Below are positions 1-64,000 of a stretch of DNA of 64,000 bases, piece by piece. The notes under the pieces were generated by a model. The model searched no databases. It was not told the DNA's origin and worked only from the letters and a program-made list of their open reading frames with translations. Made by a program: the position numbers and the translations under genes. Source of the DNA: Cephalotus follicularis (lineage: Eukaryota; Streptophyta; Magnoliopsida; Oxalidales; Cephalotaceae); NCBI GenBank assembly GCA_001972305.1, contig BDDD01002232.1, positions 1 through 64,000 of the forward strand, written 5' to 3'. Every line of letters starts with the position of its first letter. Positions within the stretch are counted from its first letter, which is position 1.

Positions 1-9
1 CGGCGGCTA

Positions 10-175
10 AACCAACAGCAAGTTACTAGCACAGTGGCTAAGTAATCAACAAGTTATTAGCACGGTGGCTAATAATCAACAAGTTATTATCACAGTGGCT
101 AATAATCAACAAGTTATTTGCACGATGGCCAATAATCAACAAGTTATTAGCACGATGGCCAATAATCAACAAGCA
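10..175. repeat. 30-bp tandem repeat in LTR M copy 1
   Basis: About five copies of a 30-bp unit containing CAACAAGTTATTAGCACG, with a few substitutions per unit. The small open frames on both strands here are by-products of a period divisible by three. The matching stretch in copy 2 (about 2313-2414) has only about three and a half units. Confidence 0.85.
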
Positions 176-669
176 CAAGCATTTCACAGTACAAGTCAAG
201 CAATTACATATAATTACTTGATCAAATATATTTGTTTGAAATATACTTTTTCCGTTCACAAGTTGTAATAAGTCACAAACTTAAAACAATACATTTCTCT
301 TGTCTTTAGAAATACTTCCCCAATCATTTCAAAAATATATACATTCATAATCTATACATTTCCGCAAATTTCATTTGGTTTCATAATCAAACCTTTAAAA
401 CATTTCTCTGTCATCGGAAATACTTCCCCAAACATTTCGAAAATATATAAATTCATATGTTGACAAATATACATTTTCGTACCCAAATGATCATAATAAT
501 CATGCAAGCTTTTCAAAATGGTTAACACTTTCAGAAAGCAACCGTAATGAAAAATCACAGTAACAATGCAAACATATGCTCAGAATGCATCTAGGTTAGT
601 TCCTAGAGTCGTTTCGGGTCTAGCGGGTCCCATTCAAGCGAAATCCTACTGATCAGGGGAAAAGGCGTT

Positions 670-1010
670 GATGTCATCCTTAAGGCGTCGACGTCTTTAT
701 CATACCAGAGAGTATCAAAACATGAGTCCTAGTTCGGGAAGTGAAATCCGACCTATTAATCCCTCGTGTAATCGAATATCACTCTCTAAACGTGAAAGGT
801 ATGCTACTGGTTAACAGCAACATAATCATAACATCAAATCGAAACCAAACAGGCGATCCCAAGTGGCTTAAACAGCCATCCGAAATGAACATTTACAGTT
901 CAACGATTTTTCCAGAAAAGGCATCGATGTTAATAAAAAGACATCGATGTCTTTCACATATCCACACGAAGGCATCGACGTCTTTACACAGGCGTCGATG
1001 TCTTCACAAC
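670..1010 (-). repeat. GTCGACGTCTTT repeats in LTR M copy 1
   Basis: About six copies of GGCGTCGACGTCTTT or GACATCGATGTCTTT. A further cluster lies at 1755-1905 with forms such as AGACGTCGATGTCTTT. Copy 2 has the same at 3130-3215 and 3965-4115. Confidence 0.8.
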
Positions 1011-2081
1011 CCAGAACATCATTTACACAATTTTAACACACCAAGCCACTAACAAATCCATCCTTTACACAACAGATTCACGTATTCATGTAATCGTACA
1101 TGCATGATCAACTCAGTGTATCACAGTAACACTACAACAAGTCCACAATCTCAATTCAATCATTAACATGCAATTCACCATGCTATTCATTAACTTAGAA
1201 CTCAAAATGCATATATAAATCCATCACTTTCCCCTACCTTGATGTTCCAAGTTAGGAACTAGAAAGTCCACCTCTTTAAGTTCCCAAGTTCTGGCTACCA
1301 GTAGCTCCAAGATCCCTTAGCAACTGCTACCCACGAGCTCAAACCTCAAGCTCCAAGCAAACTCAACAATGATGACTCTCACACTCACAGTTTTCTTTCC
1401 TTTCTTTCTTCTGGTGTTTTAAAACGAGAGAGATAAGTGGGGAGGGATATTCTTATGCAGGTGGCTTCCCCCCAACAGCCTTCTGCTAACATTTAATAGG
1501 CCACCCCCGTGATCTCTCCCACTTTCCAGGTTTCTGTATTTTCTTTTTGTTTTCTATTCTTCCTTTTGCAGGTTGCATGTTAGGCTGTATATTCCTTGCA
1601 TGTTCTAGGTGATGGGCATGTTTTAGTATTCCTGGCAATACACCGACATGCTCAACACGTCATAATGCACTTGTAAAGGCATTAGGTAAAGCCCCCCAAA
1701 CAAATCCCCTTGCACGTTACTCTGCCAGAGAAAAAGCGCGACAGACGTTCATACAAAGGCGTCGACGTCTTTCCTTAGACGTCGATGTCTTTTCCATTTT
1801 TGTAAGAAGGTGTCGATGCCTTCTCGAAATGTCGACGTGTATGCTCACGCATTCACGCGTATTTCAATCCTCAAAGCCGTCGACGTCTTTCCAAAGACGT
1901 CGATGTCTTTATCCCAAAACAACGCCGTTTCAAGCTTTTGACAAACACTTTCCATTTCCAAGACCATAATTAGGGTTTGTAAGCATCTTTTGAGTTCAAA
2001 TATGCAACATTCTCATAAAATCAAGTTCAAGATTACATCATAAATCGAAATATTACATTCAGAAAAATACCGGGCGTTACA

Positions 2082-4289
2082 ATAAGAATACCTCCGTATG
2101 TATATATAAAAATATATGCATGCTCACAGTACAAGTATAACTCAAAAGTTATATCAACACAAGCAGTAAATATGTTCCCAAAAAGGAACCAGACAATCCA
2201 ATCGTCATGACCGTCGCCACCTCCTGGCCCCAACGTCATGCACTCTTACTCCATCCCCGTTTGCGAACGGTTTTGGAGCAAGTCCTCCGTAAGTTGTTTA
2301 GCACGGCGGCTAAACCAACAGCAAGTTACTAGCACGGTGGCTAAGTAATCAACAAGTTATTAGCACGGTGGCTAATAATCAACAAGTTATTAGCACGATG
2401 GCTAATAATCAACAAGCACAAGCATTTCACAGTACAAGTCAAGCAATTACATATAATTACTTGATCAAATATATTTGTTTAAAGTATACTTTTCCGTTCA
2501 CAAGTTGTAATAAGTCATAAACTTAAAACAATACATTTCTCTTGTCTTTGGAAATACTTCCCCAATCATTTCGAAAATATATACATTCATAATTTATACA
2601 TTTTCGTAAATTTCATTTGGTTTCATAATCAAACCTTTAAAACCTTTTCCTGTCATCGGAAATACTTCCCCAAACATTTCGAAAATATATAAATTCATAC
2701 ATCGACGAATATACATTTTCGCACAAATGATAATAATCATGCAAACTTTTCAAAATGGTTTAACACTTTCAGGAAAGCAACCATAATGCAAATCACAGTT
2801 ACAATGCAAACATATGCTCATCTAGGTTCGTTCCTAGAGTCGTTTCGAGTCTAACGGGTCCCATTCAAGCGAAACTCTACTGATCAGGGGAAAAGGCGTC
2901 GACGTCTTTATCATACCAGAGAGTATCAATACGCGAGTTTTGATTCGGGAGGGTGAAATCCGACCTGTTGATCCCTAATGTAAATGGATCTCACTCCCTC
3001 AACGTGTAAGGAATGCTACTGGTTAACAGCAACATAACCAGAACGTCAAATCGAAACCAAACAGGCGATCCCAAGTGGCTTAAATGGCCATCTGAAATGA
3101 ACATTACAGTTCAACGATTTTCCCAGAAAAGGCGTCGATGTCAATAAAAAGACATCGATGTCTTTCACATATTCACACGAAGGCATCGACGTCTTTACAT
3201 AGGCGTCGATGTCTTCACAACCCAGAACGTCATTTCCATAATTTAAACACACCAAGCCATTAACAAATCCATCCTTTACACAACAGATTCACGTATTCAT
3301 GTAATCGTACATGCATGATCAACTCAGTGTATCACAATAACACTACAACAAGTCCAAAATCTCAATTCGATCGTTAACATGCAATTCACCATGCTATTCA
3401 TTAACTTAGAACTCAAAATGCATATATAAATCCATCACTTTCCTCTACCTTATTGTTCCAAGTTAGGAACTGGAAAGTCCACCTCTTTGAGTTCCCAAAT
3501 TCTGGCCACTAGCAGCTCCAAGGTTCCCTCAGCAACTGCTACCCACGGGCTCCAATCTCTAGCTCCAAGCAAACTCAACAATGGTGGCTCTCACACTCAC
3601 TGTTTTCTTTCCTCTCTTACTTCTGGTGTTTTAAAATGAGAGAGAGAAGTGGGGAGGGTTGTTCTTATGCAGATGGCTCCCCCCTAACATTCTTTCTCTT
3701 ACATATAATGGCCACTTTCGTGCTCTCTCCCACTTCCCTTCTTTCTGCATTTCTTTTGTTTTCTTTAACCTTCCTTTTGCAGGTTGCATGTTAGGATGGC
3801 ATAATTCCTTGCATGTTCCATGTGAGGGCAGGTTTGGGGCATGCCAGGCAATACCCTATCATGATCCATTCGTCACCATGCACTTGTAAAGGCATCAGGT
3901 AAAGCCCCCAAAGATCCCATTGCATGTTACTCTGCCAGCGAAAAGCACGATAGATGTTCTTTACAAAAGCGTCGACGTCTTTCATTAGACGTCGATGTCT
4001 TTTCCATTTTATAAGAAGGTTTCGATGCCTTCTCTCCATGTCGACGTGCATGCCCATACATTCACGTGTACCTCTGTCTCCAAAGGCGTCGACGTCTTTC
4101 CAAAGACGTCGATGTCTTTGCCACAAAACAGTGCCGTTTCAAGGTTTTGACATACACTTTCCATTTCAAAACCATAACTAGGGTTTGTAAGCATCTTTTG
4201 AGTTCAAAATCTCAACATTCTCATTAATCCAAGTTTAAGATTACATCATAAATCGAAATATTACATTCAGGAAAATACCGGGCGTTACA
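2082..4289 (-). mobile_element. LTR M copy 2 (Gypsy-type)
   Basis: Second LTR of family M. Read on the minus strand it starts TGTAACGCCCGG at 4289 and runs leftwards. Its 3' portion (2082-2302) holds the segment that resembles the conserved 3' part of the other Gypsy LTRs in the window, and copy 1 interrupts it at 2081. The right border falls inside an integrase reading frame of element N, just before codons for NVFHVS, so M inserted into N. It contains GTCGAC-type repeats at 2890-2912, 3130-3215 and 3965-4115. No genes. Confidence 0.7.
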
Positions 4290-4543
4290 ATGTGTTCCAT
4301 GTGTCTATGTTGAGGGGTTATCAGTATCATCCTCTTCACGTGGTCCACTATCCTTTGGAAAGGATTAGAGAGGATTTATCTTGTGAGGAGGAGGCGGAAA
4401 CTATTCTGGATCGATAAGAATGGGTTACGCGTAGTAAGACCATTCCTTTTGTTAAGGTCTTGTGGAAGAATCATTCAGAGAGTGAGGCTACATGGGAATT
4501 GGAGGAGCACATTCGGGAGCAATACCCTCGCCTGTTTGATTGA
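4290..4543 (+). pseudogene. Gypsy integrase C-terminus with chromodomain (element N)
   Basis: The plus-strand translation starts NVFHVSMLRGY, the end of the retroviral-type integrase domain. It continues through PLERIREDL to IPFVKVLWKNH and ATWELEEHIREQYPRLFD, followed by a stop at 4541-4543. The last part is the chromodomain typical of Tekay/Del-like Gypsy elements, which directs integration towards heterochromatin. An in-frame TAA follows ETILDR near 4410, so it is dead. The left side is cut by LTR M at 4289; the rest of pol should lie left of the window, beyond the M insertions. Confidence 0.85.
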
Positions 4544-6959
4544 GGTATGTGGTTACTTATGATTTCAGGACAAAATCCTTGTTTGGACGGTGACTTGTTT
4601 TCGGAAATGAGGATTCTTTCCATTTTTTATTTATCCGATTTTCCTTTAGTGTTGGACGCGTTTTCTGCTAAAAGGAAAGTTCTTAATCCACCGAATTTTG
4701 CCATCAATTGCACGATCTCATCCTTTTTTTAAAAAAACTACACCACCTGCATGTTTATACAAACTAGAAACGCCATTTCCTGCATATTTACAAACCAACA
4801 CAACCACTTTGTCCCCTTCGTTCTTCATTGTTTTGGCTTCAACCGAAGGTATTTTTGAAACAAAAGCTTTAGTTTTCGTGATATATTACTGATATTGATC
4901 ATTAGATTATACTAAACATGTTAGAAATCGTTTTGATTATGAACTTTAGAGGCCCTGTTTTAAAGAAAATGTCTACCATGATTCAACCTGTGAATTTATA
5001 TGTTTATGCATTTATACTGTTATACTGGTGTTTTAAACAAAGGAATCATGTTTTATGACATACCTACTACTATCTTGATGTATTATGATAAGCAAAATGG
5101 ATTTGGTTCATAATTTTCAACTGATTGATCGACTGTTTTAAAATTTTGTAAAGACCAGAAAATATGTTTTAACAAATCGTTATTGCTTCATGTAAACTGT
5201 ATATGAGTATGATTACGTATAGAAATGTTATACTGGTACTTTGCAACCATAGAAGACATGTTTTACAAATTGCATATTACTGTTTTGTTGGATTATTTCT
5301 ACGGAAATCTGGATTTTGAAACTGTTTTTATCGCCCAGTTCGTCTTAAGCATCGACTGTTTTTCATTCCTATCGACGCTTACCCTAACTGTAGACTCTTT
5401 GGTTATGTGTTATATGTAAGCGTCGATGCTTTCATAGTGTTTTGTCATGAATACCGTCGACGCTTAGGTATGTGTTGTCATGTTACCGTCGATGCTTTAG
5501 TAGTGTTTCGCAATGCATTGCTTCAATGCTTTGTGCAGCGCCTTGTTTTAACGTTTAGCCTAAAAGCGCCAACGCTTTGTATTAAAAAGTCAACGCTTTT
5601 GGACTTATACGTTGACGTTTTGGGAGCTTGTGTTTTAACGTCTGTTTAATTGTGTATTCGGTTTGGTTGATCTGTCTAGGTTTTGATAATTTCTATGGTG
5701 GAGGTTAGGGTGTTCCAAGTGTGCTTTTCATTCGTTTTTGGTTTGTTTAGACTTGGACAGCTAAGGTACGGATGTTCGTTCCTTGATATATTCCTATGGG
5801 TTTTAATTTTTGAATATGTACGGATTTTTTGTTCTTCGATATTCCTTCGGTTCTATGAATTATGTCATGCTTCGGATTTTGATATGTTTTAGAAATTAAG
5901 TAAGCTTTAATATTTTTATGAAATTGAATATTTCTAACTTTATAAATTCAACTGTGATTTGTGATCATCTCTTTTATTGTGAAATTAAATGAGTTGATTT
6001 CTGATTATGAAAAGATGTGCAATATGAAATTCTATCGTTTCATAACGATTTTTGGATATGTTGGGAAAACCTTTTTATATGTGTTTTTAATTGATTTTTG
6101 AAATCAATTATTTTAAATGGTAAAGTACTGAGTTTTTGTACCCACATATGGGGTGTACCATAGGCATGTCCTTTGGCACGAAGGTATGACACTTTCCGTG
6201 GTGGTGTGACTAGTCCATGGCCTCTCTCTTGTTTTGATATCCTTTGTGGAGGATTATGGATCCATTATTGGTGATAGAGGTGTATGGATCGATCCTAAAA
6301 ATATGTGATATTATATGTTATGAGAATTGATTGTGTAGTGCCGTACACGTCATTTCTATTTGGCATGTGGACGTCGCAAATCCCATGCTTATGTTTGTTC
6401 TGATATGTAATATGTTATGATGTTCAGTATAGAACTTTATGTTTTGGAAGGCATGCTTTATGTTTTGAAAGTTATGGATTTGGTTTATACGAAAATTTCT
6501 GAGGTAATTTATAAAAGAATGTTTAAACTAATTTTTGCTTAAGATTTCTATCTTTGAGTTTATTTGAAATCTTACTGTCTTTTTAAATTATCGTTTACTG
6601 CTTTTACATTCTATATCAGTACTGAGGTTTGCTCAGCCGCGTTTTTGTTTCTATGCGGCAGCTTATCAGGAACACCGGGGAAATGTGTGATGAGAGGGTA
6701 CCCTATGTTTGAGGATCATCTAGGAGTTGGACCTATTATGTTTCTGTTGTTTTATGGTCATGATTAGGCCAGTTTTATAAACAATATTTAGGTTTCGGAT
6801 TATGTTATGACTTTCAATTTATGATTTTCAGATTTTGATTTTTGACATCAGATTATGTTTTAGACCACCACGTTATGAATAAAGTTAAGTTTTATATTTT
6901 TGATATGTTCTGTTATGTATGTATGTCCTGTAAGCACTCCCACCTTCGGGGGTGTTACA
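4544..6959 (+). mobile_element. 3' spacer and 3' LTR of Gypsy element N
   Basis: After the chromodomain stop there is a decayed form of the usual GGACGAAATCC segment (about 4567-4578). The LTR that follows ends at 6959 with GGGGTGTTACA. The LTR start is not resolved; no clean TGTAA border is visible between 4580 and 4750. It has a GTCGAC repeat cluster at about 5418-5645. It also has the two blocks shared with LTRs A-D: one around 6131-6260 (CCACATATGGGGTGTACC) and one around 6620-6665 (GTACTGAGGTTTGCTCAGCC in related copies). The right border abuts a Copia LTR that lacks its first ~424 bases, so N inserted into Copia O. Confidence 0.65.
5418..5645 (+). repeat. GCGTCGATGCTTT repeats in LTR N
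   Basis: About nine copies of a motif such as AGCGTCGATGCTTT, ACCGTCGACGCTTA or AAAGTCAACGCTTTT, 20-40 bases apart. The right end decays to GTTGACGTTTT. Confidence 0.8.
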
Positions 6960-7849
6960 GGATGAAACAGAACAGACCCACCAATAGGAAACCTTTTTGG
7001 GTAGTCAATACCCAATATCAATCGGATTCCTATGGTCTCGGTAGTGTATAGTCTATGGTGACTAGTAGGTCTATAGCATGCGTTGTCTCTTTTGACCTAA
7101 GTGGCTGACATGCATTGTGTAGTGACTGCTGGACTTTGATTTTTGCCTTCCCCAGCACTAGCCACGTGCTGGCAAAATGGTTGTCTTTGGTTCTTATGGG
7201 AGCTGTATTGGGATGTATGGGCGAGTGCGCAATAGGGGATCGTTACACCTGGGCTGAGGGTGACCGACTCTATTTATCTATGTACATTGTAGACTTAAAA
7301 GTCCTGATCAGGCATAGGTTGACTGGGAACGAGAGGTTTCCATGGGAGGTCTACCGATAGTCTCAGTGCGATCATAGATTCATAGTTTTCACAACAATAC
7401 TAGGGATGACATTCATCCAAACCCTAGGTTGTCATCGGTGCAAAGTATGATGGGGGAAACATGACACATATGCCGATGACTGGATAAAGCGATTGGCTAT
7501 TCAGGCTAGGAAAGATAGACATGGTAATACACGGATTAGGGGGGTGACTAGCCTTCACACCGGGGCTGTTTTGATAGTCGGTGACTATTAGAATGGTCGT
7601 ACCAGAAATCGGGTTGTTTTGGGAATTTATCTTCATACCAGAGATCGACAGGTTTTCGGGTCCTGCTTGACTTTGAACAGGTTGACATGTGATGGACATA
7701 TGTAATTTAGTGAAAGGACAACGTCAGGGAAAATGTTGCTTTGCTAGTGAGTATTTCATTTGCTGGATATAGGTTCATGCAGTGCCACGATGAAATATTC
7801 CAAGCAGAGGGTTTGAGAATAGAAGAGAATGTCTCATCCTTGTCTTAGG

Positions 7850-8190
7850 CATCAACACCATGGAGAGCATGCGTTGAAGCCATGTCTAGCCTAAGCCTTT
7901 GGGCGTTGACGCTATGGAGAGCATGCGTCGACACCATGTAAAACTGGGACTTACGCGTTGATGCCATGGAGAGCATGCGTTGATGCTATATGTAGCTAGA
8001 GTCGCTTGGCGTTAACTTCGTGGAGAGCATGCGTTGACGCCATGTAATCCCAGTAAATTACGCATTGATGCTATGATGTTTATGCGTCAACGCTAAGACA
8101 GGAAGAGACTACGCGCTATTTCATCTTATTGTTGGCGTTGACGCCAAGATAGGATGAGACACATGACGTTGACGCCAAGAGGGCTGACAC
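7850..8190 (+). repeat. GTTGACGCCA repeat cluster in Copia LTR
   Basis: Around ten irregularly spaced copies of a motif such as GCATGCGTTGACGCCATG, with variants CATCAACACCATG and CGTCGACACCATG. The same cluster is present in the 3' LTR at about 18803-19150. It lies upstream of the TATA box, in the U3 part of the LTR. Confidence 0.8.
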
Positions 8191-8259
8191 ACGACGTCCA
8201 CCAGACTTGAGAGAACTTGGTGTGACTTTTGGGATAAAGTGTAGAGAGAAGTCAAAGAG

Positions 8260-8267
8260 TATAAATA
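8260..8267 (+). promoter_or_regulatory. TATA box of Copia O 5' LTR
   Basis: TATAAATA, followed about 40 bases downstream by a long CT tract. The 3' LTR has the same box at 19215-19222 with the same downstream context. The position fits the U3/R boundary of a Copia LTR. Confidence 0.6.
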
Positions 8268-8301
8268 GCTAAAGGACAAGAGGTCAAAGCTTACACAACA
8301 C

Positions 8302-8302
<1 letters not shown>

Positions 8303-8358
<56 letters not shown>

Positions 8359-8364
8359 TCTCTC
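8303..8364 (+). repeat. (CT)n microsatellite in Copia 5' LTR
   Basis: About 60 bases of nearly pure CT dinucleotide just downstream of the TATA box. The 3' LTR has a shorter tract at 19259-19290, so the array has changed length since insertion. Confidence 0.95.
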
Positions 8365-9008
8365 TTCCTTGCCGTGTCTCTTCTTTCTGCTGCTAGCGTA
8401 CACGTTGACGCCATATGCCTACGTGTCGACGCCAAAGACGCATGGTTCAAAAAGCAAACATTTTCAACCCTCCTTTCACCCCTCAAAGTTCATGATAGGT
8501 GGAGATAACTTGTACACTACATCTTATCTTTACCTAGAGTGATTTAGTGTAGGATAAACACTTAGCCTTCAACATTTGATCTTTCTTTTCAATGGCTTAA
8601 GGAGGATCCTTGGAGTTCTTGGGATAAAAGTGAAGAGGGAGCTAAGCTTGAAGGAAGGAGTCTTCACCCTTGGTAAGAATCTCTTTCTTCTTCCTCTGTG
8701 GTTCCATGGCAGTGGGTTGTTGCAAGGGTTGGTGTACCCTAGCCAAACCTCCATGGCTTTCTTTGGTGGGAACCTAGCAACCCTTAGGGTTATCGAAGCT
8801 AGGGTTTGGGTTTTTGGGCTTATTAGCTAGGGTTTGTGTGTTGACCTTATGAGTTATTATTCAGCCCCTTTGCTTAAGGTTTATGGAAACCCTAAGGTAA
8901 ACCTGATTATTCCCCATGCTTGGTTTTTGTTTCAGTTTGATTAATTGTTTAGTTAGGGTTCCTTGGCACTTCTTGGGGTAATTTTGACTTAGATTAGGGC
9001 ATCCCATT

Positions 9009-11959
9009 TGTAATATCCCGTTTTTCCGTATAGAATTTTCGGGCTTTTCGATTTGTTTCGTGTGGGCTGTCGATTTTTTTTTCGGTTTGTGGACTACCTG
9101 TTTTCGGTTTGTTTTGCTCCTAGTTTGGCTAAGCGGGATTTAGCCTTAGCCTAGTGGGTTTTGATATTAAGTCTATGAATAAATAAAACAATTTTGGCTT
9201 TTTATGTAAGTGTTAAAACCATTTTAACATTTTAAAAAGAAAAAAAAACCCTATTTTTTATATTTAACTTTTCTTTCTCTCCCACACACACTCTCTCTCC
9301 CCACCACCCTCTCTCCCGTTCTCTCTCCCCTCTCTACCTCTACCGTCGGCATTGGTACCAATATGACGCTGGCGAAGGCACTGGTCGAACCCCCACGACC
9401 TGCTGAGTCCACCGGACCCAACCCCCGCGCCGGACAACGGCCCCTGTTGCGTGCGCGACGTCTTCTCTCCCCGCCACTGTCGAACGCCATAGCTCCATCT
9501 CCGATGATCGTCACGCAAGACAATCACATATTCAACATCTTGGCGTTGAGATGAAGTGAACCCGACCAGCCCCGACCCTTGGCGATGCCGGCAAAGCAGA
9601 TCGACAGCAAAGTCAATCGTGGTGAAATGTATTCATTCCGGCCAAATGCGGTGGCGTTGTGGAAAACGCACCCCGGATATGTGATCCCCGACCTACAACG
9701 CTTCAGATCCGCCCTTTTCAGTGTCTGACCGGTGGCCCGTGATAGACACACGTCGGCCAGCGGCGGCAAGTGAGCCCACGCGCTGTAGTCTCCGGTGACA
9801 CATTTTGGACAGTTTCTGACTCCGTTCTCCGTATAGGTGTGATCCACTCTGATTTCGCGGCGTGATTCTGGCTCTGTTATATGTTCCGTCTGCTTTCGAT
9901 AAACTCTGAACCCTACTCTGTTAAATTCTGTTATCGGTTGAATTATGTATATCTGTAATCATTTAACGATATTATGAGTTGAACCGGTTTTATGATTCAA
10001 AAATAAATCACTTGGACGACCGCTTGAATTTGGTGAATTTGAAATTATGTTTAGATGTGGATTCTGCAATTGGACTTAGCAAACTTATTATTATCTTATA
10101 TGGTCATGATTAGTGTACAATGACCCATGAGTTGAGGTCTGATTTTATTTCAAGTCCTTATGAGAACGATTTTATTTTCGTTAGATATTTGCAACAACCG
10201 AGGAGCGGTCTAGAGAAGTCTCGATATATGTTCTTGAGGTTGTTTTGGTGATTGCATGAGGTACGTATGTCCTTCTTTCTTGGCTATCTTTCTGATTTTA
10301 TTTGAGATAATTTCAGATTCTGTATTTGGTATAGATTTCCTTTCCTTGGTTTCTCTATCAGTTTTATTGAAATGAATTCAGTTTTACTTTTGTGAATGTG
10401 GTACGGATTTCTCTCGTTCTTTGGCTATCTGGTTTTATCGAACTGAAATCAGTTTTGTTTTATGCTATGTTTCATCGTTTTATAGACTTGGTTATGTTTT
10501 ATAGTATGTTACGAAAATAAAGTTTGTTTTTGACATTTTATGAATTTAAATGTTTCTGACTTTATTCTTATTCTATGATACGTTACGAAATGATCATCTC
10601 TTTATAACGGAAAATGAATGAGTTGATGTTTTGACTATGAAATGTATGTTATCGTTGTGAATGATTTTCAAATATGTTTTTTGGAAGCATATTTATGTGT
10701 TTTTAAATTTATGTTTTCGAAATGATTGAATACTGAGTATTATACCCACCTATGGGGCGTACCATAAGCATGTCGTAGGCCTGGCACGGGGACATGACAC
10801 TTCCGTAGCGGTGTGATTAGTTTACGGCATCTCTGAATGTTATGAATAAATCCCATGAGGTGGATTTATGGATCCGCTATGTATGATAGAGGCGTATGAA
10901 TCGATTCTAGTATATGGATATGTGATATGTAATGATATGTGAGAATTGACTTGTGTAGTGCCGTACACTTCAATTATACTTGGCATGTGGAATTAGCTAC
11001 TCCCTTTCTATATGTGTTCTGATATGTGATTTGTTATGTGGCTCAGTATGGAACTTATGTTTTAAAAAGTTTGTCATACGTTTTGAAAGTTATGGATTTG
11101 GTTTTTATGAAAGTTCATATGTGATTTCAAAGAATGTTTAAACTGATATATTGCTTAAGATTTCTGTTTGGAGTTAGCTTTGAAATCTTACTGCTTTCAA
11201 ATTATTGTTATCGTTTACTGTTTGTTTTATTTTTTTCCGTAATCTGTTTGTTTCGTACTGTTCAGAAACTGTTTTCTTTTGTTCCGTAAATTGTTCTTTT
11301 CTGTTTTGTAAAGTGTATCGTTTCATAAAATGTTTTGTATCGTATAGTGTTTGTTTCAGATATTGTATTGTGCATGATATTGTTTTGTTTCGGATAGTAT
11401 TTCATTTTTGGTAAACTGCATTGTTTCGGATACGGTTTTGTTACTATTGTTTTGTTCGTAAACCGTTCTGTTTCGATTCGTATCTGTTTTGATTTGTAAT
11501 TATGTTGTTTCGTAATTGATTTGTTTCATAAACTGTTCGTAAACTGTTTTATGATTCTATATCCGTACTGAGGTTTGCTTAGTCGCGTTTTGTTTTTCCA
11601 TGCGGCAGGTTTTCAGGGGCAGCATGGGCATGTGTGATGAGAGGAACACCTTTGACTTGAGCATTTTTTAGGAGATGATTCTTTTAGTAATGTAATTATA
11701 TGATTTTCAGACTATGATTTTCGGACTATGTTATGTTATCAGATTGTGTTTAGACCATCACGTGTTAACTTGGAGATTTAAATTTCTTATAGGCAACATT
11801 TGATTTTGAACTCGAGTTTTTCAATTGTTAGTATATTCGAAGGAGTATTATGTTAATTTGGATTAAGATTAAGATTTTTGACATGTTTTTAGCTCTGTTT
11901 TGTGTGACACACCGATCTTGAATCGGGAGTGATCCCGGTTCCGAATCGGGGATGTTACA
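9009..11959 (+). mobile_element. Solo LTR A (Gypsy-type, 2,951 bp)
   Basis: Starts TGTAATATCCCG and ends GGGGATGTTACA. It is flanked by the exact 5-bp duplication CCATT (9004-9008 and 11960-11964). The uninterrupted site is visible in the Copia 3' LTR at about 19919-19935. There is no internal region, so it is a solo LTR left by recombination between two LTRs. It is close kin to LTR C. It has a TATATTTA box at 9259-9266 followed by a CT-rich tract, and the conserved 3' blocks at about 10735-10880 and 11563-11610. No GTCGAC repeat cluster is apparent. Open frames around 9250-9850 lie in the GC-rich leader and match nothing I recognise. Confidence 0.95.
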
Positions 11960-12071
11960 CCATTGCTTAGAGATTAATCAATCGGATGAAATTTAAAATT
12001 AATCCGCCCTAAACCCTAATGTCCGAATTGGTTGCTTTTCTTTCGCTGCGCTGAAGTCTGATCCCAACAAG

Positions 12072-12084
12072 TGGTATCAGAGCC
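12072..12084 (+). other. Primer-binding site of Copia O
   Basis: TGGTATCAGAGCC, complementary to the 3' end of plant initiator methionine tRNA, two bases after the LTR end. It is the minus-strand primer site for reverse transcription. Confidence 0.95.
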
Positions 12085-13459
12085 ACCTAATTGACTTCAA
12101 TTAGACCTCAATTTGATGTTTAGTGGATTGGAGATTGCATATGTGCCTTGGCCGAATCTATGTAACCCTATGTTTAATGGGAGTTGCATCTATGTCTGTC
12201 ACACTAATGAAATCGACGAACCATTGAACGCCAGATTGTTACGTGTTTATTCAATTATATATCAGTTATATTTTTGAATTTCTTATGCATGCTCGTAGGC
12301 TTGGGACTCGGCCTAGCTTTGTGTTTTCTTATATGGATTATTTAATTGCTTTATTACATTTATGGAATTCAATTGGTCTGTAATAAGGCTGCCTGCTTGC
12401 ACCGTATTTATTCTTGTTCTTTTATTCTTAGAGTAGAATTCTCTTCTCCCACAATTGTATTTCTTTTTCTTTAATTGTGTACATATGGCTGTAAGTTGAA
12501 GAAAGAAGATCAATGGAGATTGAAGAGAAGATCAAGAAGATTACAAGACTAGTTAAATGCCATGTATGCATGGTAGCAATTGTAATAGATTTAAATTAAA
12601 TTAGTACACCTAGGAGTACGAGTGATCTCATTGGCTCACGTGATTACTTATAGCTTATGTCCCAAGTCAGTCCACTTTTAGGGTGCATATTAAGTCCTTT
12701 TACAATCCAAACACGTCCTTTTACAATCCAAACACGTCCAAGCATATTAAGTCGTCCAAATGGATTGGAAGATTAAAATTAATCTAAAACGGCTTTGGTA
12801 AATTTGATAAAAATTGATGAGACCAAATCCCTCCGACTTGTAAATAATAAGTCCATAAGTTGTGGGGCATATGGCTGTGCTGTCGTTGGCCTTCCACAAT
12901 CATCATTGTATGGTGTGGATATATTGGGGATGGCACTAGCCACAGTTGAGGTCCATTGTATAACTATTTCTATTTAATTTCAGTGTGAGGTACACTGGAA
13001 GGAAGTAACCATGTTTTTGATACTCTGACAGGCCACAGCGTGTGGGTATCAAAACGGGTCTATTTCTTTGAGGGTTGAGGGTTTGATTTATACCGAGATC
13101 TTATGGCTACCATCATGCCACAGTAAAGACCATAAGGGCTGGGAGGCCAAATCTAGTATCGGATCTTACATTTGGGGCGAGAGGTCCTGATGTAAATTGG
13201 TATTCATACATACCTATTAAGGTATTATGGTTTGCGCGGTCACAGTCGGGACCATAGTATTATGGATAGATTCCGACCCCCACTAGGAAAGGCTTTCCGA
13301 ATTTCACATGGGGGTGTGGGACACGATTAGAATAGTGGGAGGAGCCATAATTACAGAAGACTAAGTATTGTGGTAATAATATAAATGGAATGATTTGCTA
13401 ATTGAACTCTTTTTTGTTTCCTCTTTTATAGGTTGCTAATTATCACCATATTCTGCATC
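12085..13459 (+). other. Untranslated leader of Copia O
   Basis: About 1.4 kb between the primer-binding site and gag. No coding region or structured repeat is convincing. Two near-identical short stretches (TCCTTTTACAATCCAAACACG) lie in tandem around 12695-12740. Such a long leader is seen in some Copia lineages. Confidence 0.6.
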
Positions 13460-14149
13460 ATGTCAGTTGGCATAGCACTATCAAGAGTTTTGGAAACAAA
13501 CAAGCTAACGGGTCCTAATTTCTTGGATTGGCAGCGTAACCTGCGCTTAGCACTCACGAGCATGAAACTTTCTCATGTCATGACTGAGAGCGCCCCTAAA
13601 CCGGGAGCCAACCCGTCGGAAGAGCAAAAGGCCAAGAGGGCCAAATGGTTAGATGAGGACGAGCAAGCTCATTGCCTAGTGATTTCGGTTATGGTCCCGG
13701 AATTGGAAAGACATGACAAGAAACTTGATACCCTGGGAACCATAGTTCTTCGGCTTCAGGAGTTGTATGGATCTCGGTCGAAGAACGAGCGGTTTAACTT
13801 GTCCCGTCAGCTCTTCTGTACAAAAATGGCTGAGGGATCTTCAGTCCATGCACATGAATTGAAGATGATTGATCTTATTGAGCAGCTGACTCAGTTAGAT
13901 CTTACCATGGACAATGATTTCTACATTGACGTAGTGCTTTCATCTCTCCCTCGATCATACTCCCAGTTCATCACAAATTTTCACATGAACAAGATGGATA
14001 CTAATCTGCCTGAACTTATGGAGATGCTTCATACGGCCGAAGTGGACATGGACCATGGGAGGTCTAAGTCGAATGTGATGTTTCTTCCTTCTACATCTTC
14101 CCGGACAGCTCCAAGACATGTCCAAGGGCAAGGCGCCCATGAAACCTAA
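13460..14149 (+). pseudogene. Copia gag (capsid) with 3' frameshift
   Basis: I favour the ATG at 13460 (MSVGIALSRVLETNKLTGPN), although the frame is open from 13433. The LTGPNFLDWQRNLRLAL motif and the later LTMDNDFYIDVVLSSLP segment are typical of plant Copia Gag (UBN2 family), which forms the virus-like particle. The frame ends early at 14149. A plus-one frame from about 14115 continues with SKGKAPMKPKRKKKKGSK, the basic linker expected before the zinc knuckle, so one base has been gained or lost near there. A damaged knuckle (YCGKHEHWRSQC) lies at about 14253-14290. Confidence 0.85.
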
Positions 14150-14329
14150 AAGGAAGAAGAAGAAAGGGAGTAAAGCAGCTGTGTCGGCGAGGCCAACTGT
14201 TGGGGGATCCGTCCTTGATATGATCCAACAGCTTCAGGATGATGACTGTTGCTTATTGTGGAAAGCACGAACATTGGAGATCACAGTGCAGTGAGTTCCA
14301 AAAGTCCAAATCTGGAGGTGCCTCAGGGT

Positions 14330-14611
14330 CGGTACTTTCATGATTGAGCTTTTTCTAGATACTAATGTTAATTCAACTTTTGTTTTGGATTCAGGTTGTG
14401 GAACAAATATTTGTAACTCTTTGCAGGGGCTAAGAGGTGCTATATAGCTAAAAGAGGCTTAAGCTTTGGACTTGCGCTTAGGTGATGGATCGAGGATTCA
14501 CACCACAACAATAGGCATTTTTGAATTGCTTTTGGGTAATGGCCATGTAATTAAGCTTGATCCTTACAATTTTGTCAGAACCTTGTAAGAAACGTTGTTT
14601 CTGTTTCATGT
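14330..14611 (+). pseudogene. Copia aspartic protease remnant
   Basis: The translation near 14376-14405 reads FVLDSGCGTNICNSL, the catalytic DSG motif of the Copia protease that cleaves the Gag-Pol polyprotein. A stop (TAG) follows after LRGAI near 14446, and the downstream part (LRLGDGSRIHTTTIG) is still recognisable. It lies between the damaged gag and integrase. Confidence 0.8.
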
Positions 14612-15367
14612 TTGTATAAGATGGGCATGGAGCTCATTTTTTCTGCATATGGCTGTAGTCTTATACATAAAAATGTTCTTTTATGTGATGGACACATTGA
14701 CAATGGGATCTATGTTTTAAATACAAATGAACAAATGGCTTTAACAATTCAAACTGGAACAAGCACTAAAAGACAACAAGAGATATGCGATGTGAACCAT
14801 TCATACATATGGCATTGTAGATTAGGTCATCCTAGCGAGGCTAGACTAACACGTGTAGTTAAGGATGGTCTTTTAGATATCCAGGACGTGGAGTCCATTC
14901 CTACGTGTGAGCCATGTTCAATTGGAAAGATGACCAAATCTCCCTTCTCCGGGGTAGGAGAAAGGGCAGTGGACATACTGGGACTTGTCCATACCGACGT
15001 CTGCGGACCTATGTCGATCAATGCTAATGGAGGTTTTCCTTACTTCATTACCTTTATTGATGACTTGTCAGGGTATGGGTATGTGTTTCTGATGAAACAC
15101 AAGTCTGAAGACTTTGAGAGTTTCAAGGAATTTAGACTAGAAGTAGAAAAGCAAATGGGTAAACCCATTAAGATCCTTCAGTCATATCGAGGTGGTGAAT
15201 ACCTATCTACTGAATTCCGGGGTTATTTGAGGGATAACGAAATTCTCTCTCAGTGGATACCTCTTGGAACAACACAGCATAATGGTGTGTCCGAACGGAG
15301 GAACCGGACTTTGATGAACATGGTCCGGTCCATGATGTCTTTCGCTGATCTTCCTATATCATTATGA
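14612..15367 (+). pseudogene. Copia integrase, N-terminal and core domains
   Basis: The zinc-binding HHCC domain is visible (WHCRLGHPSEARL, then CEPCSIGKM). The catalytic core follows, with HTDVCGPM holding the first Asp, FITFIDDLSGYGYVFL, and HNGVSERRNRTLMNMVRSMM holding the Glu. The second catalytic Asp, normally in a SDRGGEY motif, is Tyr here (SYRGGEY, near 15186), which should abolish strand transfer. The frame ends at a TGA that replaces the usual Trp after LPISL (15365-15367) and resumes at once in the same frame. Confidence 0.9.
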
Positions 15368-16141
15368 GGTTATGCACTATTTTTTCCAGTGCACATCCTA
15401 AACCGGATTTTTTCAAAACCCGTCCCCTCCACACCTTACGAGGTTTTCAAAGGGAGGAAACCCAGCCTAAACCATTCGAGGGTTTGGGGCTGTCCAGCTT
15501 ATGTTAGGAGACAGGAGCCTTCTAAACTGGAGGCACGAGCGGATCATTACTGGTTTGTGGGGTATCCTAAAGTGACAAAAGGATACTACTTTTACCATCC
15601 CAGTGATCAAAAGGTTTTTCTTTCGCATACTGTCAAATTCCTAGATAAGGAATACCTACTTGTAGGAAGTAGTGGGAGCAAGGTGGAACTGAGAGAGTTG
15701 TCACCCGGTGAAAGCCCACAGGATGACAAGGAATTAGAGGTTCAACCCTCTGCAGACATAGTTAGGGAAGGTTGCCAACCTAAGAGTGGATCTCAGATAG
15801 CCGCTCCTCAGCTGAGGAGATTAGGCAAAGTTCTGGTGCTCCATGAGAGATATGGCTTTCTCATTCAAGGCACTGAGGAACTCAATGACATTGATGATGA
15901 TGAGTCTATTAGCTACAAGGAGGCAGTGAAGAGCACTGAATCCAGGGCATGGCTAGAGGCCATGAAATCCGAGATGGACTCCATGGATGCCAACCAAGTA
16001 TGGAACTTGGTCGATGCACCAGAGGGTATCAACCCTATTGGTTGCAAATGGATCTTCGAGAGGAAGATTGGCGCTGATGGTAACATAGAGACTTATAAAG
16101 CGTGATTGGTCTCGAAAGGGTATAGGCATAGACACAGAGTG
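15368..16141 (+). pseudogene. Copia integrase C-terminus and RT linker
   Basis: Continues from the integrase stop in the same frame: ILNRIFSKPVPSTPYEVFKG and VWGCPAYVRR are conserved in the Copia integrase C-terminus. EAVKSTESRAWLEAMKSEMD and GCKWIFERKIGADGN open the reverse transcriptase. A TGA in place of an Arg codon (after YKA, 16103-16105) breaks it before the RT catalytic part. Confidence 0.88.
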
Positions 16142-17460
16142 GACTATACATAAACTTTCTCACCAGTTGCTATGCTTAAGTCCATCTGGATATTGCTTGC
16201 TTTTGTAGCTCATTATGATTATGAGATATGGCAAATGGATGTCAAGACAACATTCTTGAATGGCTTTCTTGAAGAGGACATTTGTTTGTCCCAGCCCGAG
16301 GGGTTTGCATCCAAGGAGCATCCACAGAGAGTGTGTAAGCTCCAAAGGTCTATCTATGGCCTTAAGCAAGCATCCCGTAGCTGGAACATTCATTTTGATA
16401 AGACCGTTAATACTTTCATTTTCATCAAAAAAAATGGATAGCCGTGTGTCTACCGGAAATATGATGGTGCAAACATCACTTTCTTGGTACTATACGTGGA
16501 TGACATACTAATCATAGGGAATGATGTGGGTATGTTGCAGTCCGTTAAAGTATGGTTGTCCAAGAACTTCTCCATGAAGGATTTGGGAGAGGCTTCCTAT
16601 ACATTGGGTATAACGATCTATTGAGACAGAATAGGTTGGTCGGACTCTCCCAAAGCCAGTACATCAGCAAGGTGCTGAAATGGTATGGCCTTGAGAATTC
16701 CAAGCGTGGCCTCCTCCGATTGTCCAGGGAATTCACCTCTCCATGAGGATGTCTCCACAGACAAATGAGGAGAGGGATCGCATGAGTAGGCAGCCATATG
16801 CTTCGGCTGTTGGCTCTATCATGTACGCCATGCTGTGTACTAGACCTGATGTCACAAATGCCTTGGGTATGGCTAGTCGATTTTAGTCTGACCCTTGTGA
16901 GAAACACTGGGAAGTAGTCAAGGGGGTTCTCAAATACCTGAGAAGGACTCAGGATACCTTCTTGGTCTATGGAGGAGATAGTGAGTTGAGATTAGAGGGC
17001 TTTGCAGACTCTAGTTTCAACAGTGATCCAGATGATCACAAATCCGTTTTGGGATATGTTTTCATCCTGAACGGAGGTGCTGTGAGCTGGAGGAGTTCGA
17101 AGCAGGAAACTACTACTGACTCCACTATGGAAGCATAATATGTTGCAGCCTCAGATGCCGCCAAGGAAGCTGTTTGGATGCGAAAGTTCATTGCTGAACT
17201 TGAAGTGGTTCCAACCATTGCACGTCCAGTTGTGGTGTACTGTGACAACAATGGACCTATTGCACAAGCCAAAAAACCCCGGTCTCATCATCACTCCAAG
17301 CACATACAGTGACGGTATCACCTGTTTAGAGATATCATTGACAGAGGAGACATTACCCTTGAGAGAGTTACCACAGAGTCAAATTTAGCAGACCCACTAA
17401 CCAAGGCCTTGAGCAGCACTATTCTGGAGAGACATCGAAGTGCCAAGGGCTTAGTCTATA
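16142..17460 (+). pseudogene. Copia reverse transcriptase and RNase H
   Basis: RT motifs read in order: WQMDVKTTFLNGFLEEDICL, SIYGLKQASRSWN, and the catalytic LYVDDIL at about 16490. RNase H follows, with DSTMEA then a stop then YVAASDAAKEAVW near 17117-17175, and an HHSKHIQ-like segment around 17290-17310. Several stops and at least two frame changes are scattered after 16440, so it is clearly inactive. Confidence 0.88.
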
Positions 17461-17480
17461 GGCCATCGTGGCTATAGGGC

Positions 17481-17492
17481 CAAGTGGGAGAT
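17481..17492 (+). other. Polypurine tract of Copia O
   Basis: CAAGTGGGAGAT directly before the 3' LTR start TGTTAGG. It primes plus-strand DNA synthesis. Confidence 0.8.
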
Positions 17493-19256
17493 TGTTAGGT
17501 TAGGGGTATCCCTGTATGCCATGATATGGCTCGTTGGTTGTATATATACACTCTTGATTAATACAATTCTGAATTCCATTCATATTTCATGTGCATATTT
17601 ATATATTGGCAAGGCTTTGTGGCTCATCCCAACCAACCCAAAGGAACAGAATAATTATTTATAATTAACTGTATGTCATATAGCGCCCTATCACACAAAA
17701 GCGTTGGATCTCGTGCCAAGGAGGCTATGAGAATGAGATCCTTACTCCTTGTGACAAACCGTTCCAAGTCACAGGTTCACTTTCTTTGCGCCATTGATGA
17801 ACCACGAAAACTTGTCACATTGCGCTTGCTCCCGACATTAACTAAGGGAGGATGGTTATCTCGTAGCCATTTGGGTTTATCGCTAAAGGTAAATGTGAGG
17901 TGTGTGCTAGAGAGCATGACACTGAACAGACCCACCAATAGGAAACCTATTTGGATAGTCAATACCCAATGTCAATAGGATTCCTATGGTCTCGGTAGTG
18001 TATAGTCTATGGTGACTAGTAGGTCTATAGCCTACGTTGTCTCCTTTGACCTGAGCGGCTGAAATGCATTGTGTAGTGACTGCTTGACTTTGATTACTAC
18101 CTTCCCTAGCATAAGCCATGTGTTGGCAAAAGGGTTGTCTTTGGGTCTTGTGGGAGCTGCATTGAGATTATGGGCGAGTGCGCAATAGGGGATCATCACA
18201 CCCGGGATGAGGGTGACCAGCTCTATTTATCTATGTACATTGTAGAATTAAAAGTTTTGATCAGGCATAGGTGGACTGGGAACGAGAGGTTTCCATGGGA
18301 GGTCTACCGATAGTCTCAGTGCGATCATAGATTCATAGTTATCGCATCAATACTAGGGGTGGCATTCATCCAAACCCTAGGCTATGATCGGAGTCAAGTA
18401 TGATGAGGGATACATGACACAGATGCCGATGACTGGATAAAGCGACAGACTATTCATACTATGAAAGATAGACGTGGTAATACACGGATCCGGGGGGTGA
18501 CTAGCGCTGACACTGGGGCTGTTTTGATAGTCGGTGACTATTAGAATGGTCGTACCAGTAATCGGGATGTTCTGAGAATTTATCTTCATACTAGAGATCA
18601 ACAGGATTTCGTGTCCTGCCTGACTTTGAACAGGTTGACATGTGATGGACACATGCCATTTAGTGAAAGGACAACATCAGGGAAGATGTTGCTTTGCTAG
18701 TGAATATTTCGTTTGCTTGATATAGGTCCATGCAGTGCCATGATGAAATATTCCATACAGAGGGTTTGAAAATAGAAGAGAATGTCTCATCCTTGTCTTA
18801 AGCATCAACACCATTGAGAGCATGCGTTGACGCCACGTCTAGCCTAAGCCCTTGGGCGTCAACGCTATGGAGAGCATGCATCGACACCATATAAAAGAGG
18901 GACTTACGCGTTGATGCCATGGAGAGCATGCGTTGATGCTATATGTAGCTAGAGTTGCTGGGCGTTAACATCGTGGAGAGCATGTGTTGATGCCACGTTA
19001 TTCCAGTGACTTACGCGTTGACGCTATGATGTTTATACGTCGATGCTAAGATAGGAAGAGACTACACGCATGTGTCATCTTATCGTTGGCGTTAATGCCA
19101 AGATAGGATGAGACGCATGACGTTGATGCCTAGAGGGCTGACACACGGCATCTCAACAGACTTGAGAGAAGTTGGTGTGACTTTTGGGATAAAGTGTAGA
19201 GAGAAGTCAAAGATTATAAATAGCTAAAGGATAAGAGGTCAAAGCTTACACAACAC

Positions 19257-19293
<37 letters not shown>

Positions 19294-20032
19294 CTTCCAT
19301 GTCTCTTCTTTCAGCTGCCAGCGTACACGTTGACAACATATGCCTACGTGTCGACGCCAAGGATGCTTGGTTCAAAAAGCAGCCATTTTCAACCCTCCTT
19401 TCACACCTCAAAGTTCATGATAGGTGGAGATAACTTGTACACTCCATCTTATCTTTACCTAGAGTGATTTAGTGTAGGATAAACACTTGGTCTTTAACCT
19501 TTGATCTTCCTTTTCCGTGGCTTAAGGAGGATCCTTGGACTTCTTGGGACAAAAGTGAAGAGGGAGCTAATCTAAAAGGAAGCAGTCTTCACCCTTGGTA
19601 AGAATCTCTTTCTTCTTCTTCTATGGTTCCATGGTAGTGGGTTGTTGCAAGGGTGGGTGACCCTAGCCAAACCTCCATGGATTTCTTTGGTGGGAACCTA
19701 GAAACTCTTAGGGTTAGGGAAACTAGGGTTTGGGTTTTTGGGCTTCTTAGCTAGGGTTTGTGTGTTGACCTTGTGTGTTATTATTCAGCCCCTTTACTTA
19801 GGGTTTATGGCAACCCTAAGGTAAACCCGATTATTCCCCATGCTTGGTTTTGGTTTTGGATTGATTGTTTAATTAGGGTTCCTTGGCACTCATTGGGACA
19901 ATTGGACTTAGATTAGGGCATCCCATTGCCTTGGGATTAATCAATTGGATGAAATTTAAAATTAATCCACCCTAAACCCTAATGTCCGAATTGATTTCGT
20001 TTCTTTCGTTGCGCTTGAGCATGTTCCCAACA
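17493..20032 (+). mobile_element. 3' LTR of Copia O (2,540 bp)
   Basis: Begins TGTTAGGTTAGGGG right after the polypurine tract and ends CCCAACA. It has the TATA box at 19215-19222, a CT tract at 19259-19290 and the GTTGACG repeat cluster at about 18803-19150. It carries the empty site for solo LTR A. It differs from the 5' LTR by frequent substitutions and small indels, so the insertion is old compared with the TRIM below. Confidence 0.9.
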
Positions 20033-20097
20033 ATAACACCACATCATAGACCAATGGGCATGCTAAGGAGAGTTGGTCATCGAACTTACACCTCACC
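20033..20097. other. Short unassigned spacer
   Basis: 65 bases between the end of Copia O and the start of LTR P. Nothing recognisable. It is the flank into which O or P inserted. Confidence 0.4.
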
Positions 20098-21360
20098 TGT
20101 TAGAGTAGGGGTGTCCCTGCATGCCACGAGGTGGATCTGCATAAATATGTATGTATGTATGAGATGCACCCCTTAACTGGAGATATCTCTTTAAGCCGCG
20201 GGGCGACGGCATGTGTGTATATTACACTCTCTATTTGTATAATCTAAATTCATTTTCGTGTTTTATAGTGCATATTCAATCAACAATGGCAACCCGGTAT
20301 ATGTATATCCCAAACCATCTCAATGGATCAGTTGATCACCATGTCAACTGAGTACACATATAGTGCCCTATCATTCGAGGGGTTGGATCTCATGCCTGAG
20401 AGGTTAAGAGAATGAGATCCTTACTCCCTTCTGACAGAACGTTCCAAGTCATAGGTTCACTTTCTTAGGGCAATAGATGAACGGCAAAGACTTGCCGTAT
20501 TATGCTTGCTCCCGGGTTTTGTGGAGGATGGATTATCTCGTTACCATTTGGATTTATCCTAAAGTATAATGCGGGGTTCGTGCTAAGGAGCATGAGACTG
20601 AACAGACCCACCTTAGGAAACCTATTTGGAAAGTCATACCTATGTCAATAGGATTCCTATAGTCTCGGTAGTGTATAGTCTATGGTGACTAGTAGACCAT
20701 TCGTGGAGCTACGTTGTATCGTTAGACCTGAGCGGCTGACATGCGTTGTGTTGTAACTGTTTGGCCTTGATTTCTGCCTTCCCCAACACTAGCCACGTGC
20801 TGGCAAAAGGGTTGTCTTTGGGCCTCGTGGGAGCTTCATTGAGATGAATGGGCGAGTTCGCAATAAGGGATCGTCACACCCATATGCAGGGTGATCGGCT
20901 CTATATTAATTATGTCCGTTGAGACTCATAAAACCCTGATCAGGTATAGGCAGACTATAAATGGGGTTTTCGGGAAAGTTTGCCAAAAGTCTCGATGCGT
21001 ACGTGAATTTATAGTTATCGCGACTTTACCTAGGGGTGACATTATTCCAAACCCTAGGTCGCGGTCGGAGCCAAGTATGACGTAGGATACATGACACATA
21101 TACCGTAAACTGGATAAAGTACTGGTTTAACCGGATGTCGACTTATAGACGTCGTTGATTTTACAAATCCGGGGGGTGATGGGATTCACATCGGGGCTGT
21201 TTTAATAGTTGGAGACTATTGGGATAGTCGTACCATAACTCATGGGATGTTCTGGGAAATTTATAGTCGTACCAGATTCAAACCGGGCTTTCGGGTGTCA
21301 CCTGATTATTGAAAAGCGATGCATGCTACACACATGCTAGCTTGGTGGAAAATCTAGTTT
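20098..21360 (+). mobile_element. LTR fragment P, diverged relative of Copia O LTR
   Basis: Starts TGTTAGAGTAGGGG, close to the O LTR start. It keeps the same order of recognisable stretches: a block near 20595 (GACTGAACAGACCCACC), a GTGACTAGTAG block near 20685, GGGCGAGTTCGC near 20848, and GGGGTGATGGGATTCACATC near 21172. Similarity fades after about 21350. It has no internal region in the window, so it is either a solo LTR or a truncated element of a sister family. The right border is not defined. Confidence 0.7.
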
Positions 21361-22563
21361 TAACTAGTATATATTAATATGGCATTAGTGGTTTATTTAT
21401 TTATTTAAATTTACCACCGTATTGCCAAATTGATATATTAAGAGAAACCACAATGGGTGTATGTTTAACATACAATGTGCGGGGCACATACTTTAAACTA
21501 GAGAGAGACTTTATGTTATATATATAATAAAAGAGAAAGACTTTTTGACTAAGTCAAAATTTTGGCATTAGACATGCCAAAGCGCCAGGTTCACGTGCGC
21601 TAGCGGGCGAGAAATGCATGAATGCGTGCGTAGCGCCTGGACGGCTCTTTCGGCCGAAGAAGACGACGCCGCTGGGGTCGGTGGCCAGGGAAAGAGGCGG
21701 CCTTCCATCCACGGTAAGCGTCTTTCTCTTCTCTCCCCGTTTTTCTCTTCTCTCTCTCTCTGGTTTGGCCCGACGCTTTACGCGTCACCCACTGTCGCGC
21801 CTTCTCTTTCGTCGCCGGTGTCTTGGTAGGTGGAGCCATGCTTGGCTTTGCTTATTTTGGCATTAGACTAGGTTTGACCGATGTTGTTTGGCCAGGTTTG
21901 TGCACACAGAGTCGACCCTGGTGACTCAGTACGTTTTGCGCCGTGACTCGGCGTTCCGCGCTGATTCACGGCCAGTCTTGTGTTGAGTTGTGTTGGCCGT
22001 GCTTTGTAGTTGCTGGCTGTGGTGGTGTGGTGTCGCGACGATCCTGTTTTCACTGGACGGGTTGACTCGTCGCCATCTATTCGCCATGTTCCAGGACGAG
22101 TCTCGGCCACCAGTGGCTTTATCGGGTTTTTGTGGTCCACATATGTCGCAGTCGGTCAATGATACGTTGACCGAGTCATACTGTCGCCGCCGCTGTTCGA
22201 CCCCTACGGGAGCGCTGCCCGGTGCGTCTCATCTAGAAATGAGTTGAGCAGTTTTTTTGGAGTTCGTTGGTGTCTTGGTTGAAGTTTTCGTGGATTGGCT
22301 GGAAACCGGCAGTGGAGCCGGTAATCGGCAGTTGCTTCGGTAAGCTCGTAGAGGCAAAGTGATGGAGTTGCCAACGTTGGTATGGTTCCTATTCTTATGT
22401 TTTTGTTGTGTACCGAATTGGTTTCGGTTAAGTGGATGTATGCTTGACTGTTTTCTTTTGTTCGATTAAATATTAAACGGAGATCCTAGGCGCATAGATT
22501 TTGGAAGTAAGATGTAATTGTGAACCTTGACTTGCAGTCTTGGTGTTTTTGAAAAATTAAAAT
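21361..22563 (+). mobile_element. Left part of LTR G (Gypsy-like)
   Basis: AT-rich stretch with TATATATAATAAAAG near 21517, then a GC-rich leader with a CT tract (about 21718-21765) and a likely splice donor CACGGTAAGCG near 21710. Wording and layout resemble LTR L at 62649 onwards (GGTAAGCCC followed by a CT-rich tract, then GTGACTCAG-type stretches). I see no coding sequence; the open frames at 21600-22250 are on both strands and in the GC-rich leader. The left border is not defined. The right side is cut by F at 22564. Confidence 0.45.
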
Positions 22564-23904
22564 TGTACACACTTGCATCCTAGACCCAAAATCGACCAGG
22601 ACCCCTCCCGGGTTCCAACATCACCCTCATCCGATATCACATGTCACAGATCACATAGTACCCAATATAAGAGTATAAAGTACGATATCGCAATAATACA
22701 CGTAGAGAAAGAAGCACGTAAGCCTACGTGCATAATGGAAGGTGACAATATCACCAAAACTAGAACTCATCATTTACAAATCAACGATATCATAACTGTA
22801 ATACCCCGTTTGTCCGTGTGCATTTTCTAGGGCTTTTAAATTTGTTTTGTTAAGTTGTCGGTCTATTTTGATTTTTGGACTCTTATGTTTTGGGCGAAAT
22901 GATACCTTCTTTGAGCTTTTGGAAAATTGTTAGGAAGTGTTTATGAATAAGCAAAATTGATTTTTAGTATAACTTAATTAATTTTATATCAGTTTTATTA
23001 TTATTATTGGTAAAATTATTTTATTTAGGAACAAAATCCCTTATTTTGGTTAAAAACTTATTTTCTCATCTCTCTCTCCCGTATGTATCTCTTTTTCTCT
23101 CCCAAACTGATTCTCTTCCTTCTTTCTCTCCCTCAATCTCGAATTTTCTGCCCCCTTTTCCTATCCTATCAGATTTTGATCTCTCTTACCTTATCTCAGC
23201 CTAATTTGTCTCTCTATTTTAGGTTAAATATGTTGTTAGTCATTGTTTTGCCATTTATCTCTTTTTCTTGCTTGGTACGCACCGACCGGAGAGTTCAAGA
23301 ATTCGTTTTGTTCTTCTTTGCTTCATCAAATCAGGTTTGGTTATTCATATTTCGGTTTAAGGATTGTGTTGCGTGTTATGCATAACAATGATAGTTTTTG
23401 AATCCGTGTGTTCCTCCCTCTTGTTTTCCTTTTGAACAGCCATTGAACACCTCTGAAATTGGTGTCTCTGCAACTGTTTAGGCATCCTTCAGCTTTATTT
23501 TTCCTCAGTGGTTATGGCTTAGTAATTGATTTTGGTCTTATGTCATCCAATTCTATTGCATATAGGTTGCCAGAGTTTTGTTGGTTTTGGTTCCTGCCAT
23601 TCTAGGACATGTCATTGTTTCTGAATCTGTTAGTAAGCCTTTAAGCATCTTGAAAGAGTTGTGTAATCTGGTTTTGATAAATGACAATGATAATTGGACA
23701 GAAAATTGGATTTTGTATATGTATGCATTGGTTTAAGTTCATCAGTCACTTTAAGTTGGTCACTATCGAGTACCTCTCTTAAATTCAGTGTTATGTTACT
23801 ATTTTAAATGTCATATAGGATCCTTTTAAGTGTTTATGGCACTCTGGTATTGTAATATTCGAGTTTTGAAAGCAATATTGCATTGAACTATCATATTTTG
23901 TTTC

Positions 23905-24130
23905 TCTGTCGCCTAGAACAGTCGGATGCCTATTAGAACATCCGACTGTTTTGCCTTGTGTGGTCGGCTGCCTTGTGAATCAGTCGGCTGTTTTGTCTTG
24001 CACAGTCGACTGGACCCCTGTCACAGTCGACTGGCCGTAGCCCAGTTTGTGTAGTCACCTGCCTATGCTGTATATTCGACTGCCACCCTTTGAACAGTCG
24101 ACTGGATTTTGTTAAAGTCGGCTGGATGTG
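23905..24130 (+). repeat. CAGTCGACTG repeat cluster in LTR B
   Basis: About nine copies of a palindromic CAGTCGACTG or CAGTCGGCTG motif, 15-35 bases apart, with spacers such as TTTTGCCTTGTG and GACCCCTGTCA. LTR D carries a matching cluster. Confidence 0.85.
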
Positions 24131-25686
24131 TCCAGAAAAATTCTGGTTTCAAGTTTTCTTATTCGTTTGTTCTTCTGATGAATCGGAATCTATTTTAAAC
24201 ACTGTTGAACTTCTGTTTTGATATTCGGAAGTAGTTTTTGAATCCTTATCTGTATGATATTGTATATTTTATATCTTTGTGCTATGAGGGGTAATTAGAA
24301 ATTGTTGATAATTTCATAAGTCATTCTGTGATCGCTTAAGGTATTGATGTTTCGTTCCTTGATACCCTCCTATTGGTTTTATTATAGTAAAAAGATAGTT
24401 TTACTTTATGAATAATGTACGGATTTCTCGTTCTTGGTTTACTCGTTCGGTTTTAATTGAAATGAATTCAATTATGTTTTGTGTACGGATATTTCTCTTC
24501 TTGGGCAGCTGATTTATTCGAAATAAAATCAGTTTTATGAATATGATTCCTTCGATTTTATGAATGATGTTATGATCCGTATTTTGATATGTTTGGAAAT
24601 AAAGTCAGTGTGAACTAAATATGGATTCTTCGTATATGAATCGAATCTGTTTTAATGAGGTGAACGAATATTCTGTTTTTGATATTGCTTTTGGTTTATG
24701 AAAAGGTACGGATTTTGTTATTGGATGTTTGTTTCGGTTCTTTTTCTATAAAACCTGTTTTATTACTGAAGTTAATATTACCAGTCCTATAAATTGAGTA
24801 TGACTCTCACTTATAAAAGTATACTGATTTTTGATATAGAACATGACTTTCACTATCGAAGTATGTGAAACGAACATGACTTTCACATTAGGAAGTATGT
24901 TAATGATTATGATATGTTCAGAAAATGTTTAAAAAATCTGTTTATGTTTTTGAATTATTTTGGAATAAAACAATATTTTTGGAATAATGATATTGTAATA
25001 TCCCGTTTTTCCGTATAGATTTTTCGGGCTTTCCGATTTGTTTCGTGTGGGCTGTCAATTTTTTTTTTCCGGTTTGTGGACTGCCCATTTTTCGGTTTGT
25101 TTTGCTATCGGTTGGGCTAAGTGGGTTTTAACCTTAGCCTAGTGGGTTTTTAAAAGCAAGAGTATGCATATTTTGGCTTTTATTTATGTGGTAAAAACCA
25201 TTTCTGCATTTTAAAAATATCAAAAACCCTATTTTATATAAAAATTGCTTTCTCTCCCTCTCTCTCTCTCTCTCCCCGCCGTCTCTCCCGTTCTCTCTCC
25301 CCTCTCACCCTCTGTCACCGGTGTCGGTGCCGATATGGCGCCGACGAAGGCACCGGTCGAACCCCCACAGCCTCCTGAGTCCACCGGACCCAACCCCTGC
25401 ACTGGCCAACGTCTCCTTCGGCGTGCGCGACGTCTTCTCTCTCCCGCATTTGTTTGGCATCGATTCTCCCTCTCCGGTGATCTGCACGACAAGCCAAGGT
25501 CATATTCGGCATCCTGGCGTCGAGAGGAAGTGAACCCGACCAGCCCCGACCCTTGGCAACGTCGGAAAAGCAGATCGGCGCAAAGTCCAGCCGCGGTCAA
25601 AGGCGTCTGTTCCGGCCAAACGCGGAGACTTCATGGCAAACGCGCCCTGGATATGTAATCCCCGGCCTCAAACGCTCTAGATCGGA

Positions 25687-28600
25687 TGTAATAGCCTGTT
25701 CGTTCACGTGCATATTTCGGATTTTAAATTTGATTTATTGGTTGTGTTGGCATAACATGTTTTGGCATAATGTGTTCTTTGGGTTATGTGAATTTAAATT
25801 TAGGGCTTTTATTTTATTAGGATATGATTATTGATAAAACAAAAGTCTATTGTCTTGTATTTTATGGTTGATAATAATATTGGTTGGATTATGTATATGA
25901 ATAGGTAAAATTAATTGAATTATATTTCGTATAAATATAAAATTGGTTATTTATTATTAACGTGGTGAAATTGTTTTAATTGGAAAACAAATCCTTTATT
26001 TTGGGCTTTATAAAACCAATTATATTGCCTTTGGATAATTGATAAAATGTAATTATAAATAAGTAATAATTGTTGTTGGTATTTTTAAGTGATCAAAATT
26101 GGTTTTTAATACAAAAGGATTTTGAAAAGGGAATAAATATTGTATTTTGGCAAATAAAAGACTTTCTTTCTATTTTTCTCCCTCCATTCCCGTTTTTCTT
26201 CCTTCTCCCTCACAAAAACTGATTTCTTTCCCTCAATTCTCACCCACAATCCCGAAATTATGCTCCTTTTCCTTATTATAACAGATTTTGACTTCCTTTT
26301 TGGCTTACCATGACCTAAATTACCTTTTCTAAGTGATATATGTATGCCATTATGCATTGTTGTGCCTCCATTGTGTGTCTCTCTATTGGTAGCCGAACCT
26401 GCAAGATTAGTATTCGTTTTGTTCTCCTTTGATCATCATACGAGGTTGGTCTCCCTCTGTTATTATGGTTTAACAATTAAAATTAGTTTAATGACATCCA
26501 ATGCATGTTCATGTGGTTGCTAGTGAGTTTTCGTTTGATTTCTTGCCATGCATGTTTTGTTACTGTTATGAGATTGTTAGTGAGTCCTGGAAAGTCTAAT
26601 AATGGCAGTAAACAAGTTTTAAACTTAATAGTTAGTGTTTAACAGGAAATTGATTAGTAGTTATGCATGCTAGGAAATAGAATTTTGCTTCCTTTAAAAG
26701 TAAGATCACCCTTGTATGATTTCTTGACTTTAAATGCCACGGTTAAGTCACATAAGACCTATATAAATGTTTAAAATCAACTGGTATTGTGATAATGGAG
26801 TTTTAACAGAAAATTGGAGTTGAATTGCTGTGTTTTTGCTGTTCTGTCGCCCAGAACAGTCGACTGCCTCTCAAAGCAGCCGACTGTTTTGCCTTCAACA
26901 ATCGACTGGACCCCTGTTCCAGCCGACTGGATGCTACCCAGTTTGAGTAGTCGACTGTCACCCATTGAGTAGTCGACTGGATTCATACCCAGTTAAGTAG
27001 TCGGCTGCCTATGCCACACAGTCGACTGCCACCTTTGAGTAGTCGACTGGACCTTCATGCAGTCGACTGGAATTACCCAGAAAATTTTCTGGTTTCAAGT
27101 TTTGTCATCCGTTTGGTATTGTAATGAATTGGAGCATGTTTTAAGCATTGTTAAATTACTGTTTGATGTTTGAAAGTGATTTTGAACCCTTGTATGAATG
27201 TATTGTATCTTTTAGATTGTTGTGCTTCGAGAGACTTTTAATTGTTGATCAATTCGTAAAGTTATTTTTGTAATCGCTTAAGGTACGGATTTTCTGCTCT
27301 TTCTCTTATTCCTTCGGTCTTACTGAAATGAATTAAAATACGTTTTTGTACGGATTTTCATTTCTTGATACCCTCCTACTGTTTTATAGTAAAAGAATAG
27401 TTTTACTTTATGGATAACGTACGGATTCTTTGTTCCTTGACACACTCTGGTGATTTTATTAAAATGAATCAGTTATATGTTTATGTGAAAACGTACGGAT
27501 GTTTTCGTTCTCTGACTATCTGTTTAACGAACTAAAATCAGTTTTAATCTATGATCTCGTTTTATAGACTTTGTTATGTTTTACGATAGGTTATGATACG
27601 ATCTTCTCTTTATGGTTGAAAAATAAATGAGTTGATGCTACGTAATGATTTTGATATGTCCATAAAATGTTTAGAAAATGTGTTTTCGTTTTTAAATCGT
27701 TTTTAGAAATAAAGCGATGTTTTTGAAATAAGGATGCACACAGAGATATTTTCGACCTATGGAGGTACCATAGGCACGTCGTGGGCCTGGCACGGGGACG
27801 TGACACTTCCGTAGCAGTGTGATGCGACTACGGCGTCACTCTTTGTTTTGAGTAAATCCCATGAGGTGGATTTATGGATCCGATTTTGTGATAGAGGCGT
27901 ATGGCTATACTCTAGTTTTTGACATGTTTGGATTCGGATTCTGGAGATTGATTGTGTAGTGGCGTACACATCTTTCTGTTTGGCATGTGGGCCTCATGAA
28001 CCCCTTGCACCTTCGCATATGTGTATGCGCTTTGGATCTCGGTAATGAGATTTTGGAATCGGATAAGTCTCTGTGATATGTTTGGATCTCTATGATGAGA
28101 TTATGGAATCGGATAAGTTTTTATTTTGAAATCTTTAACTTGATTGACGTTAAAGTAATTTGAACGTTTAATTTGGATACGGTTTGTTTTTCGTTTTGAA
28201 TATGTTTTGCGATTTTGAACTTGAACTATGTTTTGAAAATTGAATAACGCTTTTAAAAATTTGATATTCATTTTGAATTGATTGAATGACTACTTACCTT
28301 CGCTTTTGAAAATAATGTTAAACTATTTTACGTATAAGGTATATGATAATTGAAATTTCAGGTATTTTCTATCTTACCGTTTTATGTTTTATGACTCTAT
28401 ATCCGTACTGAGGTTTGCTCAGCCGCGTTTTTGTTTCCATGCGACAGGTACTTTGGGACAGTAGCCGGGAAATGTGTGATGAGCGAGATGTCACCTATGA
28501 TATGGACCACCTAGGAGATGGAATCGTTTATGCTTAGTATTTATTTTATGGTCATGTTAGAACCCTTATTTGAGCAATATTATGTCTTTCAGTTTATGAC

Positions 28601-28913
28601 TTAGAATTATGTTTAAGTTTTGGTTTATGTTTAACCTTCCAGTTTATGTTTAAGTTTTCATATTATGAATAAAGTCTTAGACAATATTTTAGATTTTGAA
28701 TATTAAGTTTTAGACCATCACGCAATTCGAATAGTAGATGAGTTAATATTTTGATAATAAGAATAAAGGCGAACCTTGATTTATAGTTAAATATGAATAC
28801 ATGCTAAGTAATAATTTGATAAAAAGAATATAATTGAACAATGATATAAGATCGGTTATGAATAGTTTAGGATTAGGACCCGTGACGACTCCCTCCGAAT
28901 CGGGGGTGTTACA
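25687..28913 (+). mobile_element. Solo LTR D (3,227 bp)
   Basis: Starts TGTAATAGCCTG and ends GGGGGTGTTACA. The exact duplication TCGGA lies at 25682-25686 and 28914-28918, and the interrupted sequence resumes colinearly with LTR A. It is similar to LTR B, with a CAGTCGACTG cluster at 26855-27075 and a CT-rich leader near 26160-26220. The conserved blocks are at about 27755-27890 and 28400-28450. No internal region. Confidence 0.95.
26855..27075 (+). repeat. CAGTCGACTG repeat cluster in LTR D
   Basis: About eleven copies of AGTCGACTG or variants (GCCGACTG, AATCGACTG). It is homologous to the cluster in B, but copy number and order differ. Confidence 0.85.
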
Positions 28914-31900
28914 TCGGACCCTCTCTGCTACTGACCGGCGACGGTGGCGCTTGAGCCCACGGGCGGCTGTCTTCGGCGACATGTTTTCGGGCAGTTTTCC
29001 GACTCCGTTCTCCGCATAGGTGTGATCCGCTCTGGTTCCGCGATGTGATTATGGCTCTGTGCTCTGTTCCGAGTGCTTTCGGTAAACTCTGAACCCTACT
29101 CCGTTAAATTCTGTTTTCGATTGAATTATGTATTTATGTAATCGTTTTATGATATTATGAGCTGAACTAGTATTATGATTCGAAATTGGATGAATTGGAC
29201 AAATTGGACTTACCTTAGTGAATTCGAAAATATGTATAGATGAGACTTCTGCGAATTGGACTTAGCAAACCTATTGTTATCTTATATGGTTATGATCAGT
29301 GTATAATGACCCATGAGTCGAGGTCTGATTTTATTTCAAGTCCTTATGAGAACGATTTTATTTCTGTTAGATATTTGCAACAACCGATGAGCGGTCTAGA
29401 GAAGTCTCGATACGTATTCTTGAGGTTGTTTTGGTGATCGCATGAGGGACGGATAACTCTTTCTTTGATACCCTCCTACTGGTTTGTTAAGGAATAAATT
29501 TCAGCTTTATCTTTCGTTATTGTACGGATTTTCTTTGCTTTGGATTTCTCTGTCGGTTTTGTTTAAATGAATTCGGTTTTATTTTAAGTACGGATCTTCG
29601 TTTCTTGATACACTATTACTGATTTTATTAGAGTACAAATTCAGTTCTGTTTTGAGAATAAAATACGGATTCTTTGTTATCATTCGGTTTTATCTGAATC
29701 GCATCTGTTGTTGAAATGTACGGATTTTCTGCTCTTTGGCTATCTGTTTTTATTGGAACTATCCCGTTTCACTTTGATATTTTTGTACGGATGTTTCGTT
29801 CCTTGATATCTCCTTCGGTATTGTTGGGATAAATTCGGTTTTGTTTTAGTAAATGAAGTACGGATGTCCTTCTTTCTTTGATATCCTTCTGATTTTATTT
29901 GAGATAATTTCAGATTCTGTATTTGGTATGGATTCCCTTTCTTGGTTATCATCGATCGGTTTTTGATTGAATAAAACCCGTTTTATTGCCTAATGGATAT
30001 GTACGGATTTTCTGTTCCTTGGCTATCTGATATTTCGAACTGAAAACAGTTTTGCTATGCTTCTTCGTTTATGAAATTGATAATGTTTTATGGTTTTGAC
30101 ACGTTTCGAAAATAAAGTTGGTTTGACATTTTAAATGATTCCGACTTTATACATATGATATGAAATGATACGATATGTTATGAAATGTATGTTATGATAC
30201 CGTTGTGAGCGGTTTTCCGATATGTTTTGTGAAAGCATATTTTATGTGATTTTAAATTGATTTTGATAAATCAATATTTTTGAAATGAATACTGAGTATT
30301 GTACCCACCTATGGGGCGTACCATAGGCACGTCGTGGGCCTGGCACGGGGACGTGACACTTCCGTAGCGGTGTGATTAGTCTACGGCGTCTCTGAGTGTA
30401 TGAATAAATCCCATGAGGTGGATTTATGGATCCGCTATGTATGATAGAGGCGTATGAATCGATTCTAGTTTATGTGATCTGAGATGTGATCAGATATGTG
30501 ATCCGAGGTGTGATCGGATATGTGATATGTGAGAATTGATATGTGTAGTGCTGTACACTTCAATTCTAGTGGGCATGTGGAATTAGCTACTCCCTTTCCA
30601 AATTTATGTTATGTGATATGTTATGTGGCTCAGTATGGAACTAATGTTTTGAAAGGTTTCGTGTATGTTTTGAAAGTTATGGATTTGGTTTTTATGAAAG
30701 TTCATATGTGATTTCAAAGAATGTTTAAACTGATATATTGCTTAAGATTTCTGTTTGGAGTTAACTTTGAAATCTTACTGTTTTCAAATTATCGTCTGTC
30801 GTTTACTGCTTTGTTTTGTTCCGAAATCTGTTTGTTTCGTACTGTTCAGAAACTGTTTTCTTTTGTTCCGTAAATTGTTCTATTCTGTTTCGTAGAGTGT
30901 TTCGTTTCGTGAAATGTTTTGCATCGTATCGTGTTTGTTTCAGACACTGTATTGAGCATGATATTGTTTTGTTTCGGATACCGTTTCGTTTTGGTAAACT
31001 GCTTTGTTTCGGATACAGTTTTGTTTCGTTCTGTTATGATTCGTAATTGATCTGTTATGATTCGTAACTGTTCTATTTTGTTTCGTAACCGTTCTATTTT
31101 GATTCGTATTTGTTTTGATTCGTATTTATGTTGTTTCGTAATTGATTTGTTTCATAAACTGTTCGTAAACTGTTTTATGATTCTATATCTGTACTGAGGT
31201 TTGCTCAGCCGCGTTTTTGTTTTCCATGCGGCAGGTTTTCAGGGACAGCATGGGCAAGTGTGATGAGAGAGTTACCCTATGTCAGAGGATCATCTAAGAG
31301 TTTGATCTGGTTATGTTCTTAGTAGTGTTATGGTCGTGTATAGGCCAGTTATCTAAACAATATTGTGATTTTTGGATTATGACATTTTGGGTTATGATAA
31401 AGTTTTCAGATTATGTTTCAGATTCAGTTTATGTTTCATGATTATACATGTTTTCAGATTTTTAGAACCACCACGTATTGATGATGATTAAGATTAAGAT
31501 CTTGATATGTTTTAGTTCAGTTTTGTGTGACACACCGATCCCAAATCGAGAGTGATCCTGGTTCCGAATCAGGGGTGTTACAGATATACATAGATATTTC
31601 CTATCTATGGAGGTACCATAGGCATGTCGTAGGCCTGGCACGGGGACATGACACTTCCGTAGCGGTGTGATTTGACTAAGGCGTCTTTCTATGTTATGAT
31701 AAATCCCATGATGTGGATTTATGGATCCGTTATGTATGATAGAGGCCTATGGGTTGATCCTAAAATATGTTAAGGATTTGTATTTTAGGGATTGATTTTG
31801 TAGTGCCGTACACGTCTTTCCGTCGGAGCATGTGGGCCTTGCAAACCCCTTGCAATTATTCATATGTGTATGAAATTTTGGATCTCTGTGATGAGATTAT

Positions 31901-34350
31901 GGAATTGGATAAATCTCTGTTTTATTTTTGTTTTGGAATCTTTAACTCCTATAATGTTAAAGAAGTTTGGATATTGTTTCGGATACTATTTTGAAATTTA
32001 GATTGGCATTGAAATTTGGATTATGCTTTGAAATTTGAATATTGCTTTGAAAATCAGATTTTGCTTTCAAATATCGATTTGAAAATTTTGTTAACGTTTT
32101 TAAATTCGGATAATTGTTTTGAATTGATAGAATTGTTCATGTGACTACTTCCCTTTGTTTTCAAAAATAATGTGACACGCCCCATTCCCGAGCACCCCTG
32201 CCCGAGGACGGCCGTGCCAGGTGGAGTGATCCCTCACCCGGATCCCTAACCAAACCCCAACAACAACAAAGGCTAATCCTAAGGCCAGGGCAGGCGTTAA
32301 AAACGAGCTGCCGGGGAGAGCCGCGCTCCCCAGGCCAGACGCTCCCAAGGCATAAAAACAAGAAATGCTCGAGCAGGAAGGAGGAAAGAAGGAAGGGTAA
32401 AATCGTAAAAAGACCCTTGCTTAAACCATCCCTAAGGCTCATCGTTTAACTAAAAGAAACGCGCACAACACCCACTTAGCAAAAACACCGTTTAACTAAA
32501 GGGAACAACGCACCACACCCACTGCCCAAACGCACTGTTCCACAAAAGGGAACATGCCGGGGAGGGAGCCAGGGCAAAGAACGCAACACTACGTCTTGCT
32601 TGGGGTCCCGGGCAGGGATGCCAACACAAGATAACGTAACAGAGACAAGGTCTGCACCCCATCATAAGACATGCCTTCCCAGGATGAACCATCCTCGGAC
32701 ATGTCTTCATTGGATGACAACACTTATCAAAAGTTTAAGTCTGGGATCAACACAAGGGCCCGGGGACAAACGCCAAGCGCATGGGACAACCACCCGAGGT
32801 CTCGCCAACACTCGAACTACACTAAGGAGATAGAATCTCACCCCAGCCAGGGGCCTAGGGGATCAACCAGGGCTCACCCACCAAAACGTCTGCAGGGACC
32901 GAGCTAGTCCGAGGTCGGGAGGTCGGGCAAAACTAAAGAAAATTGCGTACCTCCACTTAACGCCTACGGCATGCCCGAGGACAACACCCGGGGACGCCAC
33001 CAGACCTCAGCTTAGGGTCAACCAACCCGAGTTGCAAGGTCAACCTAAAGTTTGACCAACCGTGATCAAGCCACCCCTCCCCCAGCATCTCAGCAGAGGT
33101 GCCCGCACAAAATGGCCCGAGGAGAAACACTGAAGTTTCACCAAGGCCAGGGCTGGGGTGACCTGCTCCGCTGCCCAGGGTCAAACAACCCCCAAACTCT
33201 TACGTCGTCGCTGCGCACCCAAACACTAAGCAAAACAGCTCAAACAACAAAGTATATAAAACAAAAGAAATGAATTATATACACGGTCCCGGGCAAACTG
33301 CCGAGGACGCCCAACATCCAAGAGTTTTACACAAGTTACAAAGAAGGTTTTACAAGACATAGATACTAACAAAATCTATACAAAAACCCCACATCCCCAA
33401 ATGCATGAAGGTGTCCGAGGCCTAGGAGCCATCCTAAGGTGCTGCGTCCGGCGTCCACCTCTCACCACAAGCTGTCCTTAGTGGATCTCAAGAACACTGC
33501 TGCCCCGCTCTCTCTGCACACAAAACTGAGAGGGGATTAGTCCAACTGACTAGTGAGTAAGATCAAAGAATATCCTGGGCGACCCACTTCCGTCGGGGTG
33601 CCAAGAGTCAAGGTAACGTGCCCTGCACCAACTGGGCCGAGAACAACCCATAGCCACTGCTTAACAAAACAAGGCAGGGGTGAAAAATATACAAGGATAT
33701 CAATAACAAAGAAAAGTCCGAGGAGACGTCAGAGCAACCAACTCAAAGACTGACCTCAAGGAAAGGAGATAAACAACAGTTTATATATTAGAACATGCCA
33801 AGGATCCAAGGATCAACAAAAGATCAACTCTAAGGATCAACAATTCTCAAGGGGACTACTGGTACTGTATCAATCACAAGCACATTCCACACACGCACAT
33901 GCACAATTGACTCACACACTTCCATAGCCGAAACCACCTTGGCAGCATAAATAACAAACTCCGTTGACGTTCTATCAACGCAGTCATGGGCTACAGGATT
34001 GAACACATCCCCATATACTCAATATAGATACCCACTTCCAGAGCACCGTATGAACATCGGTAGAAGGGCTATGCAAGCACTCCTCCCCCGACAAATCATA
34101 CGTTGGCGCACCTCACTAAATGAACCTCGATCAAGGGACTACGCAAGCCCACCCCCGTTGGCAATCATGATCTCAGCACTACACTAGGTGAACCTCGATC
34201 GAGGCGCTACCTTGTTGGTAATCACATAGCGTTAGCATCGTCCAAGGGGCCCGCGACTCACCGCTCAGCTCCACCCTTGACGAGAAAGACAAAGGAGAAC
34301 CTTGGCTCAGAGGTAAGTGTATCACCACTTAGACCATCCTGTGCCGACAA

Positions 34351-34874
34351 TGTAACGACCCGACCCAATCTTGTGAGGTATTGTCCGCTTTGGGTTCAAG
34401 AGGTGGCCCCCGTGTCCCACACGTGGCACTTTGCCCTGCACGGTTTTGTCCTCAAAAGGCGCCTCATAAGTTTGAGAAGGGTTTTCACATATATACCAAG
34501 GATCTCCCTAGTACACTTCCGATGTGGGATGCGAGTCATGACATACTCCCCCCGTTTAATCCCTGGCACCCTCGCCAGGGGAGAGGCCAAACAGATCCAA
34601 ATACCATGACAGGCTCGTGGTCAGCCCAGAATGACCGCGTATCCGACATAGAAGTTGTATTGGGTCAGCTCTGATACCACCTGTAACGACCCGACCCAAT
34701 CTTGTGTGGTATTGTCCGCTTTGGGTTCAAGAGGTGGCCCCCGTGTCCTACACGTGGCACTTTGCCCCGCACGGTTTTGTCCTCAAAAGGCACCTCATAA
34801 GTTTGAGAAGGGTTTTCACATATATACCAAGGATCTCCCCAGTACACTTCCGATGTGGGATGCGGGTCATGACA
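34351..34874 (-). mobile_element. TRIM (terminal-repeat retrotransposon in miniature), complete
   Basis: 524 bp with two 193-bp direct terminal repeats (34351-34543 and 34682-34874) that differ at six positions by my count. The exact duplication GACAA lies at 34346-34350 and 34875-34879. On the minus strand the repeat starts TGTCATGACC and ends GGTCGTTACA, and the first one is followed by a primer-binding site TGGTATCAGAGC (34668-34679). A polypurine run (complement of TACTCCCCCCGTT, 34544-34556) precedes the other. It encodes nothing and must use proteins of another element. The low repeat divergence makes it one of the younger insertions. Confidence 0.95.
34668..34679 (-). other. Primer-binding site of the TRIM
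   Basis: The minus-strand sequence TGGTATCAGAGC matches initiator Met tRNA and lies two bases inside the repeat at 34682. It fixes the orientation of the TRIM as minus. Confidence 0.9.
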
Positions 34875-37534
34875 GACAATCTCATACATAACCAGTAACC
34901 AGCACCCAGTATCCTGTATCCAAGGTCAACAACACATGATATCAAATAAAGCATGAATACTCAACAAGAAAGGGGAAACGACAAGTTCAACCCAGGCATA
35001 GCAGTATTCACATGCAATATCAACAAGATGACAGGAGAAGAACTCCTAGTCAAGAAAATATCATGGAAGGGTATGAAATCAATAAACTCTCAGTTATCAA
35101 TTAATAGAAAGAAGAACATCCCACTCACTAGTATCAACAGTTTCCTCAGTTAGCTTCCTTGTTACGTGGGCTCCAAGCCTAGATCTTCCTCTGTAAGACC
35201 AACACACAACACGCTTAGCTACCATGAACAACATCTCTGAAGCTATGCAAGAACCACATACAACCATGAAAACCAAGGCAAAGCTCTTCCTCAGCCTTAA
35301 AGGTCGTGCCTACACCAACCAAGCGACGCACCAAAACGTACTGTAGAGGACACTCACCCGCTAGACGCGTAGACGGGTGAAAGAAGGTTCCAACCTCAAA
35401 CAGAGCTCAAAGCTCCAGAAGAAAGACAACGAAGAAGATGAAAGATGAAGGCTCACTCTCCCAACCGCTTCTTCCGATGTGAGGTGATGGACATGATATA
35501 TGCCGAAGTCAACTATTAAGCTTCATAAGCAAGCTTTGCATATCTCGCAACGCCAACTCAACCTCTCTTAAAGTTAACCATTATCAAATGAACATTGGGC
35601 CTCAACCAAGCCTACACCAAACCTTCACTACCCAAAGAAGTGAAGCCCAAGCCAACCACAACCAAGGAGAAGAAAAAGAAAAAAAAGTTTTCCCCCAAGC
35701 CCAAACATCAATTATCCAAAAATTAATGCGGGCCATTACATAATGTACCTTTATTTTATATATGAGATATATGATATTTAAAGATTCAGGAATTTTTTAT
35801 CCTTTAAAGTATCGTTTTTGTGTTTTATGATTCTATATCCGTACTGAGGTTTGCTCAGCCGGGTTTTTGTTTTCCATGCGGTAGGTATTCTGGGACAGCA
35901 TTCGGGAAACGTGTGATGAGAGATATCTCACTTATGTCTGAGGATCACATAGGAGATTGATCCGTTTATGTGTTGTTGCCTTATGGTCATGTTAGGACCT
36001 GCCTTTGAACAATGTTAAGACTTTTAGTTTATGACTTTGGATTATAATTTTAACTTATCTTTTAGCTTTCAGTTTATGAATAAAGTTTCAGATTATGTTT
36101 TAGATTATGAATGTTACGTTTAGACCATCACTTATTTTGAATATAAGATAAGCTAATATTTTGGATAAAAGGAATAAAATGGAGAATTGTTATATGATAT
36201 GTAATGTTTAGTTTCGGATTATGAACCGTAATGACTCCCATCGTTCGGGGGTGTTACAATAACCATGGGAAATAATCATCATAATCACATCCGGGATTCA
36301 AATCCCAAAAGGAATATCTCATATCAAGAATACAAAAAGGGCACATATCATAAACAAGAATCACAAGAAAAAATGAGACAAGAGAAGGGAATGTCCCACT
36401 CACCGATCAATACCACGTCTACCACGGACTTGTCCTTCTATGCTCAGGTTCAACTACAGGATTCGCATCTACAATGCCATCGTATTAATGTCTCATTAAT
36501 TACATCCCCTATACTTATACACATGATATGCATGAAATACATGTATGAGCCGCCTAATGCATTTAGATGCCATCTTTAACTGATTCCCCCAACTTAACAC
36601 GTTACAACTGATAATTCATCATAATTACATCTTGGAATGGATTGCATTAATGCACTACTTGTATATGCATACACTTACTAACCTTATCATATAATCACTT
36701 CATTATTCATTCCAATGCTTCCACCATTATTGATTATGATTCAAATACACCATATAACATCTTAGGCATATTACACAACCTTAATAATATATGAACACAT
36801 ATGGTTGATATTCTTCATACAAGGAAACGGTTGAATTAATTTCATATGACTTTAAATCCTTAATCCACTAACATATTCATGTTTCTCAACTTACTAATAA
36901 TGACTTATCGCCAATTCCCCTACTTCATAAGAATGAAGTGTGACATGCTTCTATTGCAACCTACACACGGCAGCAAAAACTATGAGTCACCGGAGCTCCG
37001 GCCAGAATTTTGGCAAACCCGCTGGGGCTCCGGCCACACCATAAAATGCCCAATAAACCTCCGATCTACTCATAACTGTCGGAGAACTGCCGTGACTCGG
37101 TGTAGAATGAACAGTCATCGCCGGCCGTGAGTCCAACTCACTGAGTTGACTCGCCGGTCTTCAAGAACTCCTGCCACTTCACAATCAAGTTGCACAAGGT
37201 TCGTTCTACGCGTCTCTGCCCAAGACTCGTAAAGACTTGGCGCTATGTTGCCTCGCTGGAGCTCCGGCCAGGTCGACTAAGCTCCGGTCAAGCAATAACC
37301 GACCTCAAAAACCTTATATCAACCCGTTGGTGATCGAGACTTGCAGTGACTCGACACGAAACCCAGAGCCACAAAGCGGCTGCGAGACAACTGAGTTAAC
37401 TCAGGGTAAAAAATCCTGCCGATTCGCCTGCGATCCTCAGGACCGAAAATTTTGTTGAACTTATTGTTTATGGAAATGTGCTTGCTCTAAGTCTTGTGGA
37501 GCATGTTGTTTTGTATCATGTGTTGTGTGGTGTT

Positions 37535-37920
37535 GAAAGCGTCGACTCCATAGCTCAAAGCGTCGACTGAAGCAAGTAAAGCACTGACGATGTAAGTAAA
37601 GCATCAGCGGTTAACCGTAAGCGCCGAATGGATGCCTCAAAGCATCGACTGGATTCTTGAATGCCAAGACAAGTTAGCTTAAGCGCCGACGGTTCCATAT
37701 AAAGCGGCAACGCTTAGGTAGTAAACTGGCAATGCTTGGACCCCTTCCAACGGCAATTTAAACCAGTACGTTTTGATCTTTGCCAAAACCTTCAACCGAC
37801 GATGCTTCGAAGAAAGCGGCAGTGCTTTGAAGTCAAGCACCAACGCTTTAAGTGTAAACGATGACGCTTGAAGAACAAATGGTATATTGACCTCTGAAGA
37901 AACCCGTGAGCGGCGACGCT
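37535..37920 (+). repeat. GCGTCGACT / GCCGACG repeat cluster in LTR G
   Basis: About fifteen degenerate copies of an AAAGCGTCGACT-like motif (AAGCGCCGACGG, AAAGCATCGACTGG, GCGGCAACGCTT), more diverged than in other LTRs. Confidence 0.7.
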
Positions 37921-38235
37921 TTGGTCGGCAGATTAACTGCAGAAGTTAGCTTTTTGTCTCTTTACGGATTAATTATGTTGATTGAGGGACACATGTCAAG
38001 CAAAGGAGTACGGACTTAAGATATTTGGGTGGAAAGGGACATGTGTCATCAATTTGGACATGGAGGATTTGAGCACATGGGCAACTAGTAGGTGACTCAC
38101 AAGGGCAACTCACATGGGTGACATCATTAAGAAGGCTAGGTGGCATAATGACTAATCCAAGGAAACTTGCACCCCAAGTTTCAATCAAATGGAGAAATAT
38201 CTTCTAGAATGCAAGGAGGCATGGTGACTCACCTA

Positions 38236-38345
38236 TACAAGCTTGCACTCCAAGTTTTACAAGCTTGCTCCCCGAGTTTTACAAGCTTGCTCCCCAAGTT
38301 TTACAAGCTTGCACTCCAAGTTATGCAAGCTTGGACCCCAAGTTT
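38236..38345 (+). repeat. 22-bp tandem repeat
   Basis: Five units of ACAAGCTTGCWCCCCAAGTTTT, with small changes, in a row. They lie between the GTCGAC cluster and the AT-rich right part of LTR G. Function unknown. Confidence 0.9.
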
Positions 38346-39037
38346 CATTCTCCTACAAATATGAGTGTAGTTATGGCTTGAATATCGTGGGTTTTTGCTG
38401 AGTTTATTTGATGATAATTCAGCTAAGAGAAGGAGAGAAGGAGATTAAACCAAAGTAAGGATTCCTACTCATTTTCTAAAGTATCAAATATTCAGTTTTA
38501 TTCTGCTATTTTATAGAAGCTTTTTTTATTCATAACTTCTTCGTTTCTTGATGAAACTTTGAATGGTTTAATGTTTTAGAAACTTCAAGATTTCCTATAA
38601 AACTTTTATGCTTTGTATATTTCAAAATTCTATCAACTTCTTGACAAAAAACTATGTTTTAAATTACTGCCCGGGTACTGTTTTTATATGGAATCTGCAC
38701 CTTTAAAAATTTATTGCAGATTCGTTTTTCAACCAAAAATTATGAACCTTACCATTCTGGAATCGTTGAAATGTCTACTTTAACTTTTATGTTTTATGTT
38801 TTCTCTTAAAATGACTACGTATATATAAAAAAATCAGTTTTGGAAATGTTGTACGAGGCTGTTTTATAAATGTTTATGAAATGATTTTATGAATGCATTT
38901 GAGTTAATTACTCAAATGAAGAGAAATGTTTATGAATTGTGAAAGAAATATTATACGATATTGTTTATGAATGCTTTGAGCTGATCACTCAAATTATTAA
39001 GAAATGTTTTATGAAAGGAATTTATGAGAATGAACCA

Positions 39038-39059
39038 CCCTTGGATTGCGATCCAAGGG
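39038..39059. other. Perfect 9-bp stem hairpin
   Basis: CCCTTGGAT, then the four-base loop TGCG, then ATCCAAGGG. It lies in the 3' part of LTR G. It could form in RNA; no role is known to me. Confidence 0.6.
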
Positions 39060-40226
39060 GAATGAATCCGAGATGGATTAATGTTATAGAGCGAGATGCT
39101 CACGGACATGCATGTGATGTAAGGATAGTAATCGGGGAGTGCACAATGCCCCGGTGAAGCGGTGTAAAATGGTTCATTAAGTTTTTATTAAATGATCTGA
39201 ATAATGAGATATGATCAGATAAACAAAATGAATGTGAAATGTTCTTATTTTACAAAATATACCGAAAAATGATTTTAATGATGTTTTCAAGTGTGGCTGT
39301 GATACATGCCATAAGAATGTATGATTTGAATTGTTTTCAAGTATGGCTGGGTTATATACCAGCAAATGTATGATTTTGGAAATGTTCTGATTTTATGAAA
39401 GCTATCCGAAAAATGGATTTTGAAAGTGAAATGTTCTAGTTTTATAAAACTAAAAGATGATTTTCAATGATGTTTTCGAATGTATGAATGCAAACGTTTT
39501 GATAAAGATTATAAAAAACAATGGATTTCAATGACGTTTTACGACTATGATCCTTACCAGGCTATTTGAGCTCATTCCTTTCAATGTCTTGTTTTTAAAT
39601 GTTTTTCCAGGAGACGTCGAACGTTAAAGTGCGAGCTTTAGAGGAAGTTCGTAAATGAAATATTGGAAAGGAAGTATGTTATGCTATGAAGTTTTATGCT
39701 TAATGTCGTGCGTTTATGTTTTCCGCCATGTAACGTTTTATGATAGACGATGTATAGATGTTGAAGTAAGAAAAGGATGCTATAGGTTATGATGTTTTCA
39801 TGTAAGATGATGATATCAAAAGTTATAGAACATACTTGAGAGTATGAGAAGTTAATGATCAAGGCGAGTAATGAATATGAATGTTTTTATGTTGTAATAA
39901 GTTTATGTTTTCCGCTGCGTAATGTTATATGCTAAGTGATGTGCGAATGTAAAAGGTATTAGAAACGATCATGATACTGAGAATATGATGTTTTGAAACT
40001 TGGTGTTCAAAGATGTGAGCATATTATGATCCTGTGAAGCTATTGAATATGATTTGATGTTTCCGCTGAGTAAGGATGTTAGGTTTTAAATCTAAGTTAA
40101 GATTAAATGGTTAATGGATCATTAAATGATTAAACAATTTGATGGTTAATGTTTAACCCCACGTAACGCACCGACTCCTCGAGGCTCGCTTTGAGCAATT
40201 AGCGGACTCGGATCGGGGGCGTTATA

Positions 40227-42227
40227 GATCCCAAGCTAAAAAGGCGATAGGTAGAGCCAAACTTCAAGACGCAACTTAGTTCCACCTATGATGAGCACCG
40301 GTGGTGGCACAGAGAAGCGGCAGCTTGCCGTCGGGAAGAAAAAGAAGAAAAGGGAAAGAAAGAGAAAGAGGAGGAGAGGAAGAAGCTTATCGTTGGCATG
40401 AGGTCCCGCGGCGAACGGCCGCTCAGATTTCCAGCCTCGAGCTCCTCTCTCTTTCTCTGTCGAATTCCCGACGCTTTATGCACCTCTCCCTTTCTTTTCT
40501 ATTTTTACGGCGCGTTCGTGAAGGCACTCGAAACTCCTTTTTTTTTCTTTGAAATGCACTTTACTATATGATTGGAACAGAGTTGTTTCAGTTCTCCCCC
40601 CTCTAAGTAATTTTGTCCCCAAAATTTATTCGCGTCATATGGTGAAGTTATCTAGGTGCCTTCATGGATCTGTACTGGTACTTACTCACATTTTTAATTC
40701 TGACAGGTCCACAACTATCAAATCTACTCGAGTGTCCAAAACATGAGAGAGATTTAGAACGTACTTCCGCACCACTAATACGTGGAAGCTATCATGAATA
40801 CATACCAGCTCTGGAGATATGTTTTGTATGAAATTACTATACATCATTGGATGACCTCAAAGGTCTAACCCTTTGAAGAATACTTTATCTCTGACCTCAA
40901 CTTATTGATGCTTATGGCACCAATCATAACTCCTTTGTCTGCATTGACATATTTGTAGTTTCTCTCGTATTACTCACCTCCCATAAGGAGATTCGTAGGA
41001 ACTTAGGATTTTGAATTCTTCTCTCCCCAACATTATCTCATGATAAAGACATCCTATTTTTTGCAACCATATCACATTAGTGGGATGTCATGCCACTACT
41101 AGCTTGAATTTAGAACCCTAAACGAATTTCATCAACTTAGGTGGATCTCCCAATTAGCCCTAAAGTTTATATTTCAGTTGGCAGAATAATGCACTGCTTG
41201 CACAACATCTTTTAAATGGGGAGATGGAACCTGGAAAAGTACTGAACAAGTCACCTACCGAATTGAAGGTGTAACTATCTCCATAGTTTATATTTTTGCA
41301 TTTTTTTCTCCCTGTCATTTTGGTATGAGTTAAGTTTCATGGGTTTTTAACATGACTTCCAAGTATAAATCTCTTCATCCTTATTCAGCTTTCATTTACA
41401 AAGCTTCAAGGAGTGGGAATTCCTGCATAAAAATTGCAAGAGTTTCCATAAAATTGGACTTGTCCCAAAATTTTCCCTACAAGAAAATTAGCAAATCCAC
41501 ACTCCCATAGGAGGAATCATCATGTATATCTATTCTTGCTCCATTACAAAACATATCTTAAACACATATATACATAAATCTACCACACAAATCTCCAAGA
41601 TCATATGCAATAATTTCAAAAATCCCCGTGAATGCAATGCAAGGCTGGCGATAACTACCAGGGTATGGTGTATGTGTCCGAGGTTTGCCATCAATAAACT
41701 CGACTACTATATAGTTGACTGCCTGAAAGTCTGAGGTCACTAACTACACTGACCCTTGAACTAGTACCCAAAAAACTTTGAAAAGTGGGCCAAAAATTGA
41801 GAAGTAAACCTTATATCTCAACTTAGCACGATACTTACTAAAGCCACATGAAGCTTGAAGATTCCGTATAACGTTGCCAAGAAACCTACATCGTTGATAA
41901 CCCGAGTTGATAGAAAAAAAATGCGTCGATTTGTTGAATCGGTCACAGTCAAGTCTTGCCTGTGTCTGTGGAAGTTCGGTAACAAAGCCCGTCTTAATAC
42001 GACTCTTGCTCAAGCACGCTTAATTTCGGAGTTTTGATGGGATTTGGTACATGAGTGCTTGTATGATCGTACCCCAAAGCAGTCTAGATCATAAGTGAGC
42101 CGTTTAGGTAGGTCATTCCCGTATGACTTATAACACGTCGTACCTTAACTGTGTTTGTGTTGGTCATGTGACGAAGTCTATCATGACATGCTCCCACTTT
42201 CGTTTGAGAATATAGAGTAGCTGTAAT
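40227..42227 (-). other. Degenerate retroelement DNA, no gene
   Basis: The left part (40227-40590) is a purine/pyrimidine-rich leader fragment. At 40594-40626 the stretch CTCCCCCCTCTAAGTAA, followed by TTTTGTCCCC, resembles the reverse complement of the GGACGAAATCC segment next to Gypsy LTRs, as at 44739-44760 in element H. I infer the tail of another minus-strand Gypsy element followed by decayed non-coding DNA. No open frame from 40640 to 42227 shows homology I can name. Confidence 0.4.
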
Positions 42228-43574
42228 TGTAACACCCTGCGCCCAGAGGGCGGACACGTGGCATTACTCTTGATCCAATAAACAATACAATTGTCGGGAC
42301 AAGCAATATAAAAATACGGAAAAACTTAAAACTTTACAATACATGTCATTGTGCGGAAGATACAATACAATACTAATCCGTTGCAATACAATACCAGTCA
42401 TTTCATTACAATACATTTCAATACAATACTCGTCATCAGTCTCATCGGTACAATCTAAAATACAAGCTCTGTCACTCCAAAACGGTCATGCGGTCGCATC
42501 GAATCTTCAATCCTTCTATCCGCTGCTACTTGCTGCCCTACCTATGCCGCACACAAAATGTACAACACATCCCTACCCCAAAGGATGGGGTTAGCCACAA
42601 GGCTAAGCAAAAACCCCATGCAGCATGTATGCATGTACAATGTGCAATATCGGTGACAGTCTATGCAATATCAATGTGCAGAGTACAATATCAATGCATG
42701 ATATGGCAATGTATGCATACAATTGGCGATCTGACTATCCATATGACACTGGCCCATAACAGAGCATATGAATAGGATCTATAACAACCAATCAATAGCA
42801 GACACTCAGTGGTGGCATATAAAACACCCAATCAATCAATCATATCCTATAGAGCATGCGACCTTGGGTCAATACAATGTCAATCAATAGCAATAATCAA
42901 TCCCACGGAAGGGTGTCCTTCGAAAATGGTGGGAGATCTATCTAATGTTCTCAGACTGATCAGGTCTGGAACTCATAGATCTTCCAACCTATGGCTGGGT
43001 CAATACAGTCTCGATGAGCTACAACCGAGGGAGCTACTATACCGTAAGGGAGCTACGACCCTCAAGGGAGCATCAATCGTCAATCAATAATAGTAATGCT
43101 CGTCAGCAGGTCAATACAATACAATAAATGAAATGATAGACAGAATAGGTGGACAGAGTCAACAACCTAACATGCCTACATGATCATAAGGTCGCTCTAT
43201 AGGATCCATACAATACTATCAATCTGTCAGTACACTGTAAATACAATGTCAATAAGTGGTGATGTCTAATGGAGAAATGGGAATGTACATCCAACATTCT
43301 GAACTTAGAATCACGACACTTATGACTCAAGCAATCAATCAATAGCCGATAGACGGTAGCAATCGATTCAACGAGATAGGAAAGAACATATATCTAGTTA
43401 AAGAGAGTCACTGGGTCATCGCCTATGGCTCAATCTGGCATTCTATCAATCAATCATTGAAAACTGTGAAAAACTATGTTTGAAATGCTTGAATACCTCA
43501 AGTGAGGCTCCGGTCAAGCGGTAATGTGAAAAGGGGTTGAAACAATTCTTTAAAACATTAATTTTCCAAAACAG

Positions 43575-43975
43575 GGCATTAGGCGTCGATGCTATGGCTA
43601 TACGCGTCAACGCTTAATGATTTCTTTCAATACAAGGCTGATGGGTGTCGACATCATGGTAGGAGGCGTTGACGTGCATCGCATTTTGAAAAACCAGTAG
43701 GTTTAGGCGTTGACGTAACCGTCGACGCCTACCACCTTTCTATATAAAAGTGGGCTTAGACGTTGACGTCCTTGAGTCAAGGCGTCGATGCGTAAACCAA
43801 AAATGTCAACAGTGAGATGGCTGATATGATTTACGTCGAAGTTTTTTCGGGAAAAAGGAAATCTCAGATCGTAGGCGTCAACGCCAATGATACATGTTGA
43901 CGTTAACATCAAATAAAACATTTCAAAAGCATCAAAGCATCAACGCCAATGGGCTAGGCGTCGACGTCTGTGCTG
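43575..43975 (-). repeat. GGCGTTGACG / GGCGTCGATG repeat cluster in LTR H
   Basis: About fourteen copies of GGCGTCGACG, GGCGTTGACG or CGTCAACGCC, mixed in both orientations, 20-40 bases apart. They lie downstream of the TATA box and CT tract on the minus strand, unlike in Copia O, where the cluster is upstream of the TATA box. Confidence 0.8.
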
Positions 43976-44418
43976 GGGAAAAACCAGCTTTCAGTAGAAA
44001 AGTAGCAAATCTCAGGTCAAAATCCATTTTAAAGCCATTCTTCAAAAACCAAGGGTTAAAATCAGTCCTTTAAGGTTAGTAAAACTTGTTACAACCTTCA
44101 ATTTATCATTCCAATCCTTCTAGATCAGTTAGATCGAGGATTACATTTCAAAACCCTTATTTTCCAATTCAATACAATACAATCATTCAATTCAGTCAAT
44201 CAATCAGTCAAGCAATGAACAAGACAAGTAGAGAAGTCCTACCTAATATCGTAGCTTCAACAGTTGAGCAAACGATCGATCAATGGTTGGAAAACACTCA
44301 AGAACCAGTTGCTATCATGTTCAAGTGGTAAACCTAACTTGCAATTGCTATCTTTGTCGAAGGAGGAACCAAATCCAAAGCTGCTATGAAAAGGTAAAGG
44401 CTGCCCAGCTGGGAGGAA

Positions 44419-44422
44419 GAGA

Positions 44423-44486
<64 letters not shown>

Positions 44487-44500
44487 AGGATAGAGAGAGG
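44419..44500 (-). repeat. (GA/CT)n microsatellite in LTR H
   Basis: About 80 bases of nearly pure GA on the plus strand (CT on the coding strand of H), some 40 bases downstream of the minus-strand TATA box. Confidence 0.95.
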
Positions 44501-44541
44501 GAGAAGAATGAGAAAATGAGAGAATGAGAGTAAAGAATTGA

Positions 44542-44549
44542 CTTATATA
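44542..44549 (-). promoter_or_regulatory. TATA box of LTR H
   Basis: TATATAAG on the minus strand, followed downstream by the CT tract. The arrangement is the same as in Copia O and LTR C. Confidence 0.5.
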
Positions 44550-44795
44550 GTCAATTCGACATATTCTCCGAAACTCAGCCCAAAATACCACTATACATGC
44601 ATATAATAAATACAATAACCAATAGGTATAGGAATAACTCAATTCAATACAGTGCAATACAGTTCAATACAATCCAGTACAGTACAATACGGTACAATGT
44701 ATGCATGAACAGTACAAAAGGGAATTCGGGTCATTATATTCTCCCCTACTTAAAAGGATATGCTCCCCAGATTCATCAGTCAGTCAATCAGTCAA

Positions 44796-45174
44796 TCAAT
44801 CAAATAGAAATGGATATGTCTCTCTCATATCCTTCTCAAGCTCCCAGGTGCGCTCGACTGAACCATGATACTGCCATAGAACACTAACCAAAGGAATGGT
44901 CTTGTTCCTCAATACTCTGATCTGTCTATCAACAATTTGTATAGGAGTCTCTATAAACGACAAGTCAGGTTCTAGCTGAATCTGACTGTACTCAATGATG
45001 TGTGAGGGATCTCGAACATATCTCCTCAACTGAGAAACATGGAACACCTCATGCACCCCCGACAAAGTTGGAGGTAAAGCAAGCCTATAAGCAAGTCGTC
45101 CAATCCGATCCAATAACTCAAAAGGTCCAATAAAACGGGGAGAAAACTTTCCTTTCTTCCTGAATCTCATGACT
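44796..45174 (-). pseudogene. Gypsy H integrase C-terminus and chromodomain
   Basis: Minus-strand frame beginning MRFRKKGKFSPRFIGPFEL (integrase C-terminal GPY/F-like region). It then reads GVHEVFHVSQLRRYVRDPSH and a chromodomain (IPLVSVLWQYHGSVERTWEL) ending in ETYPFLFD and a stop. It is the right-hand end of a frame that continues at 54646-54985; element J splits it within the duplication TGACT. This segment has no stop, so H was recently coding. The chromodomain places H in the Tekay/Del-like Gypsy group. Confidence 0.9.
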
Positions 45175-45444
45175 TGTAACACCCAAAATTTTATAATATA
45201 AAAGAATGGCTGTTGGACTGGGCCAAATTCATATAAAGGTAAAATTGGGTTTAAAATGCAGTGTTATTTGGGCTGCAATTGGATTAGTAGAATTTTGAGC
45301 CTTAAATGGGTCCTATGGTATTGGGCTGAAATATGATAAAATAGAAGAAAAGGAGTATTAGGCTGACCTCACCAATACTCAGCCCACATTGTGAATGAAA
45401 TGATAGCCAGTGTCCAATGAGTTTTAGAGTATTCCTTTGTTGAA

Positions 45445-45452
45445 TATAAAAG
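45445..45452 (+). promoter_or_regulatory. TATA box of J 5' LTR
   Basis: TATAAAAG. The 3' LTR has TATAAAAT at 52096-52103 in the same context. No long CT tract follows here. Confidence 0.5.
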
Positions 45453-46009
45453 AGAGGTAATGGGTGTGTGGGATGGCTGCTGCTTTTATGCAAAGGAAGA
45501 GACAAAAGAGATGGTATTCTCTGGAGACTCTTGTCTCCCTTTTCCACTATCATTTAATCCCTCCATCACTTTCAACCTTAAAGGAGATGTGGAAAGAAGG
45601 ACCCTGAGGATGAAGAGAGAAACAGTGAAAGAGGCAAGGAAGTGGTTGTACGTGACTGGCATAGCAAAGGAAGACATAATCAGACTCTATTGGATTCGAG
45701 GTAGGATCTACTCCTACTCAGTGCTTTCTCTTCTACTATGTATTGTTATAAATATTTGTTAATGACGAATGCTTAGGCTATAATTAGATAGAGGATACAA
45801 GGAAAAACTGACTCTGATGGATTTAATGATCCTCTCCAAATGATGGGAGTTAGATTTAGTGAATATTTAGCCTTAAAGCAAAGATGATGTCCTTTGGTAC
45901 TTCACGCACGCCACTGTCACGCATCTTAGCACACTGGAGAACGTACTCAAAATGTAGCACGTATACGTTCCAAGCTCCCCAACGTGTGTGTCCTGTGCAT
46001 GCGTCCTAA

Positions 46010-46560
46010 GCTTCCAAACGTATGCGTTCGAGGAACCCATTGTGCAGAGGAACCCATGGTGCCGAGGAACCTAGGCGCCATTGTGCAGAGGAGCTATTGT
46101 GCCGGGGACGCCAGTGTCATGCACCTTTGCGTCTGAGGACACGCAGCCGAGGTGCCATGCGCTATAGCATGTCATGCAACGATGTCATGTTCTCCTCTGC
46201 ATGCTTCTCGAGCATGCCATGATGCCGAAGCGCTCTCCTCTACCATGCGCTGTACATACAACACACGCTAAGATCTCCTCTACCATATGGCACCGTACAT
46301 GTGAACTCACCTTCCTCTGCCATGAGCATCGTCCTCTAGCATGGGCCGAGCATCCAACGCATGCGTCGTCCTCTGCCCATGAGTTAAGCCCTCCTCTGTC
46401 ATGTCGGCCATGCACTGTGAAGTGCCGACCTCTCCTCTACCATTTGCGTCCTGCAATACTGAGCTCTCCTCTGCCATGTGCGCCATACACGACCGAGCAT
46501 TCCTCTACCACATATGAGGAGAGTATGCATCCAATGCATGCTTCGTCCTCTGCTCTGCAC
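46010..46560 (+). repeat. CCGAGGAACC and CTCCTCTGCCATG repeats in J LTR
   Basis: Two interspersed motif families, GTGCCGAGGAACCC (left) and CTCTCCTCTGCCATGCGC (right), in 20-50 base spacing. The 3' LTR holds the matching array at about 52675-53140. Confidence 0.7.
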
Positions 46561-47142
46561 CCAGAACCTGTGCCTTGAGCTCCTCATTTCCATATACCCG
46601 AGGAGCCATGGTGTTGAGCACCAACTGCCGAGTTCTCGTGGAGCCAAGCACGAGGTGCCAAGCACCCATCGCCTAACTCCCCACTGTCCACTGCATGCGT
46701 TCTGTGCATGCCAAGGCATAGGGGACACAAGTGTTGAACTCTATGCTGCCCATAAATGAGACGTCGAGATGACGTCTATGCATGCATGCTTCCTGAGCAT
46801 GCATTCGTCCTGGTGTACTAAGAAGGCACCAGGGAACACATTCGAACAGTTCCTCTTTCACCTGTGCCACACAAGCGTCCTCATGCCCCTTGTGCTTAAC
46901 AGTGCCCCACGTGTGTCCATGCATGCCTTATGAAGTGGCTAAGTGTCTTAGAGTGCATTTTGATGGCTACAGTAAAAGAATTATATTAATGGAAAAGGAT
47001 AAATGGAGGGTAATGTAGTATAGTGCATTAAAGCCAGACCCACAGTGAATTGTAATGTAGTGTTACTGTAATGATAATGTACTGTTAATGTAGTGTTATT
47101 GTACTATAGAGTTAATGTATTGTACTGTACCGGGTGACCAAC

Positions 47143-47315
47143 CGTGATGAGCCTACGGGATCACCAACCGAGATGAGCTGGTAAGGCTATCTTTGAGGTG
47201 AGCCTGGATGATCACTGAAATAGCCCAATGGATCACCGACCGAGATGAGCCATCGGATCACCAATCGAGATTAGCCGACCGATCCCTGACCAAGATGAGC
47301 CACACTGACTAAATG
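47143..47315 (+). repeat. GAGATGAGCC tandem repeat in J 5' LTR
   Basis: About six imperfect units of a GGATCACCGACCGAGATGAG-like sequence. The 3' LTR (about 53775-53905) has fewer units, so the array has expanded or contracted since insertion. Confidence 0.75.
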
Positions 47316-48050
47316 TTACTGTTATTATTACTATTACGGTATAATGAAATAATGAATGTTATGTTCCTCTCCTTTGCCTTTAACGCCTAGAGCACGTATA
47401 TTGCTCTTCTTAAAAGTCGAGGAACCCGAGGATCCGGTCTGCCTAAAATGAAATGTCTATTCCTGTCCTGACTCCTCTACCTTAACGTCTGGAGTGAGTT
47501 ATCGCTCCTCCTTTAGTAGGGGATGCCGAGGAAGGATTTATAGTGACTATGAATGACTGTTAGTGATTGTAAATGGACTGTTACCGAATGCACTATATTG
47601 TACTGTTATCGATTATTATTGACTACACTGTTATTATTGCATCTCTCATTTGCATTGCATATGTTTGTTGCATATGCATCACTTCATAGGTGGTAGTCCC
47701 TACGCAACCACTGGTTGCTGACCCATTGCATTGTTATGTAATGGGTCAGGTACAGGTAGTGCTCCGCAGCGATCCAAGGATTGGACAGCTCAAGTAAGTC
47801 TCCTCCACTGCAGATCGATGACCAACTTATATTTATATCTTTTTAAATTTGATATGACCTGCCGGCTTGTGGCAGAGCCCTTATGAACTGTATTGTATAA
47901 CATTGGGTATATCCACACAAGTGATATTTTATTGGAATTATTCCGCAAGCATTATTATATCGTTAAAGGCTTTTAATTTCCGCTGAATATTGGTAAATGT
48001 ATGGTACTGCTGTAGCATGTCAAACCTACGGGTTTGGGGCATTACAGTTT

Positions 48051-48061
48051 TGGTATCAGAG
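48051..48061 (+). other. Primer-binding site of J
   Basis: TGGTATCAGAG, matching initiator Met tRNA, four bases after the 5' LTR end. Confidence 0.88.
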
Positions 48062-49230
48062 TCGAGGTTCTCCTGCACTGGGTACACCAGTAAGGAGTCC
48101 TTGGCTTGTAAAGTTAATTGCATGGGGATAAGATAAGTGGATATTAACCCTTTGTCGTTATACAGAAGTGAAAATAGACGGTCATCGAGGTAGAACTAAA
48201 TGTGGAGCAAGAACCGGGCCGTCAACTAGACGTGCTCGAGCAAATAGCGATACAAAAGAAGTGAATGTGGCCCAAGAGGCTGAAATGGCAGTAAGGTCCA
48301 TGACTTGTTAAATGGACAAGTGACTGATATAATGAACTGAAATGGATAAGTGATCGAATGTATGAACCGGAAAGAATGAGTGATTGATCGAATGGACTGA
48401 AGGGTATAAGTGTTTGGCTGATCGATTGTAATTGACTGATCGATTGATTGATTGAGCGGATGGATTAGTGGATCCTAATCTAGAACCTTCGGGGACTGGC
48501 TAATGGGGATTTGAGTGAATGATTGATTGTAGAATGGGTTGACCGAATGAATGATTGAATGAATGACCAAATGAATGATTGAATGATTGATTGATTGGAC
48601 GGTTAAGTGAATGTATGCTTGATTAGAAAGGGGAAGCGGTTAACTACTTATATATGCTGGTATGGGATAGTATATATATTTAGTCAACCACTATATGTTA
48701 ACTATTTATATATATGTTGGTATGGGATGACATATATATACCTAGTCAGCTTCTAGATTCCCAGTAAAGTGCTAAGTGGATATGGATCGTATTGTTACTA
48801 AATCATAATTGTTACAGATCATTATTGGACCAAGACATTCGAAGGACTGGGAATGAATGGATTGTGATTGAATGGACTGTTAATGAATGAATTGTGATTG
48901 GATGGTTGGTTATTGAATGAATGAATAAATTGAATGGTTACGGATTGTACGGTTCATATTAAATGGTTATCGATCATATGGTTATGGAATTGTTGTTGTA
49001 TAATTAATGGATTGACTATTGGCACACTGTGCCTGTGTGGATTGAAACAAGAAGGTGTGACCTTCAATGTGTCAGGGCCGTCCCCGTTCCAGTTTATTGG
49101 AACACTGGAATGTCAACCGATTCAAATGATATCTTCCATGGGGATTGACAGACTGTTAAGACAAGGTTGTGATGGTACCTGGCACATGTTGCCGATGGCA
49201 GGAGATAAACACCAAAGTTGGTAGATGTTC
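48062..49230 (+). other. Remnant leader/gag region of J
   Basis: Expected place of gag and protease, but only 1.2 kb long and without recognisable Gag or protease motifs. Much of 48310-48620 is a GATTGAATGA-type low-complexity stretch. The frame at 48934-49224 has no convincing homology beyond perhaps the protease-RT linker. Confidence 0.5.
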
Positions 49231-50535
49231 CGGGATGTGTTTCTGGAGGAATTGACACCCTTAACTCTCGAGAGAGATATAGAATGTTCTAAAAGATCTT
49301 CTGCCAGGGACATCACCTATATCGAGAGCTCCTTACTGAATGGCTCCCCCTGAATCAAAGGAAGTAAAAGTGAAATTGTAGGAGTTACTCGATAAAGGTT
49401 TTAGACTGAGCGTATCCCCGTGGGGAGCACCAGTCTTATTTGATAAAAGACGGACGAATCGTTACGAATTTTCATTGATTATCGGCGGCTTAATAAGGTA
49501 ACCATCAAAAACAAATATTAGCTGCCGCATATTAATGAATTATTTGATCACCTGAAGGGATCAACGGTGTTCTCTAAACTGGATCTGAGATCCGGATATC
49601 ATCAGCTCAAGGTCAGAAATGAAAACATCCTGAAAACCGCTTTTAGGTCACGGTATGGACACTATGAATTTGTAGTTATGCCGTTTGGGGTGACCAATGC
49701 CCGTGCTGCATTGTGAGCTTGATGAACTGAGTGTTCAGTCCATATCTTGATCGCTTTATCGTAGTCTTTATTGATGATATCCTGGTGTACTCTAAAACAA
49801 TGGAGGAACATGGAGAACACATGCACTTGGCATTGTAAACTCTCAGAGATCATCGGTTACATGCCAAGTTCAGTAAATGCAATTTCTGGTTGTCAGAGGT
49901 GGTCTTTCTCAGTCGTATTATATCCAGTGCCAAATTGTCAGTAGATCCTTCAAAGATCAAAGCGGTTAAGGACTGGAAATGGCCAATGAATGTGACGGAG
50001 GTCCGAAGCTTCTTAGGCTTGGAAGGGTACTACCGTCGTTTTGTGAAAGGATTCTCATGCATAGCTACTCCTCTAACCCAATTGACGCATAAGAATGTGG
50101 CATTTGAATGGAATGAACAAAGTGAATGGAGTTTCCAAGAGCTTAAACATTGTTTGACTTTTGCGCCAATCTTGGCTTTACTAGAAAGAAGTGAAGGTTT
50201 TGTGATATACAGCGATGCATCAGGTAGTGGTCTGATACATAATGAAAAGGTGATCGCTTACGCATCTAGGAATTAAAGCCCCACAAAAGGAATTAACCAA
50301 CCCATGTTCCTGTGTTGGCAACAGTAGTGTTTGCTCTGGGAAAATGGAGGCACTACCTATGTGGTACAAAATTCGAGGTGTATACTAATCACAAAGACTT
50401 GGAATACCTGTTTTCACAGAAAGACTTGGACATGAGACAGAGAAGATGGATGGAATTGCTCATGATTATGATTGTGAAATTCAGGACCATCCAGGCAAAG
50501 CTAATGTTGTGGCAGATGCGTTAAGTCGCTAGTTA
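49231..50535 (+). pseudogene. Gypsy J reverse transcriptase and RNase H
   Basis: Recognisable pieces in order: a linker and RT start with MAPPESKEVKVK (49342 on); GYHQL-like residues near 49596; the [12 protein letters not shown] motif near 49680; the catalytic FIDDILVYS near 49768; then [20 protein letters not shown] and [20 protein letters not shown] (49890-50276). RNase H follows, with [11 protein letters not shown], then [20 protein letters not shown] (50312-50524). Several stops and frame changes separate the pieces, so it is not functional. It primes from Met tRNA in the parent element. Confidence 0.88.
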
Positions 50536-50639
50536 GCGTAGCTCACGTTTTCCCGCATGTAGGTATGTCCAATGTTCTAGCAGAGAATGTAGGAAACATG
50601 AGCATGAACGGAGTGTTGCTTAAGGTGGCGTTCTGTGAC

Positions 50640-51800
50640 TGATCAAGATGGATGGAGATTCAGATTCTTGATTCATGGTGACGGATTGATAAGATCCCGA
50701 GGCAGAGTGTGTATCCATTACAATGAATGGCTGAAGGATGAGCTGTGGTCACAAGCCTATAGCCCCAGTTTCTCAATATGTCCGACGATTAGCAAGATGT
50801 ACTGGGATCTGAAGCTTAATATGGTAAAATGATATGAAGGAAGAGCAGGCATCGTTACCACGGGCTTGCCTTACCATTCAACTTACGGGATCGATACCTA
50901 CTATGAAAGGTAGAGTATATACGATGAATCATAGTAGCACAACGGGAAGCATCCTGGATTGCCAAGAACAATGGCTAAACCGAATGCTATACGAATAATT
51001 ACTGATCGCTTCGCTAAATGTGCTCTTCTCCTTGCGATCAAAACCACTTACTCCCTTGAACGAATAACGGCTTTGTATATTGTAGAGATTGTTAGGCTCC
51101 ACTGAGTGCTGATCAATATAGTGTCTGACAGGGACCTTCGTTATTTCATCCCGATTCTGGAAAAATTACCAGCAGCTCTTGGTACCCGACAGTGGTCCAA
51201 CGCTATTTCCCATCCCCAGGCTGATGATCAGTCTAAAAGAACCCCATTTTGTTAGTTCAAAGTGGGTGAACAGAGTATTTTGGGAACAGAATTGATACAA
51301 GAAACGATGGAGAGGGTTAAAATGATCAAAGAAAGACAGTTAAATAGTACAAAAAGACAGAAAAGTGATGCGGATCACCACAGAAGAGGACTGGAAATTA
51401 CAGTGGGAGACCTTATTTCTCTTAAGATCTCACCTTTTTAAAGGTATTATGAGGTTCGACAAAGAAGGAAAGCTATCTCCTTGCTTCATAGGACCTTTTA
51501 GGATCCATGAAAGTGTAGGTATGGCAGCCAATTGACTTGCCTTGCCTTCCAGTTTATTGAACGTGCAGAATGTCTTCCACATTTATTGTTAAGGAAGAAC
51601 CAGCTCAACCCTTCTCATGTGCTTTAATGGAAATCGTTACAGTTAGAGCTGGACATGAGCTAGATTGAGACTCCTGTCCGAATCCTTGATTGAAAGGCGA
51701 AACAGTTAAGGAACAAAAGTGTTCTATTGGTAAAGGTATTATAGTAATGTTAGCTACATGGGAAAGGGATGATGATATGGAAGTGACATATCCTCACCGT
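50640..51800 (+). pseudogene. Gypsy J integrase and chromodomain remnant
   Basis: Starts with the zinc-binding region (DGLIRSRGRVCIHYNEWLKD, 50690-50750). A core fragment around 51085-51240 reads IVSDRDLRYFIPIL and ISHPQADDQSKR. A C-terminal GPF-like segment lies near 51490, and a chromodomain remnant near 51665-51795 (ETPVRILD, then ATWERDDDMEVTYPHR). It is heavily broken by stops and indels. Confidence 0.82.
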
Positions 51801-51838
51801 TCTGACCCTAGAATCTCGGGACGAGATTCCTTTCGGGC

Positions 51839-54640
51839 ATTTTATAATATAAAAGAATGGCTATTGGACTGGGCCGAATTCATATAAAGGAAAAATTGGG
51901 TTTAAAATGTATTGTTATTTGGGCTGGAATTGGATTAGTAGCATTTTGAGCCTTAAATGGGCCCTATGGTATTGGGCTGAATTATGATAAAATATAAGAA
52001 AATGAGTATTGGGCCGACCTCACTAATACTCAGCCCACATTGTGAATGAAATGATAGTCGGCGTCCAGTGTGTTCTAGAGTATTCCTTTGTTGAATATAA
52101 AATAGAGGTTGTGGGTGTGGGGGATGGCTGCTGCTTTTATGCAAAGGAAGAGACAAAAGAGATGGCATCCTCTAGAGACTCTTGTCTCCCTTTTCCACTT
52201 TCATTTAATCGCTCCCTCACTTCCAACCTTGAAAGAGATGTGGAAAGAAGGACCATGAGGATGAAAAGAGAAATAGTGAAGGAGGCAAGGAAGTGGCTGT
52301 GCGTGACTGGCAGAGCAAAGGAAGACATAATCAGACTCCAGTGGATTCGAGGTAGGATCTACTCCTACTCAGTTCTTTTTCTTCTACTATGTATTGTTAT
52401 AAATATTTGTTAATGATGAATGCTTAGGCTAGAATTAGACAGAGGATACAAGGCAAAACTTACTTTGATGGATTTAATGATCCTTTGCAAATGATGGGTG
52501 TTATATTTAGTGAATATTTAGCCTTAAAGCAAAGATGACGTCCTCTGGTACATCACATACACCACCGTCACGCATCTTAGCACACTGGAGCACGTACTCG
52601 AAATGTAGCATGTATACGTTCCAATCTCCCCAACGCGTGCGTCCTGTGCATGCCTCCTAAGCTTCCCAACGTATGCGTCCGAGGAACCCATTGTGCCGAG
52701 GAACCCTGGCGCCATTGTGCCGGGGACGCCAGTGTCGTGCATCTTTCTGTCTGAGTACACGCAGCCGAGGTGCCATCCACCCTTTCATGTCATGCAACGA
52801 TGTCGTGTTCTCCTCTGCATGCTTCCCGAGCATGCCATGACGCCGAAGCACTCTCCTCTGCCATGCGCCGTACATACAACACACACTAAGCTCTCCTCTG
52901 CCATATGGCACCGTACATGTGAACTCACCTTCCTCTGCCATGAGCGTCCTCCTCTACCATGGGCCGAGCATGCATTCAAACCATGCATCGTCCTCTGCCC
53001 ATGAGCCAAGCCCTCCTTTCTCATTTCCGCCATGCACTGTGAAGTGCCGACCTCTCCTCTGCCATGTGCGCCATGCAATACCGAGCTCTCCTCTACCATG
53101 TCTGCCATACACTACCGAGCGTTCCTCTACCATGCATGAGGCGAGTATGAATCCAATGCATGCTTCATACTCTACTATGCACCCATAACCTGTGCCTTGA
53201 GATCCTCATTTCCATATACCCGAGGAGCCATGGTGCAGAATACCAGCTGCTGAGTTCCCGCAGAGCCAAGCACGGGGTGCCGAGGTACCGAGCACCCATC
53301 GTCGAGCTCCCCACTGTCCAATGCATGTGTTCTATGCATGCCATGGCACAGGGGATACAAGTGCTGAGATCTCCACTGCCCACAACTGAGACGCCGAGAT
53401 GACGTCTATGCATGCATGCGTCCAGAGCATGCATACGTCCTGGTGTACTGAGAAGGCCCCAGGGCACGCATTCGAACAATGCCTCTTTCACCTGTGCCAC
53501 GCACTCTTATTGCAAGCGTCCCATGCATGTGGCATGCGCTTAACAACACCCCAAGTGCATCCATGCATGCCTTATGAAGTGGCTAAGTGTCTTAGAGTGC
53601 ATTTTGATGGCTATAGTGAAAGGATTATATTAATGGAAAAGGATAAATGGAGTGTAATGTAGTATAGTGCATTAAAGGTAGACCCACAGTGAATAGTAAT
53701 ATAGTGTTACTGTAATGATAATGTACTGTTAATGTAGTGTTATTGTACTATAGAGTTAATGTATTGTACTGTACAAGATCACCAACTGAGATGAGCCTAC
53801 GGTATCATCGACCGAGATGAGCCAGTAAGGCTATATTTGAGGTGAGCCTGGAGTATCACCGAGATAGCCCAATGGATCACCAACCGAGATGAGCCACACT
53901 GACTGAATGTTACTGTTACTATTACTATTACGGTATAATGAAATAATGAATGTTATGTTCCTCTCATCTGCCTTTAATGCCTAGAGCACGTATATTGCAC
54001 TTCCTAAAAGCCGAGGAACCCAAGGAACCGGTCTGCCTAAAATGAACTGTCTATTCCTGTCCTGACTCCTCTACCTTAACGTCTAGAGTGCATTATCGCT
54101 CATCCTTTAGTAGGGGATGCCGAGGAAGGATTTATAGTGACTATGAATGATTGTTAGTGACTGTAAATGGACTGTTACTGAATGCACTGTATTGTACTGT
54201 TATCGATTATTATTGACTATACTGTTATTATTGCATCTCTCATTTGCATTACCTATGCTTGCTACATCTGCATCACTTCATACGTGGTAGTCCCTACACA
54301 ACCACTGGTTGCTGACCCATTGCATTGTTATGTAATGGGTCAGGTACAGGTACTGCTCCGCCACGAGCCAAAGATTGGACAGCTCAAGTAAGTCTCCTCC
54401 ACTGCAGATGGACGACCAGCTTATATTTATATCTTCTGAAATTTGATATGACCTACCGACTTGTGGCAGAGCCCTTATGAACTGTATTGTATAACATTGG
54501 GTATATCCACACAAGTGATATTTTATTGGAATTATTCCGTAAGCATTATTATATCATTAAAGGTTTTAAATTTCTTTTGAATATTGGTAAATGTATGGTA
54601 CTGTTGTCGCGTGTCAAACCTTGAGGTTTGGGGTGTTACA
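51839..54640 (+). mobile_element. 3' LTR of element J, missing its first 13 bases
   Basis: Colinear with 45188-48046 and ending GGGGTGTTACA. The TGTAACACCCAAA start seen in the 5' LTR is absent. The LTR follows directly on GAGATTCCTTTCGGGC, with no polypurine tract. The small deletion therefore removed the polypurine tract and LTR start, most likely after integration, since integration needs the intact end. Confidence 0.88.
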
Positions 54641-54645
54641 TGACT

Positions 54646-54985
54646 CCTTTAGTGGGTGACAATTTGAGGAAAACATGGTCACCAACACTGAACTCCAAGC
54701 CTCTATGATGGACATTTGCATGGCTTTTCTGTCTACTGTGTACCACAAACAATTGATCTTTAATCAATTTAACTTTCTCTGAGGTAATCTGTACTATCTC
54801 TGGTCCCAGAATGCTCGTCTCACCGACGTGATCCCAACAAACTAGCGATCGACACTTCCTACCATATAGGGCCTCATAAGGAGCCATTTGTATGTTCTCG
54901 TGATAACTATTGTTATACGAGAAGTCAATCAAATGCAAGTAGTCATCCCAATTACCTTCAAAGTCAAGAACGCATGCTCGAAGCA
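54646..54985 (-). pseudogene. Gypsy H integrase, segment between J and CACTA
   Basis: The minus-strand frame reads LRACVLDFEGNWDDYLHLID, NNSYHENIQMAPYEALYGRK, and VGDHVFLKLSPTKGV at the left end, where it joins 45169. These are conserved parts of the Gypsy integrase after the catalytic core. The upstream side stops exactly at the CACTA terminus at 54986, so the rest of H pol and its 5' LTR lie beyond the CACTA element, outside the window. Confidence 0.9.
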
Positions 54986-55059
54986 CACTACTAGAAAAAG
55001 GACATTTCCCGACCGCCAAAATGGTTGCGAAAACCTTAAAAGCTGTCGGCAAAAGGTTT

Positions 55060-55615
55060 CCCCGACCGCAACGCCGATCGCAATGATGGCCGCTTATAAG
55101 TGGGTCACCGATTATAGCCCGACCGTTTTCTCGACCACCTTTATCATTTACCGACCGTTAAAACGGTCGGTGAGAGAAGCGGTTGTTGTGGATCAGTGTT
55201 AGAAAATTAATTTATGAGTGTTTTGCCGACCGCCCTAGTGGTCCGGAATGTTATAAGCGGTCGGGAATTAACCATAATTTGTGAAAGTAAATTAATTTGA
55301 TGAGGTTTTCCCAACCGCCCAGGGCGGTCGGGTAATCATGAATCGGTCGGAAATTAGCAATAATTTTTGAAATTAAATTAATTTTATAAGGGTTTCCTGA
55401 CCGCCCTTAGCGGTCTGGAAATCAATCAGTGGTCGGCAATTAACAATAATTTTTGAAATTAAATTAATTTGATAACATTTTTTCGACCGCCCTGGGTAGT
55501 CAGGAAATCACTAAGCGGTCGGCAATTAACAATAATTTTTGAAATCGCATTAATTTGATAAGGGTTTTCCCGACCGCCCTGAGCGGTCGGGAAATCTTTA
55601 AGCGGTCGGTAAATT
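55060..55615 (+). repeat. CACTA subterminal repeats, 86-bp units
   Basis: From about 55230 four to five units of about 86 bases, each with CCCGACCGCCC, then GCGGTCGGG, then GCGGTCGGCAATTAAC. The unit thus contains inverted copies of the GCGGTCGG core. Looser inverted copies occupy 55010-55200. In En/Spm-type elements such subterminal motifs bind the TNPA-like protein during transposition. Confidence 0.85.
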
Positions 55616-56026
55616 AGATTGCGAAATAAGGTTTATGAGAATTATATAAATTTTTCTACCATGGTTGTTGTTACCAATCACATTTGGTCTATTATAAGTT
55701 AGATCATTTGGTGGACAAGCAACCACTACGATGATTTGCAATTAACATTTTCTTTGATTCCTATGTGCTGATCCAAAGATTGCAAGTACGTGAGCAACAG
55801 TATAAAAGAATAATTGCCAATTCTTTAGAAAAAAAATTGATAAGAGTGAGTCTTTTCAACAAGCTTATACAACTTGTTATACAATTTTTTGATATAATTA
55901 TAAGAAATATGATCCAATCAAAATTTACATCCTAAAATCTTCAATATGTCAACAGATTTATAGCAATTTGTGTACAATTAGGCTGCAATATATACATGAC
56001 ACTTTGCAATCTAGACAGTAATTAAC
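55616..56026. other. AT-rich CACTA internal DNA
   Basis: About 400 bases between the subterminal repeats and the first captured exon. No repeat or coding sequence is recognised. It may be the intron or 3' flank carried with the last exon. Confidence 0.5.
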
Positions 56027-56138
56027 CTCCTTTTGTTCAGGTCTCTTATCCAACTCTTTGAGCTCCATATCCAATGTTTGTTGAAGAGAAGAATGTTCTA
56101 GCTCCCTTTTCTCATCTTCAATATCATCTGCATGTAAA
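56027..56138 (-). pseudogene. Captured exon, kinesin (KIN-4-like) coiled-coil fragment
   Basis: The minus-strand exon begins after TTTTTTCAG at 56139 and ends before a GT at 56026. The frame reads LHADDIEDEKRELEHSSLQQ, then LDMELKELDKRPEQKE. The charged heptad pattern and the wording resemble the stalk of plant kinesin-4 proteins, as I remember them; the assignment is moderate. Its phase does not match the preceding MIP2-like exon (that exon leaves one base, this one needs two), so a spliced product would lose this frame. Confidence 0.45.
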
Positions 56139-56641
56139 CTGAAAAAATTAAACATGCATACATTTACATATCTAGCTCGGAAAACACAAAAAGATTCCAA
56201 GATCTTTAGCAAACATCACAATGTTGGACAATGAAACAATCACAATAGTAGATCTATCATTATTGAATACTAATATAGAAACTTAATGCGCATGCAAATA
56301 AAAGATGTGGGTGTTGGTTTCACAATTTTACTGATCTAAATAACACATTTTACTTAATACTAATATAGAAACTTAATGCGCATTAGGATTGTTTTGTTCA
56401 AAATATAACTTTCTAAAAAAATCTTTTTTTTTTTTTGGGAGTCCAAATTTGGTCTTTTGTGCAATTTTTTCTTTAATTTCCAATTTGAATATACCATCAT
56501 AGTCAACTCAATCGCAAAATCATATAACGTGTGCCAACTTTTCTAGATCCAAAGGATATCACATTAATAAGATAGAAGTAAGTGTATTTTTAAAGTTTTC
56601 AATCAAAAGGTCACGAGTAAACAAATAGAACGAAACCATAC

Positions 56642-57160
56642 CAGAATTTCGACTAGTGTTTAGTGAGACAGCACTACCAAAAACTACAAGCAAAGAACAT
56701 TCTGGATAATAGTCAAAGCAGAAAACAATATGTGGGAACAATGTGTTCACAGCTAAGCTGGCACTGGACGTACTTGTCAAGATAGAGGCACTTGGATCTT
56801 GACTGATTTCAACATGATGCAGCAACCCATTTGACATCAAGACAGTGAAGCTACACATGAAGACAGAGTAACTAAATTAAAAAATTTCTGTAATAAACCA
56901 AGGACACAAGCATTCAAGCAATTTGAGATACAAAAAGGAGGGGGGAAAACGTACTTACAAGTAAGATCTTTGTGCATCAATATCATCCTGCATAATCAGG
57001 CCTATCACTGATGCAGAACCTTTAAAATGCTTCTTCGTTATTCTTGTTATCTCTTCACTGTTTGTTTTGATAAAATATATTCTGTCAGTGTCATCGACAA
57101 CTCCAAGAACATCATGTGGTTCGGACCAAGCTCCACAGGTAAATGCACCAAGGTTGTCAC
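56642..57160 (-). pseudogene. Captured exons resembling MIP2/NBAS N-terminal propeller
   Basis: Two minus-strand exons, 57160-56959 and 56850-56642, with AG before and GT after each. They read DVLGVVDDTDRIYFIKTNSE then VIGLIMQDDIDAQRSY, and FTVLMSNGLLHHVEISQDPS then FDYYPECSLLVVFGSAV. This resembles the N-terminal beta-propeller of plant MAG2-interacting protein 2 (Sec39/NBAS family, ER-Golgi tethering). Only about 137 residues of a very large protein are present. Both exons are open. The first accepts the phase left by the kinase exon at 57770, giving GYGDNLGAF at the join. Confidence 0.55.
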
Positions 57161-57769
57161 CTGAATCATGGAACACAAATTAAAAACCTATTTTAAGTTA
57201 AAGAAAAAAAAAAGCAGATGGAAACTCACATAACCAGCAGAGATGACATTAAGAAATCAGCAAAACAATTTACAGTGCTAAATTTGTGAAAATAAGAGTC
57301 AGAGTGACTCAAACTTTCACAATATGGATATCAATTATGCTAGTTTAATATTCAAGCTGTCCTGATACTTCAATGATGGGCAGAGTTCTATAGCTAATGG
57401 ACCAAATACAAAACTTCACTAGTGTAACATTGCAAGGTGGCAGACGAGGATGGTAGTCAAAGTCCATGGAGCAACATTTTCAGTCGAGACAGACAATATA
57501 GTATAAAGTACAGACAATGTATAGCACGATACTGAAAGCCAATGAGTGGTATATTATCATCTGACTGATTACAATAAATAACCATAGAGTGTATCCAGGA
57601 AAAAAATGAATACATTAACGTTTCTATATACACGAGTAGATCTATCATTACATACACAAAAGAAAATGACTACTGCTTACAAACTAGTTAAACTGTCAAG
57701 AAGGAATTTTCAACTACTTTAATATCAAAAGCCGTATAGTTATTTATTATCAGCAATCACTCAGCTTAC

Positions 57770-59087
57770 CATATCCCTCCATAGAGATGATTTGGAGATC
57801 TCCCCCAAAATACCAAGCATACAAGCGACTTATAGGAATCCCATATCTATATCCAGCCATTGTTACTGCCTCAGATGTTCCAAGATCCGTGTGCTCATCA
57901 AGTGGGTTTTGCGCAGTGCTATAAAGATACGTTAAAATGTTGGGAAGACCACTTCTTGGGATGCCTCCCCCCTCATCCGAGACCTACAAAGCCAGTAAGA
58001 GCAACATACCAATTATCACATTCATTAAACAAAGCAATGCGACGAAGATGCTTGATAATAGCATGCCAAAATTCTCTGACAAAAAGATCAGAAAAAGGGA
58101 AAAGAAAAAAAAATTGATATTCATGGCTGTTTTTTTTTCTTGTTCTTTAAAAAAATTGTTACCTTTATGGTAACATCCTCTATTCCATCAGCAACTATAA
58201 TTCGAACAAGAGGTGCAACTTTATCAGAGTCCATATAATGCTCTTGCATAGCTCGCAAGGAATTCCTAACCAGCTCAAATACCATAAGTTGCAAGTGTGC
58301 CGGTACATACCTGATATACCAACAAACACATTATACATGGAACAGAAGAGAGAACAAATGCTCTTCAACTCATTTAATCATCAGTCACAATCACTAGGAC
58401 TACGGAAAGTCAATCAACGCAATCAAGGGGTAGAAATAAGAAAGAACAATTCAAGAAGGTAATGGGAAACAAAACAAAAATTCCATGGAATTAAGGAGTA
58501 TATCAACTTACGGGATCGTAAAAGTGGGATCACCGTAGATATTAACATCAGGCGAACTGCCATACTCTCGTAAACACATTTCACGGGCATCCTCACTCGC
58601 ATTGCGTGCTACCTCCACTGGAGACATTTTTGTATGTATACAACCCACACAATGAGGTGGATTGGGATTGTGCAACTCCACATGCTGCCCTGAGTTTCAC
58701 TCAAATTCAAAGCATAAAACCAGAATGTTAGACAACAAAATCCGCAATGGAAACAATGTCACAGAAACACTAAACAAATTTAGTATCAATTTAAGGGCTA
58801 TATAAAGGAAGAGGGAAATGATCCTAACCAATAAGCATTCGACTTCCGAGCCTGGACATGTAAAGCCGATCCAAAAACTGATGGATCTCATCAAGTTTCT
58901 CGCAAACTATCTTTAAATCCATGCCTTTCTTTAACCGTTGAACTCCCAAAGCCATCATGGGAACCACATTGTTGTGCCTTACCTTTATTGCCTTGATCAT
59001 TTGAGTAAACTCCTTCTCATCATTTGTGTCCTTGACTTTAGGAAATGATCTCATGTCACAGAAAGAATCCAGATACCAATATGGCAC
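57770..59087 (-). pseudogene. Captured pyruvate dehydrogenase kinase exons
   Basis: Four minus-strand exons with GT-AG borders and matching phases: 59087-58829, 58689-58512, 58310-58163 and 57983-57770. They cover the kinase from YWYLDSFCDMRSFP through IKAIKVRHNNVVPMMALGV, HTKMSPVEVARNASEDARE, the N box FELVRNSLRAM, and the ATP-site VSDEGGGIPRSGL to LQIISMEGYG. The family phosphorylates and inactivates mitochondrial pyruvate dehydrogenase E1-alpha. Missing are the first exon (start, about 95 residues) and the last exon (DAYLHLSRL end). The G2 box reads GYRYG instead of GYGYG, and CVGC stands where related proteins have TVGY, which points to relaxed selection. No stops or frameshifts. Confidence 0.85.
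57984..58162 (-). other. Intron in captured kinase fragment
   Basis: AT- and A-rich intron with GT at its 5' end (58162-58161) and AG at 57985-57984. Retained introns show capture at the DNA level rather than through mRNA. Confidence 0.7.
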
Positions 59088-59448
59088 CTAATAATAAGAT
59101 GTTAACAGAAAGTGAGTGTGTGTGACCAAAAAAAAAAACTGCAGATCTTCAATCTTCACTTCATCACCCAACAACCTATCTATAGAAGTAATGTATACTG
59201 AAAAAAAAAACATATTCATGAAGTGGTTCCTGATTCCCTCACAACAATCTGGATTATGATTGATGAGAAAAAAAGTGATATCAACCTTCTATAACAATAG
59301 TGGGTAGCAATGGTAAGCTTAACCGAGCAGGTTAAAACACCCATTCCTAGGCAGATGGAGAGGAGTCAAAGGTGTTTGCTCTACACTCTTTAATACAACA
59401 AAAGATAGCCTTTGACAAATTTGATTTTGTATTAATATTTAATATAAG

Positions 59449-59489
<41 letters not shown>
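59449..59489. repeat. (TA)n microsatellite
   Basis: About 20 TA dinucleotides in the intron between the unidentified exon and the kinase exons. Confidence 0.9.
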
Positions 59490-59491
<2 letters not shown>

Positions 59492-59520
59492 TAAACAACT
59501 AACATATGAGAATGAGTTAC

Positions 59521-60172
59521 CTTCGGTGGCTTGAACAGAAGTGGACACTGGACACAGTTACACACCAGCTGCCCAGCAACAAAACCCCTCAATCATGCAA
59601 ATAAACCAATATCTATAAGCTAGATTTGCCAACTGTTTTCTCAGTATTATCTTCAAGTAGTCTCACCATGTGTTTTATTATGGTGTTATCTATATACTAA
59701 TAACTAATACCTAACATTTTGTCAACATATGCTGCATATATATCATCCTCAAGAATAACAAAATTGATCTAAGAATGGGTTCATGCCCATATCATTTACT
59801 AAATTTGGACGTGGAAGTGAATAAGATGATAAATAACAAACCAGCACTGCAGGAAGAAAGAGGGTCCTTCTGCGAGTCCTTCAACTCCTTGCTGATTCAT
59901 TTGGAAGCCATCACATAACCTAAATATTTCAAAAACTTGTATCAGAAAACTCATATGGCCAAAATCATTAATATTGATTCAAAATAAAATCTTTCAAAAC
60001 CCCACAACACAAAAAGGCACCTCATAGAAGCACCCCGAGTTTATGTCATTCGAGAAACCAGGAAAAAAGAAGAAGAAATGTATATATGTGTGGTTATAGT
60101 GATCGATGTACGGTACCATTTTTCAAAGGCACTTCCATGGGGAGCACGTTGGATTGCATGGAAAAACCCAAC
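59521..60172 (-). pseudogene. Unidentified captured exons upstream of the kinase part
   Basis: Three possible minus-strand exons. 60172-60117 reads VGFFHAIQRAPHGSAFEKW. 59919-59842 continues it in phase with LCDGFQMNQQGVEGLAEGPS then FFLQC. A third, about 59568-59521, reads LVCNCVQCPLLFKPPK and ends in a donor GT in phase with the kinase exon at 59087. The first two join in frame; the third does not follow the second in frame by the acceptor I can see. I do not recognise the source gene or genes. Conserved-looking composition and proper splice borders support real exons. Confidence 0.45.
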
Positions 60173-60463
60173 CTGTAATCAAAACCTGTAATCAATGAAA
60201 AAACCATATTACAGATATACTCCTTACATAGCAGATCATCCCAAAACAAAGAAAAAAAATCAAAACTTGTAATCAATGGATATCATCAAAACCCAACCTA
60301 AATGCCAATCGTAACAATAACATATATAAAACACTAAGCTATCAATTCAAGATTACTCCTTCTAAGAGCAATGTGTACATAAATATATAGTTAAGAATAC
60401 ATATGCAAATATTTCAACTTATTACCTAAAGAAACTTTGACGCCAATCACATCTAATCATCAT
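60173..60463. other. CACTA internal DNA, no gene seen
   Basis: AT-rich, intron-like sequence upstream of the first visible captured exon. AAAACCTGTAATCAATG-like stretches recur two or three times at 60174-60280. Confidence 0.4.
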
Positions 60464-62648
60464 TGTAACACTCGAGTTTTTCCTATGTTGTAATTTCACA
60501 ATGTAATGTGTTTTTATTGTGGGATTAATAAAATAATGGATTCCCAAGACCTTGATGATGTTTTCCAAACTCTAATAATGTAGATTTTAGAGTGAAAATG
60601 TTAAAGGAATGTTAAAAGGGGGTAAAACGACGCTGTTTTGGAGGAAACGCGTCGACGCCTTACGAAACACATCGACGACCTTGAAGTAACGGGGCGCACG
60701 TAACTGCATGCATATGCACGTCGATGCAGGCGAGGACATCGATGCCCTCGTGTAAAAAGGGAAAGACGTCGACGTCTTTTAAAAAGACGTAGATGCGTAA
60801 CATCGAATGTCAGGCACGTTACTCTGCTGACAAGATAACGTGCGAGGGGGCACTATCTAGGCATTTTAACATGCAGATCAAGACGTGTTGAGCATGAAAT
60901 ATAGTACCCTGCACTGCTACGACTGAAATGGCAGGGGTGGAAAGGTATGAGAGAGCATGCATTGGCCTTGGCAGCAAATGGGAGACACCTGGTGCGCCAT
61001 GCAACCAGGTGTGGAGAAGGGTGAAGAAAGGGGGGGATTCTGGCATTGGTGGAGAAGGAAACAAACTTCAACCAACATAAAACTCCCTTATCTTCCCAAT
61101 AGGAGAAAGGAAAATACAAAAGAAACAGTAAGGAGAAAAAAAAAACCCAAACCACCATTGTTGAACTTGGTTGGAACTTGGAACTTGGAGCGGGTGGCTT
61201 GCAGCAACGGGAAGGACCTAGAGGCTGCTGTGACCGGTTTGGAATGCAAAGAGGTGGACTTTCCAGTTCCTAACTTGGAAAAAAAGGTAGGGGAAGCCAT
61301 AACTGTAATCTTAAGATTAATGTTCATGCATGGACTATGATTTTGGTGTATAAATTGCATGAATACTGAATTGATTTTGCTCACTGGATTAATGCCATGT
61401 TATGCTAGATATGTGATATGTATCTGCATGTTGGTTTCCTGTGTTGATTACATGTTGTTTTGCATGTATGTGATTTGTAATGGCCACTGTCTGTTATGTC
61501 GGGAGGAAGAAGACGACTGCTGCTCGAAAAACGTCGGCGCCTTTTAAGAACATCGACGTCTTTAGGTTTTTGCTTGGTTACTGACGTGAAACATATCGGC
61601 TTCTTTGTAAAGACATTGACGTCGTTGACTATCTACTTGGGTTTTGACGTATTACACGTCGACGCCTAAGGTTCCTACCTTAACGCGTCGACGCCGTAAG
61701 AAATACACTGACGTTTAAGGTTCCAGACCTTGAGCTTCGATGCGTATGAAATGGACATCGACGTCTTTTAACAGTGGAATGCCCTGACACTAAGGACTTG
61801 AACATCGACGCTGATGGACAAAGACATCGACGCCTTTTAAATAGACATCGACGTCTTTTGGTACTGTTTAGAGGTTTCCTTATTTAACGATGCGAAACGA
61901 TCCCAATTCCTGTTAGGGTGGATTTGAGCATTTGTATGCATTGCATATACACTGTTTACTGCCTGTTTGTCTACTGTTTGTAAATCGTTTATGATTTCTA
62001 AAGTTTTGATATTTAGAAATGCATATGTGAACTCGGAATGCGCTATTTTGAAAATATGTATTGATTGATAACGTATTTTCGAACGAACTGGAAAGCGATT
62101 TACACTACTAATTGTTCAAAAGTATTTCTACTACTGAAAATACATATTTCAAATATTTACTACATTCAGAAATACTTGAAAATGAACTGCCTGTTGTCGA
62201 TCTAAACGATCACCACAGTACTATTACTGCACTGTTTACTGTTTGATTCACTGTTTGCTTTGTGAATTTCTATGTGGTTGTGCTTGAGCCACTGGTTGCG
62301 TGGCGGAAGCTGCCAGCGCCGGCTAATGGTAGGGTTGACCTAGGGGCAAGAAGTTGGCTGGGTGACTCACTGTACTGTATTGTTGCCTCGCTTGGTTGCC
62401 TGGAGTAGGGACCGAAGTGGGAGTGTAGCGTGGGGCCAGGAGTTGGCGGCGTTAAATATACTGCCTGACTGTTGTGGTCCTTTGTGGACATACTGTACTG
62501 CCTGTTGGTCCTTTTAGGACATTATTGTGACTGTTGATGTAACCCTGGCCGGGTTACAACTGTACTGTTCTTGCATACATATATTTTCTTATATATGTAT
62601 CCGCTGTTATTTTACTGTACTGTTAAAATATATATATTTCTCATATAT
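60464..62648 (+). mobile_element. LTR K (Gypsy-like), left part
   Basis: Starts TGTAACACTCGAG at 60464, with ATCAT before it as a possible duplication. It carries GTCGACG clusters at 60648-60795 and 61530-61860, and a leader-like block CCTAACTTGGAAAAAAAGG, then TAGGGGAAGC, near 61268-61300 that recurs in LTR L. The sequence from 61900 to 62648 has repeated ACTGTACTG / CTGTTTACTG stretches and no genes. L cuts it at 62649; the end is not in the window. Confidence 0.65.
61530..61860 (+). repeat. CATCGACGTCTTT repeat cluster in LTR K
   Basis: About twelve copies of CATCGACGTCTTTT, CGTCGACGCC or similar. A smaller group of about six lies at 60648-60795. Confidence 0.8.
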
Positions 62649-64000
62649 TGTATCGCCCTGAATTTCATAAATAATTATTATGAAATTGGTGCGTGTACGA
62701 TCGTATTAAAATCGATAGAGCCCGGAGTAATAAAAAGGCATTACGCATTTAAGTCGTAATCGTGTTAGCTAAGACGGCTAATAAAATCTATTTTTAATGC
62801 GCGACAATAAAGCCTGAATGTTCGCATTTTTATTGCGATTATTTTGTTGGTCGTTTGGAAAATTTATGTCGCGATTTGCGGAAAAATCGGGACCCGGACC
62901 TTAGTATTTTACCAGAAAATACTAAGGGGGAAGCAAAAATAATAAAAGAAGAAGGGGAGACACGGGCGCATAGCGCGCCCGTGCGTGTTACCTGCAGATT
63001 AGAGGGAGAGAGAGACAGGGAGAGAGTGTGAGAGAGATTGGGAGAGAGATCGGAGCAGAGGGAGAGAGAGCGCGCCGCAGCTACCCACCGGACCAGGGGA
63101 CGACGGCGAGCAACCCAGACCCTCAACCCACCGGTAAGCCCTTCCCCCTCCTCCTCTTTTTCTTCTCTTCTCCCCGCCACTGTCACGCCTCTTTCCCGGC
63201 ATTTCCCGGCGCCGTTAGCGTCGCGGGTGGCCTGGGTTTTGGTGTAGATGGCTAGCTCTTGCCATTTTGACCACTGGTGAGGTGTGATTCGGTCGGAAAC
63301 AGTCGGAATCAGTTGAATGAGTCGACTCAGTGAGTCGACTCATTGTCGCATGAGACACGGCGTTTGGCGCCGAGTCTCGGTGAGTCACGGGCATTAACGC
63401 GTATAACTGGTGATTGTGTGGCATTTTTGGGTGGTGATCGGACCTGTGGAGGTTCGGCGAGTTGACTCAGTGAGTCACAACTCACTGTCGGCCGTGGTGC
63501 GGCGTTCAGCGTCGATTCCCGGTGAGTCTTGACCAGTTCTGTGTAGACCGTTCAATGTGGAACCCGTTGATGGGTGTTTCACCGCCTGGTTGCGTCGGTC
63601 GGAATCCGGCCGGCGTTTCGGCGACGGAAATGTTTTATGTGTCGAACATAACGAAAATGTGTTCTATGTGCAGTGTACGAGCGGCAATTGGATTTGACAG
63701 TGAGGAACTGATCAATTGGCGAGAACCGGGTTCGGTTCAACAGTTTCTGGGAAAGGTTCGGCAATTGAACCTGCGGTTTGACGGTGCTGGTGATACTGCG
63801 ATTCCTAACTTGGAATCAAAGGTAGGGGAAGCTATACATGCAAGTTTGAGTTCAATAATATTGTAATGCCATTGATGAAATGCATGGTTTGCGGATTTGA
63901 ATTGTGTGAATGTGTTAGGGTTACTGTAAGTAGTTAACCTGTTATGTATATTGTGTCGTAAAATGATTGTGGACTGTGGATTATGGATTGTGTGACTGTG
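62649..64000 (+). mobile_element. LTR L (Gypsy-like), left part
   Basis: Starts TGTATCGCCCTGAATTTC at 62649. It has a GA-rich tract (63001-63070), a likely splice donor CACCGGTAAGCC near 63130 followed by a CT-rich stretch, and GAGTCGACTCAGTGAGTCG near 63321. Near 63800 there is a block shared with K (CCTAACTTGGAATCAAAGG, then TAGGGGAAGC). It runs off the right edge. The small frames at 62839-63866 are in the GC-rich leader and unrecognised. Confidence 0.6.

Follow-up and report, generated by a model that had tools for sequence, protein, structure and literature searches.

A CACTA terminus that interrupts a retrotransposon integrase gene and is followed by host exons with their introns raises three questions: whether the exons belong to a transposon, to which class this transposon belongs and how the exons were acquired. 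The locus lies on contig C2232 of the carnivorous plant Cephalotus follicularis, of which a stretch of 64,000 nt (from here: the window) was analysed. The preliminary description had read positions 54986–60463 as one capture-bearing Pack-CACTA element, which had moved into a retrotransposon and contained minus-strand exons of four sources. The following features define the element and its target.

54641–54985, minus strand: integrase coding sequence (H) of the target Ty3-like retroelement, its last 3 bases, GCA, being the target duplication
54986–54999, plus strand: left terminal inverted repeat (TIR) CACTACTAGAAAAA, on the 3′ side of the transposase
55204–55616, no strand: 86-bp subterminal tandem repeats with GACCG/CGGTC motifs, 4.8 copies, score 482
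60464–64000, no strand: part within the window of the nested LTR retroelement K (60464–83725 on the contig), target site duplication (TSD) ATCAT
94185–94198 of contig C2232, beyond the window: partner right TIR TTTTTCTAGTAGTG, the second terminus

The motif CACTACTAGAAAAA begins precisely at 54986, where it breaks the H integrase frame next to the 86-bp array as had been described, and this is its sole exact match within the window; with up to 3 mismatches the total for the window was at chance level. Likewise in agreement with the preliminary description, the terminus search found no second CACTA end inside the window, including the region of about 55620–56000 that had been named as the critical place for one. 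The right-hand terminus predicted there was located at 94185–94198 of the contig, and the integrase frame continues beyond 94198, as had also been anticipated. Both ends are flanked by the TSD GCA, and when the flanks are joined with a single GCA the integrase reads through over 43 aa without a stop. Hence, the segment is indeed part of a CACTA element within an integrase gene, and this element extends as one unit from 54986 to 94198, with a net length of ~16 kb. Retroelement K, which itself carries a further element within its LTR, is not CACTA sequence but splits the CACTA, which resumes at contig position 83726 with transposase stretches. Allowing up to 2 mismatches, the TIR pattern has 521 forward and 540 reverse matches in the assembly. 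A second complete copy was found (C5122:64304–79592; TSD CAT; one altered base in the right terminus); the TSD of the copy on C423 is imperfect (TGG/GGG). The copies on C2232 and C5122 both contain an additional right terminus 234 bp inside the true one.

The Pfam matches within the C2232 element were Transposase_21 (2e-68), DUF4216 (1.4e-17) and Transpos_assoc (4.2e-23); matches to DUF4218 and Transposase_24 were both below their own cut-offs. TIRs at both ends, a 3-bp TSD, the left subterminal array and Tnp2/TnpD-type transposase stretches assign the element to the CACTA (En/Spm) superfamily. In common with Pack-TYPE elements, it contains captured coding DNA of the host inside its TIRs. However, Pack-TYPE elements are defined as non-autonomous, and any element giving a transposase hit is placed in a separate class (PMC8903248). 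Because transposase stretches are present, the label Pack-CACTA does not apply by the published definition and the element is a transposase-bearing CACTA with cargo.

The cargo and the sequence adjoining it are arranged as follows.

55632–55939, minus strand: downstream (3′UTR-side) part of a pyruvate dehydrogenase kinase (PDK) gene, module P3U, 90.6% identical to C1817
55940–56372, minus strand: KIN-4-like kinesin (KIN) fragment, coding exon at ~56027–56130 (by eye)
56373–57619, minus strand: genomic fragment of MIP2 (MAG2-interacting protein 2, Sec39 domain), two exons with introns
57650–59353, minus strand: PDK fragment comprising exons 5–2 with their introns plus a portion of intron 1
59354–59492, no strand: short stretch that separates PDK intron 1 from the backbone and contains an AT repeat
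59493–60463, minus strand: probable element backbone, containing the "unknown protein" exons at ~60175–60112, 59934–59850 and 59590–59524

Minus-strand exons and introns of host genes are thus present in the C2232 copy, all in one orientation as originally noted. The PDK fragment matched Pfam BCDHK_Adom3 (1.3e-28) and HATPase_c (2.6e-9) as well as a PDK chain in the PDB (4.1e-51). Its parent gene on C1817 has six exons without internal stops, and there the P3U-equivalent sequence adjoins the PDK stop codon. The last PDK exon and intron 5 (~550 bp) are absent from the C2232 copy, in which 55940–57649 stand in their place. The MIP2 exons (~57162–56958 and ~56871–56644, by eye) derive from a parent on C2726 (P0126, a C. 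follicularis Sec39 protein), with 95.9% identity across 1243 aligned bases. The kinesin coiled-coil exon alone gave a weak Pfam match to KIF21A_4th (E 0.03, below the cut-off); it forms one continuous stretch with exons of the kinesin motor in the sister copy C143. The host sources demonstrated in the C2232 copy are therefore three: PDK, MIP2 and a KIN-4-like kinesin.

The fourth source that had been proposed, an "unknown protein", could not be traced to a parent as PDK and MIP2 could. Its splice sites are plausible by eye, but it had no relative in Pfam, the best PDB hit (E 0.32) was taken for a chance match, and searching proteins for relatives of ~280–880 aa returned one candidate and no scoring match, leaving a fourth host source unconfirmed; a parent protein of greater length is conceivable. 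The left edge of 59493–60463 is ragged across family members (59959, 59809, 59624, 59493). Scoring covered 40 of 339 candidates, and in 37 of 39 contigs besides C2232 the stretch extends to the edge on the transposase side. Since this edge is reached so regularly and no host relative was found, the stretch is probably element backbone. The adjacent 59354–59470 is common to the copies C107, C423, C8203, C5122, C1969 and C1510.

Related copies bear on how the cargo was assembled. The KIN-MIP2 arrangement was found in at least 8 other contigs at 93–97% identity, some of them partial (40 of 666 candidate loci scored). Other family members contain the same modules in different combinations, together with P-type ATPase, nodulin-like, GH9 and thiolase fragments. 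In a module map of 15 copies or pieces the modules are permuted, none being inverted at the thresholds used, and the PDK 3′ region (P3U) occurs in 10 of the 15. There are copies with PDK lacking KIN and MIP2, copies with KIN lacking MIP2, and copies with all three. The order of capture can be read from short filler sequences.

56247–56293, no strand: template of the filler pieces inside the kinesin segment (f1, 56247–56262; f2, 56266–56293)
56356–56383, no strand: f2 filler copy at the KIN/MIP2 junction, an exact 28-base copy
57635–57650, no strand: f1 filler copy at the MIP2/PDK junction, an exact copy

By chance, 0.07 such matches would be expected for f1 and 0.00 for f2. The second f2 copy is present in 7 of the 8 other KIN-MIP2 contigs (exception C2116) and the second f1 copy in 5 of 8, the stretches in C26, C277 and C1084 ending or breaking short of the MIP2/PDK junction. 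The KIN/MIP2 junction is alike in 7 aligned contigs and the MIP2/filler/PDK junction in 5, a sixth locus that was tried giving no alignment. As f1 and f2 are duplicated at the MIP2 junctions and each is single in the KIN-only copy C143, MIP2 was captured after KIN. The templated filler points to template-switching break repair as the probable route. In principle, one of the filler pieces might also stem from local duplication at a later time.

A common set of positions differs from the parent gene in at least 90% of the element copies; ~12 of the 50 listed sites, at 58114–58133, resemble an alignment artefact, and the figure of 50 is therefore not relied on. KIN-MIP2 copies share 6 further sites, two of which are adjacent and lie in a homopolymer-rich intron stretch, and a tree split with a support of 0.947 separates them from the parent plus the PDK-only copies. 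The trees are star-like. The MIP2 parent lies beside C2116 and not outside the copies, C8203 is placed adjacent to the parent of PDK, and the backbone tree puts C7367 and C9259 (without KIN-MIP2) among the KIN-MIP2 copies. These odd placements may reflect exchange or lack of signal.

Very probably, then, a transposase-encoding CACTA lying in a Ty3-like integrase gene, and later split by a retroelement, gained host fragments stepwise in one slot and not in a single capture event. The element is of the En/Spm type. The slot is bounded by the left subterminal repeats on one side and by the 3′ end of the transposase unit on the other; its likeliest order of filling would be PDK, KIN-4-like kinesin and MIP2, with PDK presumably before KIN. 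Each capture may have begun with a break inside the element that was repaired by copying other templates, template switching leaving the filler. Modules may have been exchanged among family members, which shuffle their cargo, by the same repair route or by recombination.

A different origin of the cargo is conceivable in the fusion model for Pack-CACTA elements, credited to Catoni et al. 2019 (PMC13317346, PMC8903248): two CACTA copies flank a gene, lose their inner ends and are mobilised by the outer ends, the process being repeated for each gene. The extra internal right terminus in the C2232 copy and C5122 could have been left by fused ends. However, the six edges read are bare junctions or templated filler with no terminus remnants, and all fragments occupy one slot in one orientation, so we consider fusion unlikely.

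The exon string might instead constitute a new, expressed chimeric gene under selection. By eye, the splice phases across the joins are compatible, and the annotated model P0001 from the C5122 copy spans PDK and MIP2. Yet the gene models are flagged LOW QUALITY, and six copies include two with a stop, one with a 1-base gap and two with larger gaps. The ratio of nonsynonymous to synonymous changes (N:S) in the PDK exons was 21:7 for the C2232 copy and 113:43 summed over 6 copies, compared with a neutral expectation of 2.71–3.61, the range being set by the transition weight. Judged from these counts, the PDK exons are evolving neutrally, without the purifying selection that marks a functional host gene. 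A functional chimera was rejected on this ground and appears very improbable.

Helitrons are rolling-circle elements without TIRs or target site duplications, unlike the cut-and-paste TIR element of Cephalotus. A Helitron or other gene-capturing element might hold the exons and merely lie within the CACTA or next to it; in maize, Helitrons contain numerous gene fragments, captured stepwise (PMC3288121). Here, in contrast, the modules of several copies run directly into the CACTA left end and the backbone, with no common outer boundary of their own (Helitron ends were sought by eye only), and the whole unit has CACTA TIRs and 3-bp TSDs. A Helitron origin was therefore rejected as extremely unlikely. 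An ordinary host locus or segmental duplication with CACTA ends inserted by chance, suggested by the retained exons and introns and a PDK frame without stop or gap in the C2232 copy, is practically out of the question given the second terminus and resumed integrase, the separate parent genes on C1817 and C2726, and the multiple copies with ends, TSDs and neutral N:S.

In five loci, Pfam matches to ATPase, kinesin, nodulin-like, GH9 and thiolase domains occurred among 15 sense frames, and the antisense frames of the same loci (n = 15) gave zero matches. The seven host genes identified are all oriented in the transposase sense, a one-sided chance of 1 in 128 that is suggestive only, as the captures may be linked. 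Possibly only sense insertions persist: introns acquired in this direction are spliceable, and a 3′ end in the same direction can end the element transcript, so that the transposase unit would survive. The transcript end of the element would probably be replaced by introns and 3′ termini taken from genes; the PDK 3′ region, kept in many copies, would be an example. Tentatively, and with more doubt than confidence, the whole family might be regarded as a directional modular exon-shuffling machine, with one slot downstream of the transposase, filling by break repair, sense-only retention and recombination of modules between copies.

Several known systems are comparable. Tgm-Express1 of soybean, a CACTA of 5.7 kb, holds exonic and intronic pieces of five unrelated host genes, likewise kept as spliceable exons; it is described as composed of captured fragments, whereas the Cephalotus element also encodes transposase stretches and has sister copies that show capture order, filler and module exchange (PMC1947982). 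Pack-TYPE elements similarly enclose coding DNA of the host within CACTA ends, and their copies gain and fuse segments, but they are non-autonomous by definition, in contrast to an element with transposase domains (PMC8903248). Jozin of Chenopodium is a transposase-bearing CACTA-like element with captured host gene fragments; these are reported upstream of ORF1, on the 5′ side, whereas the Cephalotus fragments lie downstream of the transposase unit, several per element (PMC8978399). The Tpn1 family of Ipomoea nil comprises several hundred CACTA copies, in which host genic sequence replaces internal regions, and gives chimeric transcripts; its gene-carrying copies are described as non-autonomous with a substituted interior, unlike the Cephalotus element (PMC5105172). 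For maize Helitrons, too, stepwise acquisition was inferred from related copies, and two putative autonomous elements also bear gene fragments (PMC3288121).

The acquisition of host genes by cut-and-paste transposons is still debated. The Cephalotus family retains informative intermediates in one genome, the parents of two fragments and junction filler, from which the order and the route of capture can be read; a sense-only rule becomes testable family-wide. Caution is needed with gene models of this genome, as transposon cargo is among the sequences annotated as proteins. Copies with differing combinations of captured pieces show how CACTA elements can shuffle exons genome-wide.

Only one exact match to CACTACTAGAAAAA, the left CACTA terminus at 54986, occurs in the window, which corresponds to C2232:1-64000 in a genome assembly of 1,577,397,061 bases and 9,746 contigs. 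When a further 50 kb were read along this contig, TTTTTCTAGTAGTG was found at C2232:94185-94198. Directly after it stands GCA, which also stands immediately before the left end (target duplication). With the flanks fused over a single GCA, the integrase frame of H, the Ty3-like retroelement interrupted at 54986, reads through without a break. The second terminus, GCA on both sides and the restored frame therefore define a CACTA span of 54986-94198. A single CACTA with host gene fragments, inserted into a retrotransposon, had been proposed in the preliminary description, together with a rightward search for the second terminus and the resumed integrase; both lie beyond the window, and the composite element is well supported as real. 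The terminus is doubled at the right end, 234 bp apart (C2232:93951-93964 and 94185-94198), as it is in contig C5122 (L045:8345 and 8579); the alignment of the corresponding stretch of C423 contains no such doubling. Beside the CACTA, 47407-48046 and 54001-54640 are 92.3% identical and are probably the LTR ends of an element within H. Motifs resembling GACGTCGACG occur in repeat-rich sequence on both sides of the window (970-4119 and 60644-61858).

The net length of the CACTA is ~16 kb. Its right part carries, on the minus strand, matches to the domains Transpos_assoc, Transposase_21 and DUF4216, and matches to DUF4218 and Transposase_24 below their cut-offs. Positions 60464-83725 belong to the nested LTR element K (TSD ATCAT, LTR stretches 93.0% identical), which contains further elements. 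One lies in the left LTR (62649-69354) and one more near 76479-83534; an N run is at 66720-66998 in the nested LTR region. In C5122, C1510, C7367 and C9259 the base matching 60463 is joined directly to the base matching 83726-83739, and in C107, C26, C423, C90, C8203 and C5588 some 30-50 other bases stand between the two matches.

Cargo of the CACTA in transposase sense, from the transposase side toward the left end
60463-59493: backbone, probably the CACTA's own sequence
between backbone and PDK: short stretch without assignment
59353-57650: exons 2-5 of a pyruvate dehydrogenase kinase (PDK) gene, with introns
57619-56373: two exons of MIP2 (MAG2-interacting protein 2), with introns
within 56372-55940 (segment KIN): kinesin exon
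55939-55632: PDK 3′ region, followed by the subterminal repeats

The search for parental genes led to C1817 for PDK and C2726 for MIP2. The C1817 gene has all six exons and no internal stop, and its stop codon is followed by a stretch matching 55632-55939. The MIP2 fragment is 95.9% identical over 1,243 aligned bases to C2726, which holds a gene matching P0126, a Cephalotus follicularis Sec39 protein. In the sister copy C143, exons that match the kinesin motor domain adjoin the kinesin exon, and KIF4 is their best PDB match; by this similarity the fragment may be called KIN-4-like.

With 56020-60463 as query, at least 55 matches were obtained (40 of 666 candidates scored). KIN and MIP2 are arranged as in the window in C5122, C96, C1969, C2116, C1510, C26, C277 and C1084, MIP2 being only partial in C2116 and C1084. 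C235 lacks MIP2 and carries one half of KIN together with most of PDK. PDK with its last exon and intron 5, and with neither KIN nor MIP2, is found in C107, C423, C90 and C1014; C8203 retains 433 of the 555 bases of this last exon and intron 5 piece. C221 has the left end and PDK including a broken exon 1, with no backbone in the stretch seen. The copy in C5122 is complete (64304-79592, TSD CAT), its right terminus having a final A instead of G. The flanking bases of the C423 copy are TGG (left) and GGG (right). Near the cargo copy of C2116 lies another CACTA end that has diverged further (L018:10-572, 69% to the left end); it possibly belongs to a neighbouring or nested element. Public models annotated as HATPase_c/BCDHK kinases originate from contigs holding this cargo: P0001 (L015, C5122), which spans the PDK-MIP2 join, P0002 (L020, C221), P0003 (L017 and L030, C1969) and P0033 (L016, C96).

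A module map was drawn for 15 copies or pieces, including the window, and two parents (E 1e-15, minimum match length 90 bases, minimum identity 80%, or 75% at the left end).

Module orders in further copies
C2298, C22: left end, PDK 3′, KIN, nodulin-like, ATPase, backbone
C143: left end, PDK 3′, KIN with motor, nodulin-like, backbone
C368: left end, nodulin-like, GH9, thiolase, backbone
C565: left end, PDK 3′, PDK last exon, ATPase, thiolase, PDK intron piece, first 71 backbone bases

The C368-like copy C583 lacks the 699-base piece in which the GH9 match is best and keeps the neighbouring piece. C392 has only the backbone in the map and holds pieces common to C565, C143, C2298 and C22. Backbone edges were surveyed in 39 contigs besides C2232 (40 of 339 candidates scored): the transposase-side edge is reached within 3 bases in 37 of them (exceptions C1969 and C235), and the left edges fall at four points, 59959 (n = 12), 59809 (n = 14), 59624 (n = 4) and 59493 (n = 9). 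The PDK intron 5 piece occurs twice in C565 (L053:1067-1555 and 7041-7315, element orientation), once in its usual place and once adjoining the backbone, as also in C5588, which suggests exchange between family members.

No module was inverted among the 15 copies or pieces at the map thresholds. Pfam was scanned with 15 sense and 15 antisense frames of five loci (L053 at 100-6300 only; L049 as 1.5 kb of C7367). In sense frames, four of the five loci gave matches above the curated cut-off, to E1-E2 ATPase, kinesin, nodulin-like, GH9 and thiolase; a further four sense matches were weaker and did not reach it (DUF4679, NYN_YacP twice and a second kinesin stretch). The 15 antisense frames of the five loci gave no Pfam match, nor did L049 on either strand. 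The ATPase may by its motifs be a plasma-membrane proton pump; the name used here is P-type ATPase. The single orientation of the host exons pointed out earlier extends to seven host genes, these five plus PDK and MIP2, all in transposase sense.

At least 90% of the element copies differ from the parent PDK gene at a common set of sites; the KIN-MIP2 copies have six further sites in common. A split with support 0.947 sets the latter apart from the PDK-only copies and the parent; apart from it, the trees are star-like. Some placements do not fit a simple order: the MIP2 parent lies next to C2116, C8203 lies next to the PDK parent and, in the backbone tree, C7367 and C9259 fall among the KIN-MIP2 copies. 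In the KIN-MIP2 copies, KIN and MIP2 replace the PDK last exon and intron 5 (~550 bp). Two neighbouring stretches of the kinesin segment recur as exact copies at the junctions, one of 28 bases at KIN/MIP2 and one of 16 bases at MIP2/PDK (chance expectations 0.00 and 0.07, respectively, at up to 2 mismatches). At the other junction edges read, the sequence changes abruptly, and no more than a few bases are shared. Because the junctions copy kinesin stretches that are each single in C143, which has KIN without MIP2, MIP2 was most likely captured after KIN. The kinesin segment would then have served as template for the filler at the MIP2 borders. Templated filler is a characteristic trace of break repair with template switching, and such switching may have produced it here.

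The PDK exons of the window differ from the parent by 21 nonsynonymous and 7 synonymous changes, with no stop and no gap; divergence is 6.17% in introns and 3.51% in exons. Summed over six copies the ratio is 113:43, and the neutral expectation is 2.71, 3.11 and 3.61 at transition weights of 4, 2 and 1. Lesions comprise one stop each in C5122 and C96, a 1-base gap in C1510 and larger gaps in C96 and C235. The PDK fragments evolve like pseudogenes.

Multi-gene CACTA cargo, transposase-bearing CACTA elements with cargo and stepwise capture by Helitrons are known already (PMC1947982, PMC3288121, PMC8978399 and PMC5105172). In the literature covered on CACTA gene capture and fragment orientation, Helitron orientation, capture orientation bias, Tpn1 and Cephalotus transposable elements, mostly outside subscription journals, neither this family nor a sense-only rule for CACTA cargo was reported. 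In outline the element is of a known kind. It differs in having its slot on the downstream side of the transposase, in a capture order that can still be read and comes with templated filler, and in shuffling its modules across a family in the sense orientation only.
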